From assembly GCA_963971405.1 (NCBI GenBank), contig OZ020487.1, forward strand, positions 40,273,039-40,337,038: 64,000 bases of DNA, written 5' to 3'. A program made the translations under genes and the position numbers. The notes below the pieces were generated by a model that was given only the letters and a program-made list of their open reading frames with translations, ran no database searches and was not told the DNA's origin. This document shows, in pieces, positions 1 through 64,000 of this stretch (positions are counted from its first letter, which is position 1; each line of letters begins with the position of its first letter). Source of the DNA: Psococerastis gibbosa (Eukaryota; Arthropoda; Insecta; Psocodea; Psocidae).

Positions 1-39
1 AACGTAATTATTATATATAAAGATATGTTTGCAATGTGT

Positions 40-356
40 CAAGCCAACGGCCTTACCAAGTAAAATCCATGAGAGCAGAGCGTGTTTCAAACTGCCGCAC
101 ACTTGGTAGTGTGCACAGCGTTGGCAGGAGGACATGGTGGGAAATGCTACGTGCGTGGCGAGTCCTGGTCACCCCCCAATTAATCGTGTAACTTTACTAT
201 GTTCCCTAAGGAGGTTCACCCTGTCGGTCAACTCCCCTTCTCCCTGAGTTGAGGGAATCTGCCCTTAGGGTGCCTCAAGTTAATAAACAGACTCACTTCC
301 CCCGCCAGACTGACAGGGTTGCTTAAAAGCAGAAATGTTGAAAGCAAGCGTTAGAA
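40..356 (+). repeat. Dispersed repeat family A, longest copy
   Basis: This stretch recurs elsewhere in the window. Its right half (about 205-356, from AGGAGGTTCACCCTGTC to the GTTAGAA end) matches 11140-11315 (+) and 28645-28790 (-). Its left half (CTTACCAAGT, then GGTAGTGTGCACAG and GTCCTGGTCACC) matches 57655-57890 on the minus strand. The joined consensus is roughly 320 bp. No ORF, terminal inverted repeat or Pol III box is evident, so the class is unknown. Confidence 0.7.
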
Positions 357-499
357 AAAAAATGAGTGTGTGAGCATGAGGATGTTAGTTTGGAATCATC
401 CACTTGTTTGTAAGTGCTCCATTCTGCGGAATTATATACCTTGTATCGACCTAGATACTATTTGTATGTAACCGACATTAGAGGATATAGAAAAAACTG

Positions 500-605
500 G
501 ACTTTGCGGGATTTGAACCTACGATCTACGCCTAACCGGGTATGTGGCTGGCTATATCTTATTGCACAAGTTGCAACTTTCCTCCATCGAGAACCCGATA
601 CGAAA
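500..605 (-). repeat. tRNA-like SINE fragment
   Basis: On the minus strand a B-box-like GGTTCAAATCC is preceded by a degenerate A-box-like segment about 40 nt upstream. The fold of a real tRNA is not obvious, so a tRNA-derived SINE remnant is more likely than a functional tRNA. The assignment rests on the B box alone. Confidence 0.35.
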
Positions 606-1329
606 TAGTGTGCCAACTACTACCAATCCTTTTGGTTCTTTTCTACAAGTTTAGGCAGCCACACTTTCGACATCCCATTTACCCAACTGATATTTTATTT
701 GCCCAAAACCCTTTGCAGGTGTTTCAAAAGCAATATCGTAGATTTATGTGTCGAAACAAATTCTATGGAAGGCAACTAACCGTGAATGGATTCCAGCAGT
801 CATTAGTGAATTTCCTTCACAACGGCATTCGCTTCCGTTCAGATGTACTTCCGATTCTGATCCGAAAATTGGAAGAGCTAGCGGAAGTGCTTGGCCAATT
901 AGAAGCAATACGTCTTTATACCACTAGTTTGCTGCTTATTTATGAAGGAGAGGACCACTGCTGCACAAGGTAGGACAGTATAGTGTATAGAAGATATTAA
1001 GATAGAATAGGGATTCCTATCGGTTATACTGGGGATCGCAATTGCGGTTTTCGGGACACCTGCCAAAAAATTGTTATAAATAGGGCTATCGACGCTGGTC
1101 ATACTATGTAAGCCTGAAATGTATGGGGTACAATCGTACTTACCGAAACCTCATTTATTGAGATCGCTCAATCTGATTATTGATCGGTTCCTGGGAGATG
1201 TAGGGTTAAAATTGTGAGCTTATAACATAAACCTGGCACCAACTGTCACGGCAAGACAGTAATAATAAATAAATGAAACTAATAAAATAAAAAATAGCCT
1301 ATGTACTGTATATACCCGAAAAAGAAACC

Positions 1330-1410
1330 GGAAACGGATTTGAGCCCACGATCTGTCCCTTGCCCGCGGAAGGTGTTATTAATTACACCATCCCATCGAC
1401 TGTCCATTCT
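1330..1410 (-). repeat. tRNA-like SINE fragment
   Basis: The minus strand shows GGGCTCAAATCC (B-box-like) downstream of a GGGATGGTGTAATTAATAAC A-box-like stretch. No cloverleaf can be drawn with confidence. Probably an old tRNA-derived SINE. Confidence 0.35.
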
Positions 1411-1562
1411 ATACAATACATACATACTGTATTCTATATATTTTATTGTATATTCAATGATCCGCCTGCCCTGTTTGTTCCCGAGGTAATTTATATGATA
1501 CTCATCGGCAAGTGTTCTTTTTAAGACAGGGCGACAAAATGATGCATCATAGGTCTATTCAC

Positions 1563-1905
1563 TAAGAGCGTATGCCCAGTAGAAAAGTGGAAGCCCGAAA
1601 CTTAATATTTTTATTTTAGTAACAAAACAAGTTATTAATATACAGGTTCATTAAAGTTGCAGATGACTACGTTATGCATCATACAATATAATTAATTTTT
1701 GGTTTTGTAGTTTCTTCATGGTATCTATTGACTATTATAAGTTACGTGAAATTTTATCTCTCAATCACATTCTTATGAGAAAGCTACGGTGAAAAAAAAT
1801 GAAAAATACCCGATTATCGTATATGATGCATGAAGTAATCTACAACTTAAATGGGCCAAATCTTTAATATCTTGCTTTGTTAATTAAATAAAATATAAGA
1901 AGTCT
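1563..1905. repeat. Diverged copy of the long TTAA-type foldback MITE
   Basis: The sequence is a decayed copy of the inverted-repeat element at 43752-44131. Shared landmarks are the near-terminal TAAGAG, the CCCGAAA segment, the TTATGCATCAT / ATGATGCATGAAG pair in opposite arms, and GGCCAAATCTTTAATA near the right end. Both arms are recognisable but mismatched, so this insertion is older than the 43.7-kb copy. Confidence 0.6.
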
Positions 1906-2153
1906 GTAAAAACAACGGATTTTGAGGTACAGGTACGTATTTCCTACGTCACTACGTGACTTACACTCTTTTAATGTACCTTGATAATGATAATTCTGGC
2001 GGGCAGAAAACCGGATAAGGTTCAACAGTAATAAACTGTGAATAGGAGATGAAAGTATAATAATTTGTTGAGAAACGCAGAAAGCTTGTTGGTTTTTCGG
2101 TTGATTTAAAACCTTCAGGAATACCTTAACAATGCAGACTCTTTTATTTTCAG

Positions 2154-3226
2154 TGATGATGTGTGTCCTGTTAATTTCAAACTGGATAGAAAGAATTCGT
2201 TCAAAAATTGCGACTCAGAACTGGGAAGAAAAACATGCAGTGTTGAATCGCTTTCAGCTTATGAAGATGGTGAGTTCATATCAGTTTAACATATGCAACC
2301 TTAAAAGAAATGCATTTCTTATGGTTGGTGGATGACAGACCAACAGTAAGAATAGACAACAGGTTTTTATTTGCGTATTGCATTATGACTAAATCTTACT
2401 GTCTGAATGTTGGCCAAGGCGGACACGGAGGTAATTTGGCGAATGGCCTTGACTAACAATAATTCTTGAACTCCCTCCTCGGGACTACCACATTACTCGT
2501 TTGTGGTACAAATCAAATTCAATAATTGTGTATCAATCCGTAATAAGCGGTATATCACACATCAAAATGCTTAAAAATATTTCTTCGGTTTGTCCTAATA
2601 TTTAGGCGGCGTTTCCATTGACCTCGTTTTTCAGAATGCACATGACGTTGACGTGGTAGCAGACATTAAAGACTTAATAATGATGTCATATGCATTCTGC
2701 AAAACGAGGTCAATGGAAACGCCGCCTTTTGACGGGTCTACAATTGATATATCATGAGATATTTGATTTTTTTCACGCATAAACCTTCGATGGTCTCAAA
2801 GCATTATTGTATAATTTTGTTTTGTTTATTTTATATAATATAGCATGTGGTACACATGTTGTTACAGATGCTGGAGGAGAGTGTCACCGTAAACGACGAG
2901 CAAGTAGCGTCACTAATTTGGACAGCTGTTCGCTATCAGGGGCCAGCTCAAACTCTTCGTCGAACAGCACTATTTTTGAAGAAGTTTGTGACAGTTGGAA
3001 AACTGGTCGACAACCAGAAGGATTTAGAGGTCGTAGTTTGTCTACAAGGTCGGAGCCAGGTGGCTCCAAAGGATTAGAGCCGATAGTGGACGTTAAAATG
3101 GTTGACTTTGCGCATTCCACTCATAAAGATGACGCCGTTGTATACAAAGGTCCAGATAAGGGGTTTTTATTTGGCCTTGAGAAATTGATTAATATGTTGA
3201 AAGTTTTGGAAACAGACTATGGTTGA
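2154..3226 (+). CDS. Inositol hexakisphosphate kinase-like, last two exons (partial)
   Basis: Two exons are supported: 2154-2269 (acceptor TTTTCAG, donor GTGAGT, ends in phase 1) and 2868-3226 (acceptor TTGTTACAG, stop TGA 3224-3226). They join in frame as ...AYEDDAGGECHRKRR... The last exon carries VDVKMVDFAHSTHKDD followed by GPDKGFLFGLEKLINML. This is the C-terminal signature of the IPK superfamily (IP6K/IPMK/IP3K): the DFAH Asp ligates metal, and the D-x-G-x-x-x-G-L-x-x-L helix closes the fold. The long Ser-rich stretch before it and the spacing fit IP6K best. IP6K makes 5-diphosphoinositol pentakisphosphate (IP7) from IP6 and ATP. The catalytic N-terminal exons, including PxxxDxKxG, lie left of the window. 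The intron holds a 124-bp foldback MITE. Family assignment is firm; the choice of IP6K over IPMK is likely. Confidence 0.75.
2604..2727. repeat. Foldback MITE (TTAGGCGG family), copy 1
   Basis: Starts AGGCGGCGTTTCCATTGACC and ends with its reverse complement. Arms of about 38 bp flank a core containing GTGGTAGCAGACATTAAAGA. It lies within the intron between the two IP6K-like exons. Confidence 0.85.
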
Positions 3227-4351
3227 TCGCCTCTGGAACATTCGGTTGGCGAATGAGGTTCATTTGTGACGTCATTTTGTAGATGGCAGCACCAGTTGCA
3301 CTGATATCAAAGCGTTGATTTTTCCATAAGCCTCAATACTATTTTAAAATTATTTTATTTATGTATTATTTTAAAGTGATATTTTTCTATAAATCATGGA
3401 GAATATTTATATTAAATTATATGCAGCGAAATAAGGTCCAGACATAGTAAAAATATTATAAAAAATATTAAAAGAATTAATTAGATGCTAAGAGCTTAGC
3501 TTTCACATGCAAACGGCGGCCATTTTGAATAATATGGATATCGGTTTGTCGTCAGCGAACCAAAACCAAAACTGTCCCTACAGAACCTCATTGTATCGTA
3601 TTGTAGCTGCAGTTTGTTGACTTTTGTAAGATTTATAAACTGTTGATTTTTGTTAGCAATTCTTAAGCACTAAAATAGTTAGGCCTACAGGCAAATAGCT
3701 GTATTATAGCGAGCTTAGCTTAATTTTACTGTTACTGGAAGAAAACAAATTTTTTATATTTTTGTTATTAGTTATGGCTCTGAGGGGCCTTGTTTCGACT
3801 GTCGTCTCTTTGCCTTACGTATTGTCAAAACGATGATGTAAAACTCCTAATATTCTGTAGGATAAAATTATACAAAAAAGTGAATCAAAATCAAACTTTT
3901 TTCTAGTACTATTTATTTGTGTGTTCGAACATTTATAATTTATTATGTCAGTTGAAGCGAAGAGTTAACAGTTTTAGATTTATTCTATGGTTTTATTCAT
4001 ATTAAAGGTTAACTTCATGGAATTGGGCCATACGTCACAGCGGAAAAATCATGGTATGCTGACTGAGACATACTGTGCAAGTGAACAGTCTCTAACAAAT
4101 TAATGATATATGCGATGGAGCTTTTGTGTATACGATTTGTAAGGTGACTGTTGATCGCGTAACACTTAGAATGTCTTTTAACGTACCTTGAATTTTCCGT
4201 TGTGACGTGTATCTCAACTCAGTGAGGTTTCATAATAGGTAGGTAGTTCCCGTAAATTGAATTGTTCTAACTCCATAACATTGTTCAGAAAGTAAAAAAT
4301 ACACATAAACTACCGTAAATATCACAAGGATTTTGCTTGTTACCCTATCGT
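3227..4351. other. No gene seen: 3' flank of the IP6K-like gene
   Basis: AT-rich DNA with no convincing ORF, splice-bounded exon or repeat pairing recognised. The first few hundred bases are presumably the 3' UTR of the IP6K-like gene. Confidence 0.4.
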
Positions 4352-4735
4352 AAGGCGCCCATTCCATTGACCGGCTAGGGCTATTTCCAAAAACAGTGAC
4401 GTGGTAGCAGACATTCAAGACTTAGGTTGCGTTTCCACCGATCTCTCATTGCAGAATGCAAATGACATTGACGGAAATTAGAATTTTACTTTTTATAGAA
4501 ATCTATTAAAATAATGTTTGTAGTTAACATATCCCATGACGCCATTTTTTAATTTTAGTTTGTGATTTTACTGTATGATCATTGATCAATTTTGACTATG
4601 GCATAGAGGAAAATAAACATTTCCGTCAATTCTGCAATGCGAGGTCGGTGGAAACGCCACCTAAGTCTTGAATGTCTGCTACCACGTCACCGTTTTTGGA
4701 AATAGCCCTAGCCGGTCAATGGAATGGGCACCTTA
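4352..4735. repeat. Long foldback MITE (TTAGGCGG family), copy 2, possibly nested
   Basis: The outer arms start TAAGGCGCCCATTCCATTGA and run about 75 bp each, including GTGGTAGCAGACATTCAAGA. An inner pair starts GGTTGCGTTTCCACC at about 4431 and ends GGTGGAAACGCCACCT at about 4670; it looks like a second member of the same family inserted within the first. About 130 bp of AT-rich DNA forms the loop. The layout is either nested insertion or one unusually long hairpin. Confidence 0.8.
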
Positions 4736-5546
4736 GGAGAAAAACGGGCACCCCACTAAGTATTTTTTCTTCAAAGTCTAATTTCACATAAAATTTCCAT
4801 TATAGAGCTACCAAAAATGTCATATGCCTCAGAAGAAATCTCTACTTTTCGATCATGTATATATATAATACATATTGTGCCCGTCACTAACACTCACAGA
4901 TTGTCCACGGCTTTGGAACTCCTTCCTCCGAAAGCCCGCACCAATAGTTTTTTTTTTTTGCACGAACCAAGTTCAATAATAATTGTGGCTAATCGGTGTT
5001 ACATTATGTATATTACTTATCAAAATGCAGAGGAATATTTCTGCCAAGGGATATGATATTTTTAGACGGCTTCGATATTTCAAGAGATTTAATTTTGTAC
5101 ACTTGTAAGGCTTTTCCCCCTCCGGTTTTCTCTATAATTCTTCTTAAGGTTACAATCTTAGCGATTGGTTGGCAGCAACTCCCTGCATATCGTCCACCAG
5201 TTTACTCGGTCCTCGATCTTCCTCTTTAGTTCTTGATATGATATTGCTCCTGCGTCTTCTTTTTTTTTTTTTTTTACTTTCTTTTTTCTCTATAATTAAT
5301 AGATATCAATGATTCACACCTGCCCGTTATTGAATATTATAAGTTGGCAAGATATGCGATACCAGTTTACTACAACATTATCATTGGATTGCTGAAACCA
5401 CACTACATTGCGACCAGGAATTGGAAAAAAAACTAGTCAGTAATAAACAAAAGCCTTTTGTAGTGATGTCTCATCAGATTTTTGGTGACCATACGACCAT
5501 CCTTACCTACCATCTGACTACCTGCGGTGTATCACGGACCCATATG
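4736..5546. other. No gene seen
   Basis: AT-rich intergenic DNA with two homopolymer T runs near 4950 and 5260. The fragment around 4865-5010 (CCGTCACTAACACTCACAG, then AAGTTCAATAATAATTGTGG) resembles short dispersed segments near 53090-53170 and 61590-61690, so it is probably repeat-derived. Nothing coding is recognised. Confidence 0.3.
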
Positions 5547-5724
5547 TAAGGAGGCTATTCCATCTGTCAATAATCCGTCATTTGTGCATCAATAATAAGT
5601 CTCTACAATATTATAACTTAATTTATAATAGACAAGTTAAGTATCTACATAATGGTCTCATTAAAACAAACATCAATTTTTGATGCACAAATGACGGATT
5701 ATTGACAGATGGAATAGCCGCTTA
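5547..5724. repeat. Foldback MITE (TTAGGCGG family, subtype with GCACAAATGACGG arms), copy 3
   Basis: Left arm GAGGCTATTCCATCTGTCAA is matched by the reverse complement at the right end (TTGACAGATGGAATAGCC). Arms are about 50 bp. Closely related to the 278-bp copy at 37081-37358. It lies about 110 bp downstream of the proteasome beta-5 stop codon. Confidence 0.85.
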
Positions 5725-5834
5725 ACTATTTATTTTACCATAACTCTAGAAAAATGAATGCTCATAGCAAGATAGGGGGTCTCCATTAATAAAAAATTAA
5801 AAAATAAAAAAAATATAGGAAAATTGAATGTAAT

Positions 5835-8800
5835 TTAAATAGCTTCCTTGCGACCATATTCTTCTTGAAAAGCGTAGTGCAAATCCTTGCAGTCCCTCTC
5901 AGATATTTTCAACCATCCTGTTTGCTTGATATGGTACACTAAAACAAATTAAAGAACATTTCCAACGAACGCCTCAATGGATGGAAAAATCTGCCTGGAA
6001 ACTTGCATATTATGCAAACTAATTTATTATGTTTAATACTATTGGCAAGCTCTCTTTTACAATAAACTTTTCTCAAGAGAAACGTGTGGGCTTTGGCGTA
6101 AGTATCATACTTGTAATTTTGTACTTGTATCGAAATTGCATGAACTAGCCCCTAAACTTCCTTAAAAATTGGTACGTTATAAAGTAAGTAAGACAAGAAT
6201 TTAACGGAGTGAACCACTAGACACACATTATGTTTCAAATTAAATTTAATTGGAAATGGTGACGGGGGGGACCTTAATTAACTTTAAATAAATGTTGATT
6301 TTACCTCGGATAATACCGCCAGAGTAAGCATCACGATGCGTGGCATGGTAAATGGCGCGTTGGGCCAAGTCGTAGGCTTCATTGTCGTTCAAATCCCACT
6401 TGTAGCCCGAGTCAAGAACGCCAAATGCGTAGACAGAACCACTACCTACAGAGAACACGTTACCATCCACTCGGGTCCCATCATCACAGACGAAATAAAG
6501 CCCCGGTCCCTGAAAATTAAGACAAAATGAATCATTATTAGCTGCCGCCTCGCGGTTGTGAATTATAAGACTCAGCTGTCGGCTCCCGTTTTGAACCATT
6601 TAATATCGTTTTCTTGTTAAGATTTAATCAGTTACCTACATTTTGCTACTACAGTAAATGCTTAGATTTTTATTATGTATTAAATATAGAACAAATATAG
6701 AACAATTTAAATACAATAATTGTAAAGCCCCACATGAAGACCTATAACAATTTACCCTACTCTAAAACTAAAGAAAAAAGAAAAAAAATCAATTAGACTT
6801 AATTTAACTTATTAAACTACACTTACATATTAATAACAGATCTCTCGTAAACACATAACAGTCTAGTCCACTATTTCAAATAAAGATTCCACCTCTTCCC
6901 GTCTCATCAGCCATTCCCGGACGAATTTGGAAAATTTATTTATTGACAGCGACCCAGGACAAATATTAAGTTAAATAATTTTGGTGCTATATATTGGTAG
7001 GATTTGGTAAAATTTGCTATGTATGCCCTTGGTACTACAAGGTGCTCAATTCTTCTAGTATTTGCTGGTCTGGGTCTCTGTACCATGCCCCCACTGATAG
7101 AGTAAAAAATTCGCAATGTCTTGTATAAGAACAAGTGCCGCAGCGGGAATAAACCGAGAGACGCAAAGAGAGGGAATGATGGCCAAGTTCTAGGTTTTTT
7201 GACTATTGTTCTAATAAGGTATTTTTGGGTAACTACAAGTGAATTTAAATTTGTAAAAAAGGTCCCACCCCACACTTGGATACCATACGCTAACCGAGAT
7301 TCACAAAGTGAGTGGTATAGTTGGATTAAAATTTTTTGAGGGCAGACCGTGCGGAGGTAAAAAAGTTGTCTTAAAAAATTTCGACATTTTCCGTTTATCG
7401 ATTTTAAGTGGCTGCTCCATTTCATATCACTGTCGAAGTGGACGCCAAGGTATTTCGTCGTTTGTGCTTTAGTGATAGCTGGGCATTGACAATTTGGATT
7501 TTGTAAGTCGCAATTATACGCATGGCATCTCACTTCGAGGGGCTCATCTATACTTCCTGTTCTTAGATTGTATGGCAGAAAACAGGTTTTACTAACATTA
7601 ATTGTAAGGCCATGGATTTGGAACCAAGTGTTAAGATGTTGTAAATCCTCAGTCATAAACTTTTGTATCTCATTCCAGTCTCTTGCAGAGTAGCAGAGTG
7701 CCGTGTCATCAGCGAAGCTGGTCAAAGTACCATGTAGCCGCAAGTTGCATAGTTGATTAGTGTATAAAATGAATAATAATGGGCCTAAGATTGAGCCTTG
7801 TGGTACAGAACATAGTTGTTCCAAAGCGTCACTATCTACAAACCCAACTGTTCCACTTTTTTGAATTTGCAAACGTACTCTCTGAGTCCTCCCGATCAGA
7901 TAGCTCTTGAACCACTCCCACGCTATTCCTCTTACCCCTGCATTCCATAAAATGTCTAGGAGCAAATTGTGTTCGACAGAATCAAAGGCACGGCTTATAT
8001 CTAAGAACAAGCTGGCTGTTTTACGGCCTTTATTTAGAGAATCGTATATGGGTCGGGTAAATTCTATTAACGCTAAATCTGTTCCTTTACCTGCCCTAAA
8101 CCCAAATTGATTTGAACTTATCCAATTATGTTTCGTTAAAAAGTTGTTCAAGCGAGCTGCCATAAGTTTTTCTATGACTATACTTGTTACATTGAGTAAA
8201 CTTATAGGACGATATGACTTTGCAGAGCGGCGATCCCCTTTCTTATGCAATGGTATAACTATTGCTTCTTTCATTTTATAAGGAAATATTCCTTGTGAAA
8301 AACTGAGATTTATGATATGTGTAAGATAGGTAGTAATATGAGCCACAACATTTTTTAAGCAGCCTGTAGATAGACCATCAGGACCAGCGGAGTTTTTATT
8401 TTTTAGTCCAGAAATAACTGTCATTACTTCATCGTGGGTTACAGGCGATAAAAAAATAGACTGTTGTGTAGACTTTGAGTCCCACCCTGACATAGTGTGT
8501 TGGTTTAACGGTGGTTTTACTAACTGCTCCTTTAATTGCAATGGTAGATTCGTAAACAGCCAGTTTCTTACGCTATTATAAGTTATTTGGTACCATCTTA
8601 TAAGCTTATCTATAATTCCCCTCCCATAAGTCCACTCTGAATACTCTAATTTATAGAAGGTCCCAATTAGTGGTATTTTGAGTGTGACACCCAGCCAAGC
8701 CGTTAGGATATGCGGAATGGGCATATTGAGCAAGTTCTAGTGATTTTTTTTTAGCCATTTCTTTAAATGAAGTTGGAAGCTGTTGTTCGGATACGTTTTT

Positions 8801-11800
8801 CGGTTTAAAAAAAAAACTATGAAACTATTCCGGATTTACAACAACGGGTACAATGCAATCAGTATGTATGAGAATTCTGCATAAACTTTTACGTCCGTAT
8901 GTCAACAAGGGTATTATGACTCAAAGAGCCGCCCACAAAATTAATGTTGGCCACGAGTGAGCCTTACGTCCATATGTCAACAAAGGGTATTATGACTCAA
9001 TGAGCCGCCCACAAAATTAGTGTTGGCCACGAGCGAGGCTTACGTCCATATGGCAACAAAGGGTATTATGACTCAATGAGCCACCCACAAAATTAATGTT
9101 GGCCACGAGCGAGGCTTACGTCCATATGTCAACAAAGGGTATTATGACTCAATGAGCCGTATACAAATGTTGGCCACGAGCGAGGCGATGGAGTGAGTGA
9201 CCAGTTTCAGTTTCAGCCCGATGAAAAGCATGGTAAACTTACTCTCTTATCCCATCCAGCTAGCATCATGCCAATGCTGAGACCCATTCCTTTGTAATTG
9301 TAGACCATATTGACCATAAGCTTGCTGGCAGCAGCCACTGAGATTCGCTCGCGATTTCTCAATTCAAAAAGTCTGCACTGCTTGGCCAGGACTCTGTCCC
9401 AATACACGCAGTCAGCTGCACCTCCAGCAAGTGTACCAAGAAGATAATCGTTGATCTCCACAATTTTTTTCATTGTTTGTGATCCTGCAAACGAAAGATA
9501 ATATCTTAGAAGTTTTCCGAGAATGAATAATAGCTGGGTTGTCTAAATAAGCTGTTCAGGGACAACCGAAGGGCAAACCTTGTAAGGCGCAAAGTCCACC
9601 GACCTCTATAGTGATACTGATATTGACGTGGTAGCAGACATTAAAGACGGCCTAAAAATGTCTGCTACCACGTCAATATCACTATCGAGGTCGATGGACT
9701 TTGCTGCGCCTTAGTGCGAAAATTCAAATTTTCAGGAAATATCGATAGTAGACATAGTAGCGCTACATGGCGGAGCCTCAATAGGCTAAGAACGGGGGTT
9801 ACAAGATGCCACGCGAACCTGTGTGGGTGGGGACTGGCCGAATTGCGAATGCGGACAACAAAAAGAAAAGAAAAGGCCACCTGGTTTGCCCGAGACTAGG
9901 AGGCACTGTGCCCCAGACTGATCTTTCAGACGCCTACGACAAGGACATTCAGGCCGCAATATTTTGGATCAACGTGTCCTAGGCCCGGACACGTTAATTA
10001 AGTATTGACACAATAGAATGAAGACATGTTCCTCTAAATTTAATTTATGGTAAAAAGTGTGTTGTGCCCGATGAAAGGATTTACATAACTGCGGCCAATC
10101 GGTAATAGTAAAGGCGACATATTATGTATCAAATGTAGAAGATCACAATTTCAAACTAAGTTAGCCATTATTAACTGGGGCTACCAGCAGTAGCCAGTAG
10201 CCACTGTTGTAGGCTTTGTCAAAAAAACAAAACTACACCTTACACGAAATAATGAATTAATTTGTTAGTGGCGAATTAGCGATGTAAGTGGTTTAGGTTA
10301 GGCTAGCGGAGTTGTAGAGAAAAAAAATTCCGCCTTCATGATGTCACGCCATACCCTGATACGGACACGAAATCCATCCAAGTATTCGAATATCCATTAC
10401 ACACAAAAGGGAGCCAAACTAATTATGATCCTTGGTCCTTTATTTTATTTATATTAGTTTCACTGTCTGTTCTAATCCATTGCACCCGATAGAGCGTAAA
10501 TTAGACGTTTTCAATTTGTAACATATGATTTATGAAAGTGCCTTAGTAATATTTTTTAGAATAAGTCAAATGCAAATATTATGGTCCCTGATCAACTAGA
10601 GCCGTGTCACTAATTCAATAGAATGCAAGTAAAGAATAAAATATAAATTGCCACCCGAGAGGGTATTGTTCAATGGGGAGTTCCTCGGATGGTATTCAGT
10701 CAGGCTATAGAGAGGCGCGTCAATAAATCTGTCCTTTAAATATGTTCTAAAACAGGCTGCATCCACTCAAAAAATTACTTCGTAAAGTTTTACGTAATAA
10801 ATTAAAAAACACACAACCGGTTTCGGCTCACGCCATCGTCAAGTGCAATTGAAAAACAGAAAAAACATAACGGTAAGCAAGCTAAAACAAAACCAAACGC
10901 ATTGTCAAGGTCTTGGTTTTGTTTTAGCTTGCATACCGTTTTGTTTTTATCTGTTTTTCAATTGCACTTGACAATGGCGTGAGCCCAAACCGGTTGTGTG
11001 CTTTTTTATTTATTACGTAAAACTGTACTAAGTAATTTTTTTAACAATGGGTGACAGCAAGTTTTACAAAGTTACTAAGGAGACTATTATGTTCATAGGC
11101 TGCATCCAACTGGCTCACTGCTAAGGGCAACTTATAATATAAACGATGTGGTTCGGAATCCACTATAATCAGGAGGTCCACCCTGTCAGTCAATTCCCCT
11201 TTCCCCGAGGTGAAAGAGTCTACCCATAGGGTGCCTCAACTTAACAGACTCACTCCCCCGCCAGGTTGACAGGGTTCCTTAAAGCGGAAATGCTGAAAGC
11301 AGGCGTTAGAATCGTTTATAAACGATGTGCAAGTATCGGGTAGGAGTCCCTAGATGTGTTCAGGCGACACCTAGGCAAATCAAACCCACCAGCCGGACGT
11401 GCATCATGAGTGCACAGTGCTCATAGCCGGCAGTCCAGGACTCAATTTAACTGACAGGTGGCTTTTGAAAATATACTGGCCATTAACAGTGAGCACTCCA
11501 GCAACTTTAACCAGGGGTCTGCAGGGAGCAAGATATGGGCTGTCTGTAATAATGCTGATAGCCCTGTTCTGTAGTAAAAGTACCTTACTTACGCCTGCAG
11601 AATGCCCCCACGTAATTTATCTATATGAGTATGAAATTGACTATAGCATGCCATCAAAGGATACTGTTCTGCCACAAAGTCGCCCAAGTTTACCTAGCAA
11701 GCTTACTACACACATTATTAGTATGGCCTCTCAGGAAAGTTTGGAGTCAATCGTAACACCCAAAAGTTAAATGGACCAGTTTTAAAATAAGCAGCACTAT

Positions 11801-12363
11801 TAAATACTAATCTTCGGTTGCATTTTGATTCTATACGCCTAACATTCAATATTACAAAAGCAATGAATACGATACCTATGTATTGGCCACCAGTAGCACG
11901 AGAATCGACGGCCAGTATAACACCATTTTGAAATTTGAAACCAAGCGTGGTAGTGCCGTGTTCAAAATGAATCTTTAAACCATCCTTCTTGAAATTGTCT
12001 AGCGCTGCCGCAGGCTAAAAAACGAAACAGGTTGATAGTAGGATGGCACACGACTCTAATAAATTGTTGCTCTGTTCCCGTCACTGAGATGGAATGCAAC
12101 AGCATTACTACTGTCTTGTTCGTCCCCCATACAATAAAGCAAATTAATTAAGAATATACAAGATATGTCTGACTATGACAGAGCATAAAATTATAGACGT
12201 TACAATTCGCTAATAGTAACAAAACCAAACTTACATTTGAATAAGGTGGGGCAGCTAAACTGCACTGCTTCGTGAAATTATTGACAAAAGTGCCATCATA
12301 TTCACAAGAATCAGAGAATTTATTAGAAAAGCTCGGTAAACCCGCTACAGATTCCAACGCCAT
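5835..12363 (-). CDS. Prosbeta5: Proteasome subunit beta type-5 (chymotrypsin-like catalytic subunit)
   Basis: Complete five-exon gene: 12363-12235, 12014-11876, 9484-9243, 6509-6305, 5938-5835, giving 272 aa with consistent phases and canonical donors/acceptors. It encodes the 20S beta-5 subunit, which supplies chymotrypsin-like peptidase activity. The propeptide ends at Gly63; cleavage in HGTTTLGF exposes catalytic Thr64 (mature Thr1). Asp80 (VDSRAT) and Lys96 (SQTMKKI) correspond to mature Asp17 and Lys33. The [20 protein letters not shown] and [15 protein letters not shown] motifs are typical. Length fits the family (about 260-280 aa). The last exon is too short for simple ORF detection and was found from the acceptor TTTTAG before [12 protein letters not shown]. 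Introns are loaded with repeats: intron 2 has a MITE, a LINE tail, a foldback and repeat A; intron 3 has a LINE ORF and a 76-bp tandem array. No damage to the coding sequence is visible. Confidence 0.95.
6862..8760 (-). mobile_element. Non-LTR retrotransposon (LINE) ORF2, 5'-truncated, in proteasome beta-5 intron 3
   Basis: A continuous 597-codon frame (8733-6940) covers a full reverse transcriptase domain: [84 protein letters not shown], the FADDTAL catalytic box, then the thumb ([17 protein letters not shown]). The overall type is jockey/CR1-like. No endonuclease domain precedes it, so the copy is 5'-truncated. At about 6950 the frame closes, but a neighbouring frame continues [26 protein letters not shown] to a stop near 6862, which suggests a single frameshift. 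Otherwise the ORF is open, so insertion was fairly recent. It has the same orientation as the host gene. Confidence 0.9.
8888..9187. repeat. Tandem array, four copies of a 76-bp unit
   Basis: Unit boundaries at 8888, 8963, 9039 and 9115 (spacing 75, 76, 76). Each unit contains ACGTCCATATGTCAACAAAG, TATTATGACTCAATGAGCC and TTGGCCACGAGCGAGG. The last unit has a short internal deletion. The array ends 55 bp from the donor of proteasome beta-5 exon 3, inside intron 3. Confidence 0.95.
9583..9713. repeat. Foldback MITE (TTAGGCGG family), copy 4
   Basis: Starts TAAGGCGCAAAGTCCACCGA and ends with the matching TTTGCTGCGCCTTA. Arms of about 60 bp include ATTGACGTGGTAGCAGACAT on the left and its complement on the right, so the family core is within the arms here. 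Located in proteasome beta-5 intron 2. Confidence 0.85.
9735..10005 (+). mobile_element. 3' fragment of the hairpin-tailed LINE family
   Basis: Broken frames encode [20 protein letters not shown] and a CECGQ remnant, matching the C terminus of the longer copy at 25955-26942. The fragment ends with ACGTGTCC-TAGGCCC-GGACACGT, a perfect 8-bp-stem hairpin, then TTAATTAAG. 5'-truncated and frameshifted. Confidence 0.75.
10770..11043. repeat. Foldback element, about 125-bp arms
   Basis: The left half contains ACACAACCGGTTTCGGCTCA, GCCATCGTCAAGTGCAATTG and GCTAAAACAAAACCAA; the right half carries the reverse complements in mirror order with few mismatches. The spacer is only about 10-15 bp. Class unknown. 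The arms include a LINE/SINE-tail-like GGTTTCGGCTCACGCCATCG segment. Confidence 0.8.
11140..11315 (+). repeat. Dispersed repeat family A, copy 2
   Basis: Begins near GGTTCGGAATCCACTATAAT and ends AAAGCAGGCGTTAGAA. Matches 205-356 (+) and 28645-28790 (-). Lies in proteasome beta-5 intron 2. Confidence 0.75.
11400..11590 (-). mobile_element. LINE reverse transcriptase thumb fragment
   Basis: Minus-strand translation gives [20 protein letters not shown] followed by [18 protein letters not shown]. This is the LQKRAIRII...CRPLFKEL..LTV..QYIF pattern of non-LTR RT C termini. No intact ends are seen. It lies in proteasome beta-5 intron 2, antisense to nothing else. Confidence 0.6.
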
Positions 12364-12816
12364 TTTTAATATTATGATTTTATTTTTTGTTTGTCATCAA
12401 CCATAGAGAAATAATTTGTAATTTCACAAAAAAAATAAAAGCCAACTCTATATTAATTTTAAGAACATTTCTTTATAATAATAATGAATATTTATTATTA
12501 AAAATAATAAAAAAGTACTAAGGTTTTCTTTATTTACATTTTTAATAGCCCAAAGAGTAATATTGTGGATTTAGCGTGGATGCAGATTGCAGAAATGAAT
12601 CAAACACGAATCAAATGGCGACTGAAGCTAATTCCACCGCCTTTAAAATATCGCCGCCTTCTATTGAGTACGAATGACCCATCATTGTTTTTTCCATGAT
12701 TCCCACGTTAATAAATTGTTTTATTTTTAAGTTTATTGTAATATATTGTGTTCATTTAAAGTTTTATTTTATTCAGTGGTGTTGTTAAATATATTAGTGT
12801 TATTATTCGGCTCGCC
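12364..12816. promoter_or_regulatory. Head-to-head intergenic region, candidate bidirectional promoter
   Basis: Only 453 bp separate the proteasome beta-5 start codon (-) from the SWIM-YqaJ gene start codon (+). The middle (about 12560-12700) is less AT-rich and holds CGCCGCC-type motifs (ATCGCCGCCTTC, ATGGCGAC). No TATA box can be assigned with confidence. The inference of shared promoter activity rests on geometry only. Confidence 0.4.
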
Positions 12817-15735
12817 ATGTACGAAAGCACGCCCCTTCGGATCAAATTGCCTGATATATTGGCTGTGTGCAATGCGTCTGTTGGCAGTCGTAATTACACG
12901 GAAGGCGAACAGTTGTATTTGGGAAACCACGTATTGCTTTGTGGAACGGTGCCTACAGAGAGCAACGAAAGGTTTATAAAGATTTACGGGCTTGTCCAAC
13001 AGAGCTCTGCTCTCTCTTCAGAGCCTCACACCGTGAAGGGCACTATTACATATTCTGGGCAGCCCTCAAATTTTATAAGTAGCTGCAAAGCGGGTGCTGC
13101 AGGACAGTGCAAACATGTCATGGCAATATTATTGACATGCTTCAGGTTAGTAACAGTTATATTATACCATTCGTATTTTTTTTTCGCGATTGGGGAAAAT
13201 TGCACTTTTGCCAATTTCCAATTGTTAGTAGGCTAGATGATAGATAGGACTCCCATAGTAATATGTGTATCGCCGCTCTCAGTTCGTTTGGAAAATTGTG
13301 TGTGAAATGCTCAGCCTTGTATTGCAAAATTACATCCAGTCGCTCACACTGGCCTGTGACCTACAAGGTCTCACCGTATTGTCGCCTCATAAACTCATGT
13401 GCACTTGTCTTGTAGGTGTGAGTGTCCCCTATTGCTTCCATTGTAATTGCCTGTTGTTCATGCCCCCATTTAAGACAATTAAGTAGCCCATACGTGGGTT
13501 GCTGATCCTAAAACAGTCTAGTATTGAAACCTAGACCGTAGCCAGTACTTTTTTCGCATGTGTTTCGAAACTGACACCCCCCCTCCGCACGTAGAGAGCT
13601 TACACAGTTCTTATTTCATAGGCAGGTAAGCCATCACTTTATCCTTTTCTTTTCCGTTTGTTAAGGTGTAATTAATTCTTTTTCATATCCGCTCACTTAG
13701 TCTTCTGTGTGTCTCGCATATTTGGATTATGCTAAGAACAAATTATGACAATATTTTTTTATTTCACAGCTCAAAGGATATATCAAAGCTCGATAAGATT
13801 TCTAGCACTGATATGCGATGTCTGTGGAGTTCCCTCAAGAGAGAAGCAACAGAGAAGTACGCAGCCCTACCTGTGGAAACATTTTGTTGCTACAATAAAA
13901 CAAGAGCTGTAAGTAATTCAATTACAGAGCAGATTATTGGTAGATTTAAATATTATTCACTGCATATTATACAGCCGAGAACTTTAACGTAATTATCTGG
14001 GATGTTCACAATAATATGGTAACATAATAGTAGCATACAGTTTTCATAATGCTGCCGTCGCATATTCAAAGAGTTTTGATACCAATTCATACTGCCAAGC
14101 TGCAACCCTTTGTGTCAGTATTATATTGTCGAGTGAGTATCTTGCTCAGATCTTGCTTGCCTATAACTTGCCTATGCGTTTGTTAATGTAGACAAATGTG
14201 GACAAAGACTACAAATTGCTTCCTGGAAAAGGAAAAAAATGAGGGCTCACTTAACAACGTCGTGTGATCAAACATAATATTTCAATTGTCATTAATTTTT
14301 AGGCTACTGAAAAAATATACGCTAGGCTTCATTTAAATGCATTCAATGCCGAAGAGGCATACCAGAAATGCACTAAATTAGAAGGGAGTGCTCTAGCGCG
14401 GCATTACAGAGGGTTCGATAGAATTCTCGATGTGGACGTTAATGTGTTCATGGAGGAATACTTTGAATCCCCAGAGGAGTTCAAAACTATTTGCGATAAC
14501 GGACAAAACCGGAATATGAATTACCTTCATGAGGTATGTATTCAATATTTATTGAAAATGTGACCACTGAGTTTCTTCGATGTTATGAATGTAGGTTTAA
14601 GCAACTATTGCAGTAAACAATCTTTCGTGTGCCGTATCTTCAATTAATGGCTTGACAGAGTGGCAGGACATTGCCCGCTGCATATACTTGTATGACTTGC
14701 GCCAAGAACTAATAATATTCAATATGCAGTATGTATTAATTCAACCTTCGCACAACGTTTTTCTATTAATTGGAACTTCCCCCAGTACGTCATATAATTT
14801 GCGCAGACTTCACACTTCTTCACGCCCTAGGCCTTAAACTGGATACAGCCCCCGTTAGCAAAGCTAATCACGGGCCTGAAAAGAGTAACAAATAAAATAG
14901 AAGTCTTAGGGTCCTAAACCCCCCCCCCCCCCTTCAGAAATTTGTGAATTTACGCCTATGGTAACCGTCATGAATGTTACAGGTACAAATCGAAGAGCCG
15001 CTGCTATGCTGCCGTGAGTTTTACAGGAAAAATGTTCTGACTGCCATTAATTCTATAGAAGTGTGCACAAGAACGGCAATGCTTCGCAGCGAATGGATGA
15101 AGGAGCGCCGGTGGCGTATAACTGGCAGTCGCTGCCGCAGTGTTTATACTTACAAGAAGGGCAATTGGGCTGAAAAAGCCATGCTATTGGCTATGCCCAA
15201 ACCCTTCACAAGCAAAATTGTTCAACACGGCGTGGACAATGAACCCGTGGCACGGGAGTTTTATGCGCGGGAAACCGAGCAACGCGTCGTTGAGTGTGGC
15301 CTTGTCGTTGTAGAGGATCATCCCTGGATGGGATATTCTCCTGATGGGGTCATATTCAATGACCAAAATCAGCCACTTAAGCTCCTCGAAATTAAATGTC
15401 CCTGGTCGGGCAAGACACTGCCAATGCATGCTATGCTTGAGCATTTGTCCAGACGGCCAGGAGGCTATTTAAATAAAGTGGAGAATAAGGACGGGGGCGA
15501 TACTCCGAGTTGGAGTTACCTCCTTAAAAGGAATCATTCCTATTTTAGCCAAATACAACTAGGAATGTTGCTTTTAAATTTACCCGAATGTGACTTCGTG
15601 TTGTTCAATACGAAGGACAATGCGATGTCTATTGAAAATATTATTTTCGATGAAGTATTTTGCCGGGATTTAGTAGTAAGACTAAAAAGTAATTATTTCA
15701 GCCACTTACTCCATCAGTTTTGTTCGAAGGCTTAG
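12817..15735 (+). CDS. SWIM-like motif plus YqaJ-type PD-(D/E)XK nuclease
   Basis: Four exons, 12817-13145, 13770-13908, 14303-14533 and 14983-15735, all with GT/AG borders and matching phases, give 483 aa. Near residue 90 SSCKAGAAGQCKHVMAILL resembles a SWIM zinc motif (CxC...CxH), but the first Cys is Ser; C90, C98 and H100 remain. The last exon is a YqaJ/lambda-exonuclease-like domain: WRITGSRC, QHGVDNEPVAREFY (Glu320), MGYSPDGVI (Asp354) and LLEIKCPW (Glu369, Lys371), i.e. a complete PD-(D/E)XK site. The biochemical role expected of the fold is exonuclease or recombinase activity on DNA ends. An AATAAA at 15752 follows the stop. It faces a THAP-DDE transposase gene 3.8 kb away. Such proteins occur in many animals as multicopy, probably transposon-linked genes. 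Whether this copy is mobile or domesticated is not shown. The start ATG is the first in the frame. Confidence 0.85.
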
Positions 15736-16200
15736 AAAGAGCAGGGTTGCTAATAAAATAAATAATAAGTAATTGTTCGTTTATTTTTTACACTATTAAA
15801 GTTTTTTACACATATTCTAGCCCCCCTTAAACGAACGTGTGCGGGGTACCTGCTAATTCAAGCAGACAAAATTGAAATATTATATCAGACATAATCCTAA
15901 TAGTGAGTAGAGTCCCTGGGGCGTTAAAAACATGAAAACCTCGGACTGAAATTGAAAAATTTCAAATGGAATATTTAGCTAATAGTATAAACTAAAAAGT
16001 GGTACTAATTTTTTTAACTAATAATAGTAATTATAACAATAATTCAGTTAGTAAAATGAATATCAAAATTGTATGTGATATGAAATGAATTTATACATAT
16101 ACATATATTCAAATATAGAAATTAATTGGGAAAATATGGGTTTATTAAAAAAGTAAATAATTAATGTACATTAATTAATAATAAATTTATTTATTTAAAC
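15736..16200. other. No gene seen: AT-rich 3' flank of the YqaJ gene
   Basis: Very AT-rich spacer. It contains the AATAAA at 15752-15757 as a likely polyadenylation signal for the YqaJ gene and otherwise only short A/T runs. No terminal inverted repeat was recognised. Confidence 0.4.
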
Positions 16201-16204
16201 AACT

Positions 16205-16445
16205 AACATATCATAGATAGAAGAATGGAGAACAAGCAGCCGCCAAAGGAATGAAAGGATGGGCGAGAACAGGACCACCCGGAGGATGGCGGAAGCAAGG
16301 TCACAAGGAAGAAGACCCATCGGCAGGCCGAGGACAACCCTCGGGGAAAGGATTGAACAACTCGCCGAAGCAAGAGGAAAAACAATGGCCGAGCTCAAAG
16401 CAGCGTCAGACCGGGGCTAGTTCAGGAAATGGGTTCGGGTGATAA
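16205..16445 (+). mobile_element. LINE 3' coding fragment (RTE-like tail)
   Basis: One frame reads GRRPIGRPRTTLGERIEQLA then EARGKTMAELKAASDRG, a stop, and FRKWVR. This is the end-of-ORF2 pattern GRPRTTW..I..LAE.RG.T..ELK.A.DR..FR.WV found in several non-LTR elements. Short and decayed. Confidence 0.5.
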
Positions 16446-16632
16446 TTATCATAATTCAGATATTGAAAATTCCTATATTAACAAAAATAATTTAATTGGG
16501 AAAAAAAGGGAGGTTATTAAAGAAAAGTAAATAATTAATATTAAATCATTAATAATATATTTATATATTTCATATCACATAACATATCTGTACAGATCAA
16601 ATACTTTCTTCATTTAACTTTAACTTCATTTA

Positions 16633-18554
16633 CAACCCAAAGGCAGAATAGTTCGTACACCTCAAAAACTCCTGTTTTAAAAAAATAATAATAATCAACT
16701 TTATAGATATGTAGTCTTTTAAAGAATACTTGCTGTCAATCGATAGAGAACATGAGAAAGTACATCTAGCAGCAGAAACTTCAAACATAATACACATGAA
16801 CAATTCAGAATTAATATTTTGTTTCAAGAACTTGGGAGGCGTAATAGTTCGCACAGTCAAAGTGAAGTGTCTATCAGTACTGCGATACCCCTCCTTTGCT
16901 TTTTATAGCAGCGGCAATTCTTTTGAGCACTACTTACTTACTTAACGTGTCCGGGCCTAGGACACGTTGGTTCAAAACGTTGCGGCCTGGATGGCCTTGT
17001 CGTTGGCGTCCAAAAGATCCCTCTGGGACACGGCTTCTCTCAGCGTTGGACATACCAGAAGGTGTCCGTCGCTCTGGACTTGTCCGCACTCGCAAGTTGA
17101 GACCTCCGCCAGTCCCCACCTACACAAGTTCGCACGGCATCTTGTGACCCCCGTTCTTAGTCTATTCTGGCTCCGCCATATAGGGTACGACAGTTGGGCT
17201 CCGGGCGCCATTTTTTCTTGGATGTTTGGTGTTAGGTTCTTTTGAGCACTGAAGAAACAATATTACTGCACATCGCTGGTGTAATACCACACCACACATT
17301 TTGGATGGATGGATTTCAGTTCTTCCTTTGTCTTCGGGATCTTTTTGGCTACTACCTTCTTCGTGATGAGCCAAAGGTTTTCAATTGGTGACAAATCTGG
17401 GCTATTAGCTACCCATGTCGAAACCGAATCGTTGTTTTCACCAAACCACTGTCTAGCAGAATTTGTAGTGTGACAAGTGGCCCCGTCTTGCTGAAATATG
17501 AAATTGCCTTCGGGATGTAGGGCACTTATCGGCGGTAAAAGGTCACATTTCTAAATACTTAGGGTCATTGACAGGGCCTTCTACGAAGTACAGGTGACCA
17601 ACTCATTTCGAACTCAAGCATCCCCATATCATTACACTGGTCGGGAACTTGACCGTCTGTTTTATGCATTGTGGCTGATAAGCTTCAGGCTTCATCCTGA
17701 TGACTTTGGGTCCTTGATTGCCCATATGTAGAACAAACCGTTATTAATCGGACCAAATAATTGTTTCCCAGCGGTCTTTGGCCCATTTTGAAATGTTTCT
17801 AGCCCATTGGAACTTCCTTCGTGTTTGACACCTTGAAAGCGCGGTCATTTTCTTCGCTGAAAACAATTTGTAACTTATTTCTTTCATGACCCTTCAGCAA
17901 AATCTTATAGAGAAAGCTTCACTAGTAGCCTCCCACCACTTTTCAGTGATTTCCTTCAACGTTCCGCGCCTATTTCGAAGAATTAAGGTCTTCAGGTAAC
18001 TACGTTCTCTCAGAGGAATGGGAGTTTTTCGGTATGTTTTTCGTTTAGGATGGCTACTGCTTTTTTCACGGAACAGGCTGATAATTGACTGCACTGTTGA
18101 AGGTGGTAGAAGCAGCTGCTGAACAATGTTCCTCGCAGATTCGCCGGTTTGGTGAAGATATATGATCTGCTTCCTTGTCTCTTCAGAAATTGGTTTATCA
18201 CTAGGCCTTTTTGTAGATGTTATTTTTACAATATTTTACAACACTTTTCAGGTATTAAACATAAAAACAGAAGTGTACATTTTCCAATCTGCAGTAAAAT
18301 TTGGCCTTTATTTAGCCCAAAGGGGGTTCAGTAAAAGTGTGCGAACTAATATGCCTCACGAACGGATGAAGAAATTTTTTTCTGAACTCACCATTCTTAT
18401 ATTTGAAGTAAGTGTAGCGAGATATACTTTATCATGTCCTCTATCGACTGATAGCAAGTACTCTTTATAATATCAAATAATAAGATTATTATTATTATTT
18501 TTAAAAACAGGGGTTGTACATTTTTCAGGTGTGCGAACTATTCTGCCTTTGGGT
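16633..18554 (-). mobile_element. Tc3-like Tc1/mariner transposon, inactive
   Basis: The ends are CAACCCAAAGGCAGAATAGT and its complement, flanked by the expected TA duplication (16631-16632 and 18555-18556). The TIRs extend about 220 bp with a second TAGTTCGCACA-type site near 16850 and 18340, the two-site arrangement known from Tc3. The minus strand encodes a decayed transposase from about 18200 to 17230: HTH segments (EETRKQIIYLHQTGESARNI, PPSTVQSIISLFREK), KWAKDRWETIIWSD (first catalytic Asp), SVMIWGC and a C terminus LWLITKKVVAKKIPKTKEEL. Stops and frameshifts break it. The element is interrupted by a LINE tail at 16932-17236. Confidence 0.9.
16932..17236 (-). mobile_element. Retro-inserted 3' fragment of the hairpin-tailed LINE, nested in the Tc3-like element
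   Basis: Flanked by a perfect 14-bp target-site duplication TTCTTTTGAGCACT (16918-16931 and 17237-17250), the mark of target-primed reverse transcription. Read on the minus strand it ends with the ACGTGTCC / GGACACGT hairpin and a (TAAG)n tail. It encodes the CECGQVQSDGHLLVCPTL Cys/His motif seen in the 26-kb copy. 5'-truncated. Confidence 0.9.
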
Positions 18555-18556
18555 TG

Positions 18557-18870
18557 TATTTCAATAATAGGGGAAGCATTGAACACATGCAATATAAGCC
18601 ACTCTTTCGGCACCCACAAGCAGCTCCACATTCCTTTTTGCTGTTACAAAATAACATTTGTAATAAATTATCCGGAGCTGGCGATTGATTCATTGTTATT
18701 GGGATGAACGTGTTATTGAAATATTTCCATCCCCAATTTAAAATTTTTAGATCATGACCTAGCCATATTTGAGTTTGCAGGTACACTCGTTTAAGGTGCT
18801 CAAATGCTGCATCAGTTGTAGGAGGAAATGATGGCAAAAGAACACTTTTCTTTCTGGCTGTTCCAAGACC
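18557..18870 (-). pseudogene. Fragment of an uncharacterised CXC-type Cys-rich protein family
   Basis: The frame reads LGTARKKSVLLPSFPPTTDA, AFEHLKRVYLQTQIWLGHDL, WGWKYFNNTFIPITMNQSPA, PDNLLQMLFCNSKKECGAAC and GCRKSGLYCMC. The C-x-C-G-C-R-K-x-G-L-x-C pattern resembles a Tesmin/TSO1-like CXC cysteine cluster. This block order (LPPT..A..H..RVY.Q...W...GW) is one I associate with multicopy uncharacterised insect proteins. The 3' end is cut by the Tc3-like insertion at its TA site. No start or acceptor is visible upstream, so it is a fragment. A related block lies at 36060-36410. Confidence 0.55.
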
Positions 18871-19417
18871 ATAAAAAAATTAGATGTGTGCACATCTGAA
18901 TGTATTGAAAAATAACGAACAGTGATTTAGATGGCAAGTACCTTATTTTAGAAATAATTTCAAACAGGGTGTGGTCTTTTGGTTAACTACAGTATGATAA
19001 CTTGAGTAAATCACACATCCCTAAAAAAATTACGTGCCCCAAACTTCTGAAAACCCATTGCACACCAGACGTGCATCCACGGGCTGGGGAAGTTGAGTTG
19101 AAGTCTGAGGTCGAAACCCCCAGGCTAGACTAGAACAATAATACATAATCAGTCGACGCAGCGAGAGAAAAGTAAGGATTCACGGCACTGAAATACTGTT
19201 ACAATGGGGACATGTAACACTATGTGTTGATACAGCATTTCAGTGCCGTAATTCATATTCTGTCTCGTTTCAGGGGGATTTCTAAAAACCCTAGAAACTA
19301 AAACCACCCTCCGTTCAAAATGCTGACCAAATGCTCCGTATAGAGAAATTATTTCAAAATAGTGAAATATCCATTTTATTGCCTGTTTAATTACCTTTCT
19401 AATTCAGTGGTAATTGA

Positions 19418-19490
19418 ATGAATGAATGAACGACTTTATTGCAATACAAATGGCGAACAATAAGACTATAAAGACTTTTTTTCATGTTAA
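19418..19490 (-). repeat. LINE 3' tail supplying a poly(A) signal
   Basis: Minus strand: TAGTCTTATTGTTCGCC, then CAATAAAGTCGTTCATTCAT and a short tetranucleotide repeat. The same tail occurs at 34195-34282 (+) and 47640-47716 (+). The AATAAA at 19440-19435 lies about 80 nt beyond the stop of the THAP-DDE gene, on the same strand. Confidence 0.65.
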
Positions 19491-19519
19491 CCATTGAAAA
19501 GAAACATACAGATGTAATC

Positions 19520-22500
19520 CTAAAATTTATCGTCAGCAAGGAGAGGTGACGTTAAATTCACTAAGCCACAGACAACAGTGAAAGCATTATCAGCAATAGA
19601 CAGTTGTGACCATTCAAATTTTTGTGAAAAAAAGTTCATGGACTTTATGCGCGCATTAGCCCTTTCCACATGAACCCTGGCCCTGGAAATATCTCTATTG
19701 TCTAACGCCTCCTCTTTACTAAATTTAACTTTTCCGCGTAAGAAGGTAGGCCTAATTATGTCAATACCCTTATCAAAACATGGGACATCTACAAGAAACC
19801 CTTTGTCCACCATAATACAGTCATTTTTTTCCAGTATATCGAGTATCCCACTCTGAAGGAAGATGGTGCTGTCAGAAGCTCTACCCCCGTAAGCTTTGCT
19901 CAAGAAGGTAATTAAACCGCCTGGCGAAATACCAGTCATCCATTTTAGAGTGAGAGTACCTTTATAATGAGAATAAAGCTTAAGGCGACAAGGGAGACAT
20001 TTAGGCTTTTGGATCGCAACTTCCGTGCAATCTAAAACTACACGAGCCAAGGGGAAATTACGAAAGCATTTTGGTAGGTTTCGAGATATTTCCTCTCTAG
20101 AAGGCCAAGGTATTGCAGGCTTCAGCACTACGCTTAAAGCGACCACCATCTTCTTGAATTCAGACCTACAAGACGTTGGGGTCAGATTGCCAAACAGGAT
20201 GCTGAGAACTGCATAACTAATATTCAGTTTCAGCTTCATGAATGTCAAAATGACCCTGTCCTTCAAAGTAAGCCTATGAATTCGTTTGTCGACGACAATG
20301 GTTTTCACCAGGTCGACAATAAAATCAAGTATCCGGAAGGTTGGGAGACCCGTAAGGGAATTCAATTTCGCCTCTGTCTTCAACTTCCACGAGAACGGTA
20401 CATAAATATTGCCACTCGTGACTTGAACACCTTTGTCTTCTAACCCTCCCTCCATTGGAGTTTGTGCAGCATGCTCGGAACTTGTCTCTAGTAAATAAAA
20501 AAAAACTAAGATTAGTATGGAGACATGGTGTAATAAAATGTCCGCAGAACGCTATGAAATCTGCAAAAGAAAAATCTTATAAATACAATAATAATTTTAC
20601 AAAAGTATTTGACGTGATCATAATGTTTTGATCATCAAAACTATGTAAGACAGAAGTTTATAGTCCCGCCTCTCGAACGGGACCACAAACACTCTGTTAC
20701 GACAAAAACCGACCGAATGACGCGCATTACAAAACAGGAAGTTGTTTTGTCGCACCCTGTATTTAAAAATTGAGAACGGGCAAAAAACATTTTTAAACAT
20801 TTTTCTATATTCTAATGAAAACACATTTTCAAAGTTTTTATAAATATTCATTGACTGGCCCTGAATTCCGAGGCTTTCAATTTTTTTGAATTACGGCGCG
20901 CCACTTATACTCAATGTATCGAGAATGGGGGACGTGATCTAAATGTTTTAATCTTCAGAAATATGTACGCATAAGACAAAAGTGTACAGTCCCACCTCTC
21001 GAACGAGACCATAAACACTTCGCTACGACATCCACCGACCGAATGGCGCGCATTACAAAGCAGGAAGTTATGCTGCCACACCCTGTAGCTCTAAATTGAG
21101 AGCGGGCAAATTTTTTTTAAATTTCTCTATGTCCACTAACAACACATTTTCAAATTTTTTATAAATATTCATGGACTGTCCCTGGATTCCGAGGTATAAA
21201 GCTTACGGTACTCCACTACTAGAGGATTGTCGCTGTTACCCTGAAACACCCTGGTCAAGGACTTTAATACTTGTATTTCTATTTGTATTTGTATATATTG
21301 TCTATCCTCTCTTAGTTCATGTACTGTAGCTAATTCACCGGCTTTACTTCCTAACTCACTTGCGCCTGTTGGTAGACCTAAACTTTGCAAAATTGTACGA
21401 GAGTCAATAAATTAATCGTACCTTCAACTGGTGCAAACAAATTTAATAGTGCGTTGGCAGCAACCAAATCATCGGGCGTGGGATTCTGTTCAGCGATTTC
21501 TTCAATAGGCACAGAACAGGTGTGCATATGCCTTCGTGCCTTTCTTAAAATTCGTTGAGATGCCAGTTGAGCTTTCCTGGTCTTCCTTGGACTTTTTGGA
21601 TCGTGGGAGGCAACAGGCAAGTTAACTGAAGGCGCTACTCCTTTTTTTAATCTTCGGCGTTGAACGGGTCCGCCTAAAAATAAAAATAAAGAGCAAAACA
21701 TAACCAGGACGTGGACACAAAAGTATTTACCTAGAAGGGCTGTCAAACTACTACAGTGTTGGGCACAAAAGTATTTACCTAGAAGGGTTGTCAAACTACT
21801 ACCGTGTGGATCGAACTATTAAAGATCTAAAAAGTGAGAAAAATTTCAGAAGTTGTCGTAAGAACGAAAGAATGCAGCACCAAAGGCAATAGACAATCAG
21901 TGATCTGAAGTTGGAGATTCTGAATAAGCGCGCGGCGCTTCTGAGTTTCAACAACAACAATGGAAACTATCGGGTAGGTACGGAAGAAGTTCGAGAGGAT
22001 GAAGTGACTAGAAGAAGATAGTTTGGTGTATTTACTACCACTCAATACTACTTTACATACAACCACTACTAGCTAATTGAATAATACAATATACAACACA
22101 ATACTAAGTCCCTTAATTAATTATTGTAACAATGTGGATAGTTCTTTTCTGTAGTAATAGCAGGTTACCCTGCCTACTCCTGACAGAGTGACCCCATGCC
22201 ACATTACCGTAATTAATATGGGTATGTAACAAACCATGTATGCCATGAAAAGACACCAGTCGATCAAGTTTACGTAGGTAGCAGAAAAGCCACTCAAGCA
22301 AGTTCACTGCATAATACTATTAGTACGGTCCTCCGACAGTAGTTTGCAGCAATTTATTAATAGTAATGAGAACATATTGGCAATGACATTTCTAGGTGAT
22401 GAATACAAGGTCCATTATTATTAAAATACATTTTGCTTCCAAAAGTTGTTAAGTAGCCCATTGCGCACTTTTAATGCCTAATGTCATATGAGTTATACTA

Positions 22501-22957
22501 TATATAACCAGCGTCATCAAAAATAATTTTAGAACCCAAAGCAGCCCCAACAAACAGATATAAGTTAGTGTAACCATGAACATTGCACAGGATGCCAGGG
22601 AGTACGGCTGAATTGCTATAATTTCTAGGGTTATTTGGGCTCTAATAAACATTGATATTCTATTTGACATGCACAATTTAGTTAATGAATTTACTTACCA
22701 TGATTAAAAAAATCGCTTTCAGTAAAATGCTTAGAACACACCTTCATATGCACGGAAGCAGTTTTCCCCATTTTCAAAATGTGATGCCATGCCTTGTTAG
22801 CATCAATTTTCTCTTTCACCCCAAATTTATTTTCTATTACCACATTGTGGCTATTCACCTTAGGGAATTCATGGAACGAAGCCCCCGGACTATTGTAATG
22901 GGCTGAATTGCAACTAAAAACGCAACAATTAGTACAGTTTCTTTTTGTTCTAACCAT
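19520..22957 (-). CDS. THAP zinc finger plus DDE_4/HARBI-like transposase
   Basis: Four exons, 22957-22699, 21673-21422, 21377-21207 and 20487-19520, join in phase to 549 aa. Exon 1 is a THAP domain (NCCVFSCNSAHYNSPGASFH...W...VCSKHFTESDF, a C2CH zinc-binding DNA-recognition fold). Exons 2-3 encode a basic linker and a helical segment. Exon 4 has an HTH-like part (LTLKDRVILTFMKLKLNIS) and a DDE domain with Asp380 (VVLDCTEV), Asp455 (IMVDKGF) and Glu502 (HVERANARIK), so the triad is complete. This order is that of ISL2/IS5-related eukaryotic transposases (DDE_Tnp_4) with a THAP head. Intron 2 is only 44 bp. A LINE fragment sits in intron 1 and a duplicated repeat in intron 3. It may be an active transposase or a domesticated gene; the open frame after several nearby insertions favours selection or recency. 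Confidence 0.85.
20611..21195 (+). repeat. Direct duplication of a roughly 270-bp repeat in THAP-DDE intron 3
   Basis: Copies at about 20611-20875 and 20930-21195 share GTGATC..AATGTTTT, the CCTCTCGAACG segment, ACCGACCGAATG, CGCGCATTACAAA, CAGGAAGTT, CACCCTGTA and TATAAATATTCATTGACTG in the same order, with moderate divergence. The second copy ends about 12 bp from the exon 3 donor (21207). Confidence 0.8.
22110..22310 (-). mobile_element. LINE reverse transcriptase thumb fragment in THAP-DDE intron 1
   Basis: Minus-strand frame contains SFHGIHGLLHTHINYGNVAW, GHSVRSRQGNLLLLQKRTIH. This is the typical Y..FHSHI.YGI..WG......LLLQKR..RI pattern of jockey/CR1-type RT thumbs. No ends recognised. 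Confidence 0.65.
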
Positions 22958-22959
22958 TC

Positions 22960-24040
22960 TTTAATATTTACCATGGAAATTAATAATGGCGGCAATGGAG
23001 GGTCCTTCTTGGGCTAGCTACGAGTGTAATCCAACAGATGTCGCATGGCTAATTTCGATTGGCAATTGAATGATTGAAATAAAATATAAATGTAAATAAA
23101 TGGCGGCTACTACGCAGAGAGAAAGTAAAAACAAAATTTTTATTTCTTTGGTTTTGAATGATAACTATAAATGAACAGTACTAGATTTCTAATTTTTACT
23201 AACTCTTCAAAAATAGAATCAAGGGATGAACCGTAAACGCTTAGAAGTCACAACACCATAACTATAACAATCAGTATCATGGCCTGTGAAGAAACCACCG
23301 ACGTGACGCCCGATGGTAAGACTGTTAGTGTTAGCTTAATAAAATAATGCCTCGCTGTTCGCATCAATAAACTACCAACTACTCTCTGCAGTCCACAATG
23401 GCTGAGGGATAGGCAACTTGTTGGTAATTTTGTAGGCATATACTGTATTAGTAAGTTATTTATGTATTACTACTATACTTCATTTCTATAATAGTAAGAG
23501 CCGGCAAGCAGTTTGTTCGACGTACAGAGGCAAAAATACATGTGAGTGAGAATGTGCGGTGAACCGCTGCGTGCTTGACGCTCTGTAGAAGCAAGTGAAT
23601 GAAGCTATGCGTATTATCCTAAATAAACGAACCGGTCCGAGTTTACTCGAACATGCTTTCCAATTTATCAAAATTAGTAGATCGAGAAAATGAGTAATTT
23701 CATGGTAAATAATTTTCCTATGGTTAAATTTCCGATATCTCAGGGGGGGGAGGGTCCCCCTGACGTCACTGGAGGTGAGGTAAATTCAAGATAGGCCAGA
23801 CCATCATATTAACACACTGGCAGGGCACGCAATGTGTTTGAGCGTGAATTTACAATTATTTTTCAAAAAAACATTCTTTTGTACAAAACCGAATACTTTT
23901 CTGGGAAAGCAACCTGTCCGATTTCGTTACTCAATTTAACACCTAAAACATACCTGAAGGTAGAAATCATCGAAAGAAAGGTTTCTTTCGCAGAAAAATT
24001 ATTTTTTATTCATTTTTCATTAAAATTTAGTTATTTTTAT
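22960..24040. other. No gene seen
   Basis: Upstream flank of the THAP-DDE gene, including GGCGGCAATGG and ATGGCGGC motifs within 150 bp of the start, plausible promoter DNA. Beyond about 23200 there is nothing coding or repeated that I recognise. Confidence 0.3.
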
Positions 24041-24049
24041 TTCTTTACC

Positions 24050-24470
24050 CCCAGAAGCAAACTGTCAAGGGGCAAGTGACCCCCCGCATTTTATCAACAT
24101 TAATAACAACTACAATATATGCGAAATTAAAAGAAATCGTTGGAGCCGTTTTTGAGAAATATTTTTTAGACGTTTTTTTGGAGTTTTTTGAAAATAAAAC
24201 CATCCCAAATTGAGTTAGCCCCAAATAAAAAATGGTTCCGAGGTATGATTTTTGTAAACCTACATGCCAAATTCCATCAAAATCGACAGAGTTTGCCCGG
24301 AAATCGACGCACAGACAGACAGAACGACAAACAGGCATTTCGTAAAAACCACTTTTTTGGGTTCCTGGGACCTTAAAACGTGTAAATCCGTTGAAATCTC
24401 GGAATCGAAAATTTCGACCGTCACAAAGCTTTCCTTATAGTACGTATAAATCGGAAAGCAACTAGAGATG
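24050..24470 (+). repeat. Dispersed repeat family B, copy 1
   Basis: Contains CTACATGCCAAATTCCATCA, AATCGACAGAGTTTGCCCGG, a CAGACAGACAGA stretch, CATTTCGTAAAAACC and GGTTCCTGGGACCT. The same order recurs at 54250-54660 (+), with minus-strand 3' fragments at about 51655-51755 and 59430-59560. The CATGCCAAAT...CAGACAGACAGAC pattern is a common invertebrate repeat tail. Confidence 0.75.
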
Positions 24471-24474
24471 CCAG

Positions 24475-24850
24475 AGGGAACCAGGATGCAGTGGTGGCAG
24501 TCATGAGACGCAATCTGGGGTGGAACACGGCCGAGGAGTCAATTTTCATCGAAGGCATGACATTTCTGTGTAAAATAATCAAGGGTTTGTTTCCATCGTA
24601 TTTAAATTCCCTTGTCCAGTATAACTCGGACGTCCATCAACACGCTACAAGAAATTTTACAGGATTTGCACAAGTTTCGGCCACTGGCACTGGCTCATCG
24701 TCAAAGTAACTTTTTGCAAATGGTATAGCGCAATACAATCGATTGAGTCCAGCTATTCGTGCGTGTGGAACAGTGTCGTATTTTAAAAAGAAGATAGGCG
24801 AAGAAACTCAAGCGTACAATGCCAGCTGTAGTACAGCGGGAGCAGACATT
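24475..24850 (+). mobile_element. LINE ORF2 C-terminal remnant
   Basis: Frames read FPSYLNSLVQYNSDVHQHAT then RNFTGFAQVSATG and, after a shift, ANGIAQYNRLSPAIRACGTV and SYFKKKIGEETQ. This is the usual end of a non-LTR RT protein (LP.YL...V.YNS..H.H.TR ... YN.L...IR....V..FK). Frameshifted and short. Confidence 0.65.
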
Positions 24851-25954
24851 TATTCGAGACGTTAGGACCAAGAGGTTGTTCAAATTAGCCTTTGGCTACC
24901 GAGCAAGAACCACCCAGAGGGTCCCCCCAAACTGACCATAGGCCCAGGGCCTACCCCTATAACATAAACCGTCTTAATATGTAATATATAAATTGGGGTG
25001 GGCCGGTATTGGCTACATTTTGAATACTTGCACAGGGGCCCCAAATTTATAGTTTCGCCACTGACGAAGCAGCGTTCGTCTTAGCCATACAATACTACAA
25101 GATAGATTGGTATCAGGCTTTGCGTAGCTTACCAATGCTTTAAATAGCCTAAACGACTGGTACGATGTAATGGTTCTTAAATACAGATCGTCAGCAAAAT
25201 GCAACAACATGATTGGCCGCTATTGGTTAGGCGATTTGGACGCCAGTGACTCGCTGAGAAATGTTTCATTGTAGCAATGTAAATCTTCTAAAGTTAGTTA
25301 CTTAGACTCCGTGGTTTTGCACCAACCATTCACCAAGTCGATTTCCTCCGATGACAAATTTCGCAGCGATTCACCAGCGTTCGAATCGTCCATGTGTAGT
25401 GCGCCTAAGCAAAACGAGCTTATGGTTCTCTCAGAACTAATTTTGCGTTGTTATAATTCACTGGTGTAAAATAACTTGCACCTTTCGGGTTCAGGATTAA
25501 TTACTTTCAGGAAAAATAGGGAAGCTTGAGCAAATTGATCTGAATTAATTAAGGCGCAAGCTAATAATTTATGTGTCAAATGATAGACCATTCCAAGTGT
25601 TTGTACAAAATGCCATACGCTATTTTACAAAGTTGGGAAATCCGCGTACCTTTCAAGGCTAGTTATGGAAATTTTCCTGAAAACATTCCTAATTTTCAAG
25701 AGTTTTTAATGGGCCTAAGGGAGGGTGGGGCACTTCGTCAGGAACTGGGGTGCATGCTAGTATCCTGGATTTCAGCAGCAAAGGACCAACGTGGGACCAG
25801 GCTAAGGAGTTCGGATAATTGCTCCCCCGGACCTGAGAAAGTTGGCTCCCCATAAATTACTCAAACCACGCTGACGTGGGCATGGAGGGGCCCGAAGGTC
25901 TCCACCTACCTAATACCTCGAAGGTATCCACCTACCTAATACCATAGCAAGTTA
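24851..25954. other. No gene seen
   Basis: Intergenic DNA with no splice-bounded coding exon. The segment 24960-25080 (GGGGCCCC, GTTTCGCCACTG) resembles one end of the hAT-type non-autonomous element at 47932 but has no matching partner. Confidence 0.3.
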
Positions 25955-26942
25955 ATACTTACTTTCCGTGTCCGGACCGTCAGATCATTTTCCAAAACTT
26001 TGCGGCCTTGATGGCGTTGTCGTTGCATACAAAAAGGTCAGCTACACTGCAAACAGTGCCCATGTCTCTGCATACGAGAAGGTGATCAGCAGTTTGGACC
26101 TCCCCGCAGTCACATAATTCGTCCTCAATATAACCCCATTTCTTCTGCGTGTATCTGCATCTCGAGACTCCAGTTCTAAGCCTATTTAGTGTTCTCCACT
26201 CTCCGTAGGGCAGTTGGCTTACCTTTGCTATTTCTTCATTGGCTTTGAAATTGGAGATAATCGGGAGTTCCTCCTCCCATAGACTAGTTCTCCGTATTTC
26301 GGCATTAGTTTCTAGTGGTTTTCGTCTTTTGAGGAAGCTGTTACGGGAGCGTAGACGTTCTGGCGGTCTTTCCTGCTGATACATTGGGTGCCTGGAGTCG
26401 TTTTCCTGTTTGGTCTTCTCCTTTTCTGCGGCTACTGTCCGTCTGATGTGAGGGGGCGCTATACCTACTATAGGGTAAACTTTGTAGGTTGGCGTTGGTT
26501 TCAAACAGCCAGAGATAATCCTTACTGTCTCATTCAAGGCAACGTCCACATGTCTAGTGTGCGCGGAGGCTTCCCACGCTGGTGCACAGTATTCTGCTGC
26601 CGAAAAACATAGTGCCAGTGCTGAGGTTCTCAGAAGTTCAGGTTGTGCTCCCCAAGACGATCCAGTCAGCTTCCGTAAAATGTTGTTTCTGGCGCTGATT
26701 TTGCCTTTAAGCTCCCTACAGTGTGTTCTGAAGGTTAAAGTTCTGTCGAGTTTAACACCTAGGTACTTCGGATACTGTTCATGCTCGAGGGGTATGCCTT
26801 CCCAGGTGATGTTGAGTTTCCTGTCTGCTTCCCTATTTTTGAGGTGGAATACGCAAACTTGCGTTTTCTGGGGATTCGCTCCGAGAAAATTCTCTTCGTA
26901 GTATACTGACAGGGCTTCCAAAGCTTCGGTTAATAGGAGCCG
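25955..26942 (-). mobile_element. LINE ORF2 3' third with CCHC-like Cys/His end (hairpin-tailed family)
   Basis: A 313-codon frame (26921-25980) runs from the RT palm/thumb (KYLGVKLDRTLTFRTHCREL, SALALCFSAAEYCAPAWEAS) to a C-terminal CDCGEVQTADHLLVCRDMG motif, then stops. The coding sense extends in frame to about 26942 (LLLTEALEALS), where the insertion is 5'-truncated. The 3' end has GGTCCGGACACGG and TAAG-type repeats, a diverged form of the family hairpin. The longest family member here, jockey-like. Confidence 0.85.
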
Positions 26943-26984
26943 GGCGTTGCGAAGAATTAAATATAAAAAAAATATTTACTTTTT

Positions 26985-27180
26985 TTTTCTATTACTAAGC
27001 CAACCTAGCGGAGTTAGGGCTATTCTCTTGCACTCAACTAGGAAGACTCGGGACCGCCTACTTTACATGCCCTCCGAAGCATGGCCAGAAAATGTAGCAA
27101 GTGGGGGACTCGAACCAACAACCTTTCGGGTGAAAGTTTGAGTCTGTAGCACTACTCTATATGCCCTGACATTAAATGCT
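26985..27180 (-). repeat. tRNA-derived SINE, copy 1
   Basis: Minus strand: ATAGAGTAGTGCTACAGACTC (A-box region), GGTTCGAGTCCC (B box), then CATGCTTCGGAGGGCATGTA and GGCGGTCCCG. The same body is at 31425-31690 (+). Confidence 0.75.
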
Positions 27181-27189
27181 AGCAAAGCA

Positions 27190-28640
27190 AATTGCATGTA
27201 CACATGTGAATATGTGGCGTTCTCTACGACCGATATAATTGTAAAACTTTTTTTAGTTTGGATATAGGGTAATGTGTTCACGCCATATGGCAAAGTTTAC
27301 AACATGAGTGACAGTTCTGAAAGTGCAACTGAGCCCCTCAATTAGCTGTAAAAACTCATCTTGGGTGGGCCACTTTGGCGCTGTATGTTGACTTAATATA
27401 TCCGATTACGAAATTTACATTAACTCAATCGTGATTCGCAGTTATTTTGTCCCATTTTACCCATACTTTATATCTATGCACTAATAGAAGCGGGCGCTCA
27501 ACCTTTGGCCTCGTGTCGTCTATCTTTCCTGTCCTATTGTTGTTTTAAAGGTGGCAGAAAATTGTTATTATCAGCACTGTTCCAAGGACTTCATTGCATT
27601 CTACCCCACATCCCTGTGATTAATGAAGAATTGGAAGATTAAAAAATGGTGGTACTAGTTTTCAACCGTTGCGTCGTTAGAGGCTTGGGGGGGGGGGAAA
27701 GAAAAGTAAATTGGAATGGCGCCATTGGTTTTCAAGCTTGCGGACGGTTAACTACAAAATCATTAAGTGGAATATTCTAAGAACATCATATCTCTGCCTA
27801 TTTCGAACTTTAAAAAGGGTCACTAGAACCATCCACAATAAATGTTTTTTCCATGGCATATTCCAGGTTCACATCGTTGTGGAATTTTCGAATGCTTTGG
27901 GCTAGGCGAAATAATGCCAATTGCAAATAAATAGGTTTAACGCTACGGCCATCCGTGACACATTTTGTTGCCCCTTCAGCTGCCCCCCCCCCCCTGTATT
28001 CGACCTTGCCTAAGGAGACAGTTTACTACATAATACGAAAAAATTAAATTGAATACAACTCCCATGACAACGACCAAGGTAGAATACATATTAGAATGTG
28101 CCTTAGGGTTGGAAAAATTATTTAAGTGGAAATTAAAGTCATCTTAGAAAATTTATGCACACTTCCCCTCTCTTAGATCTGGCGTCTGGAGTGCCCCGCC
28201 TATTCCCCTCCACTCTAATTAAGACTGATTTAGGTAATAGGTACTTGTTGAACCCAGTCTGAAGATGGTGTTACACCGAAACCGCTGTCATTAAAAATTT
28301 ATGTTGTGGAATTAAGTGCAATTTTGTTTTTTATATATAAAGTTATTAATAATGTTTCACTTCCACGAAGTCACTGAAGAAACTATCTCATGGATTCTTC
28401 TTAGAAATGTTAAAGATCGCTAGAACCATCCTACTCGAAGCAAGCCCTTGTATATTTATAAAATAAAATCCCTTGGTTGCTCTGTACGTACAGACCTACT
28501 TTTTTTCATCGTTAATTTGACGCTTCAGCAATCAGAACACAGTGCGCTATATTACAAGGAGTCTGTTCTGGGTTAATCCGTCTAACTAGTTTTTTTACTT
28601 CTCTGAAACAATTGTTGGGTTCTGTGGTATCATTGCAGAA
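27190..28640. other. No gene seen
   Basis: Intergenic DNA with a G9 run at 27687 and a C-run near 27986. A LINE/SINE-tail-like CTGAAGATGGTGTTACACCG is at 28260. No coding exon recognised. Confidence 0.3.
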
Positions 28641-28644
28641 GGTG

Positions 28645-28790
28645 TTGTTGTTTCTAACGCCTGCCTTCAGCATTGCTGCTTTATGCAACCCGTCAGCCTG
28701 GCGGGTAGAGTGAGTCTGTTTGTTAACTTGAGGCACCCTAAGGGTAGACTCTTTCACCTCTGGGAAAGGGGAGTTGACTAACCTCATTGC
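28645..28790 (-). repeat. Dispersed repeat family A, copy 3
   Basis: Minus-strand match to 205-356: AGGGTGCCTCAAGTTAACAA, GACTCACTCTACCCGCCAGG and the GTTAGAA end. Confidence 0.75.
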
Positions 28791-28799
28791 AGAAGGTAA

Positions 28800-31420
28800 T
28801 CCTGAAGGATGTAATGAAACTGCCGAAACTGTTAAATAATCTGTATAAACAAGCTAGCTCTAAAGAATTATTTATTTGTGCCTTACTAACTTTATTTAAT
28901 AGTACCCAAGCAATGTGGTAGCTTACCGCACATTAAAATTAATAGCTTCCAGCCTCTTATCTAGTCTGCTTCATTACTCATTCGAGAAATGTTACTAACG
29001 TCCATAAATTGCTTAGTGACCATCTCTTATAAAAAGCTTTCAACACTGTCATTGAGGCACTAGCACAATGACAGAACTACCTGATTTTGACGATTTTACT
29101 TTATACTTTCTTGTCGATTACTTATATTGTAGATTACTTGATTGTATAATTTAACAAAAATACTATAGTATATCATATGTACTATATACATTTATTTATT
29201 ATGCCAGCAACGGGCAGGTTATTAACTAATTTAAAAATCGGTAAATTGCTCACGTTCAGAAAAATAAAGAATAAAAGCGATTTAAGGAAGGCGATGGAGC
29301 GCTGCCGGGAAATGAAGAATCGCTTAATTTGGTAAAGGAACCCCCAGAAGTCAACGCTTCTCCTGTAAGCTAAGCACAGCTGGGCGAGTGGAATTGTTGA
29401 CTTAGGAGAGCTGGCATTTCCCATAGGAGACACCCAAATTAAATGGAGAGTTGCTCTCATAGCTTGAGTCAACACCTTCTGACTCACTGCCCTCCGGTTA
29501 CAAGTGCGGTTTTCATGTTTTCACTTCTTTTTTTTTCTTATCGGGGACGGATTTAAGAATTTTAGATTGAATATTGTCTGGGCATGAAAAACAGCGTTTA
29601 ATTTAAGGACGAGATTGAAAAATAAATGCAATATACCGAAACCAATATTAACTAAGTAATATTTTAACTCAGTTTAAAGTTTTCGACGATTGTGACAAAT
29701 ATCTAGCATAAAAACGGAACGGGGATTTAGCTGAAGAGCTGCAATGTACATAAATCCTAATTAGCTGAGAGTAGGTAGTTGACTTCAGTCATGATGTGAT
29801 AAGGAGCGAAAAGTATCGCCTTCTGCATGTAAGAATCCAAGGAAAGTTTACGGACTGAAGGCTCCTGGCAGAAGAACTTCCTGGTTCAAAAAACCTGAGA
29901 CCGTAGTTTGGCAAGAGCATCACGTCCCTTTTCAGTGCAGCAGTTTCTAGAGTCCAAATCGTCATGATGATCTCTAATCTTCGATAGAAGAATCATTATT
30001 GGCTAATGAGTAACCATAACTGCCCCACATTACAGTGCCTTAGGTCAAGATTTACTTGATGAAAAGCAGTTGCTTTTGTCACTTATGCGCTTGCTTAGCC
30101 ATTATTACGGCATCATGAGCCGGACATAATTTTAAAATGAATATCGTTCTATTCAGAGACAATTGGAAAGGGTAAAGCTCTATAAGTGTAAAAAAATGAT
30201 CTCATTTAATATCAATCATAGAGTTGTTAAAAATATCAGGTCAAACAAGAAATTTTTCTGGACATTTTGAGACATGATATTTACTGCTTTCTAATACGGA
30301 TTGGCATTGGGCACAATTATTGAATTTGATTTGTACAAAAAGCGATTCGTGTGGGTCCAGGGGAAGGAATTCATGAACTGGGGCCAATTGGGGTTTGTGA
30401 AGGCCACATGTCATATATACTGTATATACATATATAATACTTATGGGCAATTTCGGCAACTTGAGTTCTATTGGTAACATAAGAAATTATCCAAATCAAA
30501 AGCTTGGCCTTTATTCTAGTCACACTTATTCTTCTAATTATAGTAGAATGTACCGATCAACTTCGACGGCCTTCGATGGCATAGTCCGTACTTGTGCGTG
30601 TCTCTACACATCATGCGATCGGTGACCTGTCGTAACTCAACACATGTATTACCTACAGAGGCGACTGAAGAGGTTATTTGGATACATTCTTTGAATTGCT
30701 TGTGTGCGTATAATCTTTAAAATAAAATTAAAAAAAAACTTTTTTACATCATAATCATAATGGTATAAGGCTGATATGCGACCCAAAACTTTCTAGCGGC
30801 ACAACTGCCAGGTTTTCTTATGTTGGCTTCATATGGTTCTAGTCCTCGCCCTCGGACTTCCTGTATGTCAAATACATGCTTATTATTCAGCTCGTTTTTG
30901 CAAATTTAAAAAATAAGCTTCCTATTTGGTTATTAGACATATGGCAATACTAATGCTTCAGATTATTTATTTTCCACATTATGAGTTCAATTTAGGAATT
31001 TAACATCAATATTTATAGCCTACGTGTTTAGGTATAGGGTTGTCACTCAAAATCTTGACATTCGGTTTAAGATGGGTTTGTATTTGTTTACCTAAGCTCG
31101 ATATTTTGAAAACCCCCGCGGCCGAATCTACGTTGTCAGATGCTTCTTATGTAGTTCATCTCCATTACTATCTTGTTAAAAATTATTGAACCTTCAGCCC
31201 AAGTCCCGCTAATCCGCTTCTTTCTTATTTTCATCGCAAATGGGAGTTTGATTTATTAACTCAGTAAAAGCGACAGTCCGGTTTCGAAGAAATCGTGAAA
31301 TGATATGGGTGTACCGTTCCAGTATCCAGTAATCCAGTCGTACAGAATATAGTTCATTGTTAAGCATGGGGATTTCAAGTAATTTCTTTTGAACCACGTT
31401 ATTATTATTACTTTTAAATA
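28800..31420. other. No gene seen; one possible SINE fragment
   Basis: No convincing exon. The stretch 30560-30700 (CTTCGATGGCATAGTCCGTA, then AGAGGCGACTGAAGAGG) resembles 46995-47130, so both are probably copies of one short interspersed repeat. The rest is AT-rich with no pairing recognised. Confidence 0.3.
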
Positions 31421-31424
31421 AGTA

Positions 31425-31690
31425 GTCAGAATGGCGTAGAGGTAACGACTCGGACTATGATCCAGAAGGTGACTGGTTCGAGTCCCACCCGAATGCCAAA
31501 ATTTTCTAGTGGTACAATTATTTATCTTCTGACTACCATGCTTCGGAGGGCATGTAAAGCCGGCGGTCCCGGCAGTCTTCCCTGACTGTCGATAGGTTAA
31601 ACAGGAGGCTGTTGATGCAACCTGAAAACTCCTGTACCACGGGTAGTACCACCCCGACACGAATTTACTTTACTTTACTTTTACTTTTAA
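31425..31690 (+). repeat. tRNA-derived SINE, copy 2
   Basis: Reads TGGCGTAGAGGTAACGACTC (A box), GACTGGTTCGAGTCCCACC (B box), a body with CATGCTTCGGAGGGCATGTA shared with copy 1, and a tail of TTTAC repeats. It is the better-preserved of the two. The boxes and order are those of tRNA-derived SINEs. Confidence 0.85.
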
Positions 31691-31893
31691 ATAAGCTGAC
31701 ATGGGCCACAGCACGGTAAACACACAATTTTGAAGAAGAAAAAAAAATAATGAAATTGGAATTCCATTTCATAAGTTACGTACTAATTACATAGACAATG
31801 ATGCTCTAGATGAATATAAGCGGCTACCTTATGTATCTTACTGTACTATCTAGTAGAGGAGGGAGGTGGATGCGAAAGACAACATTTAAAAGC

Positions 31894-34800
31894 TTAAATA
31901 TGATCAGCAGCATTATTGGCTGACTGAACTGACATATGACTATCCGTCGGGGTAGGATCAGAGTGACAAAGAATATCTTTCACTCTGTGCAAATTAGTCG
32001 AATTGCTAACAACATGAAAATCTCGCGAAGGCCCAGGCACGTGCAAAAGGAAATCGCTTGGACAATGAGACCCTGGAAGGTGTGATATCATGTTGAGATG
32101 GTTCACCCCGTGGAACGAAGGACCTGGCAGGGGGAAGTTCCCCAGGGAGCAGCCAATATTCAAGCTTGGCGCACTCAAAGCAAAAAGAGCTGTAGAAAAG
32201 GATGGAGCAAATGGCAGATGGATACTGCTGCCCCGCAGAAGTTCAGGTCCGCCCGGCGTAACACGTCGACTTCCAGACACAGGTCTAAATGCTGATTTCT
32301 CATCTGCTAGAGTTGTCTGAATTTTGGAGGCTATTTTCTGAAAATGCTCCTGGTGCTTCGCTTCTAACTTTTCTTTCGGACAACCGCCGCAAATTCCCCC
32401 GCCTTTTGGAACGATTTCCTCTATCGCCTTTATCAAATCATCTCCGCACCGCTTTAGCACCAATTCCAGTACCGACCTCTTTTTGCTGGGAAACAGTTTA
32501 GAAAGCATTTCCAACGAAGATTCCATGATGTCATTTCTTTGTAAGTCGACAGGTACGGTTCTTTCACTTGTATCGTCTTGTGTGCTATGGTCATCGTCTA
32601 CGTTAACCTCTTCTTCTCGGCTGTCATCTACATTTTGACTTTCGACGTCTTCGTTGTTGATTTGGGTAGAATTTTCTTTGCTGACTGAGTCGTCGTTCCG
32701 TTCTTGCTCGCCTACTTGAGGATCGGTAACTTCGAAACCAAAAATTGGACCTTGCGGGAGGAATCCGTACTGTTTGCCTGTAGCTACTGCTGTTAGCCCC
32801 AAAGCTATCGCGTCCTCTGCCGCTTGTTGTCTCTTTAAAGCAACCTGAAACAAATGATAGCGAAATGTGTATTGTGTGATTGGTGCTATGTTAAACAATT
32901 TTCCTTACTAAGCGCCAGATGTAAGAGTCATAGAACATTCGAGGCCGCCAATTTTTTTTTAAAAATCCTACTAACGAGTACATACTAATGCCCACATAAT
33001 GCCTATTACGTATTGTCAATGGCTGGTCATAAGAGACTCAGAAATAAAAATATCTATTTTTGGCGGGAAGTGGATGTCCCATCTCTCTTATATAAAACCC
33101 TACTGAGGGTGTACTCAGTCAAATTCTTCTAATGCAAAGAAATAGCTTTAAAGGTATTTGTTTATCTCCTATTGCAGAAGACTTATGTTCTAAAAATAGC
33201 GTCTAGACGCCTCCAATATGTGCGGAACTAGCTTGCATACGATTTATTTGTAATGTTTTTTTGATAAATACACGCATTATTATTATTATTATTATGTATA
33301 ATGTGAAACGTTGAGATCACATATCATGTCCCCATTCAACTGCATTGGCTAAAATTAGGCGAAAGAATAATTTTCCCCATCACGTTTACTACTTTATAAG
33401 GTTTTGAATAGTTCAGCTCCTTCCTATCTCTATGACCGCCTAAAGCCATTGAATTCGCATAGAAACGGACTTGTATTGCGGATACCCTGACATAACACAG
33501 CTTGATATGGTAGTTATTTTTTTGTAAATGTCTGCCGCCAGTGGAACACCCTAGATATGGAAATCAGATCGCAGCTAAATATTTGTGATTTTAAAAGCCA
33601 GTTACTAAGAAAATTACTTGGGACAGAACTGTTTCAAAATACGATTTACTGTATGTCTATAGGTCTTTATGTATTTTTATGTATATATTATAATACGTTT
33701 AGAATAAGATAAGTGAAATTAAGCGTTTTTAGTTTTGTTGACTGTGTATTTTGGAAATTGTATTGTTTCTTGGACGTGGGTTAGACATAAAAAGACTTTC
33801 TAGTCTTAAGTCACGCCCCGTAAATTTAAGACGTTTATTATTATTATTATGTATATATATTAACGATTAATAAATTAATAGACTACAGTACTTAAAAGGT
33901 ATGGAGGTATTTATGTACGCAGATGATATGACACTCGTAATTGCGAACAAAGATGTGAAAGCAGCCAGCAACAAAATGAACTCGGCAATCAGGGAAATTC
34001 AACAACTGACCCATGACCTCGGTCTGGCAATTAACTAAAAAAAAATCATGCACGGTCTTATAATGGTGACGACAATGGATCCCCCCCCCCTTAACCTTCT
34101 CTCCCCCCCTTAACCTTCTCCCCCCTTAACCTTCTCTCCCCCCCTCTTCGTCTCTTGTTTCTGCTCTATTTAATTTTAAGCATCTATCTATTAGTACATG
34201 AGCATGAAAAGAAGACTTTATAGTCTTATTGTTCACCTTTTGTTTTGTTTTTATTCAATAAAGTCGTTTTCATTTCATTTCACATGAGGAATAGAGGACC
34301 AAACACATTGAAAGCAAATACATATTCCACAAACATGGATGTCTGCACCCCAGCAATACCTGCAATTGCACCCAATACATAGGCATGGTAGAAGAGCACA
34401 AATACTTGGGATTAACCATTGACAGCCATCTAAACTGGCAATCGCATATAAAGTCATTGTGTAAAAGAATACGATCTGGGAGTGCAGCTCTCCATAAACT
34501 AAAATACGGGATGCCAAGGAATGTAATAAAAAATGTTTATCACGCCCTGATGGAGTCTGTAATAACTTACGTAGTAACAAATTGGTTCAGGGACGAAAAC
34601 ACTTATGTAAATAAAGTGCAAAATGCCCAAAATAGAATAATTAAGCATATATTGTCAAACAAACTAAATAAAAAATTTAACCATATTGATGATAAATATA
34701 AGTACCTTGAAATATTAAACCTAAAACAACTCTATACATTTAAAGTAATTAAATATAACTTCTTTGACAAGAATTTTAACATTGAAACAATTCACATCAC

Positions 34801-37800
34801 AATACTCGAAATCCAAAAAAGGTCAATTTGAAACCAGCCTACAACAAATACGGGGATAGATTAAATAGTATAACCAAAATTTTTAATGAATTGCCCATAC
34901 AACTTAAAAAATTAACTAAAAATAGGGTAAATAAAAACGAAAATAAAAAAGTGGCTTTTGAACTAACGCTTTAAAATTTATCTTTCAAACTTATTTTACT
35001 TTTTACTTTACTTTACTTTGCTATAATAATTACTTTTTACGTTAGCATACAATTTTTAAATGGTATGATACTGATTTGAAGTTAAAACTAAGTTTTGCTA
35101 ACACAGACGTGAAATAGAAAATATGTTGCATCATCTATAGCGTTTACTGTGCGAGCCCCCGACAAGTTGATTAACTTGGGGGCCCACAGGTTATTTCTAT
35201 TATACAAGTGTATAGGCCTAATTGTTTACTTTTTTAAATATATTCCTTCGGCGCAGGGGAGTACCGGCCGAAGAAGAAGAAGAAGAAGAAAAATTATTAT
35301 TATTAAATATATTTTATATCTTGCAGTGCCACTGCACTAAGATCACTCGATAAGCGGAAGCTTGAGCGTGATGATGTTGATTAATACCAAATTGTTTTTC
35401 TCAATATATGCACCTTGTCCGGGGTTACTGGTCAAGGAAAAAAGTGAAGTGAAGTGTAAGTCCATTGAAATGTTACATGAGCTCTCCATTTTTCAGAGGC
35501 AGCAATTTTATTTTCGAGACATGTGAGGGGGTCAATTGAAGCTTAACCTCAAGTTTGTGGGGTCGCCACACTTGTCCCCCGGCCGCCATATTGAAAAAAG
35601 GGGTGAAAATATTTTTTTTTCGCGATATCTCGGACTCTATACCTTTTAAAAAAATGTGTAAAGACATAATTTGTAGCAAATTGTTTTGCCTACAAGTATG
35701 TCTATATAACATTTCGCCCTAAATTAAAAATTAAAGAAGTTATAAGTAAAAAAACAAGAAAAGTTTTATAACAATTTTCTTTTTTGCTCTATAACTTTTT
35801 TTTTATACATTTTACAAAAACAAATACCTCAGACATACCTTGGACATGATCTTTTGAGGAAAAGTGTTCCCTATAACTTTTTTTATTTCATTAATTTAAA
35901 ACGCTGTTACAGCGCTCAAAAGTTGACCGGGCTCGTCAATGCTCATGAGAATCCCGTCAAAACGTAATGTTTAACATATTTTTGATTTTTTTTATATTGT
36001 AACTTGTTCTTACGTAAATTGTTCTTACAAAATTTTTGTTAAATTCGCACAACTTTACTTATTAATTCCTAACGCCGGTTTCCTTAGTGAGAAAACGTTT
36101 TCTCATAGCTTTATACGGCGGTAATAAATACGACTCACTAGACGGCTTGCGATACAAGCGATTTGCCCAGACAGTCACTAAAAATTCATTTAATTTATCA
36201 TCGCTGCCTCCAACATGCCTCCATTGTTCGGGCGAAACATGCAGCAACATTATGGAAATATCAAAGAATGGAAGAAAATGAATTTGAAGAACTTCCAACT
36301 AGGACTCCAATTTTAATTCCTGTCAATCCTCAAACTTTCACACTTGACGTTGATTTAGATTCTGAGCCACAGCCTGGACCATCGAAGAAAATTGGATTAG
36401 AGTAGCTAGCTAATAAGTGATTAATAATAATATGATGTCGAGGATTACGTTATAAGCAAGTCCGTGGAGTAGGCCTACTGGGGATACCACGCCAAAAAAA
36501 ACGCGCCTACAGACTCTATACCTCATAGCCAGCGGGGAAAAGCCTTTGGAATGAATAAGTTAAGTTGTACGAATTTAACAAAAAATTTGTAAGAATATAT
36601 TTACAATATAAAAAAAAAATCAATAATAAGTTAATCATTACGTTTCGACCGGATTCTCATGAGCATTGAGCATGAGCTTTGGAGCGCTGTAACAGCGTTT
36701 TGAATTAATAAAATAAAAAAAGTTATACGGAAAACTTTTCCTCAAAAGATCATCTACAAGATTGATCTGAGGTAATTCTTTTGTAAAATGTATAAAAAAA
36801 GTTATAGAGCAAAAAAGAAAATTGTTATAAAACTTTTCTTACTTTTTTACTTATAACTTCTTTAATTTCTAATTTAGGACGAAAAATTATATTAACATAC
36901 TTGTAGGCAAAACAATTTGCATTAAGATCGCTCAATAAGCGGAAGCTTGAGCGTGATAATAACATGTATTAAATTCTTTTCAATGTATTGCACCTTGTCC
37001 GGAGTGTAGACCTAAGTGAAGTGATAAAATATTTTTATTTAACATGACAACATGGATTATTTTAGCAATGAAACAACTACTTAGGCGGCTATTCCACTTG
37101 TCACTTTTTCTTCATTTGTGCATTAAAAATTGATGAGAATTTTTGTTTTAAGGAGACTATTATGTAGCTATACTTAACTTATCTATTATAATTTAAGTTA
37201 TAATATGGTAGAGACTTATTATTGATGTCTCTACCATATTGTAACTTAATTTATAATAGATAAGTTTAGTATCTACATAATAGTCTCCTTAAAACAAAAA
37301 TCTCGTCAATTTTTAATGCACAAATGATGAAAAACTGACAAGTGGAATAGCCGGCTTACTGTATGTATTTTATTTATGACGCATATACAATATGTTATTG
37401 TGTGTATTCATTTTGTGCAGCTCAACCTACTACCGTGACAATGCCCAACAACAATGATGTTGTCTAAATGATTCAGTAGGCTAACTTTTTCGGACAAATT
37501 CTGAGAGAGAAGTTGAAATTGATCCGTCCCACGTCTCAGCTAATGGACATGCTGCTGGAGGGGATAAAGAAAGATCCACTTGAATTTTGATTCAGTGATG
37601 ATAAACAATATTGAATTACATTGAAATCAATTCAGTGGAGCCTCCCTCGCCACTGTTTACATAGAAGCTCACCAGATGACGTTTCTAATCTTTGGCTAGC
37701 CCGTTTCGCTGACATGCTGAATACAACAATTGTTTATGCATGGAGCTTTTCTTTAAGATGAATATATACTGTATGTATATTTGAGGGGTAGTTGTTCAGG

Positions 37801-40800
37801 TGCGGAATGTCTGTCTGCAGCCCTGTTATGGCGATTTGTGATTAACGTAATACTGGGGTTTATTCAATTCAAATGAGTGCAAAATGCGCGGGAAATTCAA
37901 ATTCATAAATTAATATTTTTTGGTGAGTTTTCAATTTTTTTTCTCCCGTAGATGTAGACACATTAATTAAAATTCTTATTATATTTCAAAATTCTACCTG
38001 TACATTTTAATATTTATTAGTACCTATACCTATTTCCTTCAATTATGAAACAATGCAACCAACCATTCTCTTGTATTCCAATAATTTATTGATTTGAATT
38101 TCCCGCGCATATTTTAACACCGTCAGGTGACACCTTACTATTGCGGTATAAAAAAATAAAGCCCGGTATATGTTAATCCCAAATTGCCATAATAGGTCCA
38201 TGCGCGCCGACTTCATATAGAATGGTAAGGCACGTGCCTTACCACTTTGGAAAGTGGTAAGGCAGTGCCTTACCACTTTTCAAAGTAATATTAGGAATTT
38301 TTGTTGCAATTTTTTCTTATTTTTTAAAGTAGCATTAAGTTCAGATAAAAATAAAATTTAATATTAAAACAAGAAATAGAATAAAGTTAATGAAAATTCA
38401 AAATTGGCGCAAATTTGCGGCCCCGACGAGAGAGTGGCTGTAACAACCAATCAGGGCACGAAATTTTAAATTGGCGGTCGCGGCCATGTTTGTAAATTTG
38501 TAAATTGTAATGTGTTTACGCTTATACATACAGTAAGTGTAGCTTATGATTGTTAAGTTCAATATTTTATTTTATTTTCCTCTCCAAACTGAATCTTTTG
38601 GTTTAATTGATATTAAGACTTCTCTTCCCTATGTTCTTCCATTGTTGTGTTCACTTTTCAACGTTCACAAACTGATAGAAAGTTCTCAAATCTAGTTCAC
38701 ACAAGAACAGGTAAGCACCAATTTACATTAACTTCTTGTTTTAATTTTATTACTCATACATTAGCCTATTGTACTGTACCTACTAATGCCGTATGTTACT
38801 TAATCCCTAATAAACTACATTGACAAAGTGAATTTCGGAATTTAAGTTAGTAGTAAGTAGCTGAATTTTCTTTGGTTGGCCTAGAACTAAACAGGTTCCG
38901 ACTTATGTATAGATTTTAGACGTGTAGGCCTACTTACCTACCTTGCAGTTACGGTCGGTCACGGCAAAAAAATATATATAGAGAATTATCATGATTAGAA
39001 AATATTGTAGAACTGCAATAAATGTACTTCGTGATATTTTTACATGACTGTCACGTACATGGTACTTTCGAATTTATGTAGTAAGGCCGACACGTGATCG
39101 TAAAAGTAGGTTTAAAAATTAATGAAATTAAAATTTGGAAGTGAAAACTGGGCAAAATGCCAAAATAATATACCTATATGGTTAATATATTTTATTTTTC
39201 CCCTTTTAAACTTACATTTTAAATTCACAAGTTTGCTTGTTTTTTGTTCTAGTGGGTCTGTAAGCATGGATATCAGAAAATTTTTCAAAGAAAAGTCTAC
39301 ACCCATGGTGACGGAACCTTCTACATCAGCAGCAACTACAATTCTCGGAAGGGCGGAATCTGCGGGGTCAGGTAGGTAATCAATTAATGGAAATGTGTCA
39401 ACATTTATTGACTGTTAAAAAAAGGGGAAATTACTACATATATGAACTATTTTTTAACGTCCAGTTTAAGGTATACATGGAAATAATATGCTTGCCATTA
39501 ATTAAATGGGAGATTTATAGGGAAGAATCAATAGTGTAGTCTAAAAAGCTGGTCGTGATATAGCAGGATAGCAGATAGCTTTAGCCAGGACCTCGTAATG
39601 ACACGTTACATACAGTTTAAAATTGTTTGGGGCTGGGTGGACCCATACCTCTGAAATCTGAACCTCCTCCGAAATATAGTCATGACTACGGCCAATCGTA
39701 GCAGTTAACCCTATTGCACAGTTATTTCTCCAGTTACAATTTTAAGCACTTTTTGGTCAAGAAGCCTCGATGAGATATGTGTTAAAAGAACATAATATAT
39801 CTGCAATATATATTTTTTTTATTCAACAGGCCCAGGAACTGCCTTAACGCAAGCTACGATTCCAAATTCTTCTTCGGGAAATAAGAATGCTGTTAAGCGA
39901 AGGGGATTCAATAAATCATGGCTTCAAACGTACCCTTGGATGGAGTATTCCCGAGGACTAGTGTTTTGCAAAATATGTAAGGAAGCTGAAAGTAATGGGC
40001 TGTTAATTTTATGTAAACTGAAGGAGGAGACTTTCACAAAAAAAGGATTCAGCTACTGGAAAAATGCTACAGCAACTTTTCGAAAGCACGAAAATAGTGG
40101 TTCGCATAGAGAAAGCGTTCTTAAAACGGGGAAAAACGTAAATGTATCCACACTTCTAAATGAGAATTTGAACAACGAGATGAGGAGTGCCCGTTCAGCG
40201 TTATTATGCCTCTTCTCTTCTTTGAGATTTCTTTGTCGGCAAGGGTTGGCCATCCGCGGCCATGAAGACGTTTCTTCAAATTTCTGGCAACTGGTCAATT
40301 TGAGAAAAGATGATTGCCCGGAAATGCAAAAGTGGTTAGGCCATAAAGCTAAAAAATACACCTGGATGTCTCACGATATTCAAAACGAGATAGTGGAAAT
40401 GTTGAGCCGCTCTGTTTTGGAGAATGTTGTACAAGGGGCAATGAATAGAGGCTATTTTAGCATTATGGTGGACGAGACTACAGACATATCAGTTCATGAG
40501 CAAGTAACGTTTTGTTTGCGAACAGTGGATGACAATATGGATATTTTTGAGGACTTCGTAGGCTTGTATGCGGCTCCGAATACCACGGCACAAACTCTTT
40601 TTGAGATAGTCAAAGACATTTTTCTTCGATTAGGGTTGCCATTTTCCAAGCTTAGGGGTCAGTGCTATGATGGGGCTTCTCAAATGCGAGGGGAATTCAA
40701 TGGATTGCAAAAACTTGTTGCTGATTTACAACCACAAGCGATGTATGTACATTGTGCCGCTCATAATCTTAATTTAGCTGTAGAAGATAGCTTAAAGCAC

Positions 40801-42946
40801 CTCCCTTGTATGAGAGACATTATGAATTTAGCCAAAGACCTAATCAATACTATCAGAGAATCACCAAAGCGTATGGAAATGTTTAAAAATATCCCAGATC
40901 CAGGTAATGCCAAACCTATCAAAACTCTACGTCCCCTATGTCCTACAAGATGGACGATGAGAGCTTCAAGTATCAACAAAATTTTAAAGCATTATGAAAA
41001 AATCGCAATTTTTTTCGAAGAGTTTTCCGAAAATGATACGTCAGACGCAGCTGCGAAGTGCTCGGGATATCTCCACCAAATGGAGTCATTTAAAACATTT
41101 TTTCATCTTTTGTTGTACAGCAAAATAATGACTCCACTTGAAGAAGTTAACGCACAAATACAATCGCCCCATATCGGCGCGGCAGAAATTAAGGCGAAGA
41201 TTGATTTTCTCATAGCCATTATGACGGCAAGGCGTGAGGAGTATAAGAAATTCTGGGATCAGTGCCTGGAGGAGACAGAAAGGATGAAGTTCGTCGGCAA
41301 TCCCGAACTCCCTAGGCAACGGCGTATTCCAAAAAAATTGGAAAGTTGTGGTGGTGCAGGACAAGGACACGAATTTACAGGAGCAGAGAATTACTTCAAG
41401 CAGATGTACATAGAGGTATGCGACACAGTTTTGATGTGCTTAAGGAGGCGCTTTGAGACATCCTCCCTTAATACTGTTGTTGCTGTGGAAGAAGAGCTTG
41501 CATCTTTTGTGGCCCAAGGCATTTCCTCGTTGGAAAATGCACAAAAGTTTTTTTGTAATGACATAGACATTGGAAGACTCTCCCTACATCTGTCAATGCT
41601 ACATGATATTTCTAAGCAACGGAAGATCTCACTCACCACGATGCGTGACGTAAGAAAATTTCTCGTAGAAGAAGGAAGTATAAAAGATCTAGTTGAGGAA
41701 GTGACAAAGAGCATTAAAATCCTCCGGACCATTCCAGTGACGACAGCAACCGCTGAACGGTCGTTCAGCTCACTTCGACGTCTGAAAACGTATCTTCGGT
41801 CCACTATGGGGCAGGCTAGGCTGAATCATCTAGCTGTCTTAAATGCGCACCAATTGGAACTAGATGCATTAGACTTAAGACCCATTGTAAATGACTTTAT
41901 AAAAAAAAATCAAGTGAGGAAAGCAACGTTCGCTTTATTTTAAATTCGTTTATAGTCTATTTACATATAGGCCTACTGTATTTGCAATGCAGCACAATTT
42001 GCAAATAATGTGTTAAGAGGATATAGCACGTAGACACGTCGTCACCACAAATTCCAACACATTTTACTTTTTGATTCCTTTTATATGAAAGATATCAAAA
42101 CCCTGTTGCTACCGTGTATGTATTATTGCTCAAGGCATAGTAGTGTAATGAAATTTTTAATTTTCGATCAATACAATAGTTTTTTATATAAAGAGAGACT
42201 CGTCAGAACTTCAGCGAATTTCTGACGAGTCTCACTTTATATAAAAAACTATAGATCTAAAATTAAAAATTTCATAACACTACGATGCCTTGAGGAATAA
42301 TACATACACGGTAGCAACAGGGTTTTGATATCTTTCATATAAAAGGAATAAAAAAATAAAATGTGTTGGAATTTGTGGTGACCACGTGTCTACGTACTAT
42401 ATCCTCTTAATGTATTTATGTATTCATTTAAAAAATGTAATCGCATTGCCTTTCAACTACAGTTACAAAATGTTACCGTATTCATATTTCATAGTCATTA
42501 AAGAAATTGAAAAATGACATGTACTTAACTACTTATACTTTGGACAATATACAGTACTGTAATGCACAGTAATTAAGCCATTGTACGTTGACTGTGTTTT
42601 TCTTAATAATTCCCGGCTATATTTAAGTTATACTATATAATATAAAGGTTTTACCGTGCCACGGTGCCTTACCACTATTTTGCACAAGTCGGCGCGCATG
42701 AATAGGTCCGCTGAAGCCCATATTAATAATTACCTGTTTTGCCATAACTTTTTGCCTTTCTGCAATAAGTATGCATCGCTGGCATTCGCAGTCGCGGTAT
42801 CTGCATTCCCTCTTATGGCCTTTCAGCCATGAGATGACTCCGTGATTTCGGCAACGAGCACACTTTGGCTTTCTGGCACCACTGTCAGTCTTTGGCCACT
42901 TCGGATAATGTTCGTCCTCCTTCATTTCAGTTATAAAATTTACCAC
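31894..42946 (-). CDS. dmrt93B: DM-domain transcription factor, Dmrt93B-like
   Basis: Two coding exons about 9.9 kb apart: 42946 (or the second ATG, 42925) to 42734, donor GTAATT; and 32844-31894, acceptor TTGTTTCAG. They join in phase 0 as ...[12 protein letters not shown]..., 380-387 aa. Exon 1 holds the DM domain [40 protein letters not shown] with all zinc ligands, which binds the DNA minor groove. Exon 2 starts with the recognition-helix tail, then [20 protein letters not shown] and PQGPIFG, a block typical of arthropod Dmrt93B. An acidic linker and a DMA motif follow ([37 protein letters not shown], about residues 175-208). The family acts in neural and sexual development. The intron contains a complete hAT element ending 33 bp below the donor, plus LINE, SINE-like and foldback repeats. 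Expression may be affected; the coding sequence is intact. Upstream noncoding exons not identified. Confidence 0.9.
32845..33895. other. Dmrt intron stretch with a LINE-like tail only
   Basis: AT-rich intron DNA. GACTTTCTAGTCTTAAGTC near 33800 followed by a TTA microsatellite resembles a LINE 3' tail. A TTA repeat also lies at 33277-33294. No exon recognised. Confidence 0.3.
33900..34282 (+). mobile_element. LINE RT palm remnant and separate LINE tail
   Basis: 33900-34035 encodes [20 protein letters not shown], the YADD catalytic box of a reverse transcriptase, then stops. 34081-34146 is a C-rich minisatellite (CCCCTTAACCTTCTC units). 34195-34282 is the GACTTTATAGTCTTATTGTT ... CAATAAAGTCG 3' tail with terminal TTTCA repeats, shared with 19418-19490 and 47640-47716. 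Confidence 0.65.
34380..34975 (+). mobile_element. LINE RT thumb and C terminus
   Basis: The frame 34385-34831 reads [49 protein letters not shown], a typical RT thumb. Translation in a shifted frame continues to about 34975 with an [10 protein letters not shown]-like end. Probably the continuation of the YADD fragment at 33900 after an internal insertion or rearrangement. Confidence 0.75.
35337..37025. mobile_element. Large foldback unit with flanking direct repeats and a captured coding fragment
   Basis: Two direct repeats (35337-35457 and 36921-37025) share TAAGCGGAAGCTTGAGCGTG and GCACCTTGTCCGG. Between them, arms of about 390-420 bp (35674-36060 and 36500-36920) are inverted copies. Landmarks are AAATTGTTTTGCCTACAAG, TATAACAATTTTCTTTTTTG, AAAGATCATC-type segments, CGCTGTTACAGCGC and ATGCTCATGAGAATCC. 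The unique centre carries coding-like sequence (next entry). No transposase. Confidence 0.75.
36060..36410 (+). pseudogene. Captured fragment of the CXC-type uncharacterised family
   Basis: Frame 1 reads [45 protein letters not shown] and then loses similarity. Another frame continues [36 protein letters not shown]. The LYGG...LD.LRY..F...V...S..L.SLPPT block precedes the RVY.Q...W region in the family represented at 18557-18870. Short, frameshifted, without splice borders; a passenger between foldback arms. Confidence 0.45.
37081..37358. repeat. Foldback MITE (TTAGGCGG family), copy 5, near-perfect hairpin
   Basis: Starts TTAGGCGGCTATTCCACTTG and ends with the complement (AAGTGGAATAGCCGGCTTA). 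Arms of about 130 bp include TTTTAAGGAGACTATTATGT and TATTATAATTTAAGTTATAA with complements. Subtype shared with 5547-5724. In the Dmrt intron. Confidence 0.9.
39266..41943 (+). CDS. hAT transposase, ZMYM1-like
   Basis: Exon 1 39266-39371 (donor GTAGGT) and exon 2 39830-41943 (acceptor TTCAACAG) join in phase to 739 aa. The start [10 protein letters not shown] includes an IxxFF motif that could be a PCNA-interacting peptide. A TTF-type zinc finger region follows ([33 protein letters not shown]). The RNaseH-like core has Asp250 (MVDETTDIS), Asp316 ([14 protein letters not shown]), [13 protein letters not shown] and, after the all-alpha insertion, Glu678 ([20 protein letters not shown]) in the C-terminal dimerisation region. 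All three catalytic residues are present, with no internal stop. The ORF lies within matched TIRs, so it may still be functional. ZMYM1-like hAT transposases of this layout are widespread in animals. Confidence 0.92.
42017..42406. repeat. Foldback MITE with TTAA flanks inside the hAT element
   Basis: Bordered by TTAA (42013-42016 and 42407-42410). The ends GAGGATATAGCACGTAGACA and its near-complement lead into arms of about 185 bp that pair with few mismatches around a GACGAGTCTC ... GAGACTCGTC centre. Located 73 bp after the hAT transposase stop. TTAA duplication suggests a piggyBac- or Kolobok-type mobiliser. Confidence 0.88.
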
Positions 42947-43550
42947 AACTTAAAAAATTTTAAAAGTTCAAATTATGTCACTACTTCGGAAGAAAAAGGA
43001 CACAACTCTACATCTATCAATTTACAGAAATTGAAGTTTTTTTTTAAATAATGATTAGGTTACCTGACGTTTCCCGCCAGATAGAAAAAGACACAACTGC
43101 CCTCATGCGTAAAATATAAACACTACATTAACGCAATAAATATATATATATTTAAATATTTTAACGTTATTAAATCGAAACCGACAATTTTTGAGTTGTG
43201 TCTTTTTTATTCAGTACTCAATAGGTTATTTTCGTTGTATTGGCAGGATTAAAAAGAAATGGAATATTTTGGTGCTAATTCACCATCTGGATGCCACTAT
43301 AGCCCATTTACGTTTTTTTTGTAAATTATTTATTATACGATGAAGAAAAATACAATTATTGAAGTTCAAAACCGAGAGGTTTGTCTGAATACAATCATGT
43401 TTATCGCCCATGAAAAATTAAAATTACTTAATATTACTCTTTAACTTAATTTTTTTTTAAATACACTAACTGCAATATGACTCATAATATAATTACTGAA
43501 GGAAACGACATGCTTTTTAGAATGTTGCTGGTAGACCTGCTTAGGCGCTT
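42947..43550. other. No gene seen: upstream of the DM exon
   Basis: AT-rich. Likely holds the Dmrt promoter or a 5' noncoding intron, but no motif decides it. No repeat pairing recognised. Confidence 0.3.
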
Positions 43551-43621
43551 ATTCCACCTACGTCAATAGTCAATACCACATTTACTATTGACTATTGACG
43601 TAGGTGAAATAAGCGCCTATA
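43551..43621. repeat. Foldback MITE (TTAGGCGG family), copy 6, minimal
   Basis: Only 71 bp: TTAGGCGCTTATTCCACCTA, a short spacer, and the complement. The core GTGGTAGCAGACATT is absent, so the element is essentially two arms. Confidence 0.85.
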
Positions 43622-43751
43622 CATTTTTATAAAAACCGTCCCCAAATTATTGTTTCATTTTTTTCAATAATTACCTATCCATCTACGCATCAACCATGCC
43701 CCAGTCTCTAATACTAATGGTATGTAATTATATTATGTCCCCCATTCTTAA

Positions 43752-44131
43752 GAGTGTACAGCCCGTAGGAAATTGGCAACCCGAAATGTATTCCTTTTTA
43801 TTTAATTAACTAAGCATGTTATTAAAGATTTGGCTCATCAAAGTTGTGGAAGACTACTTCATGCATCATATTATAAGATATTTTTAATTTTCGAAATTGT
43901 AGTTTTTTCATAAACATGCAGATAATTTATAAACAATAACTTTCTCGTAAAAGCGATTTTATAAAAAAACTACAATTTCGAAAACTAAAAATACCTTATT
44001 ATATGATGCATAAAGTAGTCTTCTACAACTTTGATGAGCCAAATCTTTAATAACATGCTTAGTTAATTAAATAAAAAATATAAAGTACCTAATAAATTTC
44101 GGGTTGCCAATTTCCTACGGGCTGTACACTC
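43752..44131. repeat. Foldback MITE with TTAA flanks, second family
   Basis: TTAA at 43748-43751 and 44132-44135. The ends GAGTGTACAGCCCGTAGGAA and complement, arms of about 165 bp (GCATGTTATTAAAGATTTGG, TTCATGCATCATATTATAAG). A diverged copy lies at 1563-1905. Confidence 0.88.
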
Positions 44132-44135
44132 TTAA

Positions 44136-45042
44136 AAAAAGGAAGTGTTCTCACTGCCTGACAAAGAAACTATGATAATGACAACCTCTCTATGCTTTTT
44201 TTTTTTTTTTACATTAACCGAGATTTGCACTTGTCCGAATATTAACGCGAGGCATAATTATTTATTTTATTTTTTAACAATGTATTTGTTAGTATAAGCG
44301 CAGACCCCCGAGTATGAGATTGGTTGATCTACACTTCTTGTCAGAATTTATAAGGAGAAAAACTACATATTTTAGCTGAAATAGTGAAGGCGACCTTACC
44401 ATGGTCTACATCTAGTTAATCTCGCCCCACAGCTAGATAGTAAAAGTAATATAAAAGAAATTTAGTACGCTACGTGGTTTAAGTTTTTAAATGTATCAAT
44501 ACCAAAAATGAAATAAAATAGTCACAAAGATGTACACTTTCTTTTCACTAAGATACACATACACATCACAACTTTTTCTAATGACAAGACTGGGCTACTT
44601 GAACAGATTTAGAAATAATCCAACAGAAAGCTGTGTATGTAAGGAGCTTTGATATTGAGAAGGGGTTGAAAGTAGGCGGGGCATGCGAAAGCTCGTCTTC
44701 TCATTGGTTTTTCCCCTTTGTTCCGATTGGTTCTTATGTTGTCAGCTATCGTTTTGTAGCTTTTGTTACAGTAGAGCAATGGCGGATTAGTCGCTATATT
44801 TTCTAAGCTAATTCATTAGGACACTAGTTTTCAATTTCATGTGGGACTCGCGCTTCCTGCGGGTCATTATAATGTGTTAGCCATAAACAAACTGCTAATC
44901 CACCCTACAGGAGAGGCAGGAGATTGCATCCTCTCTTGCTGTTCTCTTCGATGTGCCAGGAAAATCAGGGGGGTCATTTGGGTTTCCAAGCGGTCGATTG
45001 CCCCCCCCCCCCTCCCCGAAAAAATTGGAAAATTACCCTGAC
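44136..45042. other. No gene seen
   Basis: Intergenic, AT-rich, with a T15 run at 44198 and a C12 run at 45001. ATGGCGGAT near 44780 suggests a possible promoter or repeat, not resolved. Confidence 0.25.
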
Positions 45043-45189
45043 TTAGGCGGTGTTTCCACATACGTCAATCGTCAATGATAAATGTGAAATTGAAGGTTTA
45101 GCAGACATTAAAGACATACTAAAAATGCTGCTACCACGTCAAAACCATATTTCTCATTGACGATGGACGTATGTGGAAACACCGCCTAA
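45043..45189. repeat. Foldback MITE (TTAGGCGG family), copy 7
   Basis: TTAGGCGGTGTTTCCACATA at the left, matching complement ending CACCGCCTAA. Core includes TTTAGCAGACATTAAAGACA and CTGCTACCACGTCAA, i.e. core sequence in both orientations. Arms include ACGTCAATCGTCAATGA, shared with copy 8. Confidence 0.9.
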
Positions 45190-45975
45190 CGAGGAAATCG
45201 TTGCGACCTTGTTTAAAAATTTACCTAATTGTTTATACATGCCCCTCCTGAAAAATAGTAGTATAAGCCTGAATGCTATGCCACTTTTCAGTATTACATC
45301 TTACTATGGTAATTCTTATGTTAATAATACAACACGTATCACGGAGGTTATTAACTACGTAGCCTACAATATATTGGCTTACTTAAATGTTAATAAAATC
45401 AAATGTGAAGGTTATTTTATAAATTAATAATTTTATTTTTAAAGCTATATTGTTTGCTTGGCATTGAACAATTCATTAAATTGTGACTCATTTTTCTTCC
45501 AGGGTAGATAATGATAAAATAACTTAAATTCGGAATTGAGCAAAACAGAATTGAACATTTGACAAATATAATATTATAATATAGGATGTGTATATAATGA
45601 GAGCTAAATGCAATTTCCAACAGTCTATAGTCGACTCAAAAGCCGTTAGCTCGCCGCGGCGCCATCGTCAACGATGATTTTTACCAGCTACGCTTTCATG
45701 TTTACGAAGTAAAGTAAGTAAGTAAGTACCCCACGGTGCCATACTTGTTGTCGGGCCTATTTCAAAATTCATCGCTCTGGGGCTGTAAACTTTTGAAAAA
45801 TCATTAAATCGTAACCTGGGGGAGTTTAAGCACTGTGTAGAGCATATATACAGTAGCGGTAGGTAGGGCTACCCACACACCCTCATGTGACTATTTCATA
45901 ATTTTTCAATCCTTCTATAGGCTATATGCCAGCATATCTTACTAGTTATGGTAGCCTACCTACCTTAATGAAGAA
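45190..45975. other. No gene seen
   Basis: AT-rich. A tail-like GTAAAGTAAGTAAGTAAGTA at 45709-45728 after GGCGCCATCGTCAACGATGA resembles a retroelement 3' end. No coding exon. Confidence 0.3.
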
Positions 45976-46500
45976 CTAATAATAGTCTTCTTCTTCCTCG
46001 TCTATCGAAGATTGGCAATCATAATGGCAATTTGGACCTTGCAGACTGCTGCTCTGAAAATGGAAGTCGCGCTCTTGCCAAACCACTGTCTCAGTTTTTT
46101 TTGAACCAGGATGTTCTTCTCCGGGAGCCCTCAATCCCATCTTTCCTTGGATTATTGCATGCAGAAGGTGATACTTTTCGTTCCTCATCACATGGCCGAA
46201 GTATGTTAGTTTCCGTTTCATAACCGTCAGCAGCAACACGGCTTCTGTATCTATTCGACTCAGGACCTCAGCATTAGGGACACGATCTCTCCAGGGTATG
46301 CGCAGCATTCGTCTGTAAATCCACACTTCAAATGCACTAATTCTGTTCTCCATAGCTTCGGTCAACGTCCGTCCCTTCATACACCATATACTAGTAGAAC
46401 GATTGGGAACACATAACATTTCACCATTCTCAATCGAAGCTTCCGACAGCAAAGTACTTTCTGCATTTTGATGAAGATAGGCTATTTCGAGTTTGTTCAT
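45976..46500 (-). mobile_element. LINE ORF2 C-terminal fragment (RTE/CR1-like)
   Basis: A 174-codon frame contains GRTLTEAMENRISAFEVWIY, RRMLRIPWRDRVPNAEVLSR and LLLTVMKRKLTYFGHVMRNE with a GLRAPGEEHPG end. The I.AFEMW..RR.L.I.W.D...N.EVL and R.L.YFGHV.R patterns are the post-RT region of many LINEs. Not related to the hairpin-tailed family. Confidence 0.8.
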
Positions 46501-46504
46501 AATA

Positions 46505-47925
46505 TTAAAAAGTCAAAATTGTGAAATGCGATTTAATTGAAAGGTACCTCTACGGCGCCTTAAATTCTTTATTGAAGTGTGGTACTCCCGAAAATGACTT
46601 GACCCCCCCCCCCCCCCCCCCAAGAGCGGAAATGGCCATACGCTTGGTACAGGTTCTGCCAAGGAATATTATTCTACATAGGTAAATTTCTGTTGTTCGT
46701 GATGTTGCATGTACCTTTTCGCTGCTTGCAAATGCCTCTACTAATCCCTTACTTGTCTTGACTTGATTAGGCGCGATCAGCCCAGGGGGACTTTTGGCCG
46801 CTTTGACAATTTCCCTCCATCTTTGTCGATCCTCAGCAGCCCCTGTCCAATCCAATCCAATCCTCTTGGTCTACTTTCAATGGGGATTGCTTCCCACGCG
46901 GCCTTTGGGGGTCCGTAGTCCGGCATCCATCCGGTTACTAATCCCAGCTAGTTTAAATGTCATGAAAGACCCGAACAGTTACCCCCGAGATAGCTTCGCT
47001 ATCGTGGGCATTGACTTCGATGGCATGGTGGTAGCGCGCTTGTACTTGTGCGAGACTCAACACGGTACTATAACCCTCAGAGGCGACGGAAGAGGTCAAT
47101 CGGATGCAATCATTAAATTTGTTTTTATGCTATTAACATTTTATTGAAGGAAAAGAAAGAGAGAAAGAATCTAATATGTACTGGTGCCATATATTAGACC
47201 ATTCTTAAAGTTAAGGGTCTCGTCTTTATTCTGAAAATCTTATGATTGCAGGACTTGTTACGGATTCACATTCAACTGTAAATGTCGAAGGCAGACTTGA
47301 ATAGGCGATGAAAATAAGAACGAAGATGATGGATCTGACAACGACAGATCCAATAGGGACGGACTTAGATTTTAAAAGTACAATAACTAACTTATTACAT
47401 TTGTGCTAATTATATCTTAAACTTAAGGTTTAGGTTCACATCAGTATAGGTACCTAATTAAAGGTCTCACTAATTAGAGCTTTATTTGATGAGTAACTTG
47501 ACATATTTTTTACAATTATTGCTTGACCCGACTTTGTTATCAATTTTTTTTCCGGATTTTACAATTCCTCATAATAACCGAGATATGTAGGATGAGTGGG
47601 GTGTCAGGAACACTGTATATAATCATTTCTTAAAGTTTTGTTAGTTCTTTTGTCATCACTGTTGTTCGCCTTTTGTTTTGTTTTTATTCAATAAAGTCGT
47701 TTTCAATTCAATTCAATCACTCACCGATGCCTATTCGTTACGTTTCTTAAATACAGTATTTTAAACAGGTCTAGTCTATGCCCTTTAAATACAGGAAGTT
47801 CCAGACTACCCGAACACCGCATTTATCTCAGTTATTCATTTTTTTTTTTATAACCAACGCTAGTCCCTCTGTGGCTTACGCATTGCATGTTTGTATGTAT
47901 TACAATAGTGTGGTTGTGAGTGGGG
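46505..47925. other. No host gene; LINE tail and possible SINE fragment
   Basis: Contains a C-run at 46604-46620, a short repeat at 46995-47130 resembling 30560-30700, and the LINE 3' tail CAATAAAGTCGTTTTCAATT at 47640-47716 shared with 34195 and 19418. No coding exon recognised. Confidence 0.4.
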
Positions 47926-47931
47926 TTGGTG

Positions 47932-48161
47932 CAGTGGCGGCGCTACGGGGGTGCCCGAGGGGGCCTGGCCCCCCCAACAGTTTCTCTGGCCCCTCCGTGC
48001 CCCCCCCCCTTTTCAGATATTTTACATGTTGTTAAATTGGAGAATTATTGAACCGTATACCTACTCCCAATGAAAACTGTTTCGTTTTTTCATTGGCCCC
48101 CCCGGATAGAAGTCATGCCCCCATGGCCCCCCCCGCCTTAAAATTTCTAGCGCCGCCACTG
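47932..48161. mobile_element. Non-autonomous hAT-type element, 230 bp
   Basis: TIRs CAGTGGCGGCGCTA / TAGCGCCGCCACTG with perfect 8-bp target duplication GGTTGGTG at 47924-47931 and 48162-48169. The interior is C-rich (CCCCCC runs) and non-coding. The termini do not match the 38199-42700 hAT, so another hAT family must mobilise it. Confidence 0.9.
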
Positions 48162-48308
48162 GGTTGGTGCGGTGTGCACCAGTGTGGTTCGGCAAACTGC
48201 TATCGGGAGCGCACTGGACAACGAGTGTCCCAGGGACAGTCTAAAACCGTTTGGCTTTGTCTACTGTAGGATTGTAACTGCAAAGGCTTTCACGGCCGGA
48301 GTCGAATG

Positions 48309-48540
48309 AAGAACCAGTAGAATCCGGGCTGATGGGCCGTGGTCGAAATAAAAGTGAACTTCCAAACGTTTCGTCAACATCTGCGGTCGACATCTTCAGT
48401 GGCGCTGAGTAGACTTCGAAGGTTGTACCTCGGTGGCTCCGTAGCGAGTCAAGATGTCGACCGCAGATGTTGACGAAACGCTTGGAAGTTCACTTTCATT
48501 CCGACCACGGCCCATCAGCCCGGATTCTACTGGTTCTTTA
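48309..48540. repeat. Foldback element, about 95-bp arms
   Basis: Left arm GAACCAGTAGAATCCGGGCT, GATGGGCCGTGGTCGAAAT, CGTTTCGTCAACATCTGCGG; right arm is the complement with few mismatches. A related GTTGACGAAACGTTTGGAAG segment is at 52308. Probable pair of inverted retroelement tails. Confidence 0.85.
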
Positions 48541-51300
48541 TTGTTGGATTTTTCAGTATAATGACGGGATTTCACAAACTTTTAAAAATGGCTGACTGAA
48601 ACAGAAACGGGAGCGTATGGGGGCGAAAAGTAGTTGCATCTGTAAAACATTGCTCATAGAGGAGTTAGGCCTTTTAGGGAAGGTGCTATAGCAAGCATAC
48701 GTAGGGAAGACAAGGAGGTGTTGTACATCCAGTGGTACCTGGCATGTTGAGCATCAATGGGAGGCGGAGAACCCGTCATCAAGTGACCATGGGTCAGCCT
48801 CTTTGGCCTAATAAGCAGCCGTGTTAATAAAACTTCCTCCGATTTTTCGATAGTTCGCAGCAACCGAGTTCCTGGACCCCTCCCTCACAAAAATTGTAAC
48901 CATGCTCTTGCTGCTTGCAAGAGGGATTCGACCTTCCACAGTTAATTTTAGTGGCATGTTAATTATTGCTGTCTTAAAGATAACAAGAACCAAGGTTGGG
49001 GAGAGTAGTGCAGGTTGGTTGGTACTCTTTATATAAAGGCCTAGCCTACCACAAGAACAACCAATGGTGCCAATCTAAAAAGCAACAATCGGAACGATGG
49101 CATCTCAAAGCTGGGACTCAACTGCGGGAGTACTGAAGGAAAAGAACATACCTAATTACTAGCCAACGCCCATTCTTGCCATTTCTACCATTATGCGCCG
49201 TGCTGACCAGGAGAACTGGAAAGTGCCACCTAATGAAATTCTTCTTGAAGTAGACAGACCTGTGCACATCACATATTTTAAAGAAAAATCTTTCTATATG
49301 TGGCAGGCCAAAATTACTGATGAAGTAGGTACCTACAGTATGAATGGACCTCTATCGAATAGAAATTATACGGACCTATTGGGTCCTTAATGGTTAGCTC
49401 TTGTAAGAGCATACGAATTCAGCCATACTAGAGAAAACTTTAAATATGTAAAATCACAAAAGTAACACAATAGCTATAAAAGAGTGCGCCAAAACGTTGA
49501 ATTTAACTTGTCAAAAGAATGATCTACTGTTGATTATGGTTTTGACTTACATACAGATGTGATTGGAAGTCAATTCCCAATTATAGCGCCCATGATTAAC
49601 TAATGGAGCGTCTTTGCTCTGATGGTTGGCTTGGTAAGAGTATTCTTCCCGCCATTATTAATTTTTGAATTTACAGCAACTTTGATTGATAAATTAAAGC
49701 TATTAATCTTGAAGTATACGTTACTTCATTATAATTCAAATAATCAACGTCGTTAAATTAGTAAAATAAAATAAAAGGTTACAAGATATGCCTTTCTCTC
49801 AATAAGTAAACCAAAGTGTCATCATTCATCATTGAGATTTGAGAATCGAGTCAATCGACCCTTCAATCAGAGGAAGGCATTATGCCACATTGCTATTTTA
49901 TTTCTGACGGCAAGTTATCCATTCTCATTTCTCCTGTATATGACTCAATGTTTTGCTTTCCTTGCCGCCATTTCGAACTTTGGTCTAACGTTGTGTATCA
50001 AATAACCCCCTATTTTGCGTTTATTTTTTCAAACATTTCCGCCACGGTCCCTATATTGGCAAGATCTTATATGTTCTGCATTTTGGAGAGGTGACGTCCA
50101 ACTATACAAAATCCAACTGAATGTAGTCACAGAATTTCATCTTGAAAAAACTCGGATACCATATTAACGCCAGGACCCATCATCGATTGAAACATATCTG
50201 TAAGAAATAGAGGACGGCACCTAGCAATCTACTACGTTTAGCGGTGCCGTGCAGTATTCCACACTGAGTTTTCAAGCGATAGTGGGAGCGGCCTTCAACA
50301 AAAAACGCCGTGGGAAGGCAACCTTACGAGGATCTACGCCTGAATCCCCTATCCCTATCTCTCACGACCACGGCCTTACTGAGGATATTGTGGTCAGGGG
50401 ATATTCATTAATCACGTGATGTTTTTTTAAAACATTTTTTAACCCCTCCCCCTTGGTGAGGGGGGCCCACCTACCAAAATTCACGTGTATTTTTTTGTAC
50501 CTACAAAGATTAAGAATCATAACATTTTTAAAATATTATATTTATTTTTAAATACAGGTACCGGTATAAAGTATAATCTAATTTTACTCTAGAAAATTAA
50601 CGACAATGATAAAAATGTCTAGACAGAAAGGTTGCCGGTTGTTTTTGACTGGCATAAAAATAATATTAAAGGAATGGTGTAATCATGCGAAAAATATATA
50701 TTGTACTAGTGCATGAACAGATTTAATGCACACTGTCCTTCGACCAGGGATTAGCAACACTTCAACACTAACAACTGGACAAACATAAAATACACGTGAT
50801 ATCTTACTATACCTCCTTGTGATATTTCGTGATTTTTGCCGAACCCCTCACTCCCCCTTTTCGAACTTCACGTTATTAATAGACAGCCCCTCAGCAACTT
50901 GTCCGTCAGCCGCGTTTTGGCCTTCCCGATGCAGGTAAAATGTTCCTTTTAAGTTGAGTCCTTCCTTTTCAAAGACTAGTTCTCTTCCAAATCGACTATT
51001 CCTAACCTTACAATATTACTTGATCAAATATCAGGCAATTTTATTTTGCACGTGCCTTCATTATTATTTCTTGTCTTTTGCTTGTAATACCTTAATGCTA
51101 AATCCTTAAAAATGTCAAATTAAAAAATCTGAAAAAAGGACAGATAAGAACTGAAAGTAAGTTAGCGTAATTATCAACTATAATAAAGAAAAATTAAGCA
51201 GTATTAACAAAATGGAATTTACATAATTTATGTGACAGGAAACACATGAAGTAGGAAATGTGCCGCAGCTGATGTTGGGCACCAGATCTAAGCCCTGAAA
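48541..51300. other. No gene recognised
   Basis: Open frames here (such as 49193-49390, 65 codons) have no recognisable domain or splice context. No inverted repeat or tandem array was found by eye. The right end is the 3' flank of the LC8 gene. Confidence 0.3.
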
Positions 51301-51301
51301 A

Positions 51302-54245
<2,944 letters not shown>

Positions 54246-54249
54246 TTCA

Positions 54250-54660
54250 TTAGCCATTTTTGACGAAATTTGAGTATTTTTTGAACCAAACTATCAAGCG
54301 GGAAGCGACCCTTGTGGGTCTGACCACATTGATAAATGATAGCGACTGCAAAATATGTCTTTAAAAAAAAAATAGTTGAGAGACGTCCTTGAGAAGATTT
54401 TTTTTTAGCCCTTTTCAGTTTTTGGGGGAGTAACACCCCGAGATGTGATTTTGTCAATCTACATGCCAAATATCACCAAAATCCACTGAGCAGTTTCAGT
54501 TTGCCCGCCAATCGACGGACAGACATTTCGCAAAAAACCCTTTGTAGGGTTCCTGTGACCTCAAAAACGATTAAATTAGTTAAAAATTAATATCGAATTC
54601 AAGTATTTTGACCATCACAGGGCATTCCTTCAGCTAAAGTATAAATAGGAAAGCAAAATT
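54250..54660 (+). repeat. Dispersed repeat family B, copy 2
   Basis: Same order as copy 1: CTACATGCCAAATATCACCA, CAGTTTGCCCGCCAATCGAC, GACAGACATTTCGCAAAAAA, GGGTTCCTGTGACCTC, TATAAATAGGAAAGCAA at the end. Confidence 0.75.
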
Positions 54661-55616
54661 AGATAATAACGAAAAATAATAGAAGTTAGTGCGCTGATGA
54701 CATCTAAACAGGGTGAGTTCCTGGTGAGGTTTCCAACAGATGCGTCTTTCAGAGGCTTCCCTCAGAGTCTTCTATCAAACTTACATCTATTGAGATCGTA
54801 ACATTTGTCTCTATGACTCAACTCTACAACAAAATTCTTACTGGAAACATTAATTAAGTCAAATGAGCATGTCTAATTCTTTGATGGCACACAATTTCTT
54901 GACAATATAAGAGATATTTTACAAAATATATGGTTGATGGAAGTTTCCCATAAACCGCGCCCACCAGTCAACATTTATCCTGGTCTGATGTCGCGAAAAA
55001 TAGTAATATTTACCTGAAATTAGGTTGTTAAAAGTTAAAGGACAAACTTACCTACTGAAAACTGGAATATGCTTAAAAATTTTAATTTTTAAAATGGAAC
55101 CGGGCACAGCTTATCCCCGCTACGAAAATGTTGCAGCTTGCAATGTTGCCAAAACGTTCAAAATCGATAAACATGTCGCAGGGAGAAAACACAAGTTTTT
55201 ATTAATTTTAGCATTATCAGAGGCTTTTCGCTCAATTTTACGATAACTCTATTTTAATTAATATATTACTTTTTATTATTTAACTTAAAAATTATTTTTT
55301 TAATACAGGAATAGAATAACCTTTTATGATGTTATATTAATTTGTTTGTAAATAAAAATGTGTCTGCTTTTTTAAACTTTTTATAAACAAAATGTTATAG
55401 TTATATTAATTTGAATTTTTTCTCTGATCAATAATTTCTTCAACAATTTTTAAATAAGATTCACGAAGCTTCATTATTGGTCAGTGGGTGGTCTGAATTT
55501 TACATAATCGCCATTCGTCATCAGTGATAAGAAGTGGTTTTTACTTAGTGGTCAAGGTGACCTATTCGATTCTTTCCTTCTGAATCGTGAGACACGGCTC
55601 ACACAATCCTACAATA

Positions 55617-63554
<7,938 letters not shown>

Positions 63555-64000
63555 GTAAGTTTAATGCGGTATACACTTTACCATAGGTAATAATATAATC
63601 CTCTCACCTCTGAAAATTGAAATCCGGAGGACAATTGAAGTTGTGGTGTGCTTTGGGATAGGGCTGAACGTTAAGGCAAATTTCAGAATATTTTGTAAAC
63701 AAATCAGAATTATTTTCGCAGCCGTAAAGATGTGATAATGGTTTTATGAAAAACTACACGTCTGATTTTCGACTATTCTATAAAATCTGTTTAATGCACT
63801 TTTTCGTGTTTTTTGAGATAAATAATAATTTGGGTGAAAAATGCAATTTTACTACGAAAGCTTGTGTTTTTTTTTAACTTATCATAATACCATTTTCATA
63901 TCTTCGCAGCTCTGAAGCAAGGAATTGATTAATATCATCTAAAATACCCAGGTCTACTTCGTTCACAAAATATTCGGAAATCTAATTATCGCGCGGTTGC
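63555..64000. other. Start of Pgi intron 8
   Basis: Begins with donor GTAAGT at 63555. AT-rich, no acceptor followed by Pgi coding sequence up to the window edge. Confidence 0.5.

Follow-up and report, generated by a model that had tools for sequence, protein, structure and literature searches.

A recently active two-gene transposon of the ISL2EU kind with facing YqaJ nuclease and THAP-DDE transposase genes in Psococerastis gibbosa

Genes and features of the locus

The window, a 64,000-nucleotide stretch of the Psococerastis gibbosa genome, harbours two convergent genes, SWIM-YqaJ and THAP-DDE (Table 1). Their exon models, built from the sequence only, predict spliced products of 483 and 492 amino acids, respectively. 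All five introns are GT-AG, and no internal stop interrupts either frame. Pfam identifies YqaJ (E-value 1.3e-15), DDE_Tnp_4 (2e-33), HTH_Tnp_4 (2e-8) and THAP (8.6e-9) domains. These open models and domains bear out the two spliced, convergent genes that the initial annotation had placed at these positions.

The catalytic residues E320, D354, E369 and K371 of the YqaJ domain are present, with the numbering given earlier. The D, D and E of the transposase are invariant across six aligned families, and their earlier numbers, 380, 455 and 502, are each 57 higher than in the 492-residue model, where they are D323, D398 and E445. When eight YqaJ domains of this genome are combined into a profile, it matches the PDB sequences 3syy (5.2e-28), which carries the label Exonuclease and which we take to be LHK-Exo, and 1avq (lambda exonuclease, 3.9e-18). 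A profile of the DDE alignment has no match among PDB sequences at an E-value of 0.01. The SWIM finger is assigned by its motif, as Pfam returns no match for the SWIM exon of the YqaJ gene. The finger of the window copy reads S88-x-C90-x7-C98-x-H100, where the usual pattern is CxCx7CxH, S88 taking the first position.

Table 1 Coordinates of the transposon, its genes and its nested DNA in the window
Feature	Positions	Strand	Remarks
Whole element, 10,448 bp	12617..23064	+	Common copy boundaries; ends GGCGACTGAAGC...GATTGGCA
Left AT target-site duplication	12615..12616		Flank letters
Right AT target-site duplication	23065..23066		Flank letters
Left imperfect terminal inverted repeat	12617..12631	+	Terminal T absent in the window
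Right imperfect terminal inverted repeat	23049..23064	-	End comparison
SWIM-YqaJ gene, exon 1	12817..13145	+	SWIM motif, Ser88 replacing the first Cys
SWIM-YqaJ gene, exon 2	13770..13908	+	Spliced model
SWIM-YqaJ gene, exon 3	14303..14533	+	Spliced model
SWIM-YqaJ gene, exon 4	14983..15735	+	YqaJ / lambda-exonuclease-like nuclease domain (Pfam; profile against PDB)
THAP-DDE gene, exon 1	22699..22957	-	THAP zinc finger (Pfam)
THAP-DDE gene, exon 2	21422..21673	-	Spliced model
THAP-DDE gene, exon 3	19520..20487	-	HTH_Tnp_4 and DDE_Tnp_4 (Pfam)
Tc3-like element	16633..18556	-	TA at 16631-16632 and 18557-18558; transposase pieces in separate frames
305-bp fragment within the Tc3-like element	16932..17236		Flanking 14-bp duplication TTCTTTTGAGCACT
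113-aa frame with Cys-rich tail	18538..18879	-	Related to the C-terminal end of a repeated 1487-aa ORF

Elsewhere in the window, an open hAT-type frame of 715 amino acids with DUF4371 and a hAT dimerisation domain occupies positions 39796-41943, and an open reverse transcriptase frame of 598 amino acids (RVT_1), probably from a non-LTR element, occupies 6940-8736. The window also holds a gene with a DMRTA motif, which points to an animal host. To the left of the transposon, a proteasome-subunit gene lies on the minus strand (identified by Pfam on its later exons), with its first exon placed by eye near position 12360. The insertion lies upstream of this gene, about 213 bp before a possible plus-strand first exon of a gene to its right (MACEETTDVTPDG), and may have split a shared promoter (window 12363-12616 and 23067-23330).

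Ends, target-site duplication and empty sites

The genome (409 Mb in 68 contigs) was searched for further copies with the YqaJ, DDE and end sequences, and the ends of the element were located by aligning these copies. Similarity among the fetched copies starts at window positions 12613-12616 where the left end is present and stops at 23066-23068. Outside about 12616-23066 the flanks are unrelated, with a few short, non-collinear repeat matches at three loci (L016, L017 and L020).

The end letters are TGGCGA at one end and TGCCAA at the other. The first bases are TGGCGAC in the other copies read, with the exception of the C21 copy; the window lacks the terminal T. The terminal repeat of the window's family is identical at 9 of 16 positions, a score that 61 of 10,103 control positions equal or exceed. 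In a sister family (L026/L030), whose 8.7-kb element has CT on both sides and a DDE domain 77% identical to that of the window, 12 of 16 positions are identical, and only one of 8343 control positions equals this. The initial annotation had found no terminal inverted repeats. Short, imperfect candidates do occur at the ends, and their degeneracy accounts for their having escaped notice. An ungapped scan of 12364-12816 against 22958-23500 gives mostly AT-rich matches, almost none with a shared 2-bp flank, and such candidates were discarded. The start codons of the THAP-DDE and YqaJ genes lie 107 bp and 200 bp inside the element ends of the window, respectively, so the ends are likely to serve as promoters as well.

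An AT duplication flanks seven of the eight insertions for which both outer flanks were read. These seven comprise the six copies listed with the ends TGGCGAC...GATTGGCA (the window being counted despite its missing terminal T) and a tandem pair on C1, judged by its outer flanks. The C21 copy has no duplication at its flanks, and the right end of the C20 copy stands outside the count. An A before and a T after the AT are found together in one of the seven AT insertions, that of the window, in what is a small sample.

Two insertions have paralogous empty sites among the 40 of 2040 candidates that were scored. For the C12b copy, the flanks joined with a single AT match over all 200 bases in 43 of the 44 rows listed for all sites together, the best 12 at 100% identity and 361 bits. 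For the C3b copy, the joined flanks match once, at 99% identity, at C3:36242195. Four further joined sites have no match within the scored candidates, which at this coverage carries no weight.

The two members of the tandem pair (L010 and L011, C1:31.929-31.950 Mb) have the same orientation, are separated by ATG only and show no substitution over 8028 aligned bases. This ATG junction may reflect a duplication of 3 bp, or the tandem may have formed by another route.

Copies, age and selection

The end searches gave 14 left and 13 right matches, of which 10 and 9, respectively, belong to known copies. The ten left ends are 100% identical, one of them across positions 2-200 only, and the nine right ends are 99-100% identical. 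The remaining four matches on each side are diverged and none of them pair up, so these searches reveal no ends-only derivatives. Between the nine copies aligned across the element, substitutions amount to 0-0.37%; C20 was omitted from this alignment, and the sequences of C1c, C21 and C20 are partial. The window differs from the C1a copy by 2 substitutions in 10,443 positions and three short deletions in C1a, and the C3a and C19 copies are free of substitutions across 10,501 aligned bases and differ in length by 1 bp. Both genes are open with all splice sites intact in five of the nine aligned copies (window, C1b, C3a, C12b and C19). The C1a and C3b copies are broken. C12b carries a later 4.8-kb insertion, and two DDE pieces that lie some 15 kb from each other on C20 suggest an insertion in that copy too.

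Ser88 of the window is the outcome of one of the two substitutions that separate it from C1a. Residue 88 is Cys in all seven other copies with exon 1 aligned, and the sister family also has Cys at this position, as read from the alignment. With Ser88 and the absent terminal T, the window copy may be partly disabled.

The initial annotation had offered as an alternative that both genes are now host genes, that is, a domesticated pair kept for a cellular function. In its favour, the two reading frames are open and have been conserved from family to family, and the YqaJ gene starts head to head with the proteasome-subunit gene on the minus strand. Counted on the side of the transposon, pN and pS between the window and L026 are 0.136 and 0.782 for DDE and 0.211 and 0.821 for YqaJ, with silent sites at or near saturation; amino-acid-changing differences between families are thus far rarer than silent ones. 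Among the young copies, variable sites are equally dense in coding (17 of 2931) and non-coding (45 of 7517) positions, which leaves no signal of selection among them. Against domestication stand the near-identical copies in unrelated flanks, the AT duplications and the empty sites. The copies refute this reading, which we regard as highly improbable. The window element is one mobile unit that has been very recently active and is present in about ten near-identical copies.

Pairing of YqaJ and DDE_4 genes across the genome

A lambda-exonuclease-like nuclease joined to a DDE transposase has been described for KolobokE (excerpts of PMC9587614). At two loci of the present genome, Pfam identifies open frames with a Mutator-type transposase domain and a C-terminal YqaJ domain (L022:2032-4656, 875 aa; L023:2215-4479, 755 aa), and frames of 875 and 755 amino acids recur among the scored YqaJ places. 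These fusions fit the description of KolobokE, and we infer that they belong to it. Of 219 candidate YqaJ places, 150 were scored and divided into 91 non-fused and 59 KolobokE-like ones. The latter were classed by frame length and score, with a Pfam check for L022 and L023 alone, and three short frames (226, 234 and 235 aa) entered this class by profile span and score. On the transposase side, 124 of 146 candidate DDE places were scored, and 122 entered the linkage count after omission of two second pieces of listed copies.

A DDE_4 transposase lies within 10 kb of 79 of the 91 non-fused YqaJ places, a count that may miss some partners as the DDE list covers relatives of the window transposase only. 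The two genes are convergent in 78 of these 79 cases. Shifting the positions 500 times lowers the mean linkage to 0.49 and never yields more than 3, with a length of 45 Mb assumed for some contigs. None of the 59 KolobokE-like places has a DDE_4 within 10 kb. Convergent pairing of YqaJ and DDE_4 is therefore general in this genome, and the genome-wide search for the two genes within 10 kb of each other, suggested in the initial annotation, favours a single transposon.

Another diverged facing pair lies at L024 (C21:3331500-3341499), with a DDE domain 33% identical to that of the window. In small trees of the DDE and YqaJ domains, the window, L026 and L028 are split from the rest with support of 100 in both. 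Inside this trio, the DDE tree groups the window with L026 (support 92) and the YqaJ tree groups L026 with L028 (56). Other families and the KolobokE-like nucleases are weakly placed, with support of 36-49.

These data also bear on whether two independent elements came to lie side by side by chance. YqaJ does occur with no DDE_4 match nearby, fused to another transposase in L022 and L023 and unlinked in 12 of the 91 non-fused places, some of whose partners may have been missed. However, the linkage far exceeds the shifted control, and the copies fetched across both genes have both of them inside the same ends. For the window's family, chance adjacency is refuted, and we give it practically no weight. 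The single unit of roughly 10 kb and ISL2EU-like character that had been proposed at the outset is thus upheld by common boundaries, unrelated flanks, AT duplications and empty sites.

Nested DNA inside the element

The Tc3-like element is found in all ten copies, with nine full-length matches and the interrupted C12b copy (40 of 1405 candidates scored in this search). It must therefore have been inserted before the copies spread, which reverses the earlier view that a finished unit was later split by it. The standalone Tc3-like copies among the matches listed lack the 305 bp at 16932-17236, and the flanking duplication suggests that this fragment is probably a retro-insertion. Thus, an ISL2EU-like element contains a Tc3-like element that in turn contains a probable retro-fragment, and all three have spread as one.

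The sister locus L026 has no match to the Tc3-like stretch or to the Cys-rich 113-residue frame, which among the loci compared is found only in the window's family. This frame was considered as a third gene and dropped, as most of its listed matches (91 of 101) are located elsewhere than in the ten copies; it is probably foreign cargo. A related Cys-rich C-terminus is present in an open frame of 1487 amino acids at L035:444-4907, and at least 17 places among the matches listed have a frame of this length. The 1487-residue frame of L035 has no Pfam match at an E-value of 1 and might encode the principal protein of a mobile element not yet described.

Relationship to known transposons

Excerpts of PMC4482050 describe ISL2EU as a group of the PHIS / Harbinger-like superfamily with THAP-DDE and YqaJ genes. 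Its members average 4840 bp in length, have GG at their ends and are flanked by AT duplications. Its terminal inverted repeats measure 6-259 bp and usually start with GG, and a target context of A|AT|T was inferred there from conserved flanks. The two-gene layout is also given in excerpts of PMC9179366. The initial annotation had associated THAP domains and YqaJ-type second proteins with such elements, in agreement with the layout in PMC4482050. The window element shares with ISL2EU a transposase gene with THAP, HTH and DDE domains (Pfam), a YqaJ nuclease gene, the AT duplication and an end with GG at or close to its start. It differs in being 10.45 kb long, about twice the mean of about 4.84 kb given in that source, in its degenerate terminal repeat preceded by T, and in the flanking A and T, which are not conserved around insertions of the window's family. 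It also carries a Tc3-like element nested within it, along with one further fragment.

Two other groups resemble it in part. KolobokE also encodes a lambda-exonuclease-like nuclease together with a DDE transposase, but there the two form one fused protein with another transposase type, whereas the window has separate convergent genes and DDE_Tnp_4. PIF/Harbinger elements have a similar DDE transposase and two genes (excerpts of PMC4482050). However, their second gene is of the Myb/SANT type and their duplication is TWA, in contrast to YqaJ and AT in the window. No Myb/SANT match is found in the nine frames scanned by Pfam. The stretch from 12617 to 23064 is almost certainly a two-gene cut-and-paste transposon of the ISL2EU kind. 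It represents a new family of an already published transposon layout.

Possible role of the nuclease

DDE transposases act by cut-and-paste, and relatives of lambda exonuclease resect DNA ends. Judging from the protein families, the THAP finger and HTH would bind the element ends, the DDE domain would cut and join at AT, and the lambda-exonuclease-like nuclease would resect broken DNA ends. If the nuclease resects the gap left by excision, repair would be steered to a homologous template and the donor copy would be restored, thereby allowing the element to gain copies. Resection of the donor gap is the weakest step of this scheme, and it is the role that we tentatively prefer, at less than even odds; the near-certainty expressed above concerns the identity of the element and does not extend to this role.

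The nuclease may instead act elsewhere, by trimming the element's own ends at excision or by destroying competing DNA, and there is a reasonable though less than even chance of this. The YqaJ domain matches lambda exonuclease, whose relatives act on DNA ends generally. Moreover, this genome has another type of transposase fused to such a nuclease, an arrangement that would fit a step within the transposition complex. Nothing speaks directly against it, but the nuclease is a separate protein in the window's family.

The preferred role in donor-gap resection can be extended to a more speculative proposal, which we consider rather doubtful. Here YqaJ would be a dedicated second enzyme that resects the gap for repair from the sister copy, and a portable module that two different transposase superfamilies share in one genome and have exchanged, ISL2EU having it as a separate facing gene and KolobokE as a C-terminal fusion. 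A limited literature search (titles and starts of abstracts) found no published experiment on the ISL2EU YqaJ nuclease, and one for YqaJ with Mutator found nothing that looks related.

Foreign DNA nested in a 10-kb unit does not prevent its spread, as the family described here shows. As near-identical copies with open genes and defined ends are available, together with empty sites, the role of the nuclease in a two-enzyme eukaryotic transposon is open to experiment.
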